Shown in pieces: positions 1 through 64,000 of a DNA stretch of 64,000 nt. The translations under genes were made by a program, and so were the position numbers. The stretch is from a virus: the IMG/VR virus record IMGVR_UViG_3300025849_000022, positions 24,309 to 88,308 of that record. One strand, 5' to 3'. The notes under the pieces were generated by a model. The model saw only the letters and a list, made by a program, of their open reading frames with translations, was not told the DNA's origin and made no database searches. How positions within the stretch are numbered: the stretch's first letter is position 1; every line of letters starts with the position of its first letter.

Positions 1-36
1 TAAAAAACTTTGTATCCTCGTGACCTTCTCTATTCA

Positions 37-231
37 TTAGTAACTCGTATAACCCCACTTAATTAATTGATCTTGATAATCTACACCTTCATCAATGTTT
101 ACAACTTTAGTAGGTGTAGTTTTACCATCTTTAGTCTCTAGTATTTCCATTTCAGCACCATTCTCTAGTATATGAAATTGTACATCATGTCCTTCGTATG
201 TGTATGTGCCACTGTATGCTTTATTCGCCAT
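37..231 (-). CDS. Hypothetical small protein (64 aa)
   Basis: Short acidic protein, unrecognised. It begins inside the last 11 bases of the TGT-like gene upstream, so it is probably translated by coupling from the same mRNA. It contains Tyr-rich segments (YSGTYTYEGH near the N-terminus) and looks like a small beta-strand domain, without membrane segments or Cys motifs. No function is proposed. The 36 bases beyond it hold nothing recognisable. Confidence 0.55.
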   Translation of the reverse strand: MANKAYSGTYTYEGHDVQFHILENGAEMEILETKDGKTTPTKVVNIDEGVDYQDQLIKWGYTSY

Positions 232-1762
232 CGAAATCTGCCCTCATTATGTCTTCTTGCATATCTGCTTCACTGTCACCTGACTCGTATTCGTCAGTTT
301 CAAATAAAGCACCAAATGTAGATTGTTCCGCACTACCATCTGAGAAACTAATCTCTTTTAAAAACTCTTTGTTATCTTCTAACATTTGCCTTGCATTTGT
401 GTTATTAGGATCTAACACTTCTTCTGCAAAACTATCAAACATTAAAATAGTACCAGGTACATAAGGTGAAGTTTCATTGCTTACACTACTACCTTTTACC
501 TTCTTCCAGTTCTTCCAATGTGTAGGTGTTCTATATTTTTCCATATCAGCAAGTCTATTTGCTTCTTGCGTTGCTGTAATATGATTATAAACACTATGAC
601 CCATGTAAAGAGCATAACTTAGTGTGTCCCAACTAGTTGTGCATTCTTTACCATTCCTGTTTGTATCTCCATGTCCTAAAACACAGATATCACCAACAGT
701 TAGTCTACTCATTATAGGGGAATGTGCAAAAGGCATAGGCATCTTTGATCCTTTCATGTCTTTGTTATCGAATGCTCTATCCATAAAGTATCCAAATCGC
801 TTGGCTCTGTACTCATTATGTGTGTAAGTCTGGCCATATGCTGTATTAACAAAAGGCGATGCCGCATCAAATGAAAGTGTTATATTAGGATTGTCGTGCT
901 TTCTCAACTGTCTTTGGATACTAGTGAGGTGACATGCCCAATTAAGGCGTCCAGTACCTAAGAAGTGTATCCAATCCTTGCCTTCAAGTAAACCGTCTTC
1001 TCTAAGATCCAACAATCTACTTAGCACACTATACATGTGCTTCATATTGATACCAGCGAATGCGTAACCCTCTAAGGTTCTATTCTCATCACCGTATGCT
1101 TCTTGCACAAAACTTTTATTGGAAAAATGCTTTACTGCATCATACCATGTTTTGCTATTCTCTTCGTTACTACCACTTAACACATTTAAAAACTTAGTAG
1201 CACCTGGTGTTCTGTTCCTCATAAAATAGTCTAAATTAAGTAGACTGATATCTAGTGTGTCTTGAAATTCTGTAAGTCCTGTCCTTTCGCTTAGTTTACC
1301 AACTGCCGCAAAAGCAGGAACATCTAATGTCATACTCCAGTCTGCTGTATGCTCTAACCATGTAAGTATCTTATTACAAAATGCTGTTCTTACAGGATCA
1401 TTAGGATCTTTAGCATTGCTCCAATCCATTTTAATAACACCTGTGGCAAGTTGGAAACCACCTGAGTCTCCTAGTATCATAGTTTTACTACGATCTCTAC
1501 CTTGTATCATTGGCTCACGTTCATCGCTTTTAACAGGATCTAAGTGAGCATGTCCACCTGAGTAAAGACCCCATGGGTAATGATAATAACTGTTCTCAGG
1601 ATCAAGGAAGTTCATACCTTGTGTGCCTTTTTCAAAGCCTTCAGGGCATCTCCATTCACTTGGATTAGCATCCATTTTCTGTAATTGCGTTACATAGAAC
1701 CCACTAATGGCGGGCAGGTAAACTGCCCAATCCTGGTGCTTCTTTCCTAAATCTTCTGTCAT
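221..1762 (-). CDS. tRNA-guanine transglycosylase superfamily enzyme, DpdA-like
   Basis: The 513-aa protein has two hallmarks of the TGT fold: DSGGFQ at residues 99-104 (substrate-binding Asp and base-recognition loop) and HFLGTGRL (266-273) followed by SFDAASP (297-303), where the Asp corresponds to the TGT nucleophile. In bacteria and archaea this family swaps guanine for a 7-deazaguanine in tRNA. The phage and island branch DpdA does so in DNA. The length and the absence of the usual TGT zinc Cys cluster in the C-terminus favour the DpdA-type branch (inference). The C-terminus is acidic. It lies 2 bases after the sliding-clamp gene in the replication block, which fits DNA modification. No preQ0-synthesis genes (queC/D/E, folE) are seen in this window. 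Confidence 0.72.
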   Translation of the reverse strand: MTEDLGKKHQDWAVYLPAISGFYVTQLQKMDANPSEWRCPEGFEKGTQGMNFLDPENSYYHYPWGLYSGGHAHLDPVKSDEREPMIQGRDRSKTMILGDSGGFQLATGVIKMDWSNAKDPNDPVRTAFCNKILTWLEHTADWSMTLDVPAFAAVGKLSERTGLTEFQDTLDISLLNLDYFMRNRTPGATKFLNVLSGSNEENSKTWYDAVKHFSNKSFVQEAYGDENRTLEGYAFAGINMKHMYSVLSRLLDLREDGLLEGKDWIHFLGTGRLNWACHLTSIQRQLRKHDNPNITLSFDAASPFVNTAYGQTYTHNEYRAKRFGYFMDRAFDNKDMKGSKMPMPFAHSPIMSRLTVGDICVLGHGDTNRNGKECTTSWDTLSYALYMGHSVYNHITATQEANRLADMEKYRTPTHWKNWKKVKGSSVSNETSPYVPGTILMFDSFAEEVLDPNNTNARQMLEDNKEFLKEISFSDGSAEQSTFGALFETDEYESGDSEADMQEDIMRADFDGE

Positions 1763-1764
1763 GT

Positions 1765-2508
1765 TTAACTCTTAGCAGGTAATATATATTTGTATTCGCC
1801 TAAGCCACTGTCAATCACAATTTGCATTGCTCCTGCGTTAGCAAAACTAACAGTACAATTTGCACTATCGCTTAGTCTTAGAATACTTAATGTTTTGTCT
1901 ATTTCCCATTTCCAGTTGCCAGACAGTTCGCCTTCAACATTATTATTAATAGGAAGTTTACCTTTATCACCGGCACCTTCACCAATGCTAAAATATAAAG
2001 CACCATCTTCTGTACTTGGAGAAAACACTGGTTCAAAGCCACCTAACACACCATTGAAGTAACCTAAGTCTTTTAAGTTCTTCTGTGACGGTGTAATAGT
2101 AACGTCCCATGGTATCTCTTTCATTGTAACAGATTTTAGTTGCTGATTAATAACATCTGCTAACATAAATCTATAACTACCTGTGTGTCCTTCTGCACTT
2201 GTGAAACTAATCTGTACAGGAATATCGTCTCCATTCCTGCTTTGTGTTTCTACATTTACAGTAGAACCTTCATCTACAAATCCTGGAAACTTTAAGTATC
2301 CATCTAGTACACTCATTCTACTAAGACCTACTGTTTGGTCTACAAAGTCTGCTACAGGATTGTGTAGTTTACCTTGCAGGATAACAGTTTTGTCTGCATC
2401 CATGGCCTCTATAGTTGTACTTTCAGCAGTACCACTAATTTTAACCTGTTCAATAAAGCCTAAGGCGTGGGTGTGCCTTAGAATGTCTTTAAATATATCT
2501 TTTATCAT
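1765..2508 (-). CDS. Probable sliding clamp (gp45-like)
   Basis: The 247-aa protein has the length and strand-rich pattern of T4-type clamps: a hydrophobic VLDGYL segment near residue 87 like the gp45 LNGFLG element, and a C-terminus ending in EYKYILPAKS, as clamps often end. No catalytic motif is present, as expected for a ring-shaped processivity factor. It is directly downstream of the polymerase and shares a transcript direction with it; T4-type clamps also activate late transcription, which fits the late promoters of this window. The start is ATG with an AGAGGTG ribosome site about 8 bases upstream. Assignment rests on pattern and context, not strong identity. Confidence 0.55.
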   Translation of the reverse strand: MIKDIFKDILRHTHALGFIEQVKISGTAESTTIEAMDADKTVILQGKLHNPVADFVDQTVGLSRMSVLDGYLKFPGFVDEGSTVNVETQSRNGDDIPVQISFTSAEGHTGSYRFMLADVINQQLKSVTMKEIPWDVTITPSQKNLKDLGYFNGVLGGFEPVFSPSTEDGALYFSIGEGAGDKGKLPINNNVEGELSGNWKWEIDKTLSILRLSDSANCTVSFANAGAMQIVIDSGLGEYKYILPAKS

Positions 2509-2598
2509 ATGTTGTCACCTCTTACATTAAAGTTATTATTTAGGCCTTTACACCTAAAAAGTTTATAAATCCTGGCCGTTTGATACCTAACGACCAAG

Positions 2599-5304
2599 TT
2601 AATCATTAAAATTAAATAAACTATGGAATGTATTGCTGGTATCTGTTGCTGACAAATCCCATTTAAGTACATTCAATAAGTTTTCTACTTTCTTATCAAC
2701 AACTGCTTCTTCCATTGAATCTTCATCAAAGGGTAGTTGTTTAAACCATTCTGGTATATGCATTTCATCTGTTGGATATGCAATACTAGTATATCCCATG
2801 GCATTACTTTTAAGCCTGCATACAATAACTTTCATACCATCTGTTATTTGCATACTGTATTGATCGCTATTTGCTTTTAGCATATTATTCCAATTAATAC
2901 TTGCTCTAACATGCCCGGGGATCATTATTTTCTTTTCGTCTTTGAGTTTTTCTAACTTGTATAAACTAGCACTTTTGTTCATACTAAATGCTTTATTATA
3001 TGCTTCTGTGTAGTATGTTAAGTTGTTTACACGTTTTGGCATACCTTTACGCCAAGGGTCCATTGCTTTAAACTCTTTCTTAAACTCTCTAACATTTGCT
3101 AAAACCTTTGTTTCACCATCGCCATTTAGTGTTTGCCCTAATATGTCTGATAAAAAGTCTTGCACAAACTCTGGAGTATCTGACCTCTTAAGGTCTAACC
3201 CCATTACTTTGAGTTTACCACCTTCGGGTTGATACCCTTCTAAATCTAATACATTAATAGCATATCTTTTCTTTGTAATAAAGATGCCGGCTCTACCAAC
3301 TACTTCTCTGCCGGCTTTAAGTATATTACCTTGGCTAGTTGAAATGTTAAATGAATTTTTTGCAAATAAAGGGAAAGAATCACTAACGGTATCTGATATA
3401 GTATCATATAATTTAATTGCACTATCCATGTCTAATTCAATGTCTTGCTTTTTACTAATCTCATGAGCACTAAAATACACTGAGTCAGTATCACCATATA
3501 CTATTGTATCTCCAGTATGATCATACTCGCCTGTGAGCATTTTGTTTGTCTCTGCTCCCATGTGTCTAGTGATTGCACGACCAGTAAGTGTAGTACTTTG
3601 ACCTATCCTGTGGTCAAAGAACCTACTACCTGGATTACAAATAGCACCATATGTACTGTTAAGTAGAATCTTTCTGACTAACTGTCGCTTATCCCAAAAT
3701 GCTATGTCTTCTGGCGTTGTTGCTTTTTTCTTTTTAGCCTGTAACTCTTGTCTTTCTGCATACCATCTCTCCAATAGTCCTGGTATAATACCTTGTACAT
3801 CTGTTCTGTATATAGTACCATTTGCACTAATGCACCAAGGCTCATCACTGTTAAACAGCATGTTATATACATCAGCACCTTTGACACTAACTTCTCTTTT
3901 ATCTTCTAAATCTAATATAAGTGGCTTATCAATATCTTTAGCCATTACCATTTCATATTCATTTGTACCGAACTTACCTGCCCAGGCATCTGCAAATGAC
4001 TTCTTCTCAATTTGCATTTTTTCTGTAATTTCTTTGTCTGTGTACTCTTGTCTTAGTTGCCCAACAATAGTTTCAGGAGCCATATTCAATGCTCTAATAA
4101 CACTTGGATACAGACTGTTTATATCCATTGATCCTACCCATTCATGCATACCTTTCTTAGGAAATGCCACATAGGCACCTGCAACTGTATTCCCCCATGG
4201 ATTCTCAGAATCTTTGTTTCGCTTTCTATCTGGTATAACCATACCGCGTCTGTGTGCTTCATTGATAATAGCAGAGTCAATTGTTTGTACCGCTCCCATT
4301 GTTACTGGAAGTAATACTGTATTCTGATGAGCAATCTCACTAGCAAGACTAATAAATTGTAACTTGTCGTCTAACTTTTTAAGTAGCATTGTGTCTTGAA
4401 TATTGTATTCTAAAAACAATTCAAAGTCATGATTGTAAAGTCTATCAAGCGAACCATCATATACAACCTTCTTTTCACCTACTTCCATTTCGCCAATGTA
4501 GTCTAGTCTATAACTATGGCGTTCTTCGTAGTTGTATTTTCTATACAGTTGCATATAGTCTAAATGCACACGACCTACTAGATCATATGTTTGTGTTTCT
4601 CTACCGTGATTGATGTATTCTCTTTTAACAATATTCTTATCAAGTAAACACAGACGCCTTGTTTCGCTTTTACCTAGTACTTTGATAATTCTGTTTACGG
4701 TATAAGGAATATCATAACCTTCACTGTTCCAACCACTTAGTATATCAGCATCATCAATGAGGCTAAGGAAAGCATCTAACATTGCTTTCTCGCCACCAAA
4801 TAGTATTGTATCGCCTACATTATCTGCAATCTTTTGTGCTTGTTCCCAATTAAGTGTTTTAGGTGGAACTGCTAAACATACTATTTTATCCATCCAGTCT
4901 AAGTAAACACTGATACTAGTGATAGGCATAAATGCATCTTCAGGAGAACTATAACCTCTTTCAGGGTCAAAGTCTACCTCAATATCAAAAAAGCATTTGT
5001 GTAAGTCTGGTGCATCAACACCCAAGTAATGATCTGCTAATACTCTATTAACAGGCTTTAGGTCGCTTTCGTATGTTTGTTTGTTTTGATATAGTGCTAC
5101 ATTGCGTTTAAAGTCTTTCCAGTTGTTTGCTGTAATCTTGCTAACTGGGTCACCGAATACACTATGCTGTTTGCCTTTTGGATCATCTACATAAAAGTAG
5201 TACCGCATAGGGTGATCAATGATCTTACGTTCGCCTTCTTTTGTTCGCTCGACTACTCTTACTATGCCTTTGTTCTGTTCAAAAACTGCGTCAACGTAAC
5301 TCAT
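2599..5304 (-). CDS. 43: DNA polymerase, family B (gp43-like)
   Basis: Replicative polymerase with 3'-5' proofreading, 901 aa, the usual size for T4-type gp43. Exonuclease motifs: DIE (D107/E109), ExoII GWNSEGYD (191-198) and ExoIII YNIQD (300-304). Polymerase motifs: A, DINSLYPS (394-401); B, K545 through NSTYGA (549-554); C, YGDTDS (603-608), with both metal-binding Asp residues. All catalytic positions are intact. The first 14 bases overlap the end of the 86-aa gene upstream, so it is coupled to that leaderless early transcript. It works with the clamp downstream and the clamp loader at 30111-31037. Confidence 0.97.
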   Translation of the reverse strand: MSYVDAVFEQNKGIVRVVERTKEGERKIIDHPMRYYFYVDDPKGKQHSVFGDPVSKITANNWKDFKRNVALYQNKQTYESDLKPVNRVLADHYLGVDAPDLHKCFFDIEVDFDPERGYSSPEDAFMPITSISVYLDWMDKIVCLAVPPKTLNWEQAQKIADNVGDTILFGGEKAMLDAFLSLIDDADILSGWNSEGYDIPYTVNRIIKVLGKSETRRLCLLDKNIVKREYINHGRETQTYDLVGRVHLDYMQLYRKYNYEERHSYRLDYIGEMEVGEKKVVYDGSLDRLYNHDFELFLEYNIQDTMLLKKLDDKLQFISLASEIAHQNTVLLPVTMGAVQTIDSAIINEAHRRGMVIPDRKRNKDSENPWGNTVAGAYVAFPKKGMHEWVGSMDINSLYPSVIRALNMAPETIVGQLRQEYTDKEITEKMQIEKKSFADAWAGKFGTNEYEMVMAKDIDKPLILDLEDKREVSVKGADVYNMLFNSDEPWCISANGTIYRTDVQGIIPGLLERWYAERQELQAKKKKATTPEDIAFWDKRQLVRKILLNSTYGAICNPGSRFFDHRIGQSTTLTGRAITRHMGAETNKMLTGEYDHTGDTIVYGDTDSVYFSAHEISKKQDIELDMDSAIKLYDTISDTVSDSFPLFAKNSFNISTSQGNILKAGREVVGRAGIFITKKRYAINVLDLEGYQPEGGKLKVMGLDLKRSDTPEFVQDFLSDILGQTLNGDGETKVLANVREFKKEFKAMDPWRKGMPKRVNNLTYYTEAYNKAFSMNKSASLYKLEKLKDEKKIMIPGHVRASINWNNMLKANSDQYSMQITDGMKVIVCRLKSNAMGYTSIAYPTDEMHIPEWFKQLPFDEDSMEEAVVDKKVENLLNVLKWDLSATDTSNTFHSLFNFND

Positions 5305-5551
5305 TTAATTTGTCCGAATATTTTAACATAAATTTATATTTGCTTGCCTCTGTTATAAACTTTGCATATACTTTTGCAACTGGTTTATAACTGCTTTCAA
5401 AGTCTACTTCTTTAGAAAAGGTTGCTTCTTCACCAAATGCAAAGAAAGGAATCATTGTGTCATGCAACCTATCTTCAAAGATGTGCTCATAGTCAGCATC
5501 ATCTGTCCATTGCATGTCAAATAAATATACCTTTTCTATAGTCAGACTCAT
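5291..5551 (-). CDS. Hypothetical 86-aa protein leading the polymerase operon
   Basis: Unrecognised small protein rich in acidic and aromatic residues. It is the first gene of the clamp/polymerase unit and overlaps the polymerase start by 14 bases. Its ATG lies exactly 6 bases after a TATACT -10 box with a TTGACA -35 box 16 bp further up, so the mRNA should begin at the start codon itself. No Shine-Dalgarno sequence is possible within such a transcript. Confidence 0.7.
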   Translation of the reverse strand: MSLTIEKVYLFDMQWTDDADYEHIFEDRLHDTMIPFFAFGEEATFSKEVDFESSYKPVAKVYAKFITEASKYKFMLKYSDKLNELR

Positions 5552-5557
5552 ATTAGT

Positions 5558-5585
5558 AGTATAACAGATAGAACTATATTGTCAA
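5558..5585 (-). promoter_or_regulatory. Sigma70-like promoter, leaderless
   Basis: On the minus strand: TTGACA, 16 bp, TATACT, then six bases (ACTAAT) and the ATG at 5551. The expected +1 coincides with the A of ATG. Drives the polymerase unit. Confidence 0.75.
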
Positions 5586-5611
5586 CCTGTTTTTAGTTTA
5601 TTGGTCCTGTT

Positions 5612-5878
5612 TTATAAGTGGTCTTTACCAACTGCGGCTAGAATAGTTTCTAGTGCATCAAACTTATCTGTTTCATCGGTAAATGATGCCTTATGAGCAA
5701 CTTTAACTGCTTTCATAAGGACTGCTGGTTTAATATCCATTTCTTCTGCTATTGCCTTAACGGTTTCTCTTAAACCAACTTGGAGTGATTCTACTTCATA
5801 AAGGACTTGGTCTCCTTCCTGAACTAGTTTTTTAAGTCTTGCGACTTCTTCTTGATTGAATGTTTTGTTGAACGCCAT
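5612..5878 (-). CDS. dsbA: DsbA-like double-stranded DNA-binding late-transcription regulator
   Basis: The 88-aa, largely helical protein matches my recollection of the Phage_DsbA family (T4 DsbA, about 89 aa): an N-terminal helix with LKKLVQEG, a central VGLRETVKAIAEEMDIKP segment and a C-terminal acidic helix. In T4 DsbA binds double-stranded DNA near late promoters and modulates late transcription. It is transcribed from its own sigma70-like promoter with a leader of about 30 bases and an AGGAT ribosome site, so it would be made early, before the late promoters in this window fire. Not related to the disulfide oxidoreductase of the same name. Confidence 0.65.
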   Translation of the reverse strand: MAFNKTFNQEEVARLKKLVQEGDQVLYEVESLQVGLRETVKAIAEEMDIKPAVLMKAVKVAHKASFTDETDKFDALETILAAVGKDHL

Positions 5879-5914
5879 ATAAATCCTGTGTGTATGTTAA
5901 TAATTATCTAAAGT

Positions 5915-5943
5915 ATTATACTAGAAATAAGTAATGTGGTCAA
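5915..5943 (-). promoter_or_regulatory. Sigma70-like promoter for the DsbA-like gene
   Basis: Minus strand TTGACC, 17 bp, TATAAT, followed by a conventional leader with a ribosome site before the ATG at 5878. Confidence 0.75.
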
Positions 5944-5946
5944 GTA

Positions 5947-6252
5947 CTAATATTCAGTACTGGCCTCAAAGTCCCAATCAGGTACATCTAATTCCTCTGC
6001 AAGAATTTTCGCAATCTGCGTACCTTCTTCTGCACTAATGTCATCTTGTGTTAATACCTCATATACTTGAACATCATCTGATTCGTAATGTACAACTTCT
6101 GCTTTTACTTTGTTGCCACTGCCATCAAATGATGAAAATACTTTGGTTGGAACAACACTTTGTACTATGTCAAAGAAGTCTACAATATCATCACGTGATA
6201 TTTCATCCTCTACGACTATTCTTACAAAGTGTTTTCTTACCTTATCTACCAT
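5947..6252 (-). CDS. Hypothetical acidic protein (101 aa)
   Basis: Unrecognised. The sequence alternates predicted strands and acidic helices (VRIVVEDEIS, VQVYEVL), suggesting a small alpha/beta domain; the C-terminus is strongly acidic. It starts 5 bases after the stop of the EF-hand membrane protein and has no good ribosome site of its own, so it is probably coupled. No function proposed. Confidence 0.6.
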   Translation of the reverse strand: MVDKVRKHFVRIVVEDEISRDDIVDFFDIVQSVVPTKVFSSFDGSGNKVKAEVVHYESDDVQVYEVLTQDDISAEEGTQIAKILAEELDVPDWDFEASTEY

Positions 6253-6257
6253 AGTAA

Positions 6258-6584
6258 TTACTTACCTTTACTAAATGCTTGAGCACCAAAGAAGGCGGCA
6301 ACAATACCTGCTACTGCTACAAAGTATGTAGCGGCCATATCGCCTAGTATCTCACTTGCTTGATTTAGTCCAGCCAATACTGCAATTACTACAGCAAATG
6401 GATATAAAAGCATACCACTTAGTGCGAACCAAGCCATGCTACGTTGAGCATCTCTCATTGCATCTAAATCTTCCAGTTCTTTTCTTTTGAACTCTAGGAA
6501 CATTTGCTCTTCTTGTTTTGAAACCTTTCCATCTCCATTTGTATCAGCCGGATGATGTATTGCTGTATTACTTTCGTCTGCCAT
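6258..6584 (-). CDS. EF-hand membrane protein (108 aa)
   Basis: Residues 14-25 form a canonical calcium-binding loop (DTNGDGKVSKQE: Asp, Asn, Asp, Lys, Ser, Glu at ligand positions), followed by a charged helix of about 20 residues and two hydrophobic segments (about 51-71 and 83-103) with a lysine-tailed C-terminus. The layout is a cytoplasmic EF-hand domain on a two-helix membrane anchor. Holin-like topology is possible but there is no direct evidence for lysis. The GGAG ribosome site is well placed and the gene lies directly after a fibre-like gene, so it is probably a late or virion-related product. Confidence 0.7.
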   Translation of the reverse strand: MADESNTAIHHPADTNGDGKVSKQEEQMFLEFKRKELEDLDAMRDAQRSMAWFALSGMLLYPFAVVIAVLAGLNQASEILGDMAATYFVAVAGIVAAFFGAQAFSKGK

Positions 6585-6597
6585 TTATGTTCTCCTA

Positions 6598-7710
6598 CTA
6601 ACTTATGACTGCTCTGTCTGTTACTCTTCTCCAGTTAGTGCCATCACTAAATGCCATTACTGGACCCCCTGTGTCATTGGTTACATAAATCATATGCCCA
6701 ATGTATGCAGATGCATCAGGTACTGATAAAACTGCATATCGTGGAAACTCAACTGGTCCTCCACTTGTTTCAACTACGCCATAGTCACTGTTGACCAGTG
6801 CAACTACTGAATCTGTTAAATTACCATAGTCTAAACTGTCTGTTGCTGAGGCTGTAATTGCACCGTAATCACTTACGGTTTCAAATAAAATTGATGAAAC
6901 AGTACCACCTACTGATAGTTTTGCTTCTGCTTCATTATATGTAAATGCAGTTGAACCACCTAATGAACCACTGTCATTATATTGTACATTTGTATTACTA
7001 CCTGCTGGGGTGGCATCTACATTTGCAAAACTTACTGTACCACTACCATCTGTTGTTAATACTTGGTTAGCACTACCATCTGCTGTTGGCATTGTGTAAA
7101 CACCATTAACAATTAATGTATTTGCTTTAACAACATTAGGTGCACCGTTTGGTGCTATACTTCCTGTTACATTACCACTTAGGTTACCAACAAAAGCACC
7201 AGCACTAAATGTTTGACCATTAACTGTCCATTCGCCTTCTTCTTCGTCCCAACGAATGTAAACGTTACTTTCGTTACCACGATTAATTAATATTCCTGCG
7301 TTAGCAGTTGCGGGTTGGTTTGAAGGAAGGTCGCTGTTTAAAACTATTTCATTGTCAGCAATATTGAGAGTCTCGGTATTGATTATAGATTGTGTACCGT
7401 TTACAATTAAATTACCTGTTATGGTAACATCATTTGCAAAGGTATTATCTGTATCAACTCTGGCAAAACTTGTACTATTAATAGTATCTAATGTGTCTGC
7501 ATCACCTACAGTGAGTTTGCTCCATGCTACACTACCGTCTGAAACGGTTGCTATTTTAAGTAATGTATTACTAGAATCGAACCAAAGATCACCTGTCGAG
7601 ATATGATTGACGTCACTGGGTGCGTCAGATGTCCCGTATATTCTAGAACCGCGTTTTCCGATTCTAAAACTGCTTTGCGAGGTACCTTTGGCATTCATTA
7701 TGATTGCCAT
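6598..7710 (-). CDS. Fibre-like structural protein (370 aa)
   Basis: Probable virion appendage protein. The N-terminus contains IYGTSDAPSD and GDLWFDSSN, typical of marine phage fibre proteins. A middle region with ADNEIVLNSD and GILINRGNESNVYIRWDE is shared in pattern with the 590-aa protein at 10622-12394 (LIIERGDSNNVFIGWDE). The rest is Ser/Thr/Gly/Asn-rich beta structure. It is transcribed from a late promoter at 7797-7804 with a leader of about 85 bases holding a hairpin. The exact virion position is unknown. Confidence 0.75.
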   Translation of the reverse strand: MAIIMNAKGTSQSSFRIGKRGSRIYGTSDAPSDVNHISTGDLWFDSSNTLLKIATVSDGSVAWSKLTVGDADTLDTINSTSFARVDTDNTFANDVTITGNLIVNGTQSIINTETLNIADNEIVLNSDLPSNQPATANAGILINRGNESNVYIRWDEEEGEWTVNGQTFSAGAFVGNLSGNVTGSIAPNGAPNVVKANTLIVNGVYTMPTADGSANQVLTTDGSGTVSFANVDATPAGSNTNVQYNDSGSLGGSTAFTYNEAEAKLSVGGTVSSILFETVSDYGAITASATDSLDYGNLTDSVVALVNSDYGVVETSGGPVEFPRYAVLSVPDASAYIGHMIYVTNDTGGPVMAFSDGTNWRRVTDRAVIS

Positions 7711-7754
7711 TCGTTACTGCTCTCCAATATGTACTTGTCTAGCATTCTGCTAGT

Positions 7755-7772
7755 CTACATGTAAACATGTAG
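7755..7772. repeat. Perfect inverted repeat in fibre-gene leader
   Basis: CTACATG, TAAA loop, CATGTAG, lying between the late promoter and the ATG of the 370-aa fibre gene. A second near-palindrome, TCCTATTAGGA, is adjacent. Could be an mRNA hairpin or an operator. Confidence 0.55.
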
Positions 7773-7796
7773 TCAAATCCTATTAGGACTTAACTA

Positions 7797-7817
7797 TATT
7801 TATCTTTTTTATAAATA
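7797..7817. promoter_or_regulatory. Back-to-back divergent late promoters
   Basis: GATAAATA on the minus strand (7797-7804) and TATAAATA on the plus strand (7810-7817), separated by 5 bp. The plus element is exactly 5 bases before the ATG at 7823; the minus element serves the fibre gene. Confidence 0.8.
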
Positions 7818-7822
7818 TATGT

Positions 7823-8491
7823 ATGAGTACAGAATATACTAAATGGACTGTAGATAGGATACTTGATACAGCACCAATAGAAACAGACAAACTACATGTA
7901 ATGGATGTTGATAACTTTATGCATCCAGATTTGTACGCACAGGTACAAAATTGCATACCATGGAATAATTGGCAAAACGAAGAATTACCAGGCAGACACG
8001 GCTATCATATTAGTCCAGATGAATCGCAAGAAGCATTACAAATAGCCACAGAATATGTATATAATAACCAAGAGGTTTTAGATGCAATAGGTAATGTTAT
8101 GAATATGTCAAGTAATGTAAACATTAATCAACCTTTTATGTGGATGGACACAAACAAAAATTCTGTTCATGATGTGCATGTAGACCACCCTTCCTATTAT
8201 TATACAGTTCAGCATTCATTAGCAGACAACGATGAATTTGCACATACTGGTACAATGTTTTGGGAGGTTGATTGTGCGTATGATCGGGCAATCGATGAAG
8301 GATTAGATCCTACCTTTGGAGAGGATAGTAAATTAGTACGAATGGGGCACCAAATGCCTTACATACCTAATAGGGCATACATATTACCAAGAAGCAGTAA
8401 AGGTTGGCATAGTTGTCCGGACCTAACAGTAGAGCCAGATACTATGCAAAGGGTTATGGTTTATTTAATTGCTACTCTTAGGAAAACTTAA
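7823..8491 (+). CDS. 2-oxoglutarate/Fe(II) oxygenase-like protein (222 aa)
   Basis: One of the few plus-strand genes. It shows the double-stranded beta-helix oxygenase pattern: HVD at 119-121 (HxD), a second histidine in WHSCP (H196) and an Arg in QRVMVYL (R210) that would hold 2-oxoglutarate. The GTMFWE segment (143-148) is shared with the paralogue at 51369-52049. Substrate unknown; phage enzymes of this fold hydroxylate nucleic acid bases, protein residues or small molecules. It is expressed from a leaderless late promoter. Its 3' end overlaps the convergent 247-aa gene by 14 bases and no terminator lies between them. Confidence 0.65.
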   Translation: MSTEYTKWTVDRILDTAPIETDKLHVMDVDNFMHPDLYAQVQNCIPWNNWQNEELPGRHGYHISPDESQEALQIATEYVYNNQEVLDAIGNVMNMSSNVNINQPFMWMDTNKNSVHDVHVDHPSYYYTVQHSLADNDEFAHTGTMFWEVDCAYDRAIDEGLDPTFGEDSKLVRMGHQMPYIPNRAYILPRSSKGWHSCPDLTVEPDTMQRVMVYLIATLRKT

Positions 8492-9221
8492 CTCTATTCA
8501 AGTAAGTTTCTTTACCACGTGACATCTTGCCTTGTGTATGATCTTTAACATACCCTGTAAGTGATACAATATCGCCTACCTCAGGACCGTTAGTAGATGA
8601 AAAGAATTTTACAATATTGTGATCACCTTCTTTGGCAACATACAAGTAACTGTTACTTCTCCATATAAATTTCTTGTGAAGTATTTCAAGATTAAATGTT
8701 TCACGATCATGTAACGTTCCAACATACCGACTGTGTTGTGCAAGTTCTTTTTCCATTTTATTAAATGCACGTTGTTTCTGCCCATTTTCATAAACACTAG
8801 GCAAACTAGCAATAATACCAATATCTTTATATTGCACAAACTCTTTGTTAATAAGACCAAGTATGGTTCTTTCAAAGTCACTGATATCTCTTTTAATTGC
8901 TTTAAGACTTAGACCTTTGAAGTATTTAATCATGTGAGCAACATTGTCACTATCAGAATCAATAACTTCGACATCTTTATAATATTTAGATAAAGTGCTT
9001 TTAATACTATTTGTTTTAAATTTCTCAATACCTAGATGGTTATTGATTATAAAAAGGTTAGGCAATTTCTTTTGATAACCATTTTCATCTTCTTCGATGT
9101 TGGCATCCTTTTTGATGTAACCACCATTTACTCTGTTTACTGCTACTGACAATGAAAGAAGATCAGTAAGACTATACTGATCCTCAAACCATTTACCTGT
9201 TTTTGCTTTTTGTATATTCAT
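8478..9221 (-). CDS. Hypothetical protein with possible OB-like C-terminus (247 aa)
   Basis: Unrecognised. The last 40 residues (GDIVSLTGYVKDHTQGK, then NRVKF) read like the closing strands of a nucleic-acid-binding OB fold, while the N-terminal 180 residues are mixed alpha/beta and Lys-rich. It is the last gene of an early operon (9855 to 8478) with TAATG stop/start overlaps. A role in DNA or RNA metabolism is plausible but not shown. Confidence 0.7.
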   Translation of the reverse strand: MNIQKAKTGKWFEDQYSLTDLLSLSVAVNRVNGGYIKKDANIEEDENGYQKKLPNLFIINNHLGIEKFKTNSIKSTLSKYYKDVEVIDSDSDNVAHMIKYFKGLSLKAIKRDISDFERTILGLINKEFVQYKDIGIIASLPSVYENGQKQRAFNKMEKELAQHSRYVGTLHDRETFNLEILHKKFIWRSNSYLYVAKEGDHNIVKFFSSTNGPEVGDIVSLTGYVKDHTQGKMSRGKETYLNRVKFS

Positions 9222-9478
9222 TAAGCGGCCTCTATCATTGAAAGTGGAACACTATATGAACGACCTCGCATATCTACAATGGCCTTCTTAACATTCACTT
9301 TGGTAATAATACCAGGTGTGCGTTTTGTTTTTTGAACAACAAATACATTGTCACCAACACTTAGACTTGCTTTAGCATTAAGTGTTTTAACAGAATTAGT
9401 AAATGCAGATAACTCGTTAAGTTCTGATAAACTAAAGTTACTGTTTTTAATTGCTTGTTTAATTTCTAAAAGTTCCAT
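9221..9478 (-). CDS. Small protein with SH3/KOW-like domain (85 aa)
   Basis: The N-terminal half is helical. Residues 40-80 (VGDNVFVVQKTKRTPGIITKV, split by a turn) alternate short strands and glycines as in KOW, Tudor or SH3-like barrels, which often bind nucleic acid or protein tails. It shares its TAATG stop/start with both neighbours, making it the middle gene of a three-gene early operon. Function unknown. Confidence 0.6.
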   Translation of the reverse strand: MELLEIKQAIKNSNFSLSELNELSAFTNSVKTLNAKASLSVGDNVFVVQKTKRTPGIITKVNVKKAIVDMRGRSYSVPLSMIEAA

Positions 9479-9855
9479 TATACGTTCCTCACTATGTTTG
9501 CATTACTATAATCTAAGATGTTACCTTTCTCATCTCTACCAGGAGATGTTGTAGCATGTAAAATGCTATCAAACTCTCTAATATCAATACCAGTTCTATT
9601 AAGAACACTATCAATAACTCTATCTCTCATCACCTTAAGATGAGGAACATTAACACTTACAGGATACTCAGAACCTTCTGGGTGGTCAATGTTTTCTTCA
9701 TGTCCATACCACATTTCTTCTAACGAAGTAAGTTGTATATTTACAGATTTGCCATCATCTTCGTTGGCATTGTAGCAAGTAAAAGAACCAATATGATATC
9801 CAGGTATGGAAACAATTTTGTCCTTGCTTTGATTTTTTGTATTTAAGTTTTGCAT
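9478..9855 (-). CDS. Hypothetical protein, first gene of early operon (125 aa)
   Basis: Unrecognised soluble protein, with no membrane segment or Cys cluster. It starts after a strong AGGAGG ribosome site and a consensus sigma70-like promoter, so it should be expressed early and well. It is followed by two genes in tight coupling. No function proposed. Confidence 0.65.
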   Translation of the reverse strand: MQNLNTKNQSKDKIVSIPGYHIGSFTCYNANEDDGKSVNIQLTSLEEMWYGHEENIDHPEGSEYPVSVNVPHLKVMRDRVIDSVLNRTGIDIREFDSILHATTSPGRDEKGNILDYSNANIVRNV

Positions 9856-9895
9856 TAAGACCTCCTACCGTCTGTGTTTGCTAAATTATGTATAT

Positions 9896-9924
9896 ATTAT
9901 AGCAAATTATAGGGTCGAGGTCAA
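9896..9924 (-). promoter_or_regulatory. Sigma70-like promoter for the 9855-8478 operon
   Basis: Minus strand TTGACC, 17 bp, TATAAT, then a leader with AGGAGG. The TGA stop codon of the upstream HAD gene is contained in the -35 box. Confidence 0.8.
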
Positions 9925-10517
9925 CCTTTTTGCACAATTAAATTGTATATTTCTTCCCAATTTTTGCACACATTTGCAGGACCATCGTAGTGCATATTGT
10001 GTCCATGCTCAACTAAGATACCTTTTAGACCGGCATCAATACCCCAATCTACGTTCTGTGGTTTGTCTTCTATCCAGTATGCTCCTGGATATTTTTTACC
10101 AAACTCTAACAATATTTCGTCTTTGTCTGCGCCTGTGTCTAAACAAATAACTTCTTTAAAACAGTCATCACCAAACAGTTTATTTAAGTTCTTAGTTCTA
10201 AGTTCTTGTGCGTAAGGGTCTAAACTCAAACTTGTAATTGCTACAAATTGATATTGATGTTGCTCGTGTAACTTCTTAACAAAGTATTGAGCATCACGAA
10301 GTGGAGGAAGGAATCCTATTGCCGCACTTTCATTAAAGTTTTTAATTACTTGATCACCAGTAGAGTCGTTTCTTAGATCAAACTTTTCTCTAATGCTGTA
10401 ATGTAACCTGTGATTTTCTACTGGAAAGTGTCCTCTGTGTTCCATCCAATTATGGAATGCAAACTCCCAGTCCAATACTACGCCATCGCAATCTGTTAAT
10501 ATAATTTTATTTTTCAT
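9921..10517 (-). CDS. HAD-superfamily phosphatase
   Basis: The 198-aa protein opens with the HAD motif I DCDGVVLDW (nucleophile Asp near residue 8), has a motif II candidate in VAITSL and a motif III/IV region in KYPGAYWIEDKP with the acidic metal ligands. The size and the DxDGV.LDW start resemble phage 5'-nucleotidase or polynucleotide-kinase-type phosphatases. A role in nucleotide or DNA-end dephosphorylation is likely (inference). The start at 10517 is chosen because it puts motif I in the normal place and sits exactly 6 bases after TATAAT, making the mRNA leaderless; an in-frame ATG at 10532 lies inside the promoter. Confidence 0.8.
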   Translation of the reverse strand: MKNKIILTDCDGVVLDWEFAFHNWMEHRGHFPVENHRLHYSIREKFDLRNDSTGDQVIKNFNESAAIGFLPPLRDAQYFVKKLHEQHQYQFVAITSLSLDPYAQELRTKNLNKLFGDDCFKEVICLDTGADKDEILLEFGKKYPGAYWIEDKPQNVDWGIDAGLKGILVEHGHNMHYDGPANVCKNWEEIYNLIVQKG

Positions 10518-10523
10518 ACATGT

Positions 10524-10552
10524 ATTATACATTCTTTTATCCTCTGTGTCAA
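10524..10552 (-). promoter_or_regulatory. Consensus sigma70 promoter, leaderless
   Basis: TTGACA, exactly 17 bp, TATAAT, six bases, ATG. A perfect consensus promoter whose +1 falls on the start codon of the HAD gene. Confidence 0.85.
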
Positions 10553-10554
10553 GT

Positions 10555-10584
10555 CAAAAGAAAAGCGACCGAAGTCGCTTTTCT
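10555..10584 (-). terminator. Intrinsic terminator with TTCG tetraloop
   Basis: Eleven-base stem AGAAAAGCGAC / GTCGCTTTTCT around TTCG (minus strand) ending in T residues. It ends the 590-aa fibre gene transcript and abuts the HAD promoter. Confidence 0.85.
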
Positions 10585-10621
10585 AAGTTGTTTTTGATTA
10601 GCCTAAACTATTCAAATGATA

Positions 10622-12394
10622 TTATACATATTTGTATTCAACAACACCTGTTACAACACCACCAGTTGGTGTAGCCGCTGTAGTTCCGTCTGCTTGTACA
10701 AACGCAACTTCAACTGCCGCATTCTTGGTTAGTGAACTTGCAAAAGGTAAGTCAACAACATAAGTTCCAACAGCGATATCGTTAGTAGTTGCCGCCGCTA
10801 GTGTATTACCAGCACCTGCATTATCTTTAACTAACATACCGTCTACTGAGCCACCTGATAATAATGTAGTAACGTTTAGAATAACTCTACTTGCGTAATA
10901 AGTTCTTCCTGAAACGTTAGGTACTGTACCTATATCAAAAGTTGAGTCACTGCTGTTTGCTGTGAAACTTGCTCTTAATGTAAGGCCATCACCACCGTTA
11001 TTTTCTACATAGTCAACAACTGCCGCTGAAGTTGGAATAGTAGTATCGTTATCGTTACTGCCAATTCCATCTGCTTCGTCAACAAACTTAGTGATTGCAA
11101 TGCTTTCACCACTGTCAGTTAATGTACCAAATGATACAATTCCTGATGCTGTGACATTTACTAATCCAGTAGCACTACCTGAACTGATAGAAGCAGTTCC
11201 GTCTGTTAATGTACCTGCTTGTACTTGACCACTAAATGTACCGGCTGTCATACCAGTAAGTGTAGTATCCATCGCAAAAGTAACGTCATCTGCTGAGTTA
11301 CTTGAAGTAATGTTTAATCCACCTAATAGTTTTAACTTATCAGATGCTAATGCTACGACGTTATCTGCCGCGTCATCAGACTGAATTGTTAATGATGTTG
11401 AAATACTTGCTGTACTTGCCGCTGTAATTCTACCTTGTTGATCAACTGTAAAAGTTGGAACTGCTGTAGAACTACCATATGCACCTGGAGTTACTGCTGT
11501 ATCATCAAGATCAACACTAATTGTTTGTCCTGATGCTGTAGTAGTAATACCTGTGTCACCTGAAATAGTAATAGACTGAGTGTCTAAATCTACTGTTCCA
11601 GTTCCACTGTCACCTGCTATACCTAAGTCATCGTCTCTGTCTAAGCCATCGACGTATGCTTTCATTTCAGTGTTTGCAGTATTAACGTAGGTTAACATGT
11701 TGCTATTTGCTGTTGTAATTGCTGAATTTAGTGTTGATACTTCACCATCAACAAAAGCCTTAATACTTTGTTGTGTTGCTAGTTTAGTAGCACTATCTGA
11801 AGCCATATTGTCTTCATCAGCAATATCTGTTATTGTTACTGTACCATCTGATAAAGATCCAAACTGTACTGTGCCTGTGCCAGTAATGTCTGTACCATCA
11901 ATCGCCGCCGCTTTAAAGTCTGCCGCTGTGATAGTTAATGCACCAGTACTAGAACCTGTGAAGGTTCCTGTTCCTGCTACAACTTTATCTTCTGATTCGT
12001 CCCATCCAATGAATACGTTATTGCTGTCACCACGTTCGATAATTAAACCGACATCGTTTGATGGTGTACCAGTTGTACCCGTTGCTAGTTCTAGCAATGA
12101 GTCAGCAATAGTTGTGTTCGTTGAACTAACAGTAGTTGTACTACCGTTGACTGTTAAGTCACCAGTAATAACGGCGTCACCGTTAACATTAACGGTTGTC
12201 GCTGTAATATCATTGGAAAGTAATGATCCTTGTACGTCTACGTTGGCGGCTCTAATAGCCTTCAGTGTTGACCCGTCTGATCCAGTAAATTCGTAACGAT
12301 CACTCGCACTCACCCACTTAAATCTTCCGCCACCTTTACCAAGTTGAACGTCATTGGAAATACCTTTTAGACCAAAATTCTTTACATCTGCCAT
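10622..12394 (-). CDS. Fibre-like structural protein (590 aa)
   Basis: Ser/Thr/Ala/Gly-rich, strand-rich protein, probably a tail fibre or other appendage. It shares the ADSLLEL and LIIERGDSNNVFIGWDE region with the 370-aa protein at 6598, then continues with repeats of GxxT-type beta structure and a C-terminal domain ending in VVEYKYV. The start is placed at the ATG at 12394 (MADVKNFGLKG) because GGGAG lies 8 bases upstream; an in-frame ATG at 12445 has no such site. Expression is from a late promoter at 12493-12500, and the transcript ends at the TTCG terminator downstream. Confidence 0.8.
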   Translation of the reverse strand: MADVKNFGLKGISNDVQLGKGGGRFKWVSASDRYEFTGSDGSTLKAIRAANVDVQGSLLSNDITATTVNVNGDAVITGDLTVNGSTTTVSSTNTTIADSLLELATGTTGTPSNDVGLIIERGDSNNVFIGWDESEDKVVAGTGTFTGSSTGALTITAADFKAAAIDGTDITGTGTVQFGSLSDGTVTITDIADEDNMASDSATKLATQQSIKAFVDGEVSTLNSAITTANSNMLTYVNTANTEMKAYVDGLDRDDDLGIAGDSGTGTVDLDTQSITISGDTGITTTASGQTISVDLDDTAVTPGAYGSSTAVPTFTVDQQGRITAASTASISTSLTIQSDDAADNVVALASDKLKLLGGLNITSSNSADDVTFAMDTTLTGMTAGTFSGQVQAGTLTDGTASISSGSATGLVNVTASGIVSFGTLTDSGESIAITKFVDEADGIGSNDNDTTIPTSAAVVDYVENNGGDGLTLRASFTANSSDSTFDIGTVPNVSGRTYYASRVILNVTTLLSGGSVDGMLVKDNAGAGNTLAAATTNDIAVGTYVVDLPFASSLTKNAAVEVAFVQADGTTAATPTGGVVTGVVEYKYV

Positions 12395-12492
12395 TTTGTA
12401 TTCTCCCTGAGAGTTTTTTTGAGGGTATTCAACTCCCTCTTTCAATTTTTACATTGTTCCGGAATAATGTGTACTGATGTGTTTTGTAATAG

Positions 12493-12500
12493 TATTTATC
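12493..12500 (-). promoter_or_regulatory. Late promoter
   Basis: GATAAATA on the minus strand upstream of the 590-aa fibre gene; the leader of about 95 bases includes GAGGG/CCCTC and TTCCGGAA inverted repeats. Confidence 0.7.
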
Positions 12501-12540
12501 TTTCTGCCAGAATAAGTGGCAAAAATCGTATTAGAATAGA

Positions 12541-14553
12541 TTAAATATATGTGACTTTTACGGTGGCATTACCGGCTGTTGCACCGTAATGATTGATTCT
12601 GAAGTTTACTTCTAATTCATCTGTATTAGAAGAAGGCCATACATACTCTGGATTTGTTATGTATCCACCTGCTGAGCCAGGATCATTGTCGTCCTGTCCA
12701 TGTAGGAAATCTGTATCTACTGTGGTACCAACTTCCATTGTGGTTTCTTGTGAACCACCTGTAAATGCTGTGTGTACTTCTACACTAACACTTTGTATTT
12801 TACCACCGGGTGATACATTACCTAAGTCATAATTTGTACTGTTACCAAATCCTCCTACAGGTGCTGTTACATTGTATGTGAGCGTCTGTGCGTCGGTATT
12901 AGCACTATCCTGATCACTTACCTTAGTCCAGGCACTACCATCCCATAAATACAATGCCCATTCACCTACACCGTTATCAATAACGTATGCTTGGTCACCT
13001 GTTGTAGGTGATAATGAATTTCTTGAACTTATGTCAGAAACAACTGTAACACTAGCACTTCTAATACCTTGTTCAACATTCATTGCTAATGGAAACATAC
13101 CATTGTGTACACTGAATATACCTGCGTTGTTTTCAAAATTACCTGTGCTATCAAATATATCAATTGGGCCACCATCTGTCCTAGTAAGTTTTAATTTGCT
13201 ACCTGTACTTGCTGATGTAAATGAAGGCAGTCCTGACACATTACTTGAACCCACATAAGGATTACCGTTAACATCATTTGAATTATTATATATGTTAATA
13301 GCATTACCGTTTGCTTCACTCAGTGTTAATGTTGTACTAGTAAATGATGCACTTAAATTAGGAATACTTGCGGCATTTATATCTGTTGCCATGTCTTCTG
13401 GAATAGCAACTGCTATACCGTAAGCGGCCTGCCCTGCGGCATTGGTTGTAAAGTTTACAGTAGTATTACCACTGCCACCATTAAAGATTGCACTAAAAGT
13501 AGTATATCCACCAACTAATCCGTATGCTGTACCTGACGCACTTGAACTTACTGTTGTTGGTGCTGGTGAGTCACTTGCTACTATACTTGTTCCACTTAGT
13601 CCATTAATTTGGCTAACAGTTTCTGCTAATGTACTACTAAATCCTGCACCATTAAATGTATGACTGACACCATTAAATTTAACTACTGTACCGTCTGGTA
13701 CTGTTGGATTGATTGCTGTACCAATTGTACTTGTTTCAACAGCATTAGCAATCTTTAAGAACATTATTTTACCTGTATCGGATGTAGTTAAATCTCCATC
13801 CGTATCTGCGTAAATAAAGTCTCCTGCGTTACCAGGTATTGCTGGTACAAAGTCTATAATTCTATTGTTAGGTGATACCATAAACGCATCTGGACCCGGT
13901 CCGCTTTCAACTACAACACCAAAACTCTTACTAACAAGAGCGGCATTAGCCTTAACAAATGAACCGGTATTACTAACAGCAATAACATCACCTATAGAAA
14001 AACCATGTGCGGTTTTTTCTAGTAAGTAATTTAATTGTGGGTTTAAGTATTGAAATCTGCTATTAACGTTAGCATAGAAGTCTGAACTAACTATGCCACT
14101 TGGTAGTGGATCTAACATTGGATGTCCACTTTCGTTTAATGTGAATATAACACAACTACCAGTATTAAATATACCGTTACCTGTATTACTTTTAAATGTG
14201 TTATAACGTGCAACATCTTCTACTTCGCATGTAACACTTGTAGAACTTTTAGAAGTTACTGAAATAATTTTAAGACATTGTCCAGATGTTGCTCCTGCTA
14301 TCCAGTCGCCGACAGTAACATCAAGTCCGTTAAACTCTCTGTCTTTTCTTGTTAAGTGAGAACCATGTGCTTGTGATGTAACAGTAAATGTAATAGTCCA
14401 TTGATAATTTTTTGGTGATGAACCACCTGAGTACCATCTGTCTGCTGAGCCATTTGCGTGTGCCCATAGTGTCTTACCAGTAATACTTGTTACATTAACA
14501 CCTAAAACTTTGTTGGGTACATTGAGTTCTATTTGACTAGTCTTATAAGACAT
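12541..14553 (-). CDS. Large structural protein, probably tail fibre or baseplate (670 aa)
   Basis: Unrecognised beta-rich protein with Ser/Thr/Asn/Gly bias. The N-terminal 90 residues (TSQIELNVPN, NYQWTITFTVT) and C-terminal block (TVKVTYI) look like separate domains, with a repetitive centre. It is expressed from the same unit as the collagen-like protein: its GGAG site lies in the end of that gene and the gap is 4 bases. Probably assembled into the same appendage (inference). Confidence 0.7.
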   Translation of the reverse strand: MSYKTSQIELNVPNKVLGVNVTSITGKTLWAHANGSADRWYSGGSSPKNYQWTITFTVTSQAHGSHLTRKDREFNGLDVTVGDWIAGATSGQCLKIISVTSKSSTSVTCEVEDVARYNTFKSNTGNGIFNTGSCVIFTLNESGHPMLDPLPSGIVSSDFYANVNSRFQYLNPQLNYLLEKTAHGFSIGDVIAVSNTGSFVKANAALVSKSFGVVVESGPGPDAFMVSPNNRIIDFVPAIPGNAGDFIYADTDGDLTTSDTGKIMFLKIANAVETSTIGTAINPTVPDGTVVKFNGVSHTFNGAGFSSTLAETVSQINGLSGTSIVASDSPAPTTVSSSASGTAYGLVGGYTTFSAIFNGGSGNTTVNFTTNAAGQAAYGIAVAIPEDMATDINAASIPNLSASFTSTTLTLSEANGNAINIYNNSNDVNGNPYVGSSNVSGLPSFTSASTGSKLKLTRTDGGPIDIFDSTGNFENNAGIFSVHNGMFPLAMNVEQGIRSASVTVVSDISSRNSLSPTTGDQAYVIDNGVGEWALYLWDGSAWTKVSDQDSANTDAQTLTYNVTAPVGGFGNSTNYDLGNVSPGGKIQSVSVEVHTAFTGGSQETTMEVGTTVDTDFLHGQDDNDPGSAGGYITNPEYVWPSSNTDELEVNFRINHYGATAGNATVKVTYI

Positions 14554-14557
14554 AGTA

Positions 14558-17500
14558 TTACTCCGCCATCACAAACGTTATCCAAGCATGGGTGCTTGTT
14601 CCAAACGATCTACTTGCTCCTGTAATGGCTTCTGATACTTTTAAGTCAACATTAGCATCTGTAGAGAAACTACCAAATGCTGTTGGTGATCCGCTACTTC
14701 CACCACCGTCTACAGTTCTAGTAGTCCAGTCTCCGCTTACTGCGTTCATGCTATACTTGTTTGAAGCATACTGATAACCATGAGCCATAATTGCTACTGG
14801 CGGATAATCAAATCCTGTGAATTGAACTTCTAATTCAGCACCTGCGGCACTTGTAATTGTTGTAGCATTAATGCCTGCTGTGACATTTGATATACTTGTT
14901 AATTCGCCTGATGTGTTATAATTTAATTTTAATCTTTCGTATGTGTTACCACGTGTTACAGAGCCGCCACCGCCTCCGCCACTAATTGTAATTGTTTTAG
15001 TTGTACCTGATCCAGATGCAACAACACCCGAACCTACAAAATTAAGAGTTGAAGCCGCTGTTGCTAATGATGAACCTTCGTCTTGTACAGTAATAGCACT
15101 ACCACTACCTGCTGGTCCTGTTGGTCCAGTTGCACCTGCTGGTCCTGTTGGACCTGCTACTGTACTTGCTTCACCTTTTTGTCCTTTATCACCTGCTGGT
15201 CCTTGTGCACCATCTGATCCTGTAGAACCATCTGCACCTGCGGCACCTTGTGCTCCAGTTTGACCTTTTTCGCCTTTATCACCTGTGGGTCCTGTTGGGC
15301 CACCTAATTCACCTTTGTCGCCCTTACTTCCTGTTGGACCAGTACCACCTACATTTCCTTGAGGTCCTGTTGGTCCAGTTGCTCCAACTGTTCCTTGTGG
15401 TCCTACTTCACCCTTAGTACCCTGTCCACCTTGTGGTCCAGTAGCACCTTGTGGTCCTAATTCACCTTTTTGTCCTTTTGCTCCGTCACTACCGTCACTA
15501 CCGTTATTACCAGTAGCACCTGTATCTCCTTTGGTACCTTGTGGACCTGTTGGTCCTGTATTTCCTTGTGGTCCTGCTACTGTGCTATCTGCACCAGTGG
15601 CTCCTTTTTGTCCTTGAGCACCTTGTGGACCTGTGGCACCTTGAGCACCAGTTGGACCTTGTGGACCTGTATCGCCTTTAGAACCCTGAGGTCCTGTTGG
15701 TCCTGCTACACCTTGTGCACCAGTTGTACCTTGAGCACCTGTAACACCTTGTTCGCCTTTTAGTCCATCGTCACCTTTCTGACCTTTGTCTCCTGCTGGG
15801 GAGGCCGCTACCCATGAACTATCATAATAAACATATAGTTCACCTGAGTCACTTGCCCACCATAAGTCGCCTTCTACTATACTACCGCTTGGTGATGTAT
15901 TTGCAACTGTTACAGAAGCATCAACACTATCCAGTGCCGAACTTATATCAACACTACTAACACCGCCACTAATAGAAATAACATTACCTGATATGCTTAG
16001 TGTTTGGTTAGTACCAGCACCAATTTCACCTTTTTGTCCTTGTGGTCCTGTTGCTCCAACTTCACCTTTGGTTCCGGTTGGACCTTGTGGACCTGTTGGT
16101 CCTACATTACCTTGTGGTCCAGTTGCTCCAACTTCGCCTTTTGATCCATCGTTACCTGCTGGTCCTTGTGGTCCAATTTCGCCTTTTGCTCCATCGTTAC
16201 CTGCTGGTCCAGTTGCACCTTGAGGTCCTGTGGCACCTGTATTGCCTTGAGCACCTTTATCTCCAGTATTACCAGCAACACCTTGTGCTCCTTGGTCACC
16301 TTTTGAACCTTTGTCTCCGTTTGCTCCTGCTGGACCAGTGTTACCTATAGCACCTTGTGGTCCAGTGGCTCCTGTTGCGCCAGTATCTCCTAATTCACCT
16401 TTTTGTCCTTTTGCTCCGTCACTACCTGCAGGTCCAGTTGCTCCAGTATCACCTTTAACTCCTGCACCACCGCCCCCGGTAGCATCGATTGTAATTGTTT
16501 GTGCATTACTATCTGCTGATATTGTTGCATTTGCACCTGCGATAAATGTTAATTGGTCTGCGGCTACATTTGCTACTACACTATTACCACCTTGTACACT
16601 TACTGTTTTAAATGCTTCGCCGGCTCCACCGCCTCCGCCACCGCCTGTGTTATTAATTGTAATAGTATCAGTACTTGCATCAGCAGTAATTGAAATGCCA
16701 CTACCTGCTACAAAATTTAATGTATCTTGATTGTTGTCTGCAATAATTAAATCTTGACCAGCAACACTGATATTTTTAAATATACCGTCATTTAATTGTG
16801 TATTATTAATTGTTACTGTATCGCCAGTGACTACTGTTGTTATTCCTGTGCCACCAACAATATTAAATGTATCGTCTTTTGCACTAGCATCAGTAGAACC
16901 TGAATCGCCTGTAAAACTCTTATAATATCTTAATGCAGATACATTGGAACTAATTGCTGTATTAACTTCTGCTTTAGTATACTTGTCAATGCTACTGTCG
17001 TCTAGTGTAGCATCTATTGTAATTGTATCTGTTCCTGGGTTAGCAGTAAAACTTACATTGCTACCGCTAACTAAATTAAGTGTATCATTATTATTGTCTG
17101 CAATAATAAGTATACCATCTGCACTAACGTTTTTAAATACGCCTGTGATAGCATCTGTTTTTGAAATCTGTATAGTATTGTTAGCAGTATATTGATTTAT
17201 ACCAATGCCTGTTCCACCCTCAAATCTAATTGCGTGGGTGGCACTTGTGGCACTGATTGTGTTTGCTGAACCAACACTAGTAACTGTGCTTATAGCATTT
17301 TGTAATTGTGCTGATGAAATATTGGCATCAACTTCTGCTTTGCTGTAAACACCTAAATTTGTTCTTGCTGTTGCGGCATTTGGTAAGTCACTTAAATTAT
17401 TTGTTTTAATAACTGCATTTGCTAATGTTGCCGCTGTAATAATAGTTGCGCCATCTTCTAATCTAATGGCCGCATCTGCTGTTCCTCTAAATCTGTTTGC

Positions 17501-18358
17501 AAATATATTTAAATATTTGTAATTGCTGTTTCCAATGTCATATGACATTGTGGTATCTGGCATACTAGTAGCATTTTTAGGTATATAATTTGCTAAGTTG
17601 GCAGTTAGTTGACTAGCAGTTAAACCACCAGTTTGTAATGTTGTCCAACTAACACCACCTGAACCATTTGTTACAAGTACTTGTCCATTTGTACCATCTG
17701 ATGTTGGTAATGTAAATGCATTAGCAAATGTTGTACTTCTGTTTGAATTTATTTTTAATGCTGGTGTTGTGCTACTTGCACTACCTACATAAAATACAGT
17801 ACTGTTTGCACTTCTAACTTCTATATGTCCATCTGTGCTTTTTGTTGCTAATATTAAACTATGTTGTGAACTAAGTTCTACATCTGCGGCATCGTTTGAA
17901 CTAATAACAAATCTTGTTTTAGAATCAAATCCTGCACTTTGACTGTGTGTAGGATAGTTTGCGTTATTTAATATACCTGCGTATGCTGTGATATTAGCAT
18001 TATCACCAAAGTTTCTACCTGAGAAGATATTTGTATTGCCATTCACATTGTGAATGCTTAATGGTGTTGGTATTGTATATGCTGTTGAGGAAACAGTAAT
18101 AACGTTTGCAGATTCAGTTACAGTAGTTGCACCTGAGCCTTGTATCTTTTTAAAGTTTAATTGTGAACCGTCTTTTGCTGAGAATAAGCCTATTCCAGAA
18201 GCACCTACATTGCTACCACCTGTAACGGCGGCGTTTGCATCTGCAGAAACACTATCTTGTGCTACAAAAATTCCTTGCGTAGAATCGTAAACTAGGATCT
18301 GATTATCGGTGATCCCGTCTATATTAAAAGTTAAATTATCTCCTGTTACATTTGGCAT
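14558..18358 (-). CDS. Collagen-like tail fibre protein (1266 aa)
   Basis: Giant fibre protein. The N-terminal 620 residues are Thr/Asn/Ile-rich, with repeated phrases such as FKNISV..., IIADNN.DTLNFV and TITIDAT. Two Gly-X-Y stretches follow (about 16455-16012 and 15800-15095), separated by a domain with [18 protein letters not shown]. The C-terminus is a compact domain ending [12 protein letters not shown], probably a trimerising or receptor-binding tip. In the triplets Pro sits only at X (GPQ, GPT, GPA) and Lys only at Y (GAK, GQK, GDK, GSK, GEK), the position used by lysyl hydroxylases. One extra Gly interrupts the second block. Late expression from 18390-18397. Confidence 0.9.
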
Positions 18359-18389
18359 AGTATTCCTATTCTAATTTGCAATTATAATG

Positions 18390-18397
18390 TATTTATC
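18390..18397 (-). promoter_or_regulatory. Late promoter of collagen-like fibre unit
   Basis: GATAAATA on the minus strand, about 30 bases before the ATG at 18358, with an AGGA ribosome site in the short leader. Confidence 0.7.
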
Positions 18398-18409
18398 AAC
18401 AAAGTTGAT

Positions 18410-18769
18410 TTAATTGCTTAATAAAATTTGTGAGATACTACCGTATGATAAGTCATATGTACTGCCATCGCCAACTCCTGCTCTATCAAGAACGGCTCTT
18501 AGGTATACATAATTACCTTTAAATGTGTGAATTTCTGTGCCTGTAGTTGCAGATGATTTTTCAATTAGTTTTATATCACCCCAATCGGCTGATTCAGGTG
18601 TTAATGATAGTGTGCCTTGTAGTTTAATCTTGCCTACAAAAGCATTTAACTTCACACTAACGGAGTGAATTCCGTCCGTATAACCGAAATAACTATCTGC
18701 TTTGATTTTGTTGCCGGTTAACCCCATATTATTATCGGAGTTTCCTAGCATTTCTAATGTTCTTCTCAT
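18410..18769 (-). CDS. Probable virion protein (119 aa)
   Basis: Unrecognised beta-rich protein (VSVKLNAFVGKIKLQGTLS, YVYLRAVLDRAG) with the look of a small virion-associated or fibre-accessory domain. It ends with SQILLSN. The start at ATG 18769 has GAGG 7 bases upstream; the leader after the late promoter is only about 10 bases. It sits between the lysozyme and the collagen-like fibre gene. Confidence 0.65.
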   Translation of the reverse strand: MRRTLEMLGNSDNNMGLTGNKIKADSYFGYTDGIHSVSVKLNAFVGKIKLQGTLSLTPESADWGDIKLIEKSSATTGTEIHTFKGNYVYLRAVLDRAGVGDGSTYDLSYGSISQILLSN

Positions 18770-18784
18770 AAGTAGCCTCAATTG

Positions 18785-18792
18785 TATTTATC
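18785..18792 (-). promoter_or_regulatory. Late promoter
   Basis: GATAAATA on the minus strand, 15 bases before ATG 18769, leaving room for a GAGG site. Confidence 0.7.
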
Positions 18793-18818
18793 TCAATAAG
18801 GCTGTTATGAGAATGTTG

Positions 18819-19292
18819 CTAAACTTGTTCTAATCTTTCCATTAAACGTTCAGCACGGTTAGTAACTTGTTTATGCCATCTTGAATCTCTACCTTCTACT
18901 GCGGCAGTTTTCCAATCTTCTTTAATGATTGCGGCATGCATCTTTTTAAACTTGCTTAACCTAGTTCTACCCATATTAAACATCATATTAACCAAGATTT
19001 GCTGGACTTCGTCTGGTAAGTCTCCAAATACCCCTGCTTCGTATAGCAACTCACACTCAGATATTGCTGTGTCGAGGTCTCTTTCAAAACATTCTTTAAC
19101 ACGTTCTTCTGATACTGGTGTGCCAACCTCCGCTCCATGCTCTGGATCGGTGTCGAGGACCAAATGGCCCACTCCGAAAGTCGGGTATCCCAGGTGGTCG
19201 AGGTAAACTTCATTGACTACTCCTTCATCTATTTTGAGTTGCTCAAATACAGCATCTCTATCTAACTTTGTGTCTCTTCCAAATAATCCCAT
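18819..19292 (-). CDS. e: T4-type lysozyme (endolysin)
   Basis: The 157-aa muramidase of glycoside hydrolase family 24 cleaves the glycan strands of peptidoglycan. The catalytic triad has exact T4 spacing: E23 in DEG, D32 and T38 before FGVGHL (T4 E11, D20, T26). The C-terminal helices match too (LVNMMFNMG, SRWHKQVTNRAERL). There is no signal peptide, so release needs a holin, which is not securely identified here; the spanin pair at 22864-23728 would complete lysis. It could instead be a virion-associated lysozyme, but the length is that of the free enzyme. Start/stop overlap (TAATG) with the gene upstream. Confidence 0.92.
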   Translation of the reverse strand: MGLFGRDTKLDRDAVFEQLKIDEGVVNEVYLDHLGYPTFGVGHLVLDTDPEHGAEVGTPVSEERVKECFERDLDTAISECELLYEAGVFGDLPDEVQQILVNMMFNMGRTRLSKFKKMHAAIIKEDWKTAAVEGRDSRWHKQVTNRAERLMERLEQV

Positions 19293-19840
19293 TATAATTC
19301 CTCTAGTGTAACTACTTTATAAATTTCGTTTTTACCAAGTGATAATTGTAACTTGGCAACATCTTTTTTATTATCTAAGTATATTGTGCTCTTCCACCTA
19401 TCGGGTGTAGTATTTATTTTTGCATTCATACTTAAACTATTTACTTTGTCAATCCAACTACTACCTGGATTATACTTATATGTAACGTACCTATATTTAT
19501 TAAAAAACAGTCTATGTCGTAGTATTTTGTCAGTTGATTGTATAACTGCTAATTCTTTATGTGAGCGTATACCTTCTATCTTAATAATACTATCTTTAAA
19601 TTGTTTTATAAATTTTTTAGCAACTTTGCTGTCTGAGAAATATATAGTAAAGTCCTTATGCCATGCAAACTTCATTGTGTCCCAGCAGTACATATTTTGA
19701 AAATTATAGATATCGTTTAATACCATAGCATCGTGTATTAACCAATTGCCTTTAACTGATATTTTGATATGGTATTTGTTCCACCATACCTTTAAAGATG
19801 GTTGTATAACCAATCCTGCTACTGTATTTCCTAAATTCAT
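19292..19840 (-). CDS. Hypothetical protein (182 aa)
   Basis: Unrecognised basic, aromatic-rich protein (FNKYRYVTYKYNPGSSWIDKV). It lies between ClpA and lysozyme, with an ATGA overlap to ClpA upstream and TAATG to lysozyme downstream, so it belongs to the DnaJ-ClpA-lysozyme transcript. No motif, signal or membrane segment is visible. Confidence 0.7.
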   Translation of the reverse strand: MNLGNTVAGLVIQPSLKVWWNKYHIKISVKGNWLIHDAMVLNDIYNFQNMYCWDTMKFAWHKDFTIYFSDSKVAKKFIKQFKDSIIKIEGIRSHKELAVIQSTDKILRHRLFFNKYRYVTYKYNPGSSWIDKVNSLSMNAKINTTPDRWKSTIYLDNKKDVAKLQLSLGKNEIYKVVTLEEL

Positions 19841-22014
19841 TTAACTGTAAATTCAAACTGCTCAATATAATCTACAAGTACAACGCCTTCTTCTATTTTA
19901 TCAAACAGTATTTTTTTACTGATAGGTTTTTTAACTACATCTTCAAACAGTCTTTTCAACGGCCTTGCTCCCATGCTAGGTTCAAATCCATTGTCTGCAA
20001 TATACTTCTTAGCCGCTTTGGTTAGTTCTATACTAATTTTGCTGTCATTACTTAGTAGTAATTCATTTGTTTCTTTAACAATTTTGTCAATGATAAGATT
20101 AACTTCTTTCATGCCAAGTTTATTAAACTTAACATAAGAGTCTATTCTATTTCTAAACTCTGGTGTGAAGAAACTTTTAACTGCTTTGATATCTGTATCA
20201 GTGTGTGTTGTTTCGCCAAAACCAATTTTACTTGTTTCTGACTTTGCGGCACCTAAGTTACTTGTCATTATAAGTGTAACATTACTAAAGTCTACAGTTT
20301 TACCTGTAGCACCTGTAAGCCTGCCATCATCCATTACTTGTAACAATACTTGTAATACTTCTGGTGCGGCTTTCTCTACTTCGTCTAGTAGCAATACACA
20401 ATTAGGATTCTTATCTATTTCAGATAGCAACATGCCTTGTCCTAGTTCTCCTTCTGCGTGTCCAACGTAACCTGGAGGAGCACCAATAAGTTTGCTGACA
20501 CTATGTCTTTCCATATACTCTGACATGTCAAACTTAACTAGTTTAATATCTAATTCGTCTGCTAATGCTCTTGCTGTTTCTGTTTTACCTACACCTGTTG
20601 GTCCTACAAATAGGAATGTACCAATTGGTTTATTAGGCTCTCTAAGTCCTGCTTTACTAACAAGAATACTTTCTACAAGTTTATCTACTGCTTCGTCTTG
20701 ACCAAACACTTTCTTTTTAATCTTTCTATCTAATTTACTAAAGCCTTTTGTGTCTTTAACGTCAACTACATCTTTTTTAATCTTAGCAATCTTTGATACC
20801 TGTGTTACTACTGAATCAAGATTTACAACTTTTTTTCCTAGTACTTTAGAAACTGCACCTGCGGCATCCACAATGTCTAATGCCTTGTCAGGAAAGTATT
20901 TGTTTTTAATATATCTATCTGCCAGTTCACATGCTTTTTCTATAGCACCTTTTTCATACTTGACTTTGTGAAATTCTTCGTAGTATGGTTGTAGGCCTTC
21001 GCATATCTTAATTGTATCTTTAAGTGTGGTTTCTTCTATATCAAGTCTAGCAAATCTACGCATCAATGCTCTGTCTTTTTCAAATGTACTTGCAAATTCA
21101 TCTGGTGTAGTTGCACCAATACACAATAGTTTACCTTTACCTAACAATGGCTTTAACATGTTTGCCGCATCTACTTGACTGCTACCAGCACTACCGGCTC
21201 CCATGATCATATGTATTTCATCAATAAACAAAATAGCCTTGTCATCTTTTTCAATTTGATCTAATACCGTTTTAAGACGCTCTTCAAAGTCTCCTCTAAA
21301 TTTTGTACCTGCTAACATTGTACCAACGTCTATTTGATACACAATTTTATCTTCTAATGTTTTAGGAACTTGCTTGTTAATAATCTTCCATGCCATGCCT
21401 TCTGCAATAGCAGTTTTACCTACACCAGGCTCGCCAACTAAACATACGTTATTCTTTTTACGCCTTGCAAGTATTTCGACAACATCATTTACTTCTTCGC
21501 TTCTACCAATAAGTGGATCTATGCTACCATTCATTGCTTCTTCGTTTAAGTTTTTAATGTAATCTGCTGACTCTTCTACTAATTCGCCTTCGTGTACGTC
21601 GCCTAATACATCTAATAAGTTTTCTCTATGGCATCCGTTTACTGCTAGAAAGTATGCACTATGCGAGTTATCTTCATTGGTGATACTTACTAGTAAATCT
21701 ATAGCAGATATTTTGTCTCTGCCATTAAAAATACTTTGTGCAAATGCTCTTTGAAATACTCTTTCAACTGCTACTGTTTTTTTAGGTTTGCCTGTGTTGC
21801 CTCCTTCTGACTTTAAATTATTAAATTCGTCGTCATTTAAATATGTAACAATATCTGCTTCTAGTTGCTTAATATCAACATTGCATTCACCTAGCACTTT
21901 TTTGATTTCTCTATCGTTAATAAGTGCTAATGCAACATGTTCAAGAGTCATATACTCATGACTAAATTGATTAGATATTTCGTAAGCCTTTTCTATAATT
22001 CCTTCAACATTCAT
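19837..22014 (-). CDS. clpA: ClpA-like AAA+ unfoldase
   Basis: The 725-aa two-ring Clp ATPase unfolds substrates and feeds them to ClpP. It has an N-domain (1-140), Walker A1 GEPGVGKT (194-201) and B1 ILFIDE (261-266), no long middle coiled coil (so ClpA rather than ClpB), and Walker A2 GPTGVGKT (471-478) and B2 VLLLDE (540-545). The tripeptide IGF (597-599) sits just before FFTPEFRNR, where ClpA carries its ClpP-docking loop, so docking competence looks retained. A phage ClpP is encoded at 37178-37768. A phage DnaJ precedes it in the operon. Targets (host regulators or virion proteins) are unknown. A TTAAATA element 5 bases before the ATG may add late transcription. Confidence 0.95.
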   Translation of the reverse strand: MNVEGIIEKAYEISNQFSHEYMTLEHVALALINDREIKKVLGECNVDIKQLEADIVTYLNDDEFNNLKSEGGNTGKPKKTVAVERVFQRAFAQSIFNGRDKISAIDLLVSITNEDNSHSAYFLAVNGCHRENLLDVLGDVHEGELVEESADYIKNLNEEAMNGSIDPLIGRSEEVNDVVEILARRKKNNVCLVGEPGVGKTAIAEGMAWKIINKQVPKTLEDKIVYQIDVGTMLAGTKFRGDFEERLKTVLDQIEKDDKAILFIDEIHMIMGAGSAGSSQVDAANMLKPLLGKGKLLCIGATTPDEFASTFEKDRALMRRFARLDIEETTLKDTIKICEGLQPYYEEFHKVKYEKGAIEKACELADRYIKNKYFPDKALDIVDAAGAVSKVLGKKVVNLDSVVTQVSKIAKIKKDVVDVKDTKGFSKLDRKIKKKVFGQDEAVDKLVESILVSKAGLREPNKPIGTFLFVGPTGVGKTETARALADELDIKLVKFDMSEYMERHSVSKLIGAPPGYVGHAEGELGQGMLLSEIDKNPNCVLLLDEVEKAAPEVLQVLLQVMDDGRLTGATGKTVDFSNVTLIMTSNLGAAKSETSKIGFGETTHTDTDIKAVKSFFTPEFRNRIDSYVKFNKLGMKEVNLIIDKIVKETNELLLSNDSKISIELTKAAKKYIADNGFEPSMGARPLKRLFEDVVKKPISKKILFDKIEEGVVLVDYIEQFEFTVK

Positions 22015-22019
22015 AATAG

Positions 22020-22026
22020 TATTTAA
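22020..22026 (-). promoter_or_regulatory. Possible late promoter variant for clpA
   Basis: TTAAATA followed by exactly five bases and the ATG at 22014. It differs from the usual ATAAATA at one position but keeps the leaderless spacing. Confidence 0.4.
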
Positions 22027-22826
22027 TTGTTTCTCCTGCGTTCTTGTTTAATTCTTTGTATAAGATGAACATGCTCATGACTCAATGAATCAGGTGGCAT
22101 AACTTCTACTTGTAATAAAAAGTTACCAACTATGCTACTGCGAGGATCTGTAAATCCTTCCCCTCTAAGTTTCAGTCTGCTATTTGGTTCAGTAAGTGGC
22201 GGTATATGAACTGCCAACATTCTTCCGCTAATGTGCCTAACATCTATAGTTGCACCAGTTAATGCATCAAGGTAATCTATTTGTATAATACCAATAAGAT
22301 CATTTCCGTTTTTTGCAAATTCTGGATGTGGTCGATATCTTACTCTTATAAATAAATCACCTGGCGGCAGGTTCGGGTCTTGCTGTGGACCTTTGCCGTG
22401 TACAGTAAACCGTGTACCTTCTTGTACACCTTTTGGTATTTTTAAATCTAACATACCAGTGCCTACATTGATTCGTTGTGTGGAACCGTTATATACATCT
22501 TCTAATGATAATAGTATATCAGTTTGTGCATCAAAATTTTGCTCTCTGCGTTGTTGTCCTCTTTGTCCAAATATATCTCTAAATATGTCTCCAAAAGGAC
22601 TGGCTCCGCCAAAGCCTTGTCCAAAACCTTCAAAAGGATTAGGATTATCATACTGATTACGTTTGTTTGGATCACTAAGTGTATCGTATGCTTCTTGTAC
22701 TCTTTTGAATTCCTCTGGATTACCACCTTTGTCAGGATGATGCTTACTTGCTAATTTGCGATATGCTTTTTTGATAGTGGAGGCGTCAGCATCGCGGCCT
22801 ACCCCCAATGTTTGGTAGTGATCCAT
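22023..22826 (-). CDS. DnaJ/CbpA-like co-chaperone
   Basis: The 267-aa protein has an N-terminal J-domain with HPD (residues 34-36, in KHHPDKGG) that stimulates DnaK ATPase, a Gly/Phe linker (GFGQGFGG) and a C-terminal substrate-binding region ([15 protein letters not shown]). The Cys-rich zinc domain of true DnaJ is absent, so it is CbpA-type. It probably recruits host DnaK to phage or host clients, and may work with ClpA downstream. It is read from an early promoter whose +1 is at the start codon. Confidence 0.9.
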
Positions 22827-22832
22827 TGTTTT

Positions 22833-22860
22833 ATTATACAGTATTTGACAGGAATGTCAA
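22833..22860 (-). promoter_or_regulatory. Sigma70-like promoter, leaderless (dnaJ-clpA unit)
   Basis: TTGACA, 16 bp, TATAAT, six bases (AAAACA), ATG 22826. Same geometry as the HAD and polymerase promoters. Confidence 0.85.
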
Positions 22861-22863
22861 GTG

Positions 22864-23313
22864 CTATTCGTCTTTATTAAACGTTTTTGGTGCAAACTCT
22901 TTGTCAGTGCCAAAGTCTTTAAACATATTACTCTTGCCTTCTTGCTCTTCAGGTTCGTAATATTCTTTGTATGCTTCTATAATTGCTCTAAGTTTTACAA
23001 TTTGGTTACGCATTCTTACATTGTTTTTAGTTACAAGTTCCCAATCTTCATCACTGTAACCAAATACCACAGGATCAATATTTGCTTCTTTCATTTTAGC
23101 AAACACTTCTTCTTGGTTCTTGCTTGTTACAATAATAACATTTACTTGCTCTAATGTTTCTACTGGTGGTAGTTCTAAGTTAAGAGGCATTCTCTCTACT
23201 TCTTTAGTAAAAATTTCTAATGATTTAGTTGTACTACATCCACTAATAAGGAGTATAGTTAGGATTGGCAATATTAGTACATTCAGCATTGATCTGTGAC
23301 TTCTTGGTTGCAT
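22864..23313 (-). CDS. Outer-membrane spanin-like lipoprotein (Rz1-type)
   Basis: The 149-aa protein has a hydrophobic signal and lipobox LISGC (Cys26), followed by STTK, so it should be a lipoprotein. The gene begins inside, and out of frame with, the end of the coiled-coil membrane protein upstream (71-base overlap), the classic Rz/Rz1 arrangement. A strong GGAGGA site precedes the ATG. It is longer than most o-spanins; its C-terminal half is charged and helical. Together the pair would fuse inner and outer membranes at lysis. Confidence 0.65.
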   Translation of the reverse strand: MQPRSHRSMLNVLILPILTILLISGCSTTKSLEIFTKEVERMPLNLELPPVETLEQVNVIIVTSKNQEEVFAKMKEANIDPVVFGYSDEDWELVTKNNVRMRNQIVKLRAIIEAYKEYYEPEEQEGKSNMFKDFGTDKEFAPKTFNKDE

Positions 23314-23728
23314 TTAATTCCTCCTCCGTTAGTGGCGAGCCTTGTGCTATTTCAAAACACCTTGCTCTTTGTTGCTCTCTTTTACGTTCTATTCTTTCTA
23401 TGCTTTTAGGTTTACTTAGAGCCAAGTTACCTACGTCTCTTCTTTCACCTGATGCATTTACTTTGTTAAACTTTTCATTTGCTAAGTTTAAGTCTGCTGT
23501 TAGTTTAGCATTATTTTCACTTAATACTTTATTGATTGCGGTCTTAGACTCTATATCTCTTAACTGTTGCTGTATGAGTGCCTGCTGTTGTTCTACAGCA
23601 CCATTTAGTTTCTCATTGTTAAGTGTAAGGATTTCGTTTTCTGCTTTTAGATGTTGCACATACCACAAGCCTCCAGCGGCTCCTGATAACAACATAAAAA
23701 AGAAAACTAGTTTAATTTGACCCAACAT
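23243..23728 (-). CDS. Inner-membrane spanin-like protein (Rz-type)
   Basis: The 161-aa protein has one N-terminal membrane anchor (residues 5-25, FFFMLLSGAAGGLW) and a long periplasmic coiled coil (30-95, rich in Glu, Gln, Leu and Asn). The C-terminal part contains three Cys residues, possibly for covalent dimers. Topology and the embedded downstream lipoprotein gene match i-spanins. It follows the ACP-like gene with a 17-base overlap. Confidence 0.65.
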   Translation of the reverse strand: MLGQIKLVFFFMLLSGAAGGLWYVQHLKAENEILTLNNEKLNGAVEQQQALIQQQLRDIESKTAINKVLSENNAKLTADLNLANEKFNKVNASGERRDVGNLALSKPKSIERIERKREQQRARCFEIAQGSPLTEEELNATKKSQINAECTNIANPNYTPY

Positions 23729-23942
23729 GTCTCTCTACTACTTCACATAGTGCAGACACAGTCATAATATCAAATGTTTCTTCTTCTGGTATGGAAATAC
23801 CTAGTTTGGATTCTATTTGAACAAACACGTCGACTATATCAAATTCGTCACCACCTAAGTCGTCCATCATATGACTATCTTGTGTAATGCTTTTGTCTTT
23901 ACCAAAATGTGATTCTAATACTTCTAAGATTTCTACTCTCAT
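23712..23942 (-). CDS. Acyl-carrier-protein-like, phosphopantetheine Ser replaced
   Basis: The 76-aa acidic four-helix protein aligns with bacterial ACP over its whole length: DLGGDEFDIVDVFVQIE corresponds to the DLGADSLDTVELVMALE region and GISIPEEE to the helix III approach. The Ser that normally carries 4'-phosphopantetheine (DSL) is Glu33 here (DEF); the codon is GAA, read directly from the sequence. It therefore cannot carry acyl chains in the usual way, and may mimic ACP to bind host ACP partners (inference). ATGA overlap with the gene upstream. Confidence 0.8.
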   Translation of the reverse strand: MRVEILEVLESHFGKDKSITQDSHMMDDLGGDEFDIVDVFVQIESKLGISIPEEETFDIMTVSALCEVVERHVGSN

Positions 23943-24694
23943 ATTTTCCTCAATAATAAAACATCATCGCTACCTTCTTTAGAAAGTGTAAATCTACCTT
24001 CGCTAAAATTGTTGACTACATATGATTTGCCAATTGCATCAGCAAATGCCAAGTCATCACTTAACATACTTCTAATAGGTTCTGACGAAATGTCTTCTAA
24101 TATATCTTTTTGACCAAAGTTGACTAATTCAAATTCAAATACTCTCTTGCCTCTTTGAAATTGTATTCTATCTTTATCTGTGTCTTTATCTAAATTAACG
24201 TTTGACATCAAACTGTCAATTAAAAAGTTTCCTAAGTTTTCTTTATACTCGCTTTCTTGTGCTTCAACTTTATTTTGTTGAAATGTTTTTTTATCTACAT
24301 ACATATCTGGGTCCACTATTACAAAACTTTTCCATGTATCTTCGTGTAGTTTAAAGTCTTCATCTGCATAGTATGGCTTTACAGTCCATGCTAGTTTACC
24401 AGACAAGTTCTCTACATCATGTAAAATTTTATCTATTTTTTCAAAGACTTGGTTGTCTCTTTTCATTTCTACAAACACCATGTAGTGTCCGTCATCGTTT
24501 GCGGCTGGGGAAGCCTCGCAATCTAATGTTTCATATGCACCTGACTCTACAAAGTTTGATAAGTCTTTAGCAGGAGCCAAATCGTCTACATAAAACCCCA
24601 CTACAATTACATCTTTATTATCACCTGTCTTTGGTGAAAATTCATCTAAACTGATTTTAGGAATAACTAGATCAACAAGGTCGTGATGTTTCAT
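23939..24694 (-). CDS. Hypothetical protein (251 aa)
   Basis: Unrecognised acidic soluble protein with alternating strands (DVIVVGFYVDDL, YMVFVEMKRD) and a helical middle. TAATG coupling to the gene upstream and ATGA to the ACP-like gene place it second in a late transcript from 25251-25258. The context next to virion-type and lysis genes hints at a late role only. No motif supports a function. Confidence 0.7.
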   Translation of the reverse strand: MKHHDLVDLVIPKISLDEFSPKTGDNKDVIVVGFYVDDLAPAKDLSNFVESGAYETLDCEASPAANDDGHYMVFVEMKRDNQVFEKIDKILHDVENLSGKLAWTVKPYYADEDFKLHEDTWKSFVIVDPDMYVDKKTFQQNKVEAQESEYKENLGNFLIDSLMSNVNLDKDTDKDRIQFQRGKRVFEFELVNFGQKDILEDISSEPIRSMLSDDLAFADAIGKSYVVNNFSEGRFTLSKEGSDDVLLLRKI

Positions 24695-25245
24695 TATACG
24701 ACGCCTCCTAGTGGATCTGCTGGCATTGGTGCAGTTGGATCAACTCCTTGTTGCAACATTGCACCTGCTTCGGCATCCTGTGTAGATATTACTTCGTCGT
24801 TCATTTTAGTTTCTGCTTCATCATAATGCTCTAAATACTTTCTTGGCACTCGTAATTCAACTAACCATACAGGATCGCTTTCTGTTTTAGTTTTTCTGTA
24901 GACCCTATTGCGTGTGATTTCAACTTCTATATCGTCTGGACTCATAATCTTTTTAGGATATTCAAATACATCTTCATTGAACTTAACTTGACATTTTTTG
25001 TTAGTTAATCGCAATGCACCTTCTGGATCTGGCATTTCTGCTTTGTCGTACATTAGTGTTAGGTCAATCCAGTATTTACTAGGACGGCCTACTTCAACTA
25101 TCTTACCCTTTTTCCAGTTCTTAAATGCATAAATACCTAGGTGCTCAAAGAGTCCGTCTAGTTCTAGTAGCATATCAAGAAGTGTTCTATCTTGGTTAAT
25201 AGCCTTTATGGTATTATTGATATCTTCTGAAGTATATTTTGACAT
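24694..25245 (-). CDS. Hypothetical late protein (183 aa)
   Basis: Unrecognised. Residues 1-130 look like a compact mixed domain (IYAFKNWKKGKIVEVG, YWIDLTLMYDKAEMP) and the C-terminus is Pro/Ala/Gly/Met-rich and flexible. First gene of a late unit, with its ATG exactly 5 bases after GATAAATA, so the mRNA is predicted to be leaderless. An upstream in-frame TTG lies inside the promoter and is rejected. Possibly virion-associated. Confidence 0.65.
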   Translation of the reverse strand: MSKYTSEDINNTIKAINQDRTLLDMLLELDGLFEHLGIYAFKNWKKGKIVEVGRPSKYWIDLTLMYDKAEMPDPEGALRLTNKKCQVKFNEDVFEYPKKIMSPDDIEVEITRNRVYRKTKTESDPVWLVELRVPRKYLEHYDEAETKMNDEVISTQDAEAGAMLQQGVDPTAPMPADPLGGVV

Positions 25246-25250
25246 ACAAG

Positions 25251-25258
25251 TATTTATC
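25251..25258 (-). promoter_or_regulatory. Late promoter, leaderless
   Basis: GATAAATA, CTTGT, ATG 25245. The 5-base gap puts +1 on the start codon. Confidence 0.8.
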
Positions 25259-25362
25259 AAAGTTATTAAATGAGTTGTTTTAACATTGACGTTAAATACT
25301 AAATAATATTACATGATGATTAACAACCATTCAAAAAGTTGTAGACAACATATACAGGACCC

Positions 25363-25393
25363 AACCGTTCATGAATCCATGCACGGTTTTTTT
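25363..25393 (+). terminator. Terminator-like hairpin in the phoH leader
   Basis: AACCGT...ACGGTT stem, continued by CATG/CATG around an AATC loop with one mismatch, ending in a run of seven T. It lies 14 bases before the phoH ribosome site, so it could attenuate phoH or end a short leader RNA. Confidence 0.55.
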
Positions 25394-25417
25394 ATGGCTT
25401 CACAAAAAGGAGATACC

Positions 25418-26167
25418 ATGTCAAGAAAGAAACGCAAAGAACGAGAATTCAAGGCGAGCATACGCCAATTACAAACGGAGGATTTAATATTGAAACTTGA
25501 TAACAGATATAACACTAAGACGGCTAATTGTACAGTAGTACCTAGAAACATAACCCAAGACAATTTACTTGCATCGCTAGAGCATACTAATACGTCTATT
25601 ACATTTGCTGTAGGACCAGCAGGTACGGGTAAAACGTATATTGCTACAAAGAAAGCCATTCAGTCGTTATCATCTGGTATGGTGTCAAAAATAGTTATTA
25701 CAAGGCCAGCGATCAGTGTCGATGAGCAACACGGCTTCTTACCTGGTACATTACAGGATAAGATGGCGCCATGGACTAGGCCAATTATAGATATTTTTGA
25801 GGAACACTTTACAACCAGTCACATTGAAAACATGATAGATGCAAATATTATTGAGATTGCGCCATTGGCGTATATGAGAGGTAGAACATTTAAAAACTCT
25901 TTTATTATTGCTGATGAAATGCAAAATGCAACTATTGAACAAATGAAAATGCTTTTAACTAGAATAGGCGTAGGCAGTAAAATGGTTATTACTGGTGACT
26001 TACGTCAGCATGATAGAGGCTTTGGTGACAATGGATTAAAGGATTTCTTAGAGAGATTACAAGACAAAGATTACGAATTTATTAGAACAGTCGAGTTTAC
26101 TAGCAAGGATATTGAAAGACATCCTGCTGTAGCAGAAGTACTCGGTGTATATGATGATTTAAACTAA
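25418..26167 (+). CDS. phoH: PhoH-like ATPase
   Basis: The 249-aa P-loop ATPase of the PhoH family is common in marine phages. Walker A GPAGTGKT lies near residue 65 and Walker B FIIADEMQNAT further on, followed by VITGD (sensor). The biological role is unsettled; RNA or nucleotide metabolism has been suggested for the family. The start is set at ATG 25418, which has AAGGAG five bases upstream; the longer frame back to 25313 would run through the terminator-like hairpin. Plus strand, divergent from the late unit at 25245. Confidence 0.92.
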   Translation: MSRKKRKEREFKASIRQLQTEDLILKLDNRYNTKTANCTVVPRNITQDNLLASLEHTNTSITFAVGPAGTGKTYIATKKAIQSLSSGMVSKIVITRPAISVDEQHGFLPGTLQDKMAPWTRPIIDIFEEHFTTSHIENMIDANIIEIAPLAYMRGRTFKNSFIIADEMQNATIEQMKMLLTRIGVGSKMVITGDLRQHDRGFGDNGLKDFLERLQDKDYEFIRTVEFTSKDIERHPAVAEVLGVYDDLN

Positions 26168-26368
26168 TTTTTTTAAGATAATTTCACTTACTTGGCCGAC
26201 TTGGCTATGTTCTAAATCATACAAGTCGGTCATTCTATCTACTGCACTTTTAATAGCAACCAAAGGATCACTTTTGTTTTGCTTGATATGTGTGTGGACA
26301 AACCCACCTTCTTTAAATTCGGGTTCGAAACGCATCATTTCTTCTGCTACTGTAACCAGGTCGACCAT
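26159..26368 (-). CDS. Hypothetical protein (69 aa)
   Basis: Unrecognised helical protein. Its 3' end overlaps the convergent phoH gene by 9 bases, with no terminator between them. Its start overlaps the SDR gene by 22 bases, so it is the last gene of the metabolic operon that begins near 30099. Confidence 0.55.
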   Translation of the reverse strand: MVDLVTVAEEMMRFEPEFKEGGFVHTHIKQNKSDPLVAIKSAVDRMTDLYDLEHSQVGQVSEIILKKLV

Positions 26369-26886
26369 ATTGATAACTCATTGATTTCTATTTCTTGTGG
26401 CTTATCTAAACACCACTTAATTGTTTCTGCTACAGTTTCAGGCGATAGTTTATTATAGTCCTTGGCACGTGGAGGCACCATATCTGTATCTACATAGCCT
26501 GGATTTATATTAATTACTCTGACCCTTTTATTCATATCACTAAACACATTTGATTGTGCTATGTGATCTAAATGCTTTTTGTCTGCTCCGTAAAGTGATG
26601 TTCTAACACCGTCGTACTTGCTTCTGCTGTTTATATTTACAATAGTTTTAGTATCATCTGTTCTCCACAAGTTAAACAATTGATCAAATAATTCTGATTG
26701 CTTAGTACCTGAGTATGCATTATTAATAAACACATCGCATGAGTTGGCTGTCATTATAATAGGTTTAATTTCATTTATATCAAATCCATTACTTCTACTC
26801 ATACCAACGACATCATGCTCTTTACTAAGTAAATCAAAACATGCTTTACCTATGCCTTTGCTATGACCTGTAATTGCTATTTTCAT
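26347..26886 (-). CDS. Short-chain dehydrogenase/reductase
   Basis: The 179-aa NAD(P)-dependent oxidoreductase is somewhat short for the family. The N-terminus has the cofactor loop GHSKGIG (TGxxxGIG-type), then NNAY (NNAG-type), YGADK (catalytic YxxxK) and NPGYVDTDM (PG motif). Substrate unknown. The start is at 26886 (MKIAITGHSKGIG) with GGAG upstream and an ATGA overlap to the previous gene. It is part of a coupled set with SufE and a UDP-sugar dehydrogenase, so a role in sugar or cofactor modification is plausible. Confidence 0.85.
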   Translation of the reverse strand: MKIAITGHSKGIGKACFDLLSKEHDVVGMSRSNGFDINEIKPIIMTANSCDVFINNAYSGTKQSELFDQLFNLWRTDDTKTIVNINSRSKYDGVRTSLYGADKKHLDHIAQSNVFSDMNKRVRVININPGYVDTDMVPPRAKDYNKLSPETVAETIKWCLDKPQEIEINELSIWSTWLQ

Positions 26887-27113
26887 GCTAAATTCTCCAC
26901 AGGCAATTTCACACATTTCAGTGTAAGTTTGTGTTGTTTAGTGATGGTCTCTCTGTTTTTTCTGTAGTATTGCATGTAGATATCCATACTCTGAAATGAA
27001 TCTAGTTCTTTCATAAAACTTTCACATTGTTTTGTGTTATCAAATCCTTTCAATAGTTGAGTATCTTGCACCTCATCACCAAGCATTAAAAAAATCATCA
27101 ATGCTATTTTCAA
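26883..27113 (-). CDS. Hypothetical protein with N-terminal hydrophobic segment (76 aa)
   Basis: Unrecognised. The start is a TTG overlapping the previous stop (AGTTGA) with AGGAAG upstream; a later ATG at 27098 is the alternative. The N-terminus (MKIALMIFLMLG) could be a signal or anchor; the rest is charged with two Cys. ATGA overlap with the SDR gene. Confidence 0.55.
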   Translation of the reverse strand: MKIALMIFLMLGDEVQDTQLLKGFDNTKQCESFMKELDSFQSMDIYMQYYRKNRETITKQHKLTLKCVKLPVENLA

Positions 27114-27358
27114 CTGTTCTTCCTTTTGAAATACATATAAATTCCAAAGGCACTAATAATAAACCAAAAGAATTCTATTACTAAACTTGCTAGGTTAGGT
27201 GTGTAAACCAAACTAACTGTAACGAGTATTGCTACAATTAAGTTATTGAAACTGTACCAAAAACCTTTAGGGTCTATGCGTTCTAATTGTAGTAATGCGT
27301 ATGTGACTATTAGTAATGCCACACCTGTGAATCCTATTATATCGGGTATTGTAATCAT
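27110..27358 (-). CDS. CBU_0592-like membrane protein (82 aa)
   Basis: Three hydrophobic segments and a basic end (YMYFKRKNS). The pattern (IIGFTGVALLIVTYALLQL, then LASLVIEFFWFIISAFGIY) resembles the CBU_0592-type small membrane domain found in many proteobacteria. Its role is unknown. ATGA overlaps on both sides place it between SufE and the 76-aa gene. Confidence 0.65.
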   Translation of the reverse strand: MITIPDIIGFTGVALLIVTYALLQLERIDPKGFWYSFNNLIVAILVTVSLVYTPNLASLVIEFFWFIISAFGIYMYFKRKNS

Positions 27359-27774
27359 GCTGATGCTGTATATTGTTTTGATATGTATTTCATTTTATTA
27401 AAAACGCTCATCATACCAATTTGTCTTTGCATACTAAGTTGAGCACCTAACGGTATCTTTTGTACAGAAGACGAGTTAAAATTTAGCATATCATTTGGCT
27501 GGTAACCACTGAATGCCTCTACTAAAATATGTAATAAACCTTTAACAAGTTTACTGTCTGAGTGTGCATAGAACTGCAATGTATTGTTTTCGTCTAGTAT
27601 ATGTGTTAACCACACATCACTTTGGCAACCTGCAACATAGTTTTCTTCATTGAACATTTCTTCTACGCCTATACCTGCTAAGTCGTCTCCTAATTCAATT
27701 AAGTATTCATAACGATCTAAATCAGTTTCTAGTGCTTCTAGTGTTTCTACGATTGGTTCTATTGTTGCTATCAT
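27355..27774 (-). CDS. sufE: SufE-like sulfur acceptor
   Basis: The 139-aa protein has the size and pattern of SufE: NYVAGCQSDVW with the sulfur-accepting Cys50 (SufE Cys51), an acidic N-terminal helix, and a C-terminal MQRQIGMMSVFNKMK in the place of the SufE helical end. SufE takes persulfide from SufS and passes it to the SufBCD scaffold for Fe-S assembly. The phage also encodes two radical SAM enzymes, which need Fe-S clusters; one of them lies two genes upstream in the same operon. It is coupled by ATGA to both neighbours. Confidence 0.85.
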   Translation of the reverse strand: MIATIEPIVETLEALETDLDRYEYLIELGDDLAGIGVEEMFNEENYVAGCQSDVWLTHILDENNTLQFYAHSDSKLVKGLLHILVEAFSGYQPNDMLNFNSSSVQKIPLGAQLSMQRQIGMMSVFNKMKYISKQYTASA

Positions 27775-28568
27775 CTTAACTTCTTATTTTTGCTAACTGC
27801 TTTTTCTAACAGAGATAGTTTGATATTTTTACCTTGTGCATAATTAATCAATGCTTCTGTATCCTTAGGAAAACAATGGCCACCAAAACCATGCTCGCCA
27901 TCAGTACCGGGCACTTTCATATGACTGTTGCCCATGCGTGGATCTCTAGTTAGCATATCTGTAAACTGGTCCCAACTTACCATACTACTACTTGCTTGTT
28001 GTAGGTTGTACAGTTCATTAAAGAAAACAACCTTAGTTGCTAACCAACTATTAATAGTGTACTTGATCAAACTTGCAGTACTCAGGTCTACTTTGAATGT
28101 CGGAACCACTCTCACGTTGCTATACCTATTGTAGGCTTTTTCAACTGTGTCACAGTCTTTCCATTTCCCTCCGAGTACTTGCATGTTTGGATTCACAAAG
28201 TCTTGTGATGCATTTGCTTCAGTAAGAAACTCTGGGTTATAAACTATTTTTAATTTATAACTCTTTTTGAATACATGTAAGTAGTCAGGTATAATTGTGC
28301 TTTTAACAACAACTATACCTTTGTACTCACGATCGTTTAATTCCTGCAGAACGTTAGTAACAATGTCTACATTAACACTCCCATCTTCGTTGGGTGGCGT
28401 TGGAACACAAACGAAAGTAAGTGGTGGATCAAAGTCATTGACAAGTTTATCAATTGTGTTGTCCTCTGAAATTTTAGGATCCACCACGTACTGTTCTATT
28501 TTGGAAAAGCCATCGCTGACAGCACTTCCTACAAAACCTTTGCCTATTATTCCTATACTATACTTCAT
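27771..28568 (-). CDS. UDP-sugar (glucose/mannose) dehydrogenase-like, short form
   Basis: The 265-aa protein starts with the NAD-binding GIIGKGFVGSA, has YNPEFLTEANASQDF (109-123) and the catalytic thiol in GFGGHCFPKD (Cys232). These are the hallmarks of UDP-glucose/GDP-mannose dehydrogenases, which make uronic acids. Usual enzymes have over 400 residues: this one stops after the central domain and lacks the C-terminal UDP-binding domain, so it either uses another nucleotide-sugar mode or acts as a reduced version. Coupled to SufE and the radical SAM gene. Confidence 0.85.
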   Translation of the reverse strand: MKYSIGIIGKGFVGSAVSDGFSKIEQYVVDPKISEDNTIDKLVNDFDPPLTFVCVPTPPNEDGSVNVDIVTNVLQELNDREYKGIVVVKSTIIPDYLHVFKKSYKLKIVYNPEFLTEANASQDFVNPNMQVLGGKWKDCDTVEKAYNRYSNVRVVPTFKVDLSTASLIKYTINSWLATKVVFFNELYNLQQASSSMVSWDQFTDMLTRDPRMGNSHMKVPGTDGEHGFGGHCFPKDTEALINYAQGKNIKLSLLEKAVSKNKKLR

Positions 28569-30099
28569 TAAGTAACCAATTTAATTTTTTATTTACATAT
28601 CTATTTACTGTTTGATCTGTAATAAAAGTTGCTTTTTGAACTAGACCTAATCCTGACAGAGTTTCTTTTTGCTCATACCAGTCGTTTCTTGATGAGGCTA
28701 TGCCTTGTGACATAACACTTTGCCAAGTAAATGCTTCAATGTGATTTGTTATAACATTTCTTTTTTGTATTGCTTTTGAGAATATGTCAGTGCGTTCTTT
28801 TGCTTCTGATTTGTTAGTGTATTCGTTTGACCATTCTAATGTATTTTCGTCTATGGTGTAACCAAATCTTTCTGGGTATATATCTATATCAGCAAAGGCA
28901 CCTTCGTCCCATGCTAACCATTCTCCACCAAAGTCCTTGTAGCCAGGATGATTCTTTTTAGGCTCAATTATTAATGTTATTGTACCAGCATTATCAACAA
29001 GTAAATTGTCTTCACAGTATCTTAAATTTTTTTCAAACTCTGCGTAACTGTCGTTTGCTAATCCAAATATAAAACCTGAACTAATCCAAAAGTCATCTAT
29101 TTCTTTTCTTAACCTTTGAGAAACATACACAAGATCTTCTATTGTGCTTTTCTTTCTTGTGGCTTTTATTGCGGTATTACCAAAACTTTCTATACCAAAG
29201 TTAGCACCATTCATTCCAATTTCTTTATACAAATCTATCTGGTGAGGTCTTTTTGCCATAACATCAAGTCTAGCAAAAGATGTTATTCTAGGTTTAAAAC
29301 TTAATCTATTAACAACTTTAGCAAGTAACTCTAGTTTTTCATCTGATTCATTAAGTGTATCATCTGCGGCATAGAAATGTGTAATTCCGTATGTATCGTA
29401 TGCATGTTGCATTGTGTAATAAAGTTGCTCTTCGCAATTCATATAAAGAGTCTTAGATGCTCGTAAAGGATAATTGCAAAAACTACAATTAAATTTACAG
29501 CCTAGTGCAACTTCAAATCCTATCACATCAGTGGATTCTAAGAAGTCGTCTTCTTTGAATAAACCATATGTTATGGGTTTCTCTATATCATAATTATAAT
29601 TATGGTTAGCAAAAATGTTTGTAAACTCTGGATTTTGTACAAACCTTGACATGTCTTTTCCAGCAACAAAATCTGTTAGCATTTCAGTACATCTACCTAA
29701 GAAAACACCATCACAGTATTTCATATAGTCCATGTCATTGCGTTGTACTCTTCTATTGCCTCCATATAATATTTTTGCATTAGGTAGTTTGCTTTTAATT
29801 TGTCGAGCAAGTTGAATATACTCTTTTTCTAAACCCATAGATAGTGTAGCACTTATACATATAAACTGTACTTCTGAGTTACGAAAATAATTTATTATAC
29901 CTTTGATTAAATCTTCTTTATCAAAATGAAAACAATAATCTATAACAGTTGCCTCTACACCTAACTTTTCAAACTCATGTTTAATAACATGGGCACCCAA
30001 CGATCTGTAATTTGCTGGGAATGTAGAACGAATTATTTCTTTAGATATTCTTGGTTTTTGTTTGTTAGATTCAGATATAACAACGGCTTTGTTTTTCAT
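28558..30099 (-). CDS. B12-domain-type radical SAM enzyme (513 aa)
   Basis: The N-terminal 140 residues form a Rossmann-like region of the cobalamin-binding type (ISATLSMGLEKEY, ILYGG) without a clear DxHxxG motif, so cobalamin may be bound base-off or not at all. The radical SAM cluster motif is CKFNCSFC (Cys201, 205, 208), preceded by FEVALG. The C-terminal domain is of the kind seen in B12-radical SAM methyltransferases and similar enzymes. Substrate unknown. First gene of the SufE-containing operon; its ATG is exactly 5 bases after a late element. Confidence 0.85.
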   Translation of the reverse strand: MKNKAVVISESNKQKPRISKEIIRSTFPANYRSLGAHVIKHEFEKLGVEATVIDYCFHFDKEDLIKGIINYFRNSEVQFICISATLSMGLEKEYIQLARQIKSKLPNAKILYGGNRRVQRNDMDYMKYCDGVFLGRCTEMLTDFVAGKDMSRFVQNPEFTNIFANHNYNYDIEKPITYGLFKEDDFLESTDVIGFEVALGCKFNCSFCNYPLRASKTLYMNCEEQLYYTMQHAYDTYGITHFYAADDTLNESDEKLELLAKVVNRLSFKPRITSFARLDVMAKRPHQIDLYKEIGMNGANFGIESFGNTAIKATRKKSTIEDLVYVSQRLRKEIDDFWISSGFIFGLANDSYAEFEKNLRYCEDNLLVDNAGTITLIIEPKKNHPGYKDFGGEWLAWDEGAFADIDIYPERFGYTIDENTLEWSNEYTNKSEAKERTDIFSKAIQKRNVITNHIEAFTWQSVMSQGIASSRNDWYEQKETLSGLGLVQKATFITDQTVNRYVNKKLNWLLNEV

Positions 30100-30104
30100 G
30101 CTAA

Positions 30105-30112
30105 TATTTATT
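30105..30112 (-). promoter_or_regulatory. Late promoter, leaderless
   Basis: AATAAATA, TTAGC, ATG 30099. It overlaps the last codons of the clamp-loader gene. Confidence 0.7.
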
Positions 30113-31037
30113 AACTCATCGCATTCATTTCTAATTCGACTAATGTTGCACTAAGGTTAATCTCTGGGTCAGCACATGATACACTTTTAACCATACCATC
30201 TCTAATGATAACAATACTTTGATCTTGCTTCAATGGATCAGTACCCCAAAGTTCTAAGTTCCTATACAAAAACTTAAACACATCTTCATACTCTTCTGGT
30301 CTTGCCTGATCGCAAATAAGTGTTCTTGCTTCTTTGTACTTGCCTGCTTTAAACAAGTCTACCATGGACAGCATCCAGTCGCTTTGTGCGGCATCGCCGT
30401 CCTGAGGACTTTGTAAAACTCCGTCTACCACATTTTGCTGTACCAAGTTGATGCTCTTACGAAGATCTGGATAACTTGCTTGTACATAAGTGTCGAGAGT
30501 TTCTAAATCTATCTGTACGTCCTCCTCTACACAGATAGTTGCTATCCTGGCCGTAAATTCATTTACGTCTAGTTTCTCAATATGGAAACCTTGGGACCTA
30601 CTATGAAGGGCCGGGATAATTCTTTGTGGGTAGTTACATGTTAGTATGAACCTAGCAGTTGTGTGATACATTTCCATCATACCACGTAACGCCGCCTGCC
30701 CATTGGGAGTAATGTAATCTGCTTCATCTAGCAATACATACTTAAACTCACCAAACGGCATAGTACTCACAAAGTTTGTGATTCTATCTCTAATAACATC
30801 AATGCCGTTTTCGTTACTAGCATTAATTTCAAGTACATCAAATTGATCTACTTTTAAACTGTGTAGCAATAGTTTTGCTAATGTTGTTTTACCTGTACCA
30901 GGTGCTCCGCTAAACAGTAAGTGAGGCAATGCTCCGTCACTAATCCAGCCTTCTATTTGCTTACGTTGATTAACATCTCTAAACACATAGCCGTCTACGG
31001 TGTTAGGTCTATATTTCTCTACCCATAATTCTTTCAT
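30111..31037 (-). CDS. 44: Clamp loader ATPase subunit (gp44-like)
   Basis: AAA+ protein (308 aa, T4 gp44 319 aa) that loads the sliding clamp. Walker A GAPGTGKT (44-51), Walker B VLLDEAD (101-107), sensor 1 ILTCN, and SRSQGF in place of the usual SRC motif with its Arg finger. The N-terminus WVEKYRP is the conserved RFC-family opening. A gp62 partner is not evident next to it: downstream is the radical SAM gene and upstream a 78-aa protein. ATGA overlap with the upstream gene. Confidence 0.93.
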   Translation of the reverse strand: MKELWVEKYRPNTVDGYVFRDVNQRKQIEGWISDGALPHLLFSGAPGTGKTTLAKLLLHSLKVDQFDVLEINASNENGIDVIRDRITNFVSTMPFGEFKYVLLDEADYITPNGQAALRGMMEMYHTTARFILTCNYPQRIIPALHSRSQGFHIEKLDVNEFTARIATICVEEDVQIDLETLDTYVQASYPDLRKSINLVQQNVVDGVLQSPQDGDAAQSDWMLSMVDLFKAGKYKEARTLICDQARPEEYEDVFKFLYRNLELWGTDPLKQDQSIVIIRDGMVKSVSCADPEINLSATLVELEMNAMS

Positions 31038-31270
31038 TTAAAAACCTCAATAGTTGTTGTGTCGTTATGATCATTTAAAAGAAAGTTGCGTGACTTTGTT
31101 ACTTTCTTAACAGCACCTTCAACTCTATAATATGTAACTAACTCTTGCTTAATCACATCTTTACTTGCTATAGGATATAATCCGTTTGCATTTGCATGAT
31201 TAGAGTCATCTGTATAGTCATCAGTTTCCTGTGCATCGTACAGTTCGTCAAATAAGTTACCTTGTTTCAT
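31034..31270 (-). CDS. Hypothetical acidic protein before clamp loader (78 aa)
   Basis: Unrecognised. An acidic N-terminal half (Asp/Glu/Asn-rich) is followed by a basic strand-rich part. The start at 31270 is preferred because AAGGA lies 6 bases upstream; another ATG at 31276 overlaps that site. First gene of an early unit with the clamp loader, overlapping it by ATGA. Confidence 0.65.
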   Translation of the reverse strand: MKQGNLFDELYDAQETDDYTDDSNHANANGLYPIASKDVIKQELVTYYRVEGAVKKVTKSRNFLLNDHNDTTTIEVFK

Positions 31271-31287
31271 ATGCATTCCTTTTGTGT

Positions 31288-31316
31288 ATTATAAACTATT
31301 TGTGGAGAGAAGTCAA
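31288..31316 (-). promoter_or_regulatory. Sigma70-like promoter for the clamp-loader unit
   Basis: TTGACT, 17 bp, TATAAT, short leader with AAGGA before ATG 31270. Confidence 0.8.
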
Positions 31317-32075
31317 CTATTTTTCGTATCCAAAGCACTCAAAGTCTTGTTTCCAATATTCTGCAATTTTTTCTCTATTGTTATTATGATCTAGTAATTG
31401 CATAAAATCTGCTGTTGTTCTATTATCACTTGGATGTCTAGCATGAAAATTATTTGCTCTATATATTTGTGTTTCCTTGCCTATAATTAACTTTGATACT
31501 TCCGGCCAACGTTCTACAAGTTCTTCTTGTTTTAAAACAAAATCAAAGAATTCTATGTTAGACGGGTCATTGTCTAAGACTGTGTGGATCAAAGGTTCGT
31601 TGACCAATGTAACTTGCCACCAATGTTTTGCCTGGTTACCTCCTAAGTAATCACACATTTCATCTAAGAAAAATGTAAATGCGTCTATGTGCTTGTCCAT
31701 ATCGTCAGTCATTTTATACATAGACATATCTATTTGAGTAGAATGATCTGCATTAGGTGGTGGCTGATTAGGGTGATCCGGATCACTTACATTTACAGGA
31801 AATGCAGGAGCATAATGCCAAATGTCTGCTAGATATCCTGCTACTACTCTTGTGTATGGGTTACGACAAAATGTTACTTTAGGTGCATCTAGTATATCAT
31901 TTTCTACTACGTCAAACAAATCATAGTTTATAGACCAATTGTCGCCTGACAAGTCCAGATAGTTTTCTCTACCTATGTATGTTTGAAGCCATAAGTTTAA
32001 GGAGTTTGATCCGCAACGTCTACCTTTAACAAACACAAACGGATGTGCTTGTTTTTTACCAATTAAAATTTCCAT
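31317..32075 (-). CDS. Sulfotransferase-like protein A (252 aa)
   Basis: Contains a PAPS-binding-like P-loop (VKGRRCGSNSLNLWL, 17-31, the 5'-phosphosulfate region) and a 3'-phosphate-type motif TFCRNPYTRVVAGY (68-81) with the Arg...Arg pattern of sulfotransferases. It is about 50% alike by eye to its upstream neighbour, so the pair arose by tandem duplication. Sulfotransferases transfer sulfate from PAPS to sugars or proteins; the acceptor here is unknown. The pair is coupled by TAATG. Confidence 0.65.
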   Translation of the reverse strand: MEILIGKKQAHPFVFVKGRRCGSNSLNLWLQTYIGRENYLDLSGDNWSINYDLFDVVENDILDAPKVTFCRNPYTRVVAGYLADIWHYAPAFPVNVSDPDHPNQPPPNADHSTQIDMSMYKMTDDMDKHIDAFTFFLDEMCDYLGGNQAKHWWQVTLVNEPLIHTVLDNDPSNIEFFDFVLKQEELVERWPEVSKLIIGKETQIYRANNFHARHPSDNRTTADFMQLLDHNNNREKIAEYWKQDFECFGYEK

Positions 32076-32863
32076 TATTTTTCATATCCAAAACATTCAA
32101 AGTCATTGCTCCAACAGTCTGCAATCTTCTCTTTGTTATTATTATAGTCTAACACATAACTAAAATCTATTTTTGTCTTTGTATTTTGATGCCTGTCATT
32201 GAATGTGTTTACATTATTTAATGGTACTTCCTTGCCTAATATCTTATTGCTTATTGCTGGAAAGGTTGTTGCTATTTCTTCTTGCTTGATTATATGATCA
32301 AAGAATTGCACATTGTCTTTGTCATTATCTAGTACTGTATGGAACAAAGGCAATGTAACACTTGTATTCTGCCACCAGTAGTTGTTAGGTGTGTACACAT
32401 AGGAATCAGACTTTGTAGAGTCTACCCTTTGATTATATTCCATAAGTGTATCTAAAAAGAATGTAAAGTTTTCTATGTGAATTTCTTTATCTTCAGTAAT
32501 CTTATATGCTGAATGGTCAATTGATTTCTCAGGATTCATTGGTTCTGGTTGATTAGGGTGTGTAAGATCACTTGGGTTGGCTGGTAAGTCTCTAGCCAGA
32601 TGCCATATATCTACATGGTAACTTGCTATTAGTCTGGAGTAAGGGTTACGACAAAAAGTTACTTTAGTTCCTGCAAGTATATCGTCTTCGACAATATTGA
32701 ATAGACTGTAGTTGTTACACCAGTTATCACCTGCTATAAGAACATAGTTATCTTTGCCTACATTATCATCTAGCCATGCATCAAGACTATTACTACCGCA
32801 TCTTCTTGCTTTGATAAAAATGAAAGGATTAGGATAATCCTTATTGCTAACAATAATTTCCAT
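32075..32863 (-). CDS. Sulfotransferase-like protein B (262 aa)
   Basis: Paralogue of the downstream protein: IKARRCGSNSLDAWL (17-31) and TFCRNPYSRLIASY (69-82), same C-terminal ending YEK and same intermediate SGDNW/AGDNW. A second sulfotransferase-type enzyme of the phage; together they could decorate fibres, capsule or host surface sugars (inference). It overlaps its upstream neighbour by TAATG. Confidence 0.65.
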   Translation of the reverse strand: MEIIVSNKDYPNPFIFIKARRCGSNSLDAWLDDNVGKDNYVLIAGDNWCNNYSLFNIVEDDILAGTKVTFCRNPYSRLIASYHVDIWHLARDLPANPSDLTHPNQPEPMNPEKSIDHSAYKITEDKEIHIENFTFFLDTLMEYNQRVDSTKSDSYVYTPNNYWWQNTSVTLPLFHTVLDNDKDNVQFFDHIIKQEEIATTFPAISNKILGKEVPLNNVNTFNDRHQNTKTKIDFSYVLDYNNNKEKIADCWSNDFECFGYEK

Positions 32864-33108
32864 TATTTGTTTTTTCTTTTAAGTTTTTGTTCTATTTCTT
32901 TTTTGTTGTGTTCGTGTAAGAATTTATCTTCATCTACATAAGTAGGCGCATTCTCTAATGCTTTTTTGGCTTGCCAGTATACTTGATAGATCTTTTTCTT
33001 ACAACCCCAACCGTTGTATCCATCAATGTTTGGATCATGCATAACACCTTCCCATTGCCATAGTTGTTCTGCTATTGCTTTGTTACCTGTTTTTTCAATG
33101 TACGGCAT
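32863..33108 (-). CDS. Hypothetical protein (81 aa)
   Basis: Unrecognised soluble protein, Lys/Trp/Tyr-rich, with GWGCKKKIYQVYWQAKKALE suggesting a basic helix. It overlaps its neighbours by 1 and 14 bases, in one operon with the small membrane protein and the sulfotransferases. Confidence 0.6.
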   Translation of the reverse strand: MPYIEKTGNKAIAEQLWQWEGVMHDPNIDGYNGWGCKKKIYQVYWQAKKALENAPTYVDEDKFLHEHNKKEIEQKLKRKNK

Positions 33109-33355
33109 GTGCTTTTCTTAATTCTTTATTTTTAAACCAAACTCTTACAAAATATTTTCTTGTAATAGCAACCAGTGTGAACCAAAATGTTAAGAACACA
33201 GAAGTCCAAAAGATAATGTCTCCTTCACTTTCTAAATTAGGTATGAATGTTCTATTGGCAATATATAATAACAACATGTTTAGCGGAAAGTTAATAACTA
33301 ATGCTATTGCTGTATCGCCTACTGACTCTTTTAATGATTGTGTATCTATGCTCAC
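33095..33355 (-). CDS. Two-helix membrane protein (86 aa)
   Basis: Hydrophobic segments at about residues 14-35 (IALVINFPLNMLLLYIANR) and 48-66 (IFWTSVFLTFWFTLVAI), with a basic C-terminal tail. The pattern recurs in marine T4-like phages (recollection). The start is GTG within GTGA, overlapping the stop of the co-chaperonin gene. Holin activity is possible but unsupported. Confidence 0.6.
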   Translation of the reverse strand: MSIDTQSLKESVGDTAIALVINFPLNMLLLYIANRTFIPNLESEGDIIFWTSVFLTFWFTLVAITRKYFVRVWFKNKELRKAHAVH

Positions 33356-33870
33356 ACTTCACCAGATTCAGTGTAAATTTCTTGTTTGGCAGTCTGTTTA
33401 GCAGTAAACACTCTTTGATCATCTCTTAATGAAGATGTGACTTGCTGGCTTTCATAGTATTCTGTTGGCAGTACACTTCCTGGGAAATACCCAAGTACAC
33501 CGTCATGATAGTCTACTTTCCAAAACATAAATTTATCATTGTATCTGGCTCCTGAAGAAACATGTTTGTCTACATCTTCAGGCATCACACCAATTGTTTC
33601 TGAGAGTTGCTCTCGATATTCATCAATTGGTAATTGTATATTAGGTGTCCATCTACCGTGTTTAACTACTACCCAGTAACCCGGCTTGAGTTCGTCTCCA
33701 AACTTTTCTCTGATAGTTGTTCCTACACTAAACACCTGGAACCATCTGCTTCTCACACCTGATTCCTTGCTGTCATCGTTTGGTATAATAATACCACTGG
33801 CTAGTTTCTTCTCTCCGAAGTCGCCATTTATACATAAAAGGTTGTCACCTATTGCTTTTAATCTAGTCAT
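33352..33870 (-). CDS. GroES/gp31-like co-chaperonin
   Basis: The 172-aa protein begins LKAIGDNLL, then EKKLASGIIIPND in the place of the GroES mobile loop with a hydrophobic tripeptide (III) for GroEL contact, SVGTTI, and LKPGYWVVVKHG matching the KVGDxVxF strand. T4 gp31 replaces GroES to fold the capsid protein, so a similar role is likely. It is longer than both, with an Arg/Glu-rich C-terminal extension. The start is taken at ATG 33870, overlapping the previous stop by 8 bases; the frame continues upstream only to a TTG. Confidence 0.6.
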   Translation of the reverse strand: MTRLKAIGDNLLCINGDFGEKKLASGIIIPNDDSKESGVRSRWFQVFSVGTTIREKFGDELKPGYWVVVKHGRWTPNIQLPIDEYREQLSETIGVMPEDVDKHVSSGARYNDKFMFWKVDYHDGVLGYFPGSVLPTEYYESQQVTSSLRDDQRVFTAKQTAKQEIYTESGEV

Positions 33871-34381
33871 CTTCTTCCCAGTCGTCTTCAAATAACGGCA
33901 CCATTTCTATATCTCCATTGGGCAATTCCACCTCCTTATACCCTATTGGTTCTTTACTTTGTGCTTGTGCTTTTGATTTTGCAACCTGTGTTTTAGTAAG
34001 TTCTTCTACATCTTTTTCTTCTTGCATCTTAATTGGTTCTACAGGTTCTTTTTTAACTACTGGGTCTGGCTGTACTTTAGCCTCTGACTTGCCTGTGGCG
34101 GCAGTCTTTACTTCTGGTGATAAATCAGATGGTTCTGCATTTACGCCACTAAATGATGGTTGTGCGTTTTTAATGCTGACTTGCCCTGATTCGGAACCAT
34201 TAGCATTTTTATAATGATCTCTTGCTCTTTGATCGGCAGTCTTTATTATTTGACCACCAGGGCCAATGAGGTCTCCTTTACCGTTCACAGACATATTGCC
34301 AATAGCAGGAGCATCGCCTTGTTGAGCGATAATAGATTCCATGTCTATGACTTTGCCTTTACTTGTTAAATGTTTACTCAT
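33863..34381 (-). CDS. Low-complexity acidic protein (172 aa)
   Basis: The N-terminal 55 residues (GKVIDMESIIAQQGDAP, GNMSVNGKGDLIGPGG) look like a conserved module of T4-like phages (recollection); the rest is Lys/Glu/Pro/Ala-rich and probably disordered, ending in a run of acidic residues. It overlaps both neighbours by about 8 bases. Possibly a virion or head-assembly factor; function not established. Confidence 0.6.
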   Translation of the reverse strand: MSKHLTSKGKVIDMESIIAQQGDAPAIGNMSVNGKGDLIGPGGQIIKTADQRARDHYKNANGSESGQVSIKNAQPSFSGVNAEPSDLSPEVKTAATGKSEAKVQPDPVVKKEPVEPIKMQEEKDVEELTKTQVAKSKAQAQSKEPIGYKEVELPNGDIEMVPLFEDDWEEDD

Positions 34382-34910
34382 CTTTTAAAAATTCCTTAAT
34401 ATCTAAATTGTATTTAAGGCTATCAACCTTGTGTACACCAAGTAAGTATAATACATAACTTGCTACACTACTGCCTCTACCAACACCCCAGACTATTTTA
34501 TGCTTTCGCATGGTATCAATAATATATATCAACGCCCTTAGAATGGGATATAGGTTCCTGGACCTATATTGTTCTAATTCTTCTACTACTCTATTTATTT
34601 GTTCTTGGGTAGGCTCAGGTGGTAGTTCGTGGACCACATACTCATCAATGTCTATGTCTTTGTAGTGATCTGGTATCATCCATTGAGATTGCATACTGCT
34701 ATGGTATGTATCTACATCAATGCCCATGTTGGCTAATAGTTGCAATGCATCTATTCCTAGTTCATTGCAATTACTATTAAAAGTGTTTATGTCATTGGTA
34801 GATATAAAGTCTATACCATCCAACACTTTGTTATTATATAGCAACTCAATGCCAGTGTTTTCGCAGTTTTGACTTCTACTAAATTTATCTAAACTATCTT
34901 TGGTTTCCAT
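34374..34910 (-). CDS. DNA polymerase III alpha (DnaE)-like fragment
   Basis: The C-terminal third, WGVGRGSSVASYVLYLLG followed by KYNLDIKEFLKDE, matches the GRGS motif of bacterial DnaE (VGPGRGSGAGSLVAYLLGIT...DPL.....FERFLNPE). In DnaE the catalytic PDxDxDF comes immediately after this segment; here the protein stops at that point, so no polymerase activity is possible. The N-terminal part (helices, NELGIDALQLLANMGI) could correspond to the preceding region. It may be a fold-level relic or a protein that interacts with the host replisome or binds nucleotides. Confidence 0.65.
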   Translation of the reverse strand: METKDSLDKFSRSQNCENTGIELLYNNKVLDGIDFISTNDINTFNSNCNELGIDALQLLANMGIDVDTYHSSMQSQWMIPDHYKDIDIDEYVVHELPPEPTQEQINRVVEELEQYRSRNLYPILRALIYIIDTMRKHKIVWGVGRGSSVASYVLYLLGVHKVDSLKYNLDIKEFLKDE

Positions 34911-35629
34911 GCTTTCTTTTTGTATTCGTCTAAATTAATAATTTCGCCTGTGTCTCTGGATTCTGGATCAAGTATTGTTCTAACTTTGTTTGCTATAGTT
35001 TCAAATGGCTCTGTTACATGATGCTGTGTATTTTCAAAATGGTTTGCCATAAAGTCGTCATACTCTTCCTGGTCTTTTGCACTACCATCATATGTGGATA
35101 TATCATTTCTAAACCACCATGCTATTTCATTAAACTTTATACCATCTATCATTGTATCAATACCAGGCAAATACTCATAATTTAATTCATCATCTGTATA
35201 AGTATAACTGGTTTTTGTTCTTAAGTCAATGATTTCTACATTACCTATGTAACAATGTTCTGTAATTGCATTAAACTTAGAGTGCAAAATTACATTTAGA
35301 CATGCATCACCTGTGCTAGGCACATATACTAATGGATTATCAACATCCATGCAATTCTTTAATACAAAATTAGCACCATTAGGATCAAACACTATTGCAT
35401 TATCAAATACTGCTTCTAGCATAAAGTTCATTTTGTGAAAGTTTAGTGAATGATAGAATGAAACTTCTTTTTCTTTGAACCCTTCTTCTGGTATTGATGT
35501 AAATTCTATATTGATCGTATATGGTATTATATCTAAAGAGTACATAGTATCTTCTGCGTTAGATATTACTTTTATCATATAGATATCTTTTGTTATTGTG
35601 GTGTAATTATTTCTTGTTGTTATATACAT
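34889..35629 (-). CDS. Hypothetical protein (246 aa)
   Basis: Unrecognised, beta-rich and acidic (FTSIPEEGFKEKEVSFYHSL, VEIIDLRTKTSYTYTDDEL). It may start at 35578 (MIKVISNAED) instead, since neither ATG has a good ribosome site; the longer frame overlaps the upstream gene by 23 bases. It precedes the DnaE-like fragment in the operon, overlapping by 22 bases. Confidence 0.6.
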   Translation of the reverse strand: MYITTRNNYTTITKDIYMIKVISNAEDTMYSLDIIPYTINIEFTSIPEEGFKEKEVSFYHSLNFHKMNFMLEAVFDNAIVFDPNGANFVLKNCMDVDNPLVYVPSTGDACLNVILHSKFNAITEHCYIGNVEIIDLRTKTSYTYTDDELNYEYLPGIDTMIDGIKFNEIAWWFRNDISTYDGSAKDQEEYDDFMANHFENTQHHVTEPFETIANKVRTILDPESRDTGEIINLDEYKKKAWKPKIV

Positions 35630-35936
35630 AATGTTGTGCTAATAATTTTGTAATTGCTGTTTGTCTTAATTCTTCTTTAACTTCTTCTGGTACAGGATCA
35701 GGTTGCACTTGCATTTCACCTTCGCCTATTTCGTACACACCAACACCTTCTTCAATATCTTTTTTAGCCATTGCTAATTGCATACGTTCTCTATATTCAA
35801 AATTTGCTTCGTTAATATATTCTTCTAATTGCCTAAATGCAGGATAGTTTGGATTTGCAGTTAGCAACTTCTTAGACAACGTATCAATATGGTTAAGAAG
35901 TGCTTCGTCATCGTAGTTACTAAAATCGTTAAACAT
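35607..35936 (-). CDS. Hypothetical helical protein (109 aa)
   Basis: Unrecognised. Mostly charged helices, with a short VGVYEIGEGEMQV turn in the centre. It sits in the same operon and overlaps both neighbours. No motif, signal or membrane segment. Confidence 0.6.
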   Translation of the reverse strand: MFNDFSNYDDEALLNHIDTLSKKLLTANPNYPAFRQLEEYINEANFEYRERMQLAMAKKDIEEGVGVYEIGEGEMQVQPDPVPEEVKEELRQTAITKLLAQHYVYNNKK

Positions 35937-36219
35937 TCTTTACCTTTAGTAGATACTTGTAGTAATCTTTTTTGTTCTTAAAACCTATTTGTCTTCCTCT
36001 AATCATTACATTATATATCTTTAACTTTTCTTTTTTACAAAACTCTCTTGATAAATGTTTGTGTTCATTACTATTTATGGGGGCCTTGTACTCAAAGGAC
36101 TCCCATAGTGATATCATTCCAGCGGTACGCTCTTCAAGTGTAGCATCTAATTTACCAAAGATAATATTGCTTTCTTCGTCAGAGTAAACTTGACTCAGTT
36201 GTTTCGTAAAATTTGTCAT
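35929..36219 (-). CDS. Hypothetical basic protein (96 aa)
   Basis: Unrecognised. An acidic N-terminal half is followed by a Lys-rich C-terminal half (KKEKLKIYNVMIRGRQIGFK), which could bind nucleic acid. It overlaps the VOC-like gene upstream by 41 bases, a large but frame-compatible overlap. Confidence 0.55.
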   Translation of the reverse strand: MTNFTKQLSQVYSDEESNIIFGKLDATLEERTAGMISLWESFEYKAPINSNEHKHLSREFCKKEKLKIYNVMIRGRQIGFKNKKDYYKYLLKVKNV

Positions 36220-37012
36220 AGTTAGTTTGACTCAATGTATTAAATGCAAAACGTTGGCTAAAGATCATGTCTAAGTTTGGTAAGGCATTCTTAACACAAA
36301 ACTCAATAGCAAAATTTTGATTCCGGCCTCCTATAGATAGTTGGTAATTATTAATAATACTTTCTGTAAATCCTGCAGGTAATTTGTAATTATTTAACTT
36401 TGATCTACCTGGATTGACTATGTTATAGTCTTCAAAAGACAGTTGTGACCTAAGGTGTTTAATGTCCCTTACGCCTACATACGCCGTCTGTAACGCATTA
36501 TAATCTGCCTCTACGAACTTAATAATGCTTCTGTTGTTAGGACTTGTTAAAAGGGTGTATTTTTCCTCTTGTTCCTGGATTTGCCATTCCCAATTAGACA
36601 TATAAAAGTTTATAGTTTCTTCCATATTATTTGTATGATACACTAGACCATAAAAATTAATTAGTTCACTTGGAGTAACTTGACGAACATTTTTTCTATC
36701 GAAGGAGTCATTAAGATATGATTCCATTGCATGTTCGCCGGCAACTGTTAATGAAAAACCATTTGGATCTTCTAATTCTTGGAACCCATCGGGTTCATCA
36801 CTGTAAAATCCTAATCCATATATACCACTGCTTTCATTTATAACTGTTTTTACATGCAGTATTACGCCACCAGCGGTATGCCAAGATGATATATCTTCCA
36901 AACTTTCGTTTGCTTGTCTAAAGCCTAGTGATAAAAAGTTGTCAAATATGTCAGGATCTTGTATTGAATTTTTATATTTTAAGAATGTTAGATCAATCGA
37001 TGGTTTTGTCAT
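36179..37012 (-). CDS. VOC (glyoxalase/dioxygenase)-fold protein (277 aa)
   Basis: The phrase FYGLVYHTNNMEETINFYMSNW is typical of a VOC beta-alpha-beta repeat (H..N...FY..), and the N-terminal half has a second similar module (GGVILHVKTV, GFYSDEPDGFQELEDPNGF). VOC proteins include glyoxalases, dioxygenases and resistance proteins; the metal ligands are not clear here. The start at 37012 is supported by GAGGAG; the frame to 37081 would overlap the small Cys-rich gene. Function unknown. Confidence 0.55.
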   Translation of the reverse strand: MTKPSIDLTFLKYKNSIQDPDIFDNFLSLGFRQANESLEDISSWHTAGGVILHVKTVINESSGIYGLGFYSDEPDGFQELEDPNGFSLTVAGEHAMESYLNDSFDRKNVRQVTPSELINFYGLVYHTNNMEETINFYMSNWEWQIQEQEEKYTLLTSPNNRSIIKFVEADYNALQTAYVGVRDIKHLRSQLSFEDYNIVNPGRSKLNNYKLPAGFTESIINNYQLSIGGRNQNFAIEFCVKNALPNLDMIFSQRFAFNTLSQTNYDKFYETTESSLL

Positions 37013-37157
37013 TGTCCTGCTCCTCAGCAGTATCGCAAGACTGGCAACATTCTGGTGTTCCGCATAAGGCATGGAGCACACCGTCTTCGTCGTAGCCTTC
37101 TTTGTTTACTTTCTTAGGTGTATAGATTTTTGGTTGAAATTCTTTTAATTGGTCCAT
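36993..37157 (-). CDS. Small Cys-rich protein (54 aa)
   Basis: Short gene starting MDQLKEFQPKIY and ending NDKTID. Four Cys (C32, C37, C38, C41 in LCGTPECCQSC) could bind zinc or an Fe-S centre. The ATG is exactly 5 bases after GATAAATA, giving strong start evidence and a leaderless late mRNA. It overlaps the VOC-like gene by 20 bases. Confidence 0.7.
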   Translation of the reverse strand: MDQLKEFQPKIYTPKKVNKEGYDEDGVLHALCGTPECCQSCDTAEEQDNDKTID

Positions 37158-37162
37158 ACAGA

Positions 37163-37170
37163 TATTTATC
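37163..37170 (-). promoter_or_regulatory. Late promoter, leaderless
   Basis: GATAAATA, TCTGT, ATG 37157, immediately downstream of the clpP stop codon. Confidence 0.8.
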
Positions 37171-37177
37171 TGTTTTA

Positions 37178-37768
37178 CTATGGACGTTTGTCAACAATCT
37201 CGTCTATCAACCCATACTCTAATGCCTCAGTGGCAGTCATAAAGTTATCACGTTCAATATCCTTATTAACTTCATCAAACGTTTTACCTTTACTATTATG
37301 CTTTACATAAATCTCTGTTAATTCTGTTCGCATTCTGCGTATTTCTTGTGCCGCAATTTCGATGTCTGTTTGCTGTCCTCTTGCACCACCACTTGGTTGA
37401 TGTATCATATGTCTTGCTTTTGGTAGCATATATCTTTTACCAGGTGCTCCTGCTGTTGCAAGTAAACTGCCCATACTACATGCCTGGCCCATCACAATAG
37501 TTGATACATCTGATTTAATGTATTGCATTGTGTCGTACATTGCCATACCACTTGTAACTACTCCGCCTGGAGAGTTGATATAAAAATTAATATCTTCACT
37601 GCTGTCTTCTGCTTCTAAGAATAGTAACTGAGCACAAATGCTATTTGATACTTGGTCGTTTACTTCGCCGTTTAAAAATACAATTCTTTCTTTTAAAAGT
37701 CTGCTGTAGATATCGTAACTACGCTCTCCGCCTGCTACTTTCTCTACTACATAAGGTATAAAATTCAT
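37178..37768 (-). CDS. clpP: ClpP protease
   Basis: The 196-aa serine protease has all catalytic residues: Ser98 in GQACSMGSL, His123 in MIHQPSGG and Asp174 in ERDNFM. Length and the FINSPGG-type segment (YINSPGG) match bacterial ClpP; oligomerisation helices are intact. It forms tetradecamers that degrade proteins unfolded by ClpA or ClpX. The phage ClpA at 19837 keeps the docking loop, so a phage ClpAP or mixed complex with host ClpP is plausible. GGAG ribosome site; 8 bases after the Asn-synthetase-like gene. Confidence 0.95.
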
Positions 37769-37776
37769 TGTTGCTC

Positions 37777-38907
37777 CTAGTTAATATCTCCCCACCTTCT
37801 TTTGTTTGGCGGGAATGCTTTGTAGTTATTTATAGATTCATATTTTTGATCTGGTACCATTTTGATGATATCAGGAAAAGTGTTTTCTATAATAACTTTG
37901 TGTATTGTACTATGAAATGTTTGTTGCGTCAAGTCATTAACAGATAGACCTAACATTAATTGTGGTATTTCTGGCACTCGCCATGGTGATATTATATTGT
38001 GATAGTCTATAGAAAGTATTTCTTTGTTGTGTAATATTTGATTAAGTACAAATTTCTTTGCTTCAATTAAATCTGTACCTTCGTATATAGGAAAGTCGTC
38101 AGGTATAGTTTCGCTGATATGAAAATTATACAGGTAGGAGCCAGAATGTTTATTTAATTCTTCATGATAGTCTAAACCAAAGCAATTCATTATAGAACTA
38201 GCATGGTGCGGAAACCTCAATGTTTCAATGCCTCCTGCAAATCCTGTTAGCATTGCTGTAAAAGGTTCACCAACTAAACATTCTTTATAGGCAATATATT
38301 TGTTTAAGTACTCATTATACAATGGTGTTCTATAATTTTTTGTGTGTATTTTAACAAGGTCAGGTATTTCTAATCCACTTGTAGAATAATTTATAGGTAT
38401 AGGAAATTTATATTTTTTGATAATTGCTAGGACTACTGCTGTATCTAACCCTCCGCTAAAAAACAATAAAGATTTATTATATTTAGAACAAGCAGATGAT
38501 ATTCTTTCTGCTATTTTTTCCTCTATTATATTTGCGGCTGATTCAAATGTTACATCTTTAAATTTAAAATCAGGAATAATTGATTCAGTGAAATGAGATT
38601 CACCGTCGTATTTAAAATGATCTATACTGCAAGGTGAGTTATTATTGTAGAAGCAATGATTATTAGTTAATAATAATCCTGTGTTATTATTAAAATATGT
38701 TTTACTTTGATGATAAAAAGGCATAGATATATCTATAGTGTTATCAGCAATATCAATTTTTACATATTCATACTCATGCCCTTTATAAAAACCTGTGTTA
38801 GTTGTTTTCCAATGACTATCTAGATAAAGGCAAACATTGTCATTCTTGTACATGCATGTTAAGAATTTTGGTTTAGGATAATCTTTCTTAGCAAGTAAGA
38901 ATATCAT
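37777..38907 (-). CDS. Asparagine-synthetase-type ATP-pyrophosphatase (376 aa)
   Basis: The C-terminal half has the PP-loop SGGLDTAV (151-158), the ATP-binding signature of asparagine synthetase and related amide-forming ligases. The N-terminal 130 residues do not show the Cys2 glutaminase of full AsnB, so ammonia would be the nitrogen source or the enzyme belongs to another branch (amidation of sugars or peptides). Overlaps the exonuclease gene by ATGA, in an early operon with it and clpP. Confidence 0.75.
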
Positions 38908-39443
38908 CTTCCCTCAATAGACCAGTGTTGATAAACACCTTGTACACATACTGCTTGGTAGTATGCGTCTTCGTCTGCACTATGTAAATTCTGTTGTATG
39001 GCTTTGCGTGGATCAACAGGCATCATATTAAATATTGTTCTGCAATCCATTACTTGCCAGAAGGCCCAATTCATGTGATGATCAAACTGCTTGTATAAAT
39101 TCTCTAATATTACCATATCGAACTGAGGACCTTGACACCATATTTTATCAACACCCACTAAATATTTATTGAGATCTTTAAAAAACACTTCAAGTGGTAC
39201 CCTGCCTTCCTCTGTGAATGCTTCGTCTTGAATATGTTGTGGTTGTCCTGCCCACCATTGCAATGTACTTTCAAGCACACTTCTATCAGCAGTCATTTGC
39301 TCATCAGCACTAGGTCGCCAAAGTGTTTTAGCATGTGGGTCTGTTAGTTTATACGGATCAAACTTTACTGCACCTACAGACAATACAACACAATCAGGCT
39401 CAGTGCCTAGTGTTTCTATATCTATCATTGCATGTGTGGCCAT
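38904..39443 (-). CDS. DEDDh 3'-5' exonuclease (DexA-like)
   Basis: The 179-aa exonuclease has motif I DIETLG (8-13), motif II in CQGPQFDM and motif III HSADEDAYY with the H...D pair. Similar to the phage ExoA/DexA and DnaQ-like nucleases, which degrade single-stranded DNA or RNA ends and may help degrade host DNA. It is expressed from a sigma70-like promoter, so early; it leads the operon with the Asn-synthetase-like gene and clpP. Confidence 0.88.
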   Translation of the reverse strand: MATHAMIDIETLGTEPDCVVLSVGAVKFDPYKLTDPHAKTLWRPSADEQMTADRSVLESTLQWWAGQPQHIQDEAFTEEGRVPLEVFFKDLNKYLVGVDKIWCQGPQFDMVILENLYKQFDHHMNWAFWQVMDCRTIFNMMPVDPRKAIQQNLHSADEDAYYQAVCVQGVYQHWSIEGR

Positions 39444-39465
39444 ACGAATACTCCAGTAAAGTACT

Positions 39466-39494
39466 ATTATATGGAATTTTTATAGAAAAGTCAA
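39466..39494 (-). promoter_or_regulatory. Sigma70-like promoter for exonuclease-clpP unit
   Basis: TTGACT, 17 bp, TATAAT, leader with GGAG before ATG 39443. The -35 box lies in the end of the prolyl-hydroxylase-like gene. Confidence 0.8.
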
Positions 39495-40109
39495 GTCTTT
39501 TTTGCTTAACCAAGTAATAAATGATCTGCGTTCGCCGGAAGTTACTTCGGTGATCTCATGTGGAACATGACCGCCATTAAATAAACACACAAAGCCTTTT
39601 AGTTTAGGCAAAATCCAGTCACCTATAACAACATCTCCGCCAGTATATTCGTTTTCATCTGATAATTGAATAATCAATGTCCATTCACGTTTTTTAAGTA
39701 TTTCAGTATCACCGGAATCAATGTGGTTTTTCAAAAAGTCACCTGTTTGATATCTAATAACTTTTGCCCATTGATCAAAGTTACCACATACCCAATGATC
39801 CAACTTACTTTTTAAAAAGTCTCTAGCAATAATAACATCATTACCAAAGTAAGGATTTGAATGGGCATCAGCAAGGTCAACTCTGGTTTCAGTTCTTTTA
39901 CTCATATCTGGTCTGTATTTTTCCTCAACCTCAACAATTTTGTTGTCTTCCATAGAGATATTAAATACAGTTGCTTGATGAAAAGGATGTTTGGGAAATT
40001 GATTATAAATTATATCACACTCTTCTGGTGTAAATATTTGACCTTGTACTCTGTTAAGAACTCTGCGTTCAGGATTATGTTTAAAAAATTCCTCTTTAGA
40101 GGTAAACAC
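39480..40109 (-). CDS. Prolyl-4-hydroxylase-type 2OG/Fe(II) oxygenase
   Basis: The 209-aa protein has the double-stranded beta-helix signature: HID (H129, D131), the FNGGHVPHEI segment with the second metal His (H184 or H181), and Arg in SGERRSF (R194/R195) for 2-oxoglutarate. TGGDVVIGD is typical of the P4Hc family, which hydroxylates proline (or lysine) in proteins. A collagen-like fibre is encoded by this phage at 14558. The start is GTG in TAGTG, overlapping the stop of the Gly-rich protein gene. Confidence 0.85.
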   Translation of the reverse strand: MFTSKEEFFKHNPERRVLNRVQGQIFTPEECDIIYNQFPKHPFHQATVFNISMEDNKIVEVEEKYRPDMSKRTETRVDLADAHSNPYFGNDVIIARDFLKSKLDHWVCGNFDQWAKVIRYQTGDFLKNHIDSGDTEILKKREWTLIIQLSDENEYTGGDVVIGDWILPKLKGFVCLFNGGHVPHEITEVTSGERRSFITWLSKKDLTFL

Positions 40110-41017
40110 TATTCTTCCTCGTATTCTAGTTCGTCTATTTGATTTTGAATGTTGCGGATTGCGTCTTCGAATGGTTCTTCTAATTGATATATAGCAGACT
40201 CTAATTCATTTTTTAATTCTAATACTTTGCTTTCATCGTATTTGTCTAACTCTAAACCTACATCTTCTGCTATGCCGGCCAACTTAGACATAATTTCAAT
40301 ATGTGTATCTACATACTTGATAGTTTTGGTTGTATCTCTTGCCATACCCAAAGCACCTTCTAACTTGTAAAGTTTATCTTCTAATGCTTCTTTACTAGGT
40401 TGCTCTTGTAAGTTATTAATGTTTTCTGTGATACCAAACTCAGGCATATTAATAAACTTACCATTAAATTCTACTTTGATATGCTCAGGCTTAACACCGT
40501 TTTTTAACTGAGACGTTATGTTTCTACTTACCTCATATTGATCTCTAAATCTAAATGGATTAATCCAATCTGATTTACCAGATGCATCTGTTGTGTATAT
40601 ATGTATAGCAAATATATCGCTTTTTGTTTGCTTTTGCTTAAACTTATCTTGTGCATCAATTACATCGCCCTCATAGATACCGTCTTTGACTGTACCTACT
40701 TTTGCTTTTTTCTTTTTCTTTTTCTTTGATGAACCTTTTGAACCCCAGTAGCCTCCGTAACCTGCAAAGTAACCGCCTCGTGATGTAGTAGGTTCTGAAG
40801 AAGTGGAGTCAGCGGATGGAGTAGCATCAGAGCCACCACCTTCTGCAGACCCACCGTCTCCACTTGAACTTGTTGCACTACCACCAGCAGTTGCACCACC
40901 AGAGCCACCAGCGGCTCCGCCACCTGCTCCAGCACCACCGCCACCTCCGGCGTCTGCCATTAATTTCTTGTACTTGATACTATCCTTAATGGCTTCTATT
41001 ACTTCGTCGTATTTCAT
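40109..41017 (-). CDS. Gly/Ala/Ser-rich linker protein (302 aa)
   Basis: A 20-residue N-terminal helix is followed by about 75 residues of Gly/Ala/Ser/Thr repeats (a flexible arm), a run of eight Lys, then a compact domain (about 110-200) and a coiled coil to the end. The organisation suits a virion or baseplate component with a movable arm. Function unknown. It follows a 103-aa zinc-motif protein by one base. Confidence 0.65.
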   Translation of the reverse strand: MKYDEVIEAIKDSIKYKKLMADAGGGGGAGAGGGAAGGSGGATAGGSATSSSGDGGSAEGGGSDATPSADSTSSEPTTSRGGYFAGYGGYWGSKGSSKKKKKKKAKVGTVKDGIYEGDVIDAQDKFKQKQTKSDIFAIHIYTTDASGKSDWINPFRFRDQYEVSRNITSQLKNGVKPEHIKVEFNGKFINMPEFGITENINNLQEQPSKEALEDKLYKLEGALGMARDTTKTIKYVDTHIEIMSKLAGIAEDVGLELDKYDESKVLELKNELESAIYQLEEPFEDAIRNIQNQIDELEYEEE

Positions 41018-41018
41018 A

Positions 41019-41330
41019 TTAGTACGTTGCGTCTAATGTTTCTATTTCTTCTCGAGTTAGATCTGAATCTGCTAATGTACTTGCATCGTATCCTGTTGCT
41101 TTATGTAAAGTTTCATTCTCGATATGCTCAAAGTATTGTGTTGTAGTTCCTGAAACATCTCTACAAAAAATACATTTGTATACTGTTTCATCAACCGGTG
41201 TATTACCAGTTGCCGCTGGTGATTCTTTAGCGGCCGCTAATGCTACATCTGGATCTACACCTTTTGCAACCATGTCATCTCTAATCTTTTGCCATGTATC
41301 TAATGGCGTTGCTAATGTATAGTGACTCAT
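41019..41330 (-). CDS. Small protein with C2H2-like zinc motif (103 aa)
   Basis: Contains KCIFCRDVSGTTTQYFEHIE followed by an H, giving a Cys-x2-Cys...His...His arrangement compatible with a zinc finger. The N-terminal part is helical (TWQKIRDDMVAKG). The ribosome site GAGGAAT is well placed. Part of a late group led by the small membrane protein at 41497. Function unknown. Confidence 0.65.
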   Translation of the reverse strand: MSHYTLATPLDTWQKIRDDMVAKGVDPDVALAAAKESPAATGNTPVDETVYKCIFCRDVSGTTTQYFEHIENETLHKATGYDASTLADSDLTREEIETLDATY

Positions 41331-41332
41331 TA

Positions 41333-41497
41333 TTATTCCTCTTTATAAACAGTCCAGGCACCATATGCAATCATGCCCCAACCTATTAAACTTGTTGGTA
41401 TTAATATCATTACAATACCTCCACCTATTAGGACTGCTCCGTCCCAACTGGTTCTCTCTTGTGTTCTGTCAAATATCCAATCTTTAAGATTATTCAT
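41333..41497 (-). CDS. Small membrane protein (54 aa)
   Basis: Short gene, starting MNNLKDWIFDRTQERTSW and ending AWTVYKEE. Residues 20-49 form one or two hydrophobic segments rich in Gly and Ile. AGGAG lies 7 bases upstream of the ATG, and GATAAATA at 41520-41527. It ends 2 bases before the start of the zinc-motif gene. Confidence 0.75.
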   Translation of the reverse strand: MNNLKDWIFDRTQERTSWDGAVLIGGGIVMILIPTSLIGWGMIAYGAWTVYKEE

Positions 41498-41519
41498 TGT
41501 GATCTCCTATTTGTAATAG

Positions 41520-41527
41520 TATTTATC
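41520..41527 (-). promoter_or_regulatory. Late promoter
   Basis: GATAAATA on the minus strand about 22 bases before ATG 41497; the leader contains AGGAG. It overlaps the stop of the lipase gene by one base. Confidence 0.75.
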
Positions 41528-42342
41528 TACTTACCTTGTGGAGACTCTTCATCTAGGTTATCTACATGCTGAACATAATGTGGCATACCGTGATCTGCTA
41601 CAAAATCAAAGAATTTAAACTGTTTACAAGCGGCCCAAAAGCCTCTCCAGCCGTCTTTGATCCTTTGCCATATAGTTAAATTTCTAATATTACCAAAACT
41701 ATTGATATACATTAGTTTACCGCCATGTACAAACCCAAATAAAGCAGGTGGTACTCTTGGAACTATATCATTATTATTAACATATCTGTGATAAGAACCA
41801 ATCTTACATCCTTCCAGGTGTCTTCTAAACTTTCTAGTTCCTACTCTAGGTTGACCGAACGTTTTTAATTCCTCTACAGGTATTTTATCATGGCATAGCA
41901 TCTCTGCTACTAATACTGCCATTGCTCCACCTAAACTGTGTCCACACACATATACTTTTTCTTTATTCTTTCTGCCGTCTTTGACTGCTTTAAGAATACC
42001 TGGATAGACTTTGTTAGCCTCTTCCCAGAATCCTGAATGCACCATGCCGTTTCTATCATGTCTTACAGGTATTGTTTTTAAGTCTGCTAACACATCTGCA
42101 AACTGAGATGGCTCAGTTCCTCTACATGCTACAACTATTTTACCTGTTCCAAAATAAACCCATGCTTGAGCATTTTCTACAGAAACAAATACAGGATTCT
42201 TTTTACCAAATCCAGGAGGTCGTTTCTTTTGTCTTTCAGGATCATCTGGATCAAGGTAACTACGCCCTGCCAGTCTTGCCATTACTTTGGCTTGTGATAT
42301 CTCTTCCAGATTGTCAGAGATAAGTTTGTTTTCATTGCTCAT
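41527..42342 (-). CDS. Class 3 lipase-like serine hydrolase
   Basis: The 271-aa alpha/beta hydrolase has nucleophile Ser136 in GHSLGGA, Asp192 in NNDIVPRVPP and His206 in FVHGG, the Lipase_3 triad, together with ACRGTE near the oxyanion strand. No signal peptide, so it would act in the cytoplasm or after lysis. Possible roles are lipid breakdown at lysis or for host lipid remodelling; a second hydrolase is at 61162-61800. Late promoter with a GGAG site. Confidence 0.9.
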   Translation of the reverse strand: MSNENKLISDNLEEISQAKVMARLAGRSYLDPDDPERQKKRPPGFGKKNPVFVSVENAQAWVYFGTGKIVVACRGTEPSQFADVLADLKTIPVRHDRNGMVHSGFWEEANKVYPGILKAVKDGRKNKEKVYVCGHSLGGAMAVLVAEMLCHDKIPVEELKTFGQPRVGTRKFRRHLEGCKIGSYHRYVNNNDIVPRVPPALFGFVHGGKLMYINSFGNIRNLTIWQRIKDGWRGFWAACKQFKFFDFVADHGMPHYVQHVDNLDEESPQGK

Positions 42343-42367
42343 AATTACTCCTACCTAATTATGCTAG

Positions 42368-42387
42368 TATTTATCTATCGATAAATA
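42368..42387. promoter_or_regulatory. Back-to-back divergent late promoters
   Basis: GATAAATA on the minus strand (42368-42375) and on the plus strand (42380-42387), 4 bp apart, forming a palindrome. They serve the lipase gene and the 33-aa plus-strand gene. Confidence 0.8.
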
Positions 42388-42413
42388 AGAATATTACTGT
42401 AGGAGTAATTTAA

Positions 42414-42515
42414 ATGGTAACTGAATTAGTTCCGTATTCTTTTAAGAAAGATATGTTGTTGGTCTGCTCTATAGGACTCAACATAGGATTTATTATAGGC
42501 ATTCTGCTTATATAA
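42414..42515 (+). CDS. Tiny membrane protein (33 aa)
   Basis: Starts MVTELVPYSFKKD, then one hydrophobic helix (MLLVCSIGLNIGFIIGILLI). AGGAG is 8 bases upstream of the ATG and a late promoter lies 26 bases further up. A hairpin terminator follows the stop at once. The unit is monocistronic and on the plus strand. Role unknown. Confidence 0.65.
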   Translation: MVTELVPYSFKKDMLLVCSIGLNIGFIIGILLI

Positions 42516-42517
42516 GA

Positions 42518-42541
42518 AAAGCCCCACTAAAGTGAGGCTTT
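42518..42541. terminator. Bidirectional terminator hairpin
   Basis: Ten-base stem AAAGCCCCAC / GTGAGGCTTT with TAAA loop (one mismatch in plus, a G-T pair in minus). It serves the 33-aa plus gene and, with a better T-run, the minus-strand unit at 42590-42973. Confidence 0.65.
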
Positions 42542-42589
42542 ATAATTGTATCTGATATAACCTTTGCTCTGGGCAAGAGTGATATTACT

Positions 42590-42766
42590 TTAGAATCTTA
42601 AGATAGGTTCAATTGCGAGGTACATAAACCAGACCATAAAGGCTAAGCCACTAAACGTGAAGCACGTCTCTCCGTCTGGACAATACTTCTCTTTGAAGTC
42701 TGCCAAAAATTTGGGTAAATCTGTAAAGGTTTCAGAAACAAAACTTTTAATTGTATCTGTTGTCAT
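42590..42766 (-). CDS. Small membrane protein with long structured leader (58 aa)
   Basis: Starts MTTDTIKSFVSETF and ends YLAIEPILRF. Cys29 and Cys35 flank a charged loop (KYCPDGETCFTF), followed by a hydrophobic segment. AGGAG precedes the ATG at a normal distance. The leader between the late promoter and the gene is about 200 bases of hairpins. Confidence 0.7.
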   Translation of the reverse strand: MTTDTIKSFVSETFTDLPKFLADFKEKYCPDGETCFTFSGLAFMVWFMYLAIEPILRF

Positions 42767-42973
42767 TATATTCTCCTAGTCTAATTACAATTAGCACTAG
42801 TCATTCACAGATTCTTACGAACTCTGCTCGGGGGTTAAAGTTCCTTAACTTTTGTGATTTCGTATGTTGTATCTTCGCATTGAGACCTACAGCGGATACT
42901 TACCGCTACAACCGACAATCAATCAACCGTCCCGTTGTGGAAGAGACCAATGATCTTCCAAAGAGTATTTATC
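42767..42973 (-). ncRNA. Structured late leader or small RNA (approx. 200 nt)
   Basis: After GATAAATA (42966-42973) the minus-strand transcript contains, in order: TGGAAGA/TCTTCCA hairpin, AGCGG/CCGCT hairpin, AAAGTT/AACTTT hairpin, CAGA(G)TTC/GAATCTG around a GTAA (GNRA) tetraloop, and an 11-base CTAGT.CTAATT/AATTAG.ACTAG hairpin just before the ribosome site. No long ORF exists. It could be a regulatory leader of the 58-aa gene or a processed small RNA. No known class was recognised. Confidence 0.5.
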
Positions 42974-43007
42974 TATCATTAACACATCAGTTAAGTTTTA
43001 TGGTATT

Positions 43008-44861
43008 TTAAGTCGAAATTAAAACTTTGCCCCAACCTTGTCTTCTTTTGTAATACATTCTGTCCATGTATTCTTCTTCGCTATCACAGGGCATGATTAG
43101 ATCAAGTGTGTATTCTGTTTTGTCTTTGACTAACTCTGCTTCTTCGTCATTGATGTATTCCATAAAGTTATAACCAAAGTTCATTTGAGTTGGGTAACTC
43201 ACATTAAGGTGTGTCACATAGAATGTTTGTAGTTTCATAAGTTGCGGATAATACTTCTCTGGTAAGTCTAACCATTCTCTGCTGTAGTGTTTGTCAATGA
43301 ACTCAAATATCTTTAATGGTTCCTTGTGGAAGTTACTTTGTGCTGACCACATAAGTGTATGTCCGCTAAAGCCATCTGCTATTCCTGTTTCTAAGTATTC
43401 AGTTAGTTGTGCTTTTGCTGTGTCGAACAACTGCTTTACATAGCCATCGTCTTCTTGTATAATCACCCACAGTCTATTGTAAAACTCAAAGTAACTCATG
43501 TCTTTGTACTTGCGTAGGAACCTACTTAATATTTGTGTCCAACCGTAGTTGTGAAAATTATTGATCATCCAAGCATACATCCAACTGTCTATAAACTTAG
43601 GCATAGGCATGTCCTTGGTACCGCGGACCAACGTAACACTTTCACTGATGCCATCTTCTTCCTCAAAGCCTGATATATAATCTTTCACAACCACTGTATC
43701 TATTTCATGTTCTGTTCTTTGGCCAGGTGTGTTAAGGTGTGCGTTCTCTAGTAATTGTGCTAACCAACTTTCAATAGCATTGTGTTGGCCCATTTCAATT
43801 ACATCACACAAACCTTTACTCCAACTTTCAAATGTTTCTTTGGGTAAGCCTAGTATGAGTTCTGTGTAACTAGGTATCTGTTCTCTATTACATATATCAA
43901 ATATATGTTTTAGATTACTAAACTCCATGTTACGTCTTTTAATTTCTTCTAGTACATCCATGTCCATACTTTGTACACTTAGAGTTAGTCCTCTGTTGAA
44001 GCCACTACTAATAAACTTCTTAACAATTTCCATAATCTCTTCTGAACTGTTCTTGTACCACGTGGCGTCTACTACTTGTGGATAACCAAACTCTTTTTGT
44101 AGTTCTACAAGTTCTTCTGTGAACTTCATATCTCTATCTGTGAACACACCAAAGTTTGCGTCTGCTATTGTAACGTAATCCATTTTGTTGTGTGCCATCC
44201 AATGTAATTCTTGTAACACTTTTTCTTCAGGAAACTTTTTAAGTTTGCTGTAAGTTAAACCGCCCCAGTCACAGAATGTACAAGCAAAAGGGCAACCGCG
44301 ATTAGTTTCTAATGTGCCGTTCCACAGTACACCTGGATTGTCTGCTATTATCTTTTCAAACACACCTGTCAAGTAAGGACTTGGTATGTCTAGTTCGTCT
44401 AGTCTAGGATAGTTGTATATCTTTTCTATTAGTTTGCCACTAATTAAATTGCGTAAGATATCTGTAAAACTCTGTTCGCCTTCTGCTAAACTGATTGAGT
44501 CTACATATTTGTGATGCTTGAAAAACTCTTCCTCTTCTGGTCTGTCAGTTACCTGTGGTCCACCAAATACTATTTTACATTTAGGGTAACGTTGTTTAAC
44601 ACGTTGAGCAACTGCTTTACTCCATTCCCAATTCCACATGTAGCAACTGAATGCAATAATGTCTGGGTCTTCTAGTCTGTCAACTAAGGTGTCTACATTT
44701 TCTCTGCGGAATATTATGTCCTTGAGATCTACATTTTGTTTTATATCTTCAAACTGACTAGCATAACTCCACAAACATCCAATGCTGTAAGGAATCCAAT
44801 AACCAGTTTTACCAGCAATACCAAATCGAAAGTTAGGCTGGCATAGATATAAGTTTAGCAT
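43008..44861 (-). CDS. B12-domain-type radical SAM enzyme (617 aa)
   Basis: The N-terminal Rossmann-like region (IIAFSCYMWNWEW, IVFGGPQVTD, LAEGEQSF) is of the cobalamin-binding type, and radical SAM Cys residues are in RGCPFACTFC (Cys190, 194, 197). GLPKETFESW and related phrases belong to the B12-radical SAM group used for methylations and ring chemistry. It is larger than and distinct from the 513-aa enzyme, so the phage carries two. The substrate is unknown. Expressed from a leaderless late promoter; needs Fe-S cluster supply (phage SufE). Confidence 0.88.
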   Translation of the reverse strand: MLNLYLCQPNFRFGIAGKTGYWIPYSIGCLWSYASQFEDIKQNVDLKDIIFRRENVDTLVDRLEDPDIIAFSCYMWNWEWSKAVAQRVKQRYPKCKIVFGGPQVTDRPEEEEFFKHHKYVDSISLAEGEQSFTDILRNLISGKLIEKIYNYPRLDELDIPSPYLTGVFEKIIADNPGVLWNGTLETNRGCPFACTFCDWGGLTYSKLKKFPEEKVLQELHWMAHNKMDYVTIADANFGVFTDRDMKFTEELVELQKEFGYPQVVDATWYKNSSEEIMEIVKKFISSGFNRGLTLSVQSMDMDVLEEIKRRNMEFSNLKHIFDICNREQIPSYTELILGLPKETFESWSKGLCDVIEMGQHNAIESWLAQLLENAHLNTPGQRTEHEIDTVVVKDYISGFEEEDGISESVTLVRGTKDMPMPKFIDSWMYAWMINNFHNYGWTQILSRFLRKYKDMSYFEFYNRLWVIIQEDDGYVKQLFDTAKAQLTEYLETGIADGFSGHTLMWSAQSNFHKEPLKIFEFIDKHYSREWLDLPEKYYPQLMKLQTFYVTHLNVSYPTQMNFGYNFMEYINDEEAELVKDKTEYTLDLIMPCDSEEEYMDRMYYKRRQGWGKVLIST

Positions 44862-44866
44862 AGCAG

Positions 44867-44874
44867 TATTTATC
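44867..44874 (-). promoter_or_regulatory. Late promoter, leaderless
   Basis: GATAAATA, CTGCT, ATG 44861, directly after the terminator of the gene upstream. Confidence 0.8.
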
Positions 44875-44891
44875 GCTTAGAAAATGTTGTC

Positions 44892-44918
44892 AAAGGAAAG
44901 CAGGCACTAGGCCTGCTT
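44892..44918 (-). terminator. Intrinsic terminator
   Basis: Eight-base stem AAGCAGGC / GCCTGCTT with CTAGT loop, followed on the minus strand by TCCTTTG. It ends the NadE-SAP-like unit. Confidence 0.65.
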
Positions 44919-44941
44919 ACTGAATACTTGGTCCGTATTGC

Positions 44942-45235
44942 TTACTTAAAAGAGTCTCTGGCTTGTTTTACTAAATCTGCTTTCTTCTTACGCAAATCTA
45001 ATTCAACTCCATTATCTCTTGCTAATAGTTCTAACTCTGCTTTAGTCTTTTTATTCAACTCAGCGGCTGTTGGAACTTTAGATGTAGCAGGTGCCTTTGG
45101 GGCAGGTGCTGGTGCTGGTGTAGGCTTAGGTGCAGGTTTGCTTTCTACTACTTCATCTTTTTTAAAAAATGATTTATAAACAACAAATGCTAAAATTATT
45201 CCTACAACAACTATACCGATAGTAGATTGATCCAT
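44942..45235 (-). CDS. Membrane-anchored SAP-like protein (97 aa)
   Basis: The N-terminal membrane helix (residues 5-22, GIVVVGIILAFVVYK) is followed by a Pro/Ala/Lys linker and a C-terminal helix-extended-helix domain (LNKKTKAELELLARDNG, RKKKADLVKQA) typical of SAP/LEM/HeH DNA- or RNA-binding modules. It would tether nucleic acid to the membrane, perhaps the phage genome or mRNA. GGAG ribosome site; last gene of the NAD synthetase operon, followed by a terminator. Confidence 0.7.
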   Translation of the reverse strand: MDQSTIGIVVVGIILAFVVYKSFFKKDEVVESKPAPKPTPAPAPAPKAPATSKVPTAAELNKKTKAELELLARDNGVELDLRKKKADLVKQARDSFK

Positions 45236-45237
45236 GG

Positions 45238-46221
45238 TTATCTCCTTAATTGGTTATCTAGTTTTTCTAGTTGATCGTAACGATCTTTTTCGAACGTGTG
45301 TTTTAGATTGTAGGGATTATATCTTTTGTATGTTGTGCCTTTAATTCTGCTAATGACATCGTGTACTATTAATTTGTCTTCTACATTCTTGAATCCGGCA
45401 ATGTCGGCGGCACTTTGCTCAAATTCAACTCCGTCCATATTTTCCAGTATCTTGAATAAGGCTAAATCAAATTCAAGATAACTGAACCCAAACTGTGCTT
45501 CATCAGAACTAGATATCCCTAGTCCGTCTGTGGGCACAGCAAATACGACACTATCTGGTACACCTTGCATTTCCGCAAGAGCAGGAACTTCCCAACTCTT
45601 ACTTAATGACTGTATAGGCGAGACGTCGCCAACGTCCCCATGTAGTGTCCAAAACCCAGCCGCAAGTTCTGAAAAATTATCAGTACTTGCTACAAAGCCT
45701 TGACTCGCACCAGCAAGATTGTACAATGTAATCATACGCAATCTGGCTCGAATGTTTCCTTTTCTAATCTTACTAGAGTGATCATCGCTAATCAAACTAG
45801 CATCTAATTTGTATTGTTGTTTAAGTATATCTTCATATGCTTCTGTTAAGTCTATGTGTCTGTGATCAATTCCTAATGCGTGGCAAGTTTCTATACCGCG
45901 ATCAGTTTCATCTTCAATTTGGTTGATAGGCATTGTTACACCTATTACATGATAACCAGCATCTCTAAATAAACTGGCTGTCAAGGCACTATCTACGCCT
46001 CCGCTCATGCCTACACAAACATTACTTATTTTATATTTGTTGGCGTACTCTACTAAGTTCTGCACTATATCATTTCGTAACACTTGCAATCTTTCTACAG
46101 ACATGTACTTTCCGCTTTTAATATAAGTATCTAGCAACTTGTCAAATGCAGGTGACAAACTTGGCTTCCTATTATAATCCAATATTAGTCTTTTCAAATT
46201 TGCTTGTTCGTTTTTATTCAT
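45238..46221 (-). CDS. nadE: NAD synthetase (NH3-dependent)
   Basis: The 327-aa protein has PP-loop SGGVDS (73-78) and NadE landmarks: NIRARLRMITLYNLA, STDNFSE, and GFWTLHGDVGDVSPI followed by LSKSWEVPALA. It converts nicotinate adenine dinucleotide to NAD with ATP and ammonia (no glutaminase domain is seen). Phage NAD synthesis could support metabolism during infection or restore NAD lost to host defence (inference). It overlaps the upstream gene by 8 bases. Confidence 0.88.
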   Translation of the reverse strand: MNKNEQANLKRLILDYNRKPSLSPAFDKLLDTYIKSGKYMSVERLQVLRNDIVQNLVEYANKYKISNVCVGMSGGVDSALTASLFRDAGYHVIGVTMPINQIEDETDRGIETCHALGIDHRHIDLTEAYEDILKQQYKLDASLISDDHSSKIRKGNIRARLRMITLYNLAGASQGFVASTDNFSELAAGFWTLHGDVGDVSPIQSLSKSWEVPALAEMQGVPDSVVFAVPTDGLGISSSDEAQFGFSYLEFDLALFKILENMDGVEFEQSAADIAGFKNVEDKLIVHDVISRIKGTTYKRYNPYNLKHTFEKDRYDQLEKLDNQLRR

Positions 46222-46540
46222 CGTCGTCTTTTTTATTATTAATTTCCTCTATGAGATCCCATATACTAGTATCTGAATTTAGTGTTTTAGAATCATATTC
46301 TTCTAAACCATAAGCCACTCTCAATGCTTTTTTATAGTAACCTGCGGCAGTACTGCAATATACAGCAAAACTTTCGTGAGTAATGTCTACGTCTAAGTCC
46401 ATACCTAAATGAACCATAAACTTAGTTAAGTCGTTTACTACATCATCAATTGTTTCATTAAACAATATATCATTGTTTATAGATTCTGCTTCTTTGAGTT
46501 TTTCTCTATAAACAGTCAAGTCAACTAGATTATCTTTCAT
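46214..46540 (-). CDS. Hypothetical protein (108 aa)
   Basis: Unrecognised acidic helical protein with a central hydrophobic helix (VVNDLTKFMVHLGMDLDVD). In the same operon as nadE, overlapping it by 8 bases and the coiled-coil gene by 11. Function unknown. Confidence 0.6.
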   Translation of the reverse strand: MKDNLVDLTVYREKLKEAESINNDILFNETIDDVVNDLTKFMVHLGMDLDVDITHESFAVYCSTAAGYYKKALRVAYGLEEYDSKTLNSDTSIWDLIEEINNKKDDDE

Positions 46541-46748
46541 CTATTTTACTATGTTTTTCTAACTCTTCTATTTTAGATTTAAGAATATTGACCATATTGG
46601 ACTGTTCATCGTCTAATAACTTAGCACCAATGTGAACTTTTTCTTTTTCTAAAACATCAACTTGTGATTCTAAGGTTGCTATGCGTTGTTCTGCAGATGA
46701 CAATGCGTCAATCAACTGCTTTTTGGTCATTTGTGTTTTGCTTGTCAT
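46530..46748 (-). CDS. Coiled-coil protein (72 aa)
   Basis: Almost entirely heptad-repeat helix (LIDALSSAEQRIATLESQV, then EKEKVHIGAKLLDDE), with an overall look like SlyX-type coiled-coil proteins. Probably an oligomerising adapter. Weak ribosome site; the gene starts 13 bases after the 2OG-oxygenase gene. Confidence 0.6.
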   Translation of the reverse strand: MTSKTQMTKKQLIDALSSAEQRIATLESQVDVLEKEKVHIGAKLLDDEQSNMVNILKSKIEELEKHSKIDER

Positions 46749-46760
46749 ACTATTAATTAC

Positions 46761-47375
46761 CTATATTTTATCGTACACTACATACAAACTGGATCTTGAG
46801 TCGCCATTAGCAACTCTATTCATCATGCCGTGTAATTCTTTATTTGTATTTAGAAGTATATAACCATAGCCTTTTTTATAAGGAGTAGTTAAAAGTTCTT
46901 CTCCGTGATCTAATTCCAGTACTGGTTTTAGAAATGTTGTACCACATCTTTCATCGCAATCATTATCTAAATATATTTGCATAGTGACGTCAAGCACTTC
47001 TTGGTCGCAATGTGGCAATAGAATAAAGCCAGGACTATCTTTCCACATGCTAACATTTGGTACTCTAATTCCTGGTAAATTAAATTTGTCAATTATTGGT
47101 TGCATTGTTTTTTGCAGTTCAATGCTGATATTATGAATATCGTAGATGTCTGTTCTAACTCTTTGTATTTTATGTGTCTCTGGTGGATGAGCATATACTT
47201 CATAACTTTTAGTATATGGATCGTCTTGTACTTGTTTTATAGTCTTAATTTCTTCGTCAGTAAGTACATCTTCTAACACCAAAAGTTTATATTGGTATGG
47301 TTCAAACTCTATTGTTGCACCTTCTAAAACAGTTAGTTCAGTGTCTTCAATATACTTTACTAACTTTTCAAACAT
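46761..47375 (-). CDS. 2OG/Fe(II) oxygenase-like protein (204 aa)
   Basis: Shows HCD (H122, D124), a distal His in ELHGMMNRV (H182) and Arg194 in GDSRSSLY, the HxD...H...R set of 2-oxoglutarate oxygenases, with CGTTFL and GYGYILLN on the expected strands. Substrate unknown; it is a third family member in the window beside those at 7823 and 39480. The start is set at ATG 47375, inside the end of the DUF3307 gene; a TTG at 47399 is less likely. Confidence 0.8.
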   Translation of the reverse strand: MFEKLVKYIEDTELTVLEGATIEFEPYQYKLLVLEDVLTDEEIKTIKQVQDDPYTKSYEVYAHPPETHKIQRVRTDIYDIHNISIELQKTMQPIIDKFNLPGIRVPNVSMWKDSPGFILLPHCDQEVLDVTMQIYLDNDCDERCGTTFLKPVLELDHGEELLTTPYKKGYGYILLNTNKELHGMMNRVANGDSRSSLYVVYDKI

Positions 47376-47736
47376 GTCCGTGAGCCAATAGATGTACAAT
47401 TAAAAAATAAGTCATGCCATGTGCTAATTGATCAGTGCCATGTATTACCCAATACTTTTGATCAGATGGTAATACATTATATTTGTTCCATGCCTTGTTT
47501 TTAGCATAGTCTATATGATAATGTAAAACAAAGTCAATGAACGATAATAAAAATGCAACCAAAGGACTTGTAAAATTTAATAATATAATCAAAGTGAATA
47601 AACCATGAAGGCCTGCATGTGCTACGCCGCCTGGATGTCCGTACTTTCCTTTATACTTAAACATCCATGGGTATTGCATATAGTAATCTGCAACTATGTG
47701 TTTAGTCATTAGCCAAAATAAAATGTTAAATTCCAT
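47368..47736 (-). CDS. DUF3307-like membrane protein (122 aa)
   Basis: Hydrophobic segments with conserved-looking His/Asp residues (HIVADYYMQYPWMFKYKGK, HAGLHGLFTL, FVLHYHIDYAK, HGTDQLAHGMTYF), matching the pattern of the DUF3307 family of small membrane proteins. The start at 47736 has AAGGA upstream; the frame reaches back into the tRNA-Ala gene but that is not coding. Function of the family unknown. Confidence 0.7.
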   Translation of the reverse strand: MEFNILFWLMTKHIVADYYMQYPWMFKYKGKYGHPGGVAHAGLHGLFTLIILLNFTSPLVAFLLSFIDFVLHYHIDYAKNKAWNKYNVLPSDQKYWVIHGTDQLAHGMTYFLIVHLLAHGHV

Positions 47737-47750
47737 ATTAATCCTTGGTG

Positions 47751-47824
47751 TGGTGGAGAATAAGAGAGTCGAACTCTTAACTGCTCCGTGCAAGGGAGCC
47801 GTGATCCCATTTCACCAATTCCCC
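47751..47824 (-). tRNA. tRNA-Ala (UGC)
   Basis: Cloverleaf complete: acceptor GGGGAAT/ATTCTCC including the alanine identity pair G3-U70, D-arm GTGA/TCAC, anticodon stem GCTCC/GGAGC with loop CTTGCAC (anticodon UGC), T-arm AAGAG/CTCTT with loop TTCGACT, discriminator A and encoded CCA. Decodes GCA (GCG/GCU by wobble). Confidence 0.95.
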
Positions 47825-47833
47825 TTTGTATTG

Positions 47834-48289
47834 TTATTTATTATACTGTAAATTAGTTGAAGTAATTTTTTGTACTAGATCATATAGTACAACAATTGAT
47901 AAGCCACTGATTAAAAATCTAATATCAAACAGCAATGCTTCTGGACTGAATGGAGGAAACCATTGTCCTGTGTTTGCTAGTATATGCCATACTAACCAAC
48001 TGCTTAACAAAGACATGTACTTGCTGTCTAACATTCTGCTAATAAATGGTGCTAATGCTAATGCTGAATATGTGATTAACATGCTGTTATGAAATCCTAA
48101 AAACAAATCACTTATAAACATTATACCCAAAGGTAATAAGAATGCTAAATTATTTTTAGTAAGGTAAGGTGTAAGAACTGCTAACCCAAGTAATGGTTCA
48201 CTGTTTGCAGGCAATGGTAATAGCCTGCTTATAATTAAAGCAACAAAAAGTATTGTGCCTGCTTTAAATATTGATAGATTCTTTAACAC
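47834..48289 (-). CDS. DUF6580-like integral membrane protein (151 aa)
   Basis: Multiple hydrophobic helices with the phrases LFVALIISRLLPLP, PLGIMFISDLFLGFHNSM and NTGQWFPP, as in the DUF6580 family of bacterial membrane proteins, thought to resemble transporter S-components (recollection). The likely start is GTG 48289, inside the end of the zinc-ribbon gene; the open frame continues to 48421 but would overlap that gene by 158 bases. It precedes the tRNA-Ala gene. Confidence 0.6.
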   Translation of the reverse strand: MLKNLSIFKAGTILFVALIISRLLPLPANSEPLLGLAVLTPYLTKNNLAFLLPLGIMFISDLFLGFHNSMLITYSALALAPFISRMLDSKYMSLLSSWLVWHILANTGQWFPPFSPEALLFDIRFLISGLSIVVLYDLVQKITSTNLQYNK

Positions 48290-48473
48290 AGGCTTCGCAA
48301 TTTTTGTTGAACATTGCTCTATTGTATCCTTTTGTTTTTGATCTACCTGCCCACTTAAAAGTTTTTTTGCACTCTGTACAATGCCTTTTATGTAATTGAT
48401 ATGGTCCCCATTTTTCATCATATGTTTGTTGTCGTTTTTGTATAGAGTCTAGACTCTGTTCTTTTTTAGGCAT
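48264..48473 (-). CDS. Small zinc-ribbon protein (69 aa)
   Basis: Cys pairs in HCTECKKTFKW and NCEACVKES form a Cys4 zinc ribbon spaced about 24 residues apart. Lys-rich and probably nucleic-acid-binding. It follows the 78-aa gene by 8 bases, as part of a late transcript from 48724-48731. Function not known. Confidence 0.7.
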   Translation of the reverse strand: MPKKEQSLDSIQKRQQTYDEKWGPYQLHKRHCTECKKTFKWAGRSKTKGYNRAMFNKNCEACVKESINI

Positions 48474-48481
48474 ATTTTTCT

Positions 48482-48718
48482 CTAGTGTAAAGTAGAGAAG
48501 GCTCTTTCAATCATAGCCTCCCTAACATCTTTGTCAGATACGGCATCAATGAACTCGTCGTTTATTGTAAAGTATGCGTTACTGTCTGTGATGTCTTGTT
48601 CAGGTATGCCTACCATTTTACAAATGTCTTCATAACTTAATGCAATGCCTTTGGCATGTGCTTCAAGCATTAGGTCCATGACAATCTTGCCAATTATCTT
48701 TTCCAACTTATCTGACAT
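48482..48718 (-). CDS. Hypothetical helical protein (78 aa)
   Basis: Unrecognised acidic helical protein (LEKIIGKIVMDLMLEAHAKG). The start is well supported: the ATG is exactly 5 bases after a CATAAATA late element, which follows the terminator of the upstream small RNA. First gene of the unit with the zinc-ribbon and DUF6580 genes. Confidence 0.65.
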   Translation of the reverse strand: MSDKLEKIIGKIVMDLMLEAHAKGIALSYEDICKMVGIPEQDITDSNAYFTINDEFIDAVSDKDVREAMIERAFSTLH

Positions 48719-48723
48719 GCTAT

Positions 48724-48731
48724 TATTTATG
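48724..48731 (-). promoter_or_regulatory. Late promoter, leaderless
   Basis: CATAAATA, ATAGC, ATG 48718. Abuts the terminator at 48736-48766. Confidence 0.75.
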
Positions 48732-48735
48732 ATGT

Positions 48736-48964
48736 CATAAAAAAAGGCGAATATAAAACTCGCCTTCTATGGTTACTAACTACTAGACGAACGGAGCAAA
48801 ATTGAGCAGGCGGTACACTTAGAGATTAACTCAATTTACGAAATACCACACGGGCCTGCTCATGTACAATAAAGTATTCTGTTACTCTGCTGTACAATTC
48901 TACATAGGTTCCTAGAACCCTTTGACACTCACTGCCTACTGCTTTCAGCCTTTGTGTCTAAGTT
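48736..48964 (-). ncRNA. Stand-alone structured small RNA (approx. 225 nt)
   Basis: An independent unit: sigma70-like promoter (48971-48999), then on the minus strand GACAC/GTGTC-enclosed region with a CTG/CAG stem, GGTTC/GAACC hairpin, TGTACA/TGTACA pair, a 9-base stem TGAGCAGGC/GCCTGCTCA (48854-48862 with 48803-48811) and finally a terminator (AAGGCGA/TCGCCTT plus T-run, 48736-48766). AAATTGAG/CTCAATTT (48799-48806 with 48830-48837) can form instead of the 9-base stem, since both use 48803-48806. There is no ORF longer than about 10 codons. No known RNA class was recognised. Confidence 0.75.
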
Positions 48965-48970
48965 ATGTAT

Positions 48971-48999
48971 ATTATACTAAAATTTGTGGTTTAGGTCAA
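48971..48999 (-). promoter_or_regulatory. Sigma70-like promoter of the small RNA
   Basis: TTGACC, 17 bp, TATAAT. The -35 box encodes the last two residues of the gene upstream (TTG ACC TAA). Confidence 0.85.
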
Positions 49000-49713
49000 C
49001 CATCCTGGACCTTGTCCTGGCTGGACTTGTTTTTTTATATGTGGTTCCAATAGACTAACTGCTAGTGCTATTGTGCTGTTTGTTTCGCATAAACGTTTCA
49101 TACATGCTTTCCACAGACCAAAACTTATTTGGTCGTTTTGTATTACTCTGAATGTTCTTGTAATTGCGTTAGTAAATATATCATGTGCAAACAAGTTAGC
49201 AGTAGATACATCTTCATACAGTTGAATATTCTTTGTACCATAATGTTCTGGGTCTTGCATTAACTTTTGTTCTTCTGGTATAAAGTCTATTATGTTGTCT
49301 TGTGTGTGCGTTGCACCTGTAACAATATGATATAGGCTGTCGCTGACCAGTGTGAACTTATGTACATTGCTTATCATTAATAGATTACTTTTTATGTAAC
49401 TGCGGTCTGGGTATACATCTATTAATGTGTCTACAGTACTCAAAAGCCAACGTAGATTCAAATGTTCTAGTAATACGTCTGCATACTCCAAATAGAAACG
49501 TTCAAACTCTTCCATGTAATCTTGTTTATCTGTAACAGGCATGCGTCTAGATGTTACAATCATTTCCATTAATTTTACAACTGCTTTTGGCTTGCCTATG
49601 TTTTTATTCCACAATGGTATAGTAACTTGATATGGTGTACGCTCATGTGGAGGTATGTGTGCTACACTTGACTCGTCTATTGGTTCTGTGATTAGTTCTA
49701 GTAGTTCATCCAT
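48991..49713 (-). CDS. Hypothetical protein (240 aa)
   Basis: Unrecognised alpha-helical protein (VVKLMEMIVTSRRMPV, YADVLLEHLNLRWLLSTVD). The start at ATG 49713 overlaps the previous stop by 8 bases; a TTG further up (49749) is possible but would need a 44-base overlap. It is the last gene before the small-RNA unit. Confidence 0.6.
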   Translation of the reverse strand: MDELLELITEPIDESSVAHIPPHERTPYQVTIPLWNKNIGKPKAVVKLMEMIVTSRRMPVTDKQDYMEEFERFYLEYADVLLEHLNLRWLLSTVDTLIDVYPDRSYIKSNLLMISNVHKFTLVSDSLYHIVTGATHTQDNIIDFIPEEQKLMQDPEHYGTKNIQLYEDVSTANLFAHDIFTNAITRTFRVIQNDQISFGLWKACMKRLCETNSTIALAVSLLEPHIKKQVQPGQGPGWLT

Positions 49714-50506
49714 TGTAAAATTTGCTCTTGATATACATATGATGCTCAAAAAAGTCTAATAACTTATATTCATTATATAGAACACCATGCACTAATTCTC
49801 TAATCTTATGTGCGTGATCGTATTTGAACTTTAGTAGATAATATCTTTTTTGTTCACTGTATGGAGATCTTCTATTAACAAAAGTTTTTACAAGGTCTTG
49901 TGTAATATTATCTTGGTGTTGTACTATTGGCCTGTATATACATGGCCAAATATTTGATCTTGTATCTAAGTTTAAACCTACAAGCCTTCTTAAAAGAAAC
50001 GCAGGTCTCTCTAATAATGCATTTTCTAATGTAATAGACAACGGTGTCAAATGCAGGTCGTACATACTAGATTTAACAACATTACCCTCGAGTACTTTGT
50101 CTACAAATTTTATAAGATATGGTTCTAAATCTTTATAAATGTTTGGTTTTTCTGACCCTTTTGCTTTGAATAGATGACTAACTTCTTCAAAATCATTGCT
50201 AGAAAGATAGCCGCCTAGTAATTTATCTACAGGATCTTTATAAGGAATATACCAATTTAAATTGCCCTCTGGTTGAAATGCTCTCGTGCTATGTTCCGAA
50301 TAATACCTATCAAACAACTGACTAAATGCATCATGGTTGCCTTTGCGATAAAGTAACAAACTGCTTGTGGAGTCATTGCCGTCGTTGTTGTTAAAATTTA
50401 TCCAGACATCTCTTTCCTTTAATTTTGTTTTCCATGAATTTTGAATGCTTTTATCAAACTGCAAATAGTCATACAAATCGTGTATACTGTGTCTTAGTTC
50501 TGTCAT
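49706..50506 (-). CDS. Hypothetical protein, paralogue of 50608-51366 (266 aa)
   Basis: Unrecognised, but its layout matches the 252-aa protein across the tRNA-Ser gene: WINFNNN then LLYRKGNHDAFSQLF against FLYPKGAHSILRNLV, KDPVDKLLGGYL against VEPLYAFFGGYF, and the C-terminal YNEYKLLDFFEHHM against FANEYKLYDYF. A tRNA gene therefore sits between two gene copies. Function unknown. Confidence 0.65.
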   Translation of the reverse strand: MTELRHSIHDLYDYLQFDKSIQNSWKTKLKERDVWINFNNNDGNDSTSSLLLYRKGNHDAFSQLFDRYYSEHSTRAFQPEGNLNWYIPYKDPVDKLLGGYLSSNDFEEVSHLFKAKGSEKPNIYKDLEPYLIKFVDKVLEGNVVKSSMYDLHLTPLSITLENALLERPAFLLRRLVGLNLDTRSNIWPCIYRPIVQHQDNITQDLVKTFVNRRSPYSEQKRYYLLKFKYDHAHKIRELVHGVLYNEYKLLDFFEHHMYIKSKFYNG

Positions 50507-50529
50507 TACTATACTTATGCCAAATTATG

Positions 50530-50621
50530 TGGCGGAAAGGGAGGGATTCGAACCCTCGGTACGGTATAAGCCGTACGACAAGTTAGCAACCTGCTCCTTT
50601 AAACCACTCAGGCACCTTTCC
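50530..50621 (-). tRNA. tRNA-Ser (GCU)
   Basis: Class II tRNA: acceptor GGAAAGG/CCTTTCC, anticodon loop TTGCTAA (GCU), long variable arm (GTACGG/CCGTAC), T-arm with GGTTCGAATCC, discriminator G and encoded CCA. Decodes AGU/AGC. Its 5' end supplies the end of the upstream reading frame, including the stop codon. Confidence 0.95.
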
Positions 50622-51366
50622 TATTCTCATGATCTGTTGCTGATTTTAATCTAAAGTAATCATATAATTTGTATTCATTAGCAAAAATATCTATTAATGC
50701 TGGGTGATGATTTTTAAATCTGTTATCACGTTGCCATTTATAAAATGTGTTTGATATAATCATTGAGTAAGGTGAAATGAGTGACCGTGTTAATGCTGAT
50801 TCATATAATCGCAATTTTAGATCATTGTCAAGATGCTCAAAATTATCTCGAATAAAATAAGAAATACCATGTCGTCCAGTATCTAATACCTCTACTTTAT
50901 TAATATCAAACTCATAATCGTTGTAAGCCAATAAAAGCCTATTTGGTAAAGATATCAAATGCGGCTCTAATCTTATGTTACCAAGTATTATTTCACCTGT
51001 AATATCGTCAAACCACTTTAATAATTCATCTTGTGATCGTACGGTATCATCAAAGCCTGTACCTGAAAAGTATCCACCAAAAAATGCATACAACGGCTCA
51101 ACAACAGGAATAACCTGTTTATTGTGATGTGGAACATTGCTTTCGGTGTATTCATATCCAGATACTTTTACTAAATTTCTTAATATACTATGAGCACCTT
51201 TGGGATAAAGAAAACATGATATGTTGTTAAAATTAATCCAAGATTGTGAACTTTCAATTCTTTCTTTGATAAATGATTCGCTTTCATTAGGTTCAGTTAC
51301 ATAGAATACTCGATGTGATTCTTTGTTTAAACCAACGTCGTCATATAAAAAATGTGAAATGTCCAT
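50608..51366 (-). CDS. Hypothetical protein, paralogue of 49706-50506 (252 aa)
   Basis: Unrecognised; see the paralogue for the shared blocks. The frame ends AGG AAA GGT GCC TGA, which lies within the first 14 bases of the tRNA-Ser gene, so the stop codon is part of the tRNA. Gap of 2 bases to the oxygenase-like gene upstream. Confidence 0.65.
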   Translation of the reverse strand: MDISHFLYDDVGLNKESHRVFYVTEPNESESFIKERIESSQSWINFNNISCFLYPKGAHSILRNLVKVSGYEYTESNVPHHNKQVIPVVEPLYAFFGGYFSGTGFDDTVRSQDELLKWFDDITGEIILGNIRLEPHLISLPNRLLLAYNDYEFDINKVEVLDTGRHGISYFIRDNFEHLDNDLKLRLYESALTRSLISPYSMIISNTFYKWQRDNRFKNHHPALIDIFANEYKLYDYFRLKSATDHENRKGA

Positions 51367-51368
51367 GA

Positions 51369-52049
51369 TTAATTAAAACAGTATCTAGCAATAATACTTC
51401 TCCTTACAGTATAAGGCACATCATTATCTAATAAAACCTTGTGTGTTGGTGCAGAATGCCAATTACCGCTTACACCTGGATTATATATTATTGCTGTATT
51501 TTTTCTATACGGTGCATGATCTATTAAGTTAAATTTGCGTGGCGAGTTGGCAACACAATATTCGCCAAATGCAGTACCTAAATCTTCTTCTGGGTTGTCA
51601 CCTACATATTCCCAAAACATTGTGCCAAGCACTTCGTCTTCTGCTTTCTTTGTTTCGCCCATATACACCTGCAGATTAATAACCTTTGTCATATTTTCAA
51701 ATACATCTTTGTGAATGTCGTCGTTTTGTAAGGCACCAGGTGAATCTGGATCCCATATATCCTCTTGTAAATGATACCAAACGTGCTTCAAATCATTAGG
51801 ATTATATCCAGAGAATTCACATATATCTTGTAATCTGCTTTCGAATTCACTGTGAATATATTTCCACATTAAAATATCATTTTCAGTAAAGTCGTCACCT
51901 GTTTCTAAATCTATAGGAAAACTTTTAGGTGCCCAAAGCCAATCAGGTGTAATATTTAAACCTGTTCTGAACTTTTGCACATCAAACATTCTATCTGCTA
52001 TATCTAAATTTTCAAAATAGTATTTTGGTAATATGTGAAAGGTTTTCAT
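51369..52049 (-). CDS. 2OG/Fe(II) oxygenase-like protein (226 aa)
   Basis: Paralogue of the plus-strand protein at 7823: HKD (H113, D115), GTMFWE (142-147), GNWHSAP (His198) and Arg216/217 near the C-terminus, all in the same order and spacing. Substrate unknown. TAATG coupling to the gene upstream. The sister copy stands on the opposite strand 43 kb away, so this is not a simple tandem duplicate. Confidence 0.6.
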   Translation of the reverse strand: MKTFHILPKYYFENLDIADRMFDVQKFRTGLNITPDWLWAPKSFPIDLETGDDFTENDILMWKYIHSEFESRLQDICEFSGYNPNDLKHVWYHLQEDIWDPDSPGALQNDDIHKDVFENMTKVINLQVYMGETKKAEDEVLGTMFWEYVGDNPEEDLGTAFGEYCVANSPRKFNLIDHAPYRKNTAIIYNPGVSGNWHSAPTHKVLLDNDVPYTVRRSIIARYCFN

Positions 52050-52588
52050 TATATTAATTCCAAAGCCATTTGTTTATAGACTCTATCATGCATACTTATT
52101 TCATCATTTGGCCACAAACAACACATATCTCTTTTAATAAACAATTTTCTTTGAGGAAGAGTCGGTTCTTGATTTTCTTTGTGTATCATAATAGCATCAA
52201 GTAAAATAGTTGCTGTGGTTGTTACACACTTACCGTAATGCAATCCGCAAATAATCAAATCCATAAACGAATTATCTAGTATATAAGAACACAAGGACTC
52301 TTGATTATCAATATGAGTGTATTCTAAAAATCTTGGATCTATTTGCCCTTCTGGACTTTGCATAAAATTAATCACATTCTTGCATTTGATTTCAACAATC
52401 CTGTCATCTTTATAAACATGCGTTTTTGTTAATTCTTCTTTCAAATGCCCTAAAAATACTTTGTTATAAATGTTTAAGTTCATTTCTGCATCGTCATGAT
52501 TAGGTTGTTTTGACCAAGGATCTACTACAATCCATAGTCCATTTTCAACTAAGTCTTCGTAATTTGTTGTTGATAAAGGAATGTGCAT
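52049..52588 (-). CDS. Possible isochorismatase-type cysteine hydrolase (179 aa)
   Basis: The LWIVVDPW start and the later DLIICGLHYGKCVTTTA resemble the D...Cys pattern of isochorismatase-like hydrolases (catalytic Cys in GKCV). The Lys of the triad is not clear, so the call is tentative. First gene of a unit with an oxygenase-like protein; its ATG is exactly 5 bases after a late promoter that follows a terminator. Confidence 0.45.
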   Translation of the reverse strand: MHIPLSTTNYEDLVENGLWIVVDPWSKQPNHDDAEMNLNIYNKVFLGHLKEELTKTHVYKDDRIVEIKCKNVINFMQSPEGQIDPRFLEYTHIDNQESLCSYILDNSFMDLIICGLHYGKCVTTTATILLDAIMIHKENQEPTLPQRKLFIKRDMCCLWPNDEISMHDRVYKQMALELI

Positions 52589-52593
52589 ACCAA

Positions 52594-52601
52594 TATTTAT
52601 C
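52594..52601 (-). promoter_or_regulatory. Late promoter, leaderless
   Basis: GATAAATA, TTGGT, ATG 52588, immediately downstream of the terminator of the outer-membrane protein. Confidence 0.8.
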
Positions 52602-52603
52602 GA

Positions 52604-52636
52604 TCAAAAAAAAGCCCCGTATGTAAACGAGGCTTA
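52604..52636 (-). terminator. Intrinsic terminator
   Basis: Stem AAGCCTCGT / ACGGGGCTT on the minus strand followed by a run of eight T. Ends the outer-membrane protein unit. Confidence 0.85.
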
Positions 52637-52652
52637 ATTTTAGTGTGTTTGT

Positions 52653-53255
52653 TTAGAATTGTTTGCTTACGCCAAAAACAATACTGTCTTCGTCTTCTAA
52701 TAAAGAACCATCGTCAGCAATAAAACTGTGATATCCCAGTGAGCCTTTTAATCCTAATGGTAAGTCAAAGCCTTTTGACACTGACCAGTTATCACCTACT
52801 TCGTCCCACATACCATAAGAAACATCAACACCCATAAATGAGTATCCTAATTCCAAGTAGTCTGTGTAGTTATCTTGACCTAAGTAGTAGTCTACAGATA
52901 CGCCCATGATTTCTTTACTGATAAAGAACTCACTGCCGTCTAAGTCTGCGTCGCCATTATAACTGTAATCGATATAGCCGACCATCCAGTCACCGTTAGT
53001 CCAAGCGGCATACAAATCAGTTTCTAAATCTGATCCATCTGCATAGTCAACTTGACCAAGCCATGCACCGGCCATAAAACCACTGTCGCCAAACTGGTGT
53101 TGGTACTCTGCCCAAGCAGATACACCGCCATCTGTTTGTGATACGCCTCTAAAAATGTAGTCGCTGTCTGCCCCTACCTTTGCACCTGCGTATGCAGTTG
53201 TTGTTAATGTTGACAGTAAAAGTACTGCAAACACATTTTTAAATGTATTAATCAT
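52653..53255 (-). CDS. TIGR02001-type outer-membrane beta-barrel protein (200 aa)
   Basis: Signal peptide (LLLSTLTTTAYA|GAKVG, cleavage near residue 23), then SDYIFRGVSQTDGG, the strongly recognisable start of the proteobacterial TIGR02001/Gcw_chp family, and alternating beta strands with aromatic girdles to the C-terminus FGVSKQF (ending in Phe, as outer-membrane barrels do). Family members are thought to be outer-membrane proteins of unknown role. It was probably acquired from a proteobacterial host. It could alter the cell surface or aid lysis. Ends at a terminator; the leader has a GGGGTGG/CCGCCCC hairpin. Confidence 0.85.
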   Translation of the reverse strand: MINTFKNVFAVLLLSTLTTTAYAGAKVGADSDYIFRGVSQTDGGVSAWAEYQHQFGDSGFMAGAWLGQVDYADGSDLETDLYAAWTNGDWMVGYIDYSYNGDADLDGSEFFISKEIMGVSVDYYLGQDNYTDYLELGYSFMGVDVSYGMWDEVGDNWSVSKGFDLPLGLKGSLGYHSFIADDGSLLEDEDSIVFGVSKQF

Positions 53256-53317
53256 TTAATATTCTCCTTGTTGTTATAATTATATGGGGCGGTTAAGGCC
53301 ACCCCAACCTTGTATCG

Positions 53318-53545
53318 TTACTTCTTATCTCCCAATAAATGAATGATAACAATGGCTACGATTAAGCCGACTAAGCCGCCTTCACCTAAGCCTGATACGA
53401 GTGCTGTGATGTTTCCAACTACGTCACCTACAAAGAATGTGCTACCGAATACTAAACTAGCAACGATACCTAATCCTAAAAGGCTGACGAAAATTGTTGT
53501 TAGGCCAGAGACGAAATCTCCAACCATCTTCATTGCGTTATCCAT
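53318..53545 (-). CDS. Small hydrophobic protein upstream of the outer-membrane gene (75 aa)
   Basis: Two hydrophobic segments (LTTIFVSLLGLGIVASLVFG and LVGLIVAIVIIHLLG) separated by a Gly-rich loop. The start at 53545 is chosen for the AGGAGG site 9 bases upstream; the frame to 53581 starts at a weaker codon. Perhaps a holin-like or membrane-targeting partner of the outer-membrane protein; unproven. Confidence 0.6.
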   Translation of the reverse strand: MDNAMKMVGDFVSGLTTIFVSLLGLGIVASLVFGSTFFVGDVVGNITALVSGLGEGGLVGLIVAIVIIHLLGDKK

Positions 53546-53623
53546 AAATGAATACCTCCTTTCTATATTACTCTTGCCCAAGAGTATGAAGAAATTAATT
53601 TTCCTTCAGTAATATTTACATTT

Positions 53624-53643
53624 TTGTTACAGATTGTTACAGA
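53624..53643 (-). promoter_or_regulatory. Tandem TTGTTACAGA repeat
   Basis: Two perfect 10-bp repeats (minus strand TCTGTAACAA twice), about 80 bases upstream of the small hydrophobic gene. A regulator-binding site is possible; the period of 10 bp does not match the 11 bp of PhoB boxes. Confidence 0.45.
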
Positions 53644-53690
53644 ATTCTGAACACTCTATGGTGTCGTTAGGTAGGTTAAAAGGCGGTGGG

Positions 53691-53716
53691 TAAAAAAAGG
53701 GCCGTAAAGACCCTTT
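53691..53716 (-). terminator. Intrinsic terminator
   Basis: Stem AAAGGGTC / GGCCCTTT on the minus strand, T-run after. Ends the 168-aa gene transcript. Confidence 0.75.
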
Positions 53717-53739
53717 AAAATTATATAAATTTTGTAAAA

Positions 53740-54246
53740 TTAAGCAATATTTCCTTCTGGAGCAGGTGCTTCGTCAGTCATTGGAGCCGGGTCTATAACT
53801 GGTGCTGTTTCTACTTCATGATGATCGTCATGGTGTACTTCACCTTCTACAAATTCAACATTACTTTCTGGAAATGCATACCAATCATCTGCATAATGGT
53901 TTGACCAGTCTTCGCCTTCTACCCATGTATTGGCTTCCATGTCATATGAGACATCACAGTTTGCATTACAGCAATAGTTGTATTCGTCCCATTCATATGG
54001 TGTTGGTTCCATCCAGCATTGCATACATTCATCCCAATATGCGTCCATGCCAAAGCCTTCTGGCTTCTCATGAGTTGGTGTCATTGGGTGTAAGTAATCG
54101 CCTTCTGCGGGTGCAGTAAATACTGCGTCGTATTCTGCTACTGGTTCTTCATGATGTGGAATATCCCAAAGTTTCATTTCAATTTCCACAAGTTTCTCTC
54201 TCATCTCAAAAACCATGTTTGCTAATTCTATTCGTGGGTCTAACAT
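53740..54246 (-). CDS. Acidic protein with Cys/His cluster (168 aa)
   Basis: The N-terminal helix (MVFEMREKLVEIEMKLWDIP) is followed by an aromatic, acidic middle with ECMQCW and YCCNANC (zinc-binding possible) and a disordered acidic, His-containing tail (VHHDDHHEVE, Pro/Ala-rich end). No known family was recognised. It is a monocistronic late gene between two terminators with an AGGAG site. Confidence 0.65.
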   Translation of the reverse strand: MLDPRIELANMVFEMREKLVEIEMKLWDIPHHEEPVAEYDAVFTAPAEGDYLHPMTPTHEKPEGFGMDAYWDECMQCWMEPTPYEWDEYNYCCNANCDVSYDMEANTWVEGEDWSNHYADDWYAFPESNVEFVEGEVHHDDHHEVETAPVIDPAPMTDEAPAPEGNIA

Positions 54247-54320
54247 ATTATTCTCCTACTGTTTGTATTGTTATTCTAGAATAATGTGTGGTGGGTCGAT
54301 CTACTGTATGTAGTCAATTG

Positions 54321-54328
54321 TATTTATG
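54321..54328 (-). promoter_or_regulatory. Late promoter
   Basis: CATAAATA immediately after the terminator at 54332-54363; leader of about 70 bases to ATG 54246. Confidence 0.65.
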
Positions 54329-54331
54329 ATA

Positions 54332-54363
54332 TAAGAAAAAGCACCCCTGTTACGAGGTGCTTT
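54332..54363 (-). terminator. Intrinsic terminator
   Basis: Stem AAAGCACC / GGTGCTTT with T-run on the minus strand. Closes the riboswitch-controlled gene. Confidence 0.85.
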
Positions 54364-54370
54364 ATCAACC

Positions 54371-54535
54371 TTAAGGATAGAAAGGATTATCTGTTATATA
54401 ATCAGGTAACTCAGATTTTCTCTTAGAGTTAGTGACCATACGAGGAAAGAATTTTTCCTGCAAATCAGATTTTCTTTTTTCTCTTCTTAAGGCTAGTTTG
54501 ACTGCACGTTTAATTTGTGCGTTTTGATTAGTCAT
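54371..54535 (-). CDS. Small basic protein under tandem glutamine riboswitches (54 aa)
   Basis: Begins MTNQNAQIKRAVKLALRREK and ends ITDNPFYP. It has a strongly basic amphipathic helix (about residues 8-23), then SDLQEKFF and Lys/Arg-rich SKRKS. AGGAGG is 6 bases upstream. It is the only gene between a late promoter and terminator, with two aptamers in its leader. Cyanobacterial glnA-type aptamers control small basic proteins that inactivate glutamine synthetase; a similar role here is a hypothesis, not an identity match. Confidence 0.8.
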   Translation of the reverse strand: MTNQNAQIKRAVKLALRREKRKSDLQEKFFPRMVTNSKRKSELPDYITDNPFYP

Positions 54536-54559
54536 ATCATCCTCCTAATTAAAGTTAGA

Positions 54560-54622
54560 TGCGTTCCTTCAGTTTTCACCTACTTCCGTCGTCGCTCTAC
54601 ATTTAGAGTGGCGATGAACGAG
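54560..54622 (-). promoter_or_regulatory. Glutamine riboswitch aptamer, copy 2 (gene-proximal)
   Basis: Minus strand: CGTTC (P1), hairpin with CTCTA AATG TAGAG loop, GACGGAAGTAG, second hairpin, then GAAGGAACGCA closing P1. The GGAAGTAG and GAAGGAACGCA blocks are the invariant core of the glnA / Downstream-peptide RNA motif. It lies about 20 bases before the ribosome site of the 54-aa gene. Confidence 0.85.
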
Positions 54623-54627
54623 TTCAG

Positions 54628-54688
54628 TGCGTTCCTTCGTCTTTTGACTACTTCCGTTCACTGCTACATTTAGAGTGAATGAACGAGT
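54628..54688 (-). promoter_or_regulatory. Glutamine riboswitch aptamer, copy 1 (promoter-proximal)
   Basis: Same three-way-junction layout as copy 2, with covarying stems: TTCACTCTA AATG TAG.AGTGAA (9 pairs, one bulge) in P2 and GTC AAAA GAC in P3; outer CGTTC/GAACG and core GGAAGTAG and GAAGGAACGCA unchanged. Tandem copies are known for this aptamer class and give cooperative responses. Confidence 0.85.
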
Positions 54689-54707
54689 GTAACTTGCGTT
54701 ACATTAA

Positions 54708-54715
54708 TATTTATC
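54708..54715 (-). promoter_or_regulatory. Late promoter of the riboswitch unit
   Basis: GATAAATA on the minus strand; transcription would begin about 54702, 14 bases before aptamer copy 1. Confidence 0.8.
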
Positions 54716-54742
54716 AAAAAAAAGCACTCCGAAGAGTGCTTT
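54714..54742 (-). terminator. Intrinsic terminator with TTCG loop
   Basis: Stem AAAGCACTC / GAGTGCTTT around TTCG, then eight T. Ends the 88-aa HTH gene; the late promoter starts within its T-run. Confidence 0.9.
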
Positions 54743-54762
54743 TGATTTGTTAACCTTAAAGA

Positions 54763-55029
54763 TTAGACAAGGCCGTTAGCCATTGCTTTATACCCTGCGG
54801 CAATAACTGCTCTAGATGGAGTACCAAGTCTATAAACGTTTCTTGATCTTCCTTTAGTGTCAGTCACTGTGTTAAGGTAAATTGGGAAACCTTTGAATCT
54901 TAGTGATTGAATCACTGCCTGTGGGTTTCCTGTTCCGAAGAATGATTTCATCTGTGCAGATGATAAAGTTCTTCCTTCTTGCAAAGCATTTAATACTTTT
55001 GCTTCTTTAGTTAATGTTGCTGTAGTCAT
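54763..55029 (-). CDS. Winged helix-turn-helix protein (88 aa)
   Basis: The helical N-terminus (KEAKVLNALQEGRTLSSAQM) followed by helix (PQAVIQSLRFKGFPIYL) and a hairpin (VTDTKGRSRNVYRLG) is a winged HTH DNA-binding domain. It is probably a transcription regulator. The start at 55029 has AGGAGG six bases upstream. The leader from its sigma70-like promoter has a perfect TGTGCAA ATAA TTGCACA hairpin, which could be its own operator. Confidence 0.7.
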   Translation of the reverse strand: MTTATLTKEAKVLNALQEGRTLSSAQMKSFFGTGNPQAVIQSLRFKGFPIYLNTVTDTKGRSRNVYRLGTPSRAVIAAGYKAMANGLV

Positions 55030-55085
55030 ATGACCTCCTATTAGCATTATTAAAATTCTGTGCAATTATTTGCACATTATCTACT

Positions 55086-55113
55086 ATTATACACAGATTA
55101 TACACAATGTCAA
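55086..55113 (-). promoter_or_regulatory. Sigma70-like promoter of the HTH gene
   Basis: TTGACA, 16 bp, TATAAT. A TGTGCAA/TTGCACA inverted repeat with ATAA loop lies about 10 bases downstream (55058-55075). Confidence 0.8.
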
Positions 55114-55118
55114 CCTAT

Positions 55119-55466
55119 TTAAGCCGAAAAGTCATAATCCGTGTATTCTAATTTAACCAACGGAAAGCGATCTGCTATGATATTTTGGATTTGTGTTACC
55201 AATTTATCTATATTCCAATCGTCTCCCATCCACTCTGTTTCCCATGTACCCGAATCGGATTCAATAAGAAACAAATTCTCTTTGTCTCGCTTTAACACTT
55301 TCTCTAATGCATTTATCTGTGGAGGTGGACCTGCCCAAACAAATGGCAACACAACTATTCTACCTTGGTGCGATGAATACTGTCTTGCTCTGCTGTCTAC
55401 GTTTGATGTAATACCAAACCCAGGCCTGTTATCAAAGCCAGTTATTGTGTAAAGATACTTAGTCAT
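55119..55466 (-). CDS. Possible GIY-YIG-type nuclease (115 aa)
   Basis: The first third (YLYTITGF...FGITSNVDSRARQY) resembles the GIY-YIG/T5orf172 core, with a Gly-Ile-Thr and Arg in the right order, and EKVLK later supplying the expected Glu. The classic Tyr and GIY spacing is imperfect, so the call is moderate. It overlaps the ParB-like gene by 8 bases in an early operon. Confidence 0.5.
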   Translation of the reverse strand: MTKYLYTITGFDNRPGFGITSNVDSRARQYSSHQGRIVVLPFVWAGPPPQINALEKVLKRDKENLFLIESDSGTWETEWMGDDWNIDKLVTQIQNIIADRFPLVKLEYTDYDFSA

Positions 55467-56619
55467 TAAACTGCTCTGTGATATAATCAGGTAAGAAGTC
55501 TATAAGCGAACTACCTGCAGTATATTCATTAAACTCGTCTAGCATGTATCCTGGCACGTCTGCTGTACCACCAAACTTTTTATACAGTTGTACTAGACCT
55601 ACAGCGATAGCATCGTCATTCCAATTATATTCTGTGCCATACTTTGTTTTAGTAAACTTTCTCCATGCTGTGTGTATTTCGCTATGATATTCTTCGTAGT
55701 CTGAAAACAAGTTTTGCAACATGCCTGCAAGTTCTTCTAAGAACTCATCTGTTATTTTAAGTTTAGCAGTCTTGAATCCTCTGTGTAAGTCTCCAAACAA
55801 GAACCAAAGAGCACCGTTTACAGGATTATAATGAAAGTAATCGTCATGCCATTTAGTAGCCATTTCAATTACATCTTCATTAAGTGACAAGAACTTAGAT
55901 ATATGTGTAAAGGTTCCTGCTTTTGTTGATAAGTCTGAGTTTTGTTCTACAGCAAAACAATTATTGTTTTGTGCAATAGACACTTTCTTTTCAACTAAAA
56001 CATCTTGCTCGTCGTCTGTGTTACCACAAACTCTAACAACCTGTACAGCATTTTCTAGTTCTTTGTATGCTGATATCTTCTTTTTACCTTTACCATTTAT
56101 AAGTGCAAAGGCCTTTAGTGCAAATGATAAGTCATCTGTTTCAATATAAAGTGTAGGGTGTGTTAGATCTTGCCAGTCACCATCAAAAGCCATTAGGCCG
56201 TCTTTGACTAGTGTAGCAATAACAGTAGCAGTATGCTGACCATCAATTAATTGAAAGCACCCATCACTTTTCTTTACAGCATACAGTGATTGCGATAATG
56301 CCTCATTGTATGTTGCAGGATTAATTATCTTGCCGCAGTGAGCAGTATCTAATTGCCTTTGTACCATTTCAGATATACCAGCACCAGGCTTGTCAAACTC
56401 GCCCAATGCAATCATGTCCGACTGTGGTAATAGTTTAGCATCAAACTGCATGCCTTCATCTTCCATAAGTTTTTTTACTTTCTTATAGTTCCTAGCACCT
56501 TGCAGTTTTTCTATATTAGCAGTTAAAGATCGAATAGTATCTTTCTTCTTGTCTAATGCGTAGAAGTTTTTTAAAGGATTTGGTTTCCTTGTTACTTCAT
56601 TGTATTTAAATATTTCCAT
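55459..56619 (-). CDS. ParB/DGQHR-type protein (386 aa)
   Basis: The phrase LIDGQHTATV (124-133) is the hallmark of ParB/DGQHR-fold proteins, whose members include nucleases and CTP-dependent DNA clamps. It is followed by helical regions and ends SSLIDFLPDYITEQ. The conserved Arg of the usual DGQHR is Thr here, so catalysis is uncertain. The promoter is a consensus sigma70-like element and the gene starts the operon. Confidence 0.7.
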   Translation of the reverse strand: MEIFKYNEVTRKPNPLKNFYALDKKKDTIRSLTANIEKLQGARNYKKVKKLMEDEGMQFDAKLLPQSDMIALGEFDKPGAGISEMVQRQLDTAHCGKIINPATYNEALSQSLYAVKKSDGCFQLIDGQHTATVIATLVKDGLMAFDGDWQDLTHPTLYIETDDLSFALKAFALINGKGKKKISAYKELENAVQVVRVCGNTDDEQDVLVEKKVSIAQNNNCFAVEQNSDLSTKAGTFTHISKFLSLNEDVIEMATKWHDDYFHYNPVNGALWFLFGDLHRGFKTAKLKITDEFLEELAGMLQNLFSDYEEYHSEIHTAWRKFTKTKYGTEYNWNDDAIAVGLVQLYKKFGGTADVPGYMLDEFNEYTAGSSLIDFLPDYITEQFND

Positions 56620-56657
56620 AATAATTAGTTACTCCTATAACTTTAAAATATACACAT

Positions 56658-56686
56658 ATTATATAATAAGAGTAACTTTATGTCAA
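56658..56686 (-). promoter_or_regulatory. Sigma70-like promoter of the ParB-like operon
   Basis: TTGACA, 17 bp, TATAAT, leader with GGAG. The stop codon TGA of the 73-aa gene upstream is part of the TTGACA box. Confidence 0.8.
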
Positions 56687-56904
56687 CCGGGTCCTGGTGG
56701 AAAAGGTACAACGGCGTATGGCCTCTGTATTTTAACAAAGACCACACGGCCGTCCCTTTCCTGTGCTTCGTACACTTCGCCAACCTTAGCATCTATGTTT
56801 GCTAATTGCAGTTCGCTATCAAATGTAATGCTACCATCGTGTCCTAGCACAAACTGATAGTCACAAAACAGCACTTTATGTTTTGTACTGTTGATACTGC
56901 TCAT
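56683..56904 (-). CDS. Hypothetical small protein (73 aa)
   Basis: Unrecognised, beta-rich, with Pro/Gly at the C-terminus (VVPFPPGPG). It overlaps the upstream gene by 29 bases. No motif seen. Confidence 0.55.
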   Translation of the reverse strand: MSSINSTKHKVLFCDYQFVLGHDGSITFDSELQLANIDAKVGEVYEAQERDGRVVFVKIQRPYAVVPFPPGPG

Positions 56905-57085
56905 ACAATAAATTTGCTTCTTCGCTTAAACCTAAACCGCAACAAATATCTATTTGCCTGCGGATATCACTTGCTTGATCTGTGCCTTTTCTCCACGCAC
57001 GATGATCATCGCTATACATATAGAACCAATCGTGTGTGCTTAAAAGGTTTTCTAGTACATCTAGATCCGAATGACAGTTAGTCAT
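56876..57085 (-). CDS. Hypothetical protein (69 aa)
   Basis: Unrecognised helical protein with two neighbouring Cys (DICCGLGL) near the centre. The start at 57085 (MTNCHSDLDV) has AAGGAG 7 bases upstream; an in-frame ATG at 57133 is the alternative and would add 16 residues. It follows the 26-aa membrane gene. Confidence 0.55.
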   Translation of the reverse strand: MTNCHSDLDVLENLLSTHDWFYMYSDDHRAWRKGTDQASDIRRQIDICCGLGLSEEANLLYEQYQQYKT

Positions 57086-57142
57086 TGCTAATCTCCTTAC
57101 TTTACGTTTGTTGTTTGAAATTACTGTGTGCATAACTCCACC

Positions 57143-57223
57143 TTACTCACTAATTAATGCAATGTACATCATTAAAACAGTTAGGCATACGCCTACAACA
57201 ACTAATCCTGCTAAAATTTCCAT
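57143..57223 (-). CDS. Tiny membrane protein (26 aa)
   Basis: MEILAGLVVVGVCLTVLMMY then IALISE: a single hydrophobic helix. AGGAGA ribosome site at normal distance. It lies just after the tRNA-Ile gene and before the 69-aa gene. A real gene by ribosome site and pattern; function unknown. Confidence 0.55.
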   Translation of the reverse strand: MEILAGLVVVGVCLTVLMMYIALISE

Positions 57224-57248
57224 TTGTCTCTCCTTTGATTAATAAAAA

Positions 57249-57325
57249 TGGTGGGCCCCACAGGACTTGAACCTGTACTCTGCCGATTATGAGTCGGATG
57301 CATTAACCAGTTATGCTAGAGGCCC
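57249..57325 (-). tRNA. tRNA-Ile2 (CAU), probably lysidine-modified
   Basis: Acceptor GGGCCTC/GGGGCCC, anticodon loop CTCATAA within GACTCATAATCG, exactly as in bacterial tRNA-Ile2, where TilS converts C34 to lysidine so that AUA is read. Discriminator A and encoded CCA. A tRNA-Met elongator is less likely. Confidence 0.85.
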
Positions 57326-57330
57326 TAGTT

Positions 57331-57406
57331 TGGCCTGCCCGGTAGGATTCGAACCTACAGTCTACGGCTTAGAAGGCCGTTGCATTATCCGTTATGCTAC
57401 GAGCAG
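57331..57406 (-). tRNA. tRNA-Arg (UCU)
   Basis: Acceptor CTGCTCG/CGGGCAG, anticodon stem ACGGC/GCCGT with loop CTTCTAA (anticodon UCU), T-arm GTAGGTTCGAATCCTAC, discriminator G, encoded CCA. Decodes AGA/AGG. Confidence 0.93.
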
Positions 57407-57416
57407 AATTTAAAAA

Positions 57417-57503
57417 TGGTACCTGAGGCCGGACTTGAACCGGCACGACCTTTCAGTCGAGGGATTTTAAGTCCCTTGAGTCTACCAATTCCTCCACTCA
57501 GGC
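57417..57503 (-). tRNA. tRNA-Leu (UAA)
   Basis: Class II tRNA: acceptor GCCTGAG/CTCAGGT, anticodon loop CTTAAAA (UAA), variable arm CGACTGAAAGGTCG, T-arm GCCGGTTCAAGTCCGGC, discriminator A, encoded CCA. The stop codon TGA of the metallopeptidase gene lies within bases 4-6 of this tRNA. Confidence 0.93.
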
Positions 57504-57917
57504 TTTAGAAAACTCCTCTGCTAATTTGAATTGTAATCGCCTTGCTTCTTTTTCCCAAGGCTGGTCCCAGTAATCGATGTTGCCTGCGTACTGATTGCTT
57601 TTCCAACGAGTAAGACCTGCGTCCATTTCGTTACGAGCAAACTGTTTTACATGGACCATTTCGTGTGCTAGGTTGACTACCCAGTTACTGAACATGGCAA
57701 CATCTATAATAAAGTTGCGTTCGTCTAGACTTTCGCACAATGCTTCTGTGCCATCAGCCATATCTAAATACACTTTGTTGTGTAAACGAACTTGAATTGT
57801 GCTTTTTAGACGGTTGATGCCTAGTTGTTCTGCAAAACTTTTTACTGCTAACATAATATTAGCATGTAGATCTAGTTGAACTGCACCGCCTCGTGGTCCT
57901 GTAACTAAAACTTGCAT
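57498..57917 (-). CDS. HExxH zinc metallopeptidase-like protein (139 aa)
   Basis: AHEMVHVKQF holds HExxH (H85, E86, H89) and WEKEARR gives the likely third ligand Glu124, as in SprT/WSS1-like or gluzincin-type peptidases. No signal peptide. It shares this layout with the 129-aa protein at 59954-60343. Targets unknown. The frame ends inside the tRNA-Leu gene. Early promoter and AGGAT ribosome site. Confidence 0.75.
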   Translation of the reverse strand: MQVLVTGPRGGAVQLDLHANIMLAVKSFAEQLGINRLKSTIQVRLHNKVYLDMADGTEALCESLDERNFIIDVAMFSNWVVNLAHEMVHVKQFARNEMDAGLTRWKSNQYAGNIDYWDQPWEKEARRLQFKLAEEFSKA

Positions 57918-57947
57918 TTTGAATCCTATTTGCTAAAAAGTCCAACT

Positions 57948-57975
57948 ATTATAACACAATAAACGCATAGGTCAA
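57948..57975 (-). promoter_or_regulatory. Sigma70-like promoter of the metallopeptidase-tRNA unit
   Basis: TTGACC, 16 bp, TATAAT, leader with AGGAT before ATG 57917. The transcript probably continues through the three tRNA genes. Confidence 0.8.
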
Positions 57976-57976
57976 C

Positions 57977-59065
57977 CTATTTTTGCCACCAAAATTCCTC
58001 GTTAGAAATCAATGACTTAGCCATGTAGTTTGCTACAATAGTCTGTGCTTTACCTGTAAAATGCATACAACCTGAGTAAATATCAGAGAAATCTAGGTTT
58101 TTTGTACCAAGAATTCTGTGCAATGCCACAAGCGACGCAAATTCTTTGTCAATTGTGTGTGGCATCCTGTCTAGTCTAATATCTAAATCTAAAACATTAG
58201 GAAACAAGTCATTTTTGTTTGTTTCTATATGATCAGCGGGTTCTTGGCTAGAGCACCATGCCATATGGAAATTATTTGCTTTACATATTTGCTGAGCATT
58301 AAAGATATTTTGAAACCATTCACCAATATATAAGTCATGTACTACATAGGCAGTATTGTGTGCGGCGAAGTTATAGTTGTTTTGGCCGATATGCATATCA
58401 CCGCTATGAGTTACATTATAATCCCTAAAATATGACAATTTCTGTTCGAGTTCTTGGTCTGCAAATTCAAATTCGGATACTAAAGTATTGTAGTCATGTT
58501 CAGTTGTAATATATTGCTTTCTACAAGGGTCTGGTGCTTGAAAGAACACTAATGTTTCATATTCATTGCTTTGAGTATCCATGCTGATAAAAGTTGATAA
58601 AGCAGAAACAACTGATGCCATACTACTACCACCGGAACTAAGATTTATTACATCAGTGTCTGGTAATAAGGCGCCTAATTGATTACTCCATGTGTTTGGG
58701 TAGTGTCTTAAGGCGTGTCCTTGAGTTCTAAGTCCAGGCATCAAGTCTTTAGATTCTGGCTTACAAAATGGGTCTTGCTCTTTTAAGATATCAAAATATT
58801 TTGTGTTGAATACACTTTTTGTCCATTCTATGTACTGTGCTGAAAGTCTTTTTTGATTTTCTAAAAGAGATTCATTTTCTTTAATTTTATCGAGTCTTTG
58901 TAATTGTTGATCGTTGATAAGATCACCGGATATTCTTTTCCAATCATCGAACCAATTGCTATCAATCTTTGGTGCTAACCAGTGTGCGTTGTCAAATAGT
59001 TCTGGAAAGTCAGCACCTACACCTAGTGAAAAACTGTCGCCAATGATAATAATTCGCTTCTTCAT
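57977..59065 (-). CDS. SGNH/GDSL-hydrolase-like protein (362 aa)
   Basis: Block I GDSFSLG (9-15, catalytic Ser11), block II Gly in NLSSGGSS, and a C-terminal DIYSGCMHF where the Asp and His of block V would lie. Such enzymes cleave ester groups on sugars or lipids. A second SGNH-type gene stands at 60327-61193. It is likely part of the surface-glycan group nearby. Late promoter at 59074-59081. Confidence 0.7.
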   Translation of the reverse strand: MKKRIIIIGDSFSLGVGADFPELFDNAHWLAPKIDSNWFDDWKRISGDLINDQQLQRLDKIKENESLLENQKRLSAQYIEWTKSVFNTKYFDILKEQDPFCKPESKDLMPGLRTQGHALRHYPNTWSNQLGALLPDTDVINLSSGGSSMASVVSALSTFISMDTQSNEYETLVFFQAPDPCRKQYITTEHDYNTLVSEFEFADQELEQKLSYFRDYNVTHSGDMHIGQNNYNFAAHNTAYVVHDLYIGEWFQNIFNAQQICKANNFHMAWCSSQEPADHIETNKNDLFPNVLDLDIRLDRMPHTIDKEFASLVALHRILGTKNLDFSDIYSGCMHFTGKAQTIVANYMAKSLISNEEFWWQK

Positions 59066-59073
59066 ATACCTAT

Positions 59074-59092
59074 TATTTATTGTTTATAAATA
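59074..59092. promoter_or_regulatory. Back-to-back divergent late promoters
   Basis: AATAAATA on the minus strand (59074-59081) and TATAAATA on the plus strand (59085-59092), 3 bp apart. The plus element is exactly 5 bases before ATG 59098; the minus element is 8 bases before ATG 59065. Confidence 0.8.
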
Positions 59093-59097
59093 CTTGC

Positions 59098-59970
59098 ATG
59101 TTCATTTATGATAAAGACAAAAATATATCAATTTTCACTAGAGGCAAGAACGGAACCACAAACTTCCACAACCACTATTGGATGCAAAAAGAAGAAACTG
59201 ACGTAAGTTCTTACACAGACTTTGATGTGACAGGATGGTTGTTTGCGACACCTTTACCTGCCATAGAAGACATGACAAGAGGTTGCATTAATCACAATAG
59301 AATGTGTCACGAACAAATCCAGGACGGCAGTTACAAAGAAGGTAATAGACGTTTAGGAATGTATGTGTTTGAATATATAACATTCTTAAAAACTTGCAAG
59401 TTATTAGACTTAGACATGAAGCATTTTATTATAACAAGAGATCCTTTAGAAAGATTAGCAAGTGGATTAAGTACATCATTGGATAATGCTTTAGAAGAAG
59501 CAATGATAAAACATTGTGGTGTTACATTTGATCAAATTAACGACAGTCTCAAAGTCACTGCAACATCTAATTATGACGATTCCTTTTGGAATACATTATG
59601 CAAAAATATATTTAAGTTACCTAGTGCTCAATATCATGCACAGGGTTGGTTATCACACATTGACAAACACATAAACTTTGAAGATTACAAATTGTTTTCA
59701 GTTGATGTAAATGATTTAGTGCCATTTGCAAAAGAAGTTGTTGGCATAGAAGTTAAAGAAACAGATAAACATTTACCAGCAAAGCAGTGGGGCGGTGCTC
59801 ACATAGGAACAAGACCACCTGACACTAGATACTTTCATAACTTCATTGAGAGATGGTTAAAAGAGAAGTACGGTACAAACGCCTTAGACAAACAATTATC
59901 TGATTTATTAGATGCAGAGTATAAAGTAATAGAAAAACTAACACAAATAAATTATGATACTAACACTTGA
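59098..59970 (+). CDS. Sulfotransferase-like protein C (290 aa)
   Basis: FTRGKNGTTNF (near residue 13) is a P-loop-like 5'-phosphosulfate site and IITRDPLERLASG (111-123) the 3'-phosphate region of PAPS-dependent sulfotransferases. Third such enzyme of the window, with a different sequence from the pair at 31317-32863. The start at 59098 is chosen because it is 5 bases after the late element; an upstream ATG at 59080 would lie in the promoter. Confidence 0.65.
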   Translation: MFIYDKDKNISIFTRGKNGTTNFHNHYWMQKEETDVSSYTDFDVTGWLFATPLPAIEDMTRGCINHNRMCHEQIQDGSYKEGNRRLGMYVFEYITFLKTCKLLDLDMKHFIITRDPLERLASGLSTSLDNALEEAMIKHCGVTFDQINDSLKVTATSNYDDSFWNTLCKNIFKLPSAQYHAQGWLSHIDKHINFEDYKLFSVDVNDLVPFAKEVVGIEVKETDKHLPAKQWGGAHIGTRPPDTRYFHNFIERWLKEKYGTNALDKQLSDLLDAEYKVIEKLTQINYDTNT

Positions 59971-60343
59971 GAAATTTACATTAGATGATAACTTTGGTAC
60001 ATCAGAAGAACTTGTAAGAAGCATGACTGAGTTCTTTACAGAGGAACTAAACATAGGACACTACGATGCAATGATAAATGTGGTCCTACATGATAAAATC
60101 AAAGTTGAAGGCCTTGATGGATATTGTGAATGGGATCCTAGCGACAAACTCATAGAGATACACATAGCAATGAAAGGTCCTGAATGGGGAGTAACACTTG
60201 CACACGAATTTGTTCATGCAAAACAAAACTTACAATACGGTATTGCAAGTAATAATCTAGTATTATCAGAACAGGAAGCATACGATATGGAATTTTTATT
60301 ATATTACAGATGGAAAAGGGAGTACTATGAAGGTCAAATCTAG
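59954..60343 (+). CDS. HExxH zinc metallopeptidase-like protein (129 aa)
   Basis: AHEFVHAKQ holds HExxH (H84, E85, H88), followed by SEQEAYDME for the third ligand. Similar in layout to the protein at 57498-57917 although on the opposite strand. Small and without a signal. It overlaps the genes before and after by 17 bases each. Confidence 0.72.
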   Translation: MILTLEKFTLDDNFGTSEELVRSMTEFFTEELNIGHYDAMINVVLHDKIKVEGLDGYCEWDPSDKLIEIHIAMKGPEWGVTLAHEFVHAKQNLQYGIASNNLVLSEQEAYDMEFLLYYRWKREYYEGQI

Positions 60344-61193
60344 GCTTTGGGTAGCAGGAGATAGTTTTGGTACATTTGACAGAGATGATTCTAGACCTAA
60401 TTGGATAAGATTGCTAGGTGATCAACTAGGCGTAGATGAAATTAAAAACTATTCCCGTGGCGGTGCTGATAACGACATGATCTATTATGTTGCTGAAGCA
60501 ATAATTAAAAATTGGAATTGGCCTGGCAGAAATGAAGTACCGTTTAACAAAGAAACAGATTATTTGCTGTATTTGTCAACAACAAACACAAGAGGTTGGA
60601 TGCGAACTGATATAAATGATCAAAGACCATGGAACCAAGAAATATCTATAGCAAACTTAGAATGGTGGACTGATGAAAAAAACGGCAAATTAATTGAAGA
60701 ATATGAACAGTTTCCTGAACCGCTTGTTTACGGTCAAAACTTTAATTCACTGCTAGGTGCCAGAGAAGAAAGTAAACTTCTCTCAGGTAACAACAAAGAT
60801 TTAGTCAACTGGAGCAATCCTGATGCACTCAGCAAAGACAGGAGCCGAGTTTCAGAAGAAGTTCTAGATATTATGGCTAATTATATGTTAGTCAACGACG
60901 TAGATTACACAAGAAAATTGAACGATAGCAGAATGCATCATATGATGGGTTGGCATAAAGCAAATGGCTACAAGACAATATTTAGTCATCATGATTTTCA
61001 ACCGCATATAGCAGAAGATGATATTTTAACTATGTATCCTGTAATTGAACACCCAACAGATTGGGATGATGTATTTGCAGATGGTGAAAATGAACAACCT
61101 AATCATTTGACTGATTCAGGACATGAAAGTTATTATTTCGATTATTTAAAACAGAGAGTAGATGATATTATTAATACATGGGGCTGGAAGTAG
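60327..61193 (+). CDS. SGNH/GDSL-hydrolase-like protein (288 aa)
   Basis: Starts with VAGDSFG (block I, Ser13) and has NYSRGGADND (block II Gly) and LTDSGHES (block V His). A probable esterase or acetyl-transfer/hydrolase of glycans. Middle of the plus-strand operon with the sulfotransferase and the alpha/beta hydrolase; overlaps the latter by 32 bases. Confidence 0.68.
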   Translation: MKVKSRLWVAGDSFGTFDRDDSRPNWIRLLGDQLGVDEIKNYSRGGADNDMIYYVAEAIIKNWNWPGRNEVPFNKETDYLLYLSTTNTRGWMRTDINDQRPWNQEISIANLEWWTDEKNGKLIEEYEQFPEPLVYGQNFNSLLGAREESKLLSGNNKDLVNWSNPDALSKDRSRVSEEVLDIMANYMLVNDVDYTRKLNDSRMHHMMGWHKANGYKTIFSHHDFQPHIAEDDILTMYPVIEHPTDWDDVFADGENEQPNHLTDSGHESYYFDYLKQRVDDIINTWGWK

Positions 61194-61800
61194 CAGTAAT
61201 TACTTTAATTATGTAAGCCTGTGGCTTGATCAAGAACTTCAGGCAATTGACTACACCGTAGGTGATGACCATAATGCAATATTCCAAAAGATCAAAAACC
61301 CAGACGAAGTAAAATACATTGTAGGTCACAGTTACGGCGGACTGTTGGGTGCAGAATGGCTTAGCAAAGATGTTCGCAATGTAAAAGGTTTGCTCACAAT
61401 AGCAACTCCATGGCAAGGTTCGCCCACAGCAAGAATATTAAATTGGTTTCTGAGTGATGATGTTTGGAAAGACATGAAGCCAGGCAGTGAATTACTGCGT
61501 AAAATAAATTCAATTAATCTCACTATACCTGTAAAGAATATAGTTGCAGTACCTAATAGAGGTAATGGATTAGCAGGTGGTGGTAAAAGTCAAAACGATG
61601 GCACAATACCTATAGCAAGTGCAAAAGCCATACCAAAAGGGTTTAGTAAAACTAGAACAGTAGAAATGCCGTATGGTCACAGCGAAATAATGCAGACATT
61701 TGATCTAGTAGAACAAATAAGAATGTTTGTGGATAATCCAATTAAAGATGTAATCAATCATCCACTGTTATCAATCGAACAAGCCACTAGAGGCGTTTAA
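61162..61800 (+). CDS. Alpha/beta hydrolase (lipase/PGAP1-like)
   Basis: The 212-aa hydrolase has the oxyanion stretch LIHGAGSSS at the N-terminus, nucleophile Ser57 in GHSYGG and a catalytic His in YGHSEIM. It lacks the lid of true lipases. Substrate unknown (lipid, ester or thioester). Last gene of the plus-strand operon; the stop codon overlaps the stop of the convergent minus gene through a shared TTAA, and no terminator lies between. Confidence 0.82.
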   Translation: MILLIHGAGSSSNYFNYVSLWLDQELQAIDYTVGDDHNAIFQKIKNPDEVKYIVGHSYGGLLGAEWLSKDVRNVKGLLTIATPWQGSPTARILNWFLSDDVWKDMKPGSELLRKINSINLTIPVKNIVAVPNRGNGLAGGGKSQNDGTIPIASAKAIPKGFSKTRTVEMPYGHSEIMQTFDLVEQIRMFVDNPIKDVINHPLLSIEQATRGV

Positions 61801-62201
61801 GCACTCCAGTAACTTTCTGAACTTGGACTCAAGTAATGAGGCGTATTAATAGGCTCCATAAACTTCTTGCCAGTCATCATATTAGTTTTCTCAACCATAG
61901 GTTCAATTAACTCATAATCCTCAACACTCATAACCATATAGTTATTAATGTCATTAACATGAGTTCTACCTAAGTCTTTGTTGGTAGCCTCTTCATAAGC
62001 ATTACAAAACCTTGAATGATAATAAGGCTTGCCTAATGCTACTACCTTATTAACATCTTCAATAGCCTTAGCATAATACTTCAAAGTTCTAGTAATACCA
62101 GCCTTTGCCGCACTTGCAGTTTTATACTGAGTATTAGCATAACTTTTTTTGTTAGGCTCTCTGTGGATTGAATTATTCTTCTTATTTACTATTACAAACA
62201 T
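61797..62201 (-). CDS. Hypothetical protein (134 aa)
   Basis: Unrecognised Lys/Asn/Tyr-rich protein with a basic N-terminal half (TASAAKAGITRTLKYYAKA). Common-looking in marine T4-like phages (recollection), function unknown. AGGTAGGAG ribosome site and an early promoter with a symmetric spacer. Convergent overlap of 4 bases at its end. Confidence 0.6.
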   Translation of the reverse strand: MFVIVNKKNNSIHREPNKKSYANTQYKTASAAKAGITRTLKYYAKAIEDVNKVVALGKPYYHSRFCNAYEEATNKDLGRTHVNDINNYMVMSVEDYELIEPMVEKTNMMTGKKFMEPINTPHYLSPSSESYWSA

Positions 62202-62234
62202 AAAAACTCCTACCTTTTTTGTTAATATACATAT

Positions 62235-62263
62235 ATTATACCAGAAAAACTGGCAAAGGTCAA
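62235..62263 (-). promoter_or_regulatory. Sigma70-like promoter with palindromic spacer
   Basis: TTGACC, 17 bp, TATAAT. The spacer contains CCAG AAAAA CTGG, a perfect inverted repeat that could be an operator between -35 and -10. Upstream of it is a TTAATTAA-rich stretch (62270-62340). Confidence 0.75.
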
Positions 62264-62323
62264 CCTCTATTAATGAATTAATTGATTAATTAAATGGTGT
62301 GATAAAGAATTAATAATAATTAA

Positions 62324-63373
62324 TTATTTAATTAATTCAAAATGTTTGTGTATTTGATTAGGATAATGTTTAATTATATATTGATATACTTCTTTGTTGT
62401 GCTGTAATTCTCTAGCACATTCATCATACAACATATCAAAGTCATTGCCACTGTATTCATTTAAGTCAGCAACAAAACTATTCCAGCAATCTTGTTGTGT
62501 GCCAGTGTCATGATCACTACGCCATATAGGCAATGGTTCAAAGCCACAGCGAATTAATTCACCTAAATAACCATTATGACCTAGTGTTCTAAACAATCTA
62601 CCATGTGCTATGCTTCTGGCAGTCTTTTCTGTGAGTAATACACTATTTGTGAATTGATTTCTGGGAAATGTTTCTGATATTATATCCATATGACTCTGTG
62701 AATAAACACTTTGAGGTACCAAACAACTGATATCAAGTGTGTCTCCGGGTTGATAACACATGCTGGGTTGGCCTTTGTACTCATGATCAATATTACAATT
62801 ATGTCTGCTTTCACTGGTACCACTGTAAAAACCACTGACATCATAGTCAAGTGTGGTACCATCTCTACCAGCATAATTAACCAATGCATTGTGTTCGCAC
62901 AACACATCTGCTATTTGATCTCTGATTGTTTTCTGTCTGCCTAACAAACAGGCAAAATCATAGTCACGATCACCTGGCTCATAGTCATAATCCAACACAG
63001 GCAAACGAGCAATCCAAGGTTGCCATGTGCTATGTACACCTAAATTCTGCACACGATCATGATGATTACAGTGATATATTATGCTGTAATCTGATAACAT
63101 GCTTAATATTGTTTCGGCAGTTGCACGACTACTGGCATGTGTGGGCCAAAACTCTTCTGTGCTGATTAATACCACATGATCTACACTGGCAATCATGTGC
63201 TGTAGGTCTGAAAACTGTGATTGTGATAACTGTAAACAGGCATACCAATTAACTATGCCTAATTTACCTGAAAAACCTGTTACTACATCTGCATTTGCAT
63301 AATTGTGATAACAGGTATTGATGCTGTTTGGTGTGTTTCCACTCAGTGAATCAGGCGGATAAAAGTATTGCAT
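62324..63373 (-). CDS. Glycosyltransferase-like protein of the TEKT...G type (349 aa)
   Basis: The C-terminal motif LLTEKTARSIAHGRLFRTLG (247-265), followed by a GYLGELIRCGF stretch, resembles a motif found in capsular or fibre glycosyltransferases of marine phages and viruses, where an EKT...P..G..F..G pattern precedes the GF. The N-terminal half is Cys/His-rich. Sugar transfer to a surface or virion component is inferred only. It starts exactly 5 bases after a TTAAATA element. Confidence 0.55.
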   Translation of the reverse strand: MQYFYPPDSLSGNTPNSINTCYHNYANADVVTGFSGKLGIVNWYACLQLSQSQFSDLQHMIASVDHVVLISTEEFWPTHASSRATAETILSMLSDYSIIYHCNHHDRVQNLGVHSTWQPWIARLPVLDYDYEPGDRDYDFACLLGRQKTIRDQIADVLCEHNALVNYAGRDGTTLDYDVSGFYSGTSESRHNCNIDHEYKGQPSMCYQPGDTLDISCLVPQSVYSQSHMDIISETFPRNQFTNSVLLTEKTARSIAHGRLFRTLGHNGYLGELIRCGFEPLPIWRSDHDTGTQQDCWNSFVADLNEYSGNDFDMLYDECARELQHNKEVYQYIIKHYPNQIHKHFELIK

Positions 63374-63378
63374 ACCTT

Positions 63379-63385
63379 TATTTAA
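63379..63385 (-). promoter_or_regulatory. Possible late promoter variant, leaderless
   Basis: TTAAATA, AAGGT, ATG 63373: same spacing as the canonical late units. Confidence 0.45.
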
Positions 63386-63389
63386 TCAA

Positions 63390-63596
63390 TTAACTCTTGT
63401 CTAGTTTGAATACACTTCTAGTTAAGCCACCGAACATTGGTGTAATGATTAATAGTGCGGCAATCATTAACACGTTGCCTATTTGTTCGCTTGTTAAACC
63501 TGCAAAGTCTCTCAGCAAGTATTCTGCACTGAATATGATTGCAAATAGTACTGCAAAAGCACCTACGCCTATTAATGTATTTTTAATGAATTCCAT
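63390..63596 (-). CDS. Two-helix membrane protein (68 aa)
   Basis: Hydrophobic segments (TLIGVGAFAVLFAIIFSAEYLL and IGNVLMIAALLIITPMF) with a short charged loop and basic tail (SVFKLDKS). Start at 63596 with AGGA upstream. Early promoter. Function unknown. Confidence 0.6.
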   Translation of the reverse strand: MEFIKNTLIGVGAFAVLFAIIFSAEYLLRDFAGLTSEQIGNVLMIAALLIITPMFGGLTRSVFKLDKS

Positions 63597-63630
63597 GTTT
63601 ACTCCTATGGTTTTTGTTAATATTGTGTAT

Positions 63631-63659
63631 AATATACTGTAAAAAAGGTTTGTGGTCAA
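63631..63659 (-). promoter_or_regulatory. Sigma70-like promoter
   Basis: TTGACC, 17 bp, TATATT (or TATTAT at 19 bp), leader with AGGAG before ATG 63596. Confidence 0.65.
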
Positions 63660-63668
63660 CCTATTTGT

Positions 63669-64000
63669 TTAGAAATTCTCTATTAATTGTCGCTGTGCTG
63701 TCCTTTTTTCTGCCAAATAGTCTATGTTATTGTTGACGTTAATAACAACATTGGTGGGCAAGAACACAAAACTTAATGCCGTAGTGGGTATTTTTGCTTC
63801 TATGCCATCGCTTAACACTCGCAAATAAGGTTGTAGTTCTGTATAACTTATAACAGCCATAGCATCTGCTTGTGATATTATATAGTAATCAGCAGGATGT
63901 GGCAATGAATTATTAACATTATTGCCCTGTGAATTCATTATTTTAACTGTGATACTGAGTTTTGGGTTACCCTTAGGTGTATACAAACCATTATTTGCAT
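63669..64000 (-). CDS. Hypothetical protein, incomplete at window edge
   Basis: At least 109 residues; the reading frame is open to the window edge, so the N-terminus is outside. It contains HPADYYIISQADAMAVI and ends QRQLIENF. Strand-rich with Asn repeats. Unrecognised. A TTG at 63986 would be the first start-like codon inside, but no ribosome site supports it. Confidence 0.5.
   Translation of the reverse strand, partial: ANNGLYTPKGNPKLSITVKIMNSQGNNVNNSLPHPADYYIISQADAMAVISYTELQPYLRVLSDGIEAKIPTTALSFVFLPTNVVINVNNNIDYLAEKRTAQRQLIENF

Follow-up and report, generated by a model that had tools for sequence, protein, structure and literature searches.

Tandem glutamine-I aptamers ahead of a small basic protein in a T4-like phage unit: a candidate glutamine-activated translational switch with a counterpart in SAR86

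The DNA analysed here, a window of 64,000 nucleotides, comes from the 88-kb IMG/VR record of a marine phage with T4-type replication genes, and the minus strand of the window carries a one-gene unit made up of a T4-like late-promoter motif, tandem aptamers, a 54-codon basic ORF and a terminator (Table 1). The terminator that ends the preceding winged-helix gene isolates this unit. A unit having its own late promoter motif and terminator, and only one gene, is what the original prediction had described, and such a unit is indeed present. Counted over the entire window, the ATAAATA motif is not above chance (30 found, 34.5 expected); at 14-31 nt 5' of the first aptamer it occurs in 20 of 23 related leaders, as against 2.5% of background 60-mers. 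From the position of the motif, the unit appears to be a T4-like late transcription unit, with expression presumed to be late. The small hairpin between the promoter motif and the first aptamer has the arms GTAAC/GTTAC, GTAAT/ATTAC or GAGTAA/TTACTC in related phages, and is still paired.

Table 1. Features of the riboswitch unit and its neighbours, in window coordinates
Feature	Position	Strand	Basis
Upstream gene, winged-helix protein	54763-55065
Intrinsic terminator of upstream gene	54720-54743	minus	10-pair stem, 4-nt loop, T run
T4-like late promoter motif ATAAATA	54708-54714	minus	motif
Small 5' hairpin GTAAC-GCAA-GTTAC, transcript start	54689-54702	minus	by inspection
First glutamine-I (glnA-type) aptamer	54626-54687	minus	RF01739 match
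Second glutamine-I (glnA-type) aptamer	54558-54622	minus	RF01739 match
Expression-platform hairpin CATCT/GGATG	54538-54561	minus	-6.8 kcal/mol fold; covariation
Shine-Dalgarno AGGAGG	54541-54546	minus	5 nt ahead of ATG
Gene, 54-aa basic protein ending YITDNPFYP	54371-54535	minus	ORF and relatives
Intrinsic terminator directly 3' of gene	54338-54363	minus
TorF-family putative porin	52653-53255	minus	TIGR02001 and Pfam Gcw_chp matches

Scanning of the whole window with covariance models (cmscan) showed that both aptamers match the glutamine-I model RF01739 over its full length (1-53 of 53), the first at 59.8 bits (E 1.1e-10) and the second at 55.2 bits (E 2e-9), above the gathering score of 35. 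Two tandem three-way-junction RNAs in one leader had been proposed, with a core ascribed to both the glnA and the Downstream-peptide motifs; the tandem arrangement and the glnA assignment stand, whereas the Downstream-peptide assignment (RF01704, glutamine-II) does not, there being no match to that model in the window at E up to 1. The glutamine-contact bases known from the crystal structure (C1, G22, G23, C58, G59 and C60 in 5DDP numbering; PMC6698751, PMC11477058; sequence of the solved construct from PMC5393176) are all found in both copies. Covariation of the inner stems, also part of the original prediction, is borne out: a paired P2 stem is present in every one of 89 distinct loops, P2 stems having been swapped wholesale among relatives and yet still paired around invariant aptamer cores, and P3 of the second copy shows a U-A to C-G change. 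P1 is without variation in this set and is thus uninformative on covariation. The P3 stem (alignment A3, columns 41-52 and 111-122) is always GUC/GAC in the first aptamer and either GGU/ACC or GGC/GCC in the second, and by this difference the two copies are kept distinct. The original prediction had staked itself on there being no coding sequence across 54560-54688; no conserved one was found there, the sole ORFs being of 52 aa (plus strand, TTG start) and 30 aa (minus strand, GTG start), and the RNA helices across this interval are preserved through compensatory changes.

The single gene of the unit, predicted to be small and basic, has relatives at 33 loci when viral contigs are scanned, the most distant being about 33% identical, and these share an almost invariant C-terminus P-x-YITDNPFYP. 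The first family alignment gave an N-terminus of MTKYQ...RAVKK.LK and a last nine residues, YITDNPFYP, without variation; other viral members read IRENPFYP or ITDNPYYP, and SAR86 members YVTDNPFYP. The conserved C-terminus is encoded with synonymous codon variation, in 17 distinct DNA versions, and one or two RF01739 aptamers stand directly upstream in 32 of the 33 viral loci (the contig of the 33rd, L027, begins inside the leader). Judged from these sequences, the 54-codon ORF is a real gene. No usable match to its product was obtained in Pfam, PHROGs, PADLOC or PDB sequences, nor was any credible homologue seen in 50,697 annotated phage records, and the structure predicted by AlphaFold has one N-terminal helix and a low-confidence tail (mean pLDDT 71, pTM 0.38). 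Weakly similar small proteins of HTVC023P, HTVC104P and HTVC011P were set aside, as RF01739 is absent there. Three family members (L022, L028, L035) have a YRGI or YRGVRY motif in mid-protein, as in DUF4278, with no Pfam match; the motif is counted as resemblance only.

According to the review literature (PMC6316151), glutamine riboswitches are confined to cyanobacteria, and the original prediction likewise drew on a cyanobacterial setting. That setting was not supported: the only real cellular homologues of the protein to be found are those of SAR86, a gammaproteobacterial group. In contrast to the cyanobacteria-only view, an RNA-pattern scan located the RF01739 pattern in SAR86, SAR11 and SAR116 genomes, in those of other marine bacteria, among them further Proteobacteria, and in cyanobacteria. 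RF01739 exceeds its gathering score in 79 of 199 SAR86 genomes, where its targets include glutamine synthetase, glutamate synthase, an ATP-grasp enzyme and a TorF-family porin; alphaproteobacterial targets include glutamine synthetase and an ammonium transporter. The aptamers catalogued as L197-L316 (SAR86, SAR11, SAR116, SAR92, betaproteobacteria) lie ahead of glnA, amt, gltB/gltD and circularly permuted ATP-grasp genes.

The window's own protein family is found behind tandem aptamers in 5 of 203 SAR86-order genomes. These copies came from the RNA-pattern scan; an exact-motif scan of genome contigs for YITDNPFY gave no match, because the SAR86 copies read YVTDNPFY. The SAR86 homologue, MTKYEEARIINRAVKKSLKRQLGEPVYIRRRSSDLPAYVTDNPFYP, has the C-terminal motif, the tandem RF01739 leader and the Shine-Dalgarno hairpin in common with the phage protein, but there is no visible late promoter motif upstream and the middle part of the protein is shorter. 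SAR86 contigs that are long enough are chromosomal, the L250 locus adjoining ilvB, ilvN, ilvC and an oxidoreductase gene that also adjoins the L280 locus. Over 139 nt the SAR86 leader shares 91% identity with the leader of phage contig L014; over 158 nt it shares 77% with the window leader. No real family member was found in 397 SAR11-order genomes, six weak matches of about 20 bits having been rejected as lying inside long ORFs (383-489 aa), or in 112 SAR92-family and 17 OM43-like genomes, two sets in which no positive control was matched either. With real cellular homologues only in SAR86, this group appears to be the likeliest host, an assignment that draws on few cases since the family is in only 5 of the 203 genomes. 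Host-to-phage transfer from SAR86 would be the simplest reading of these likenesses, and the phage has probably taken over a piece of host nitrogen control. The phage DNA polymerase is near those of jumbo T4-superfamily phages (49% identity to Sinorhizobium phage Phosso), a placement that leaves the host unsettled; no RF01739 was found in Phosso. Other SAR86 tandem riboswitches (L241, L242, L273, L301) stand ahead of another small basic protein, one with KDVFFPYYL or KDLFFPYYL at its C-terminus. Related small ORFs behind riboswitches were also found in two MAGs, one of Pelagibacteraceae (L225) and one betaproteobacterial (L311), in sequence that appears to be chromosomal.

The phage porin gene lies 1.1 kb downstream of the gene for the 54-aa protein. 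Its product matches TIGR02001 at E 6.5e-11, which is below the cut-off of that model, and Gcw_chp at 24.7 bits against a gathering score of 24, and shares 37% identity over 200 aa with a porin of SAR86 that is encoded behind a glutamine riboswitch. Two more phage records related to this one (G003 and G004) also have a TorF-family porin. The porin of the window is probably linked in theme to the riboswitch unit. Elsewhere in the window the phage encodes an NAD synthase and a B12-binding radical SAM protein (45238-46221 and 43008-44861, both on the minus strand).

How the leader might act on its gene is suggested by a hairpin whose first base is the C60 equivalent of the second aptamer and in whose 3' half the Shine-Dalgarno sequence lies. 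Among 16 leaders of the window protein's family, 100% of cells in this hairpin are paired and both sides are altered in three of five pairs (CATCT/AGATG, CATTT/GAATG, CAATC/GATTG), its covariation score being reached in 0 of 500 shuffles and slid versions losing the pairing, while 94 distinct arm pairs taken from many viral leaders gave a mean pairing of 11.51 versus 9.98 +/- 0.19 for permuted arms (0 of 1000 permutations), all figures that are inflated by kinship among the leaders, which permuting the arms leaves in place. The minimum-energy fold, a model without ligand, favours the hairpin. The same design is common to unrelated downstream genes; the leader of a SAR86 gene for glutamate synthase, a glutamine-consuming enzyme (L338), also has a direct Shine-Dalgarno hairpin like that of the small-protein leaders. 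That the leader is a decayed or ornamental one, picked up by chance along with its gene and switching nothing in the phage, is conceivable in that aptamers could hitch-hike with a host gene, but this is made highly improbable by the invariant aptamer cores, P2 stems replaced yet paired, a covarying Shine-Dalgarno hairpin and a phage-type late promoter placed in front.

Ligand binding by a glutamine-I aptamer puts G23 into P1 and in a pair with C60, just 3' of P1 (PMC11477058). Because C60 can pair in the aptamer or in the hairpin but not in both, glutamine is expected to free the ribosome-binding site, and the leader would then be an ON switch. A short mRNA would be transcribed late in infection from the T4-like late promoter; at low glutamine the C60 equivalent and its neighbours would pair around AGGAGG and close the ribosome-binding site, and at high glutamine the C60 equivalent would pair with the G23 equivalent, the hairpin would lose this base and the 54-aa protein would be translated. 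Two aptamers in series might give a steeper response. Glutamine-activated translation is thus the mechanism that seems to fit the window leader best, with glutamine as the probable ligand and ON as the probable direction. The opposite direction, in which glutamine shuts the gene and the protein helps in taking up or assimilating nitrogen while virions are made and glutamine is short, is suggested by the neighbouring TorF-family porin gene and by the same aptamer standing ahead of SAR86 and SAR11 genes for glutamine synthetase and the ammonium transporter, which are expected to be glutamine-repressed. However, the expression platforms of those glutamine synthetase and transporter leaders that were examined are longer and differently built (those of SAR86 glutamine synthetase having longer linkers and no direct Shine-Dalgarno hairpin), whereas small-protein leaders carry a direct hairpin competing with the ligand-bound aptamer, and known glutamine-I and glutamine-II switches activate small-protein genes (PMC6316151, PMC6698751), both classes being reported as ON switches in cyanobacteria (PMC6316151). 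An OFF switch appears quite unlikely.

The genes behind viral aptamers were also compared. At least 99 distinct complete ORFs lie downstream of the viral aptamer pattern, and all 99 listed are net positive, with a median length of 38 aa and a median charge of +7 versus +1 for control small ORFs of the same contigs (p 6e-26); these ORFs were read with ATG starts behind a consensus pattern, so that proportions are approximate. No nitrogen enzyme is among the 99 listed, and no phage-encoded glutamine synthetase under RF01739 was found in the window's virus record. Phage glutamine riboswitches stand almost only ahead of small basic proteins, one of which is common to SAR86 chromosomes. The targets fall into several unrelated families, and this, together with the basic helical character of all of them, a trait of nucleic-acid binders, allows for an ON switch that serves a general late takeover or lysis-timing factor binding nucleic acid, ribosomes or membrane. 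The signal rather than any one target would then be what the families share, with glutamine gauging remaining resources, and a lysis-timing role has been proposed for the phage Melnitz (PMC9004378). Against this, the homologue of the 54-aa protein is a SAR86 chromosomal gene and not virus-only, the same riboswitch controls nitrogen-assimilation genes in SAR86, and some viral targets are DUF4278-like by weak Pfam matches, DUF4278 being a domain in the N-terminal part of IF17 (PMC6316151). Such a takeover or lysis-timing factor appears unlikely, if less so than an OFF switch.

A glutamine-activated translational switch controlling a small host-type regulator, expressed late and likely directed at nitrogen assimilation, is the reading preferred here, at a probability of roughly 0.55. 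The original prediction is confirmed as an observation and partly supported as an interpretation. The 54-aa protein most likely binds a nitrogen-assimilation enzyme or sensor, as suggested by the other genes under this switch in SAR86, by the case of IF17, which binds glutamine synthetase in cyanobacteria, and by the TorF-family porin gene nearby; glutamine synthetase as the target of the 54-aa protein would be a guess by analogy, and a protein so basic could equally bind nucleic acid or ribosomes.

The closest known systems are the gifB leader of Synechocystis, a glutamine-I riboswitch with a small regulatory protein downstream, as in the window, and with the ON direction shown (PMC6316151), and the tandem glutamine-I arrangement, already known from 157 doublets (PMC9481103; Weinberg 2010, PMC2864571). 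The window differs from known glutamine-I leaders in its phage late promoter and its phage and SAR86 rather than cyanobacterial setting. The glutamine synthetase inactivating factors IF7 and IF17 (gifA and gifB products) are small and basic like the 54-aa protein, and IF17 is under glutamine-riboswitch control, but Pfam places the window protein with neither DUF4278 nor IF17, and no Pfam match to gif or DUF4278 was given by it or by the relatives scanned. In the absence of a Pfam, PHROGs or solved-structure match, the likeness to IF7 and IF17 is one of size, charge and genetic control, not of homology. Downstream-peptide RNAs also place a glutamine aptamer before a short conserved ORF (peptides of 17-100 aa), but they form a pseudoknot, whereas the window RNA is a three-way junction.

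It is tentatively suggested, at somewhat short of even odds, that phages of streamlined marine bacteria (SAR86, SAR11, OM43 and picocyanobacteria) use host-matched, glutamine-activated small basic proteins to seize nitrogen assimilation late in infection. If so, these proteins would form an unrecognised class of viral metabolic regulators, with many unrelated families under one RNA switch and one Shine-Dalgarno-hairpin mechanism. Taken together, the findings on phages and SAR86 suggest a way, open to experiment, in which phages of the most abundant ocean bacteria could sense the nitrogen status of their hosts, and they yield a group of undescribed small proteins with which targets can be fished for.

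The same RNA class precedes small basic ORFs in two marine T4-like phages, the methylophage Melnitz and the pelagiphage Mosig (PMC9004378), which differ from the window in having a single aptamer and other small-protein families. The Melnitz riboswitch has been read as controlling tmRNA (PMC9004378). On the Melnitz contig (L159), however, the tmRNA models end at 1422, the aptamer spans 1430-1478, and an unannotated 32-codon basic ORF, MTLYQQWCYLKAQKEYRRRQKILMYFRIRLKG, starts at 1501 behind a Shine-Dalgarno hairpin of the same type; the Mosig aptamer lies ahead of the small CDS Mosig_00116. Because the Melnitz tmRNA ends before the aptamer and a small ORF follows in both phages, the switch more likely controls small proteins than tmRNA. 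Positions 1430-1596 of L159 correspond to 46398-46564 of Melnitz MZ577097.1, and that record annotates an ORF on the opposite strand there.
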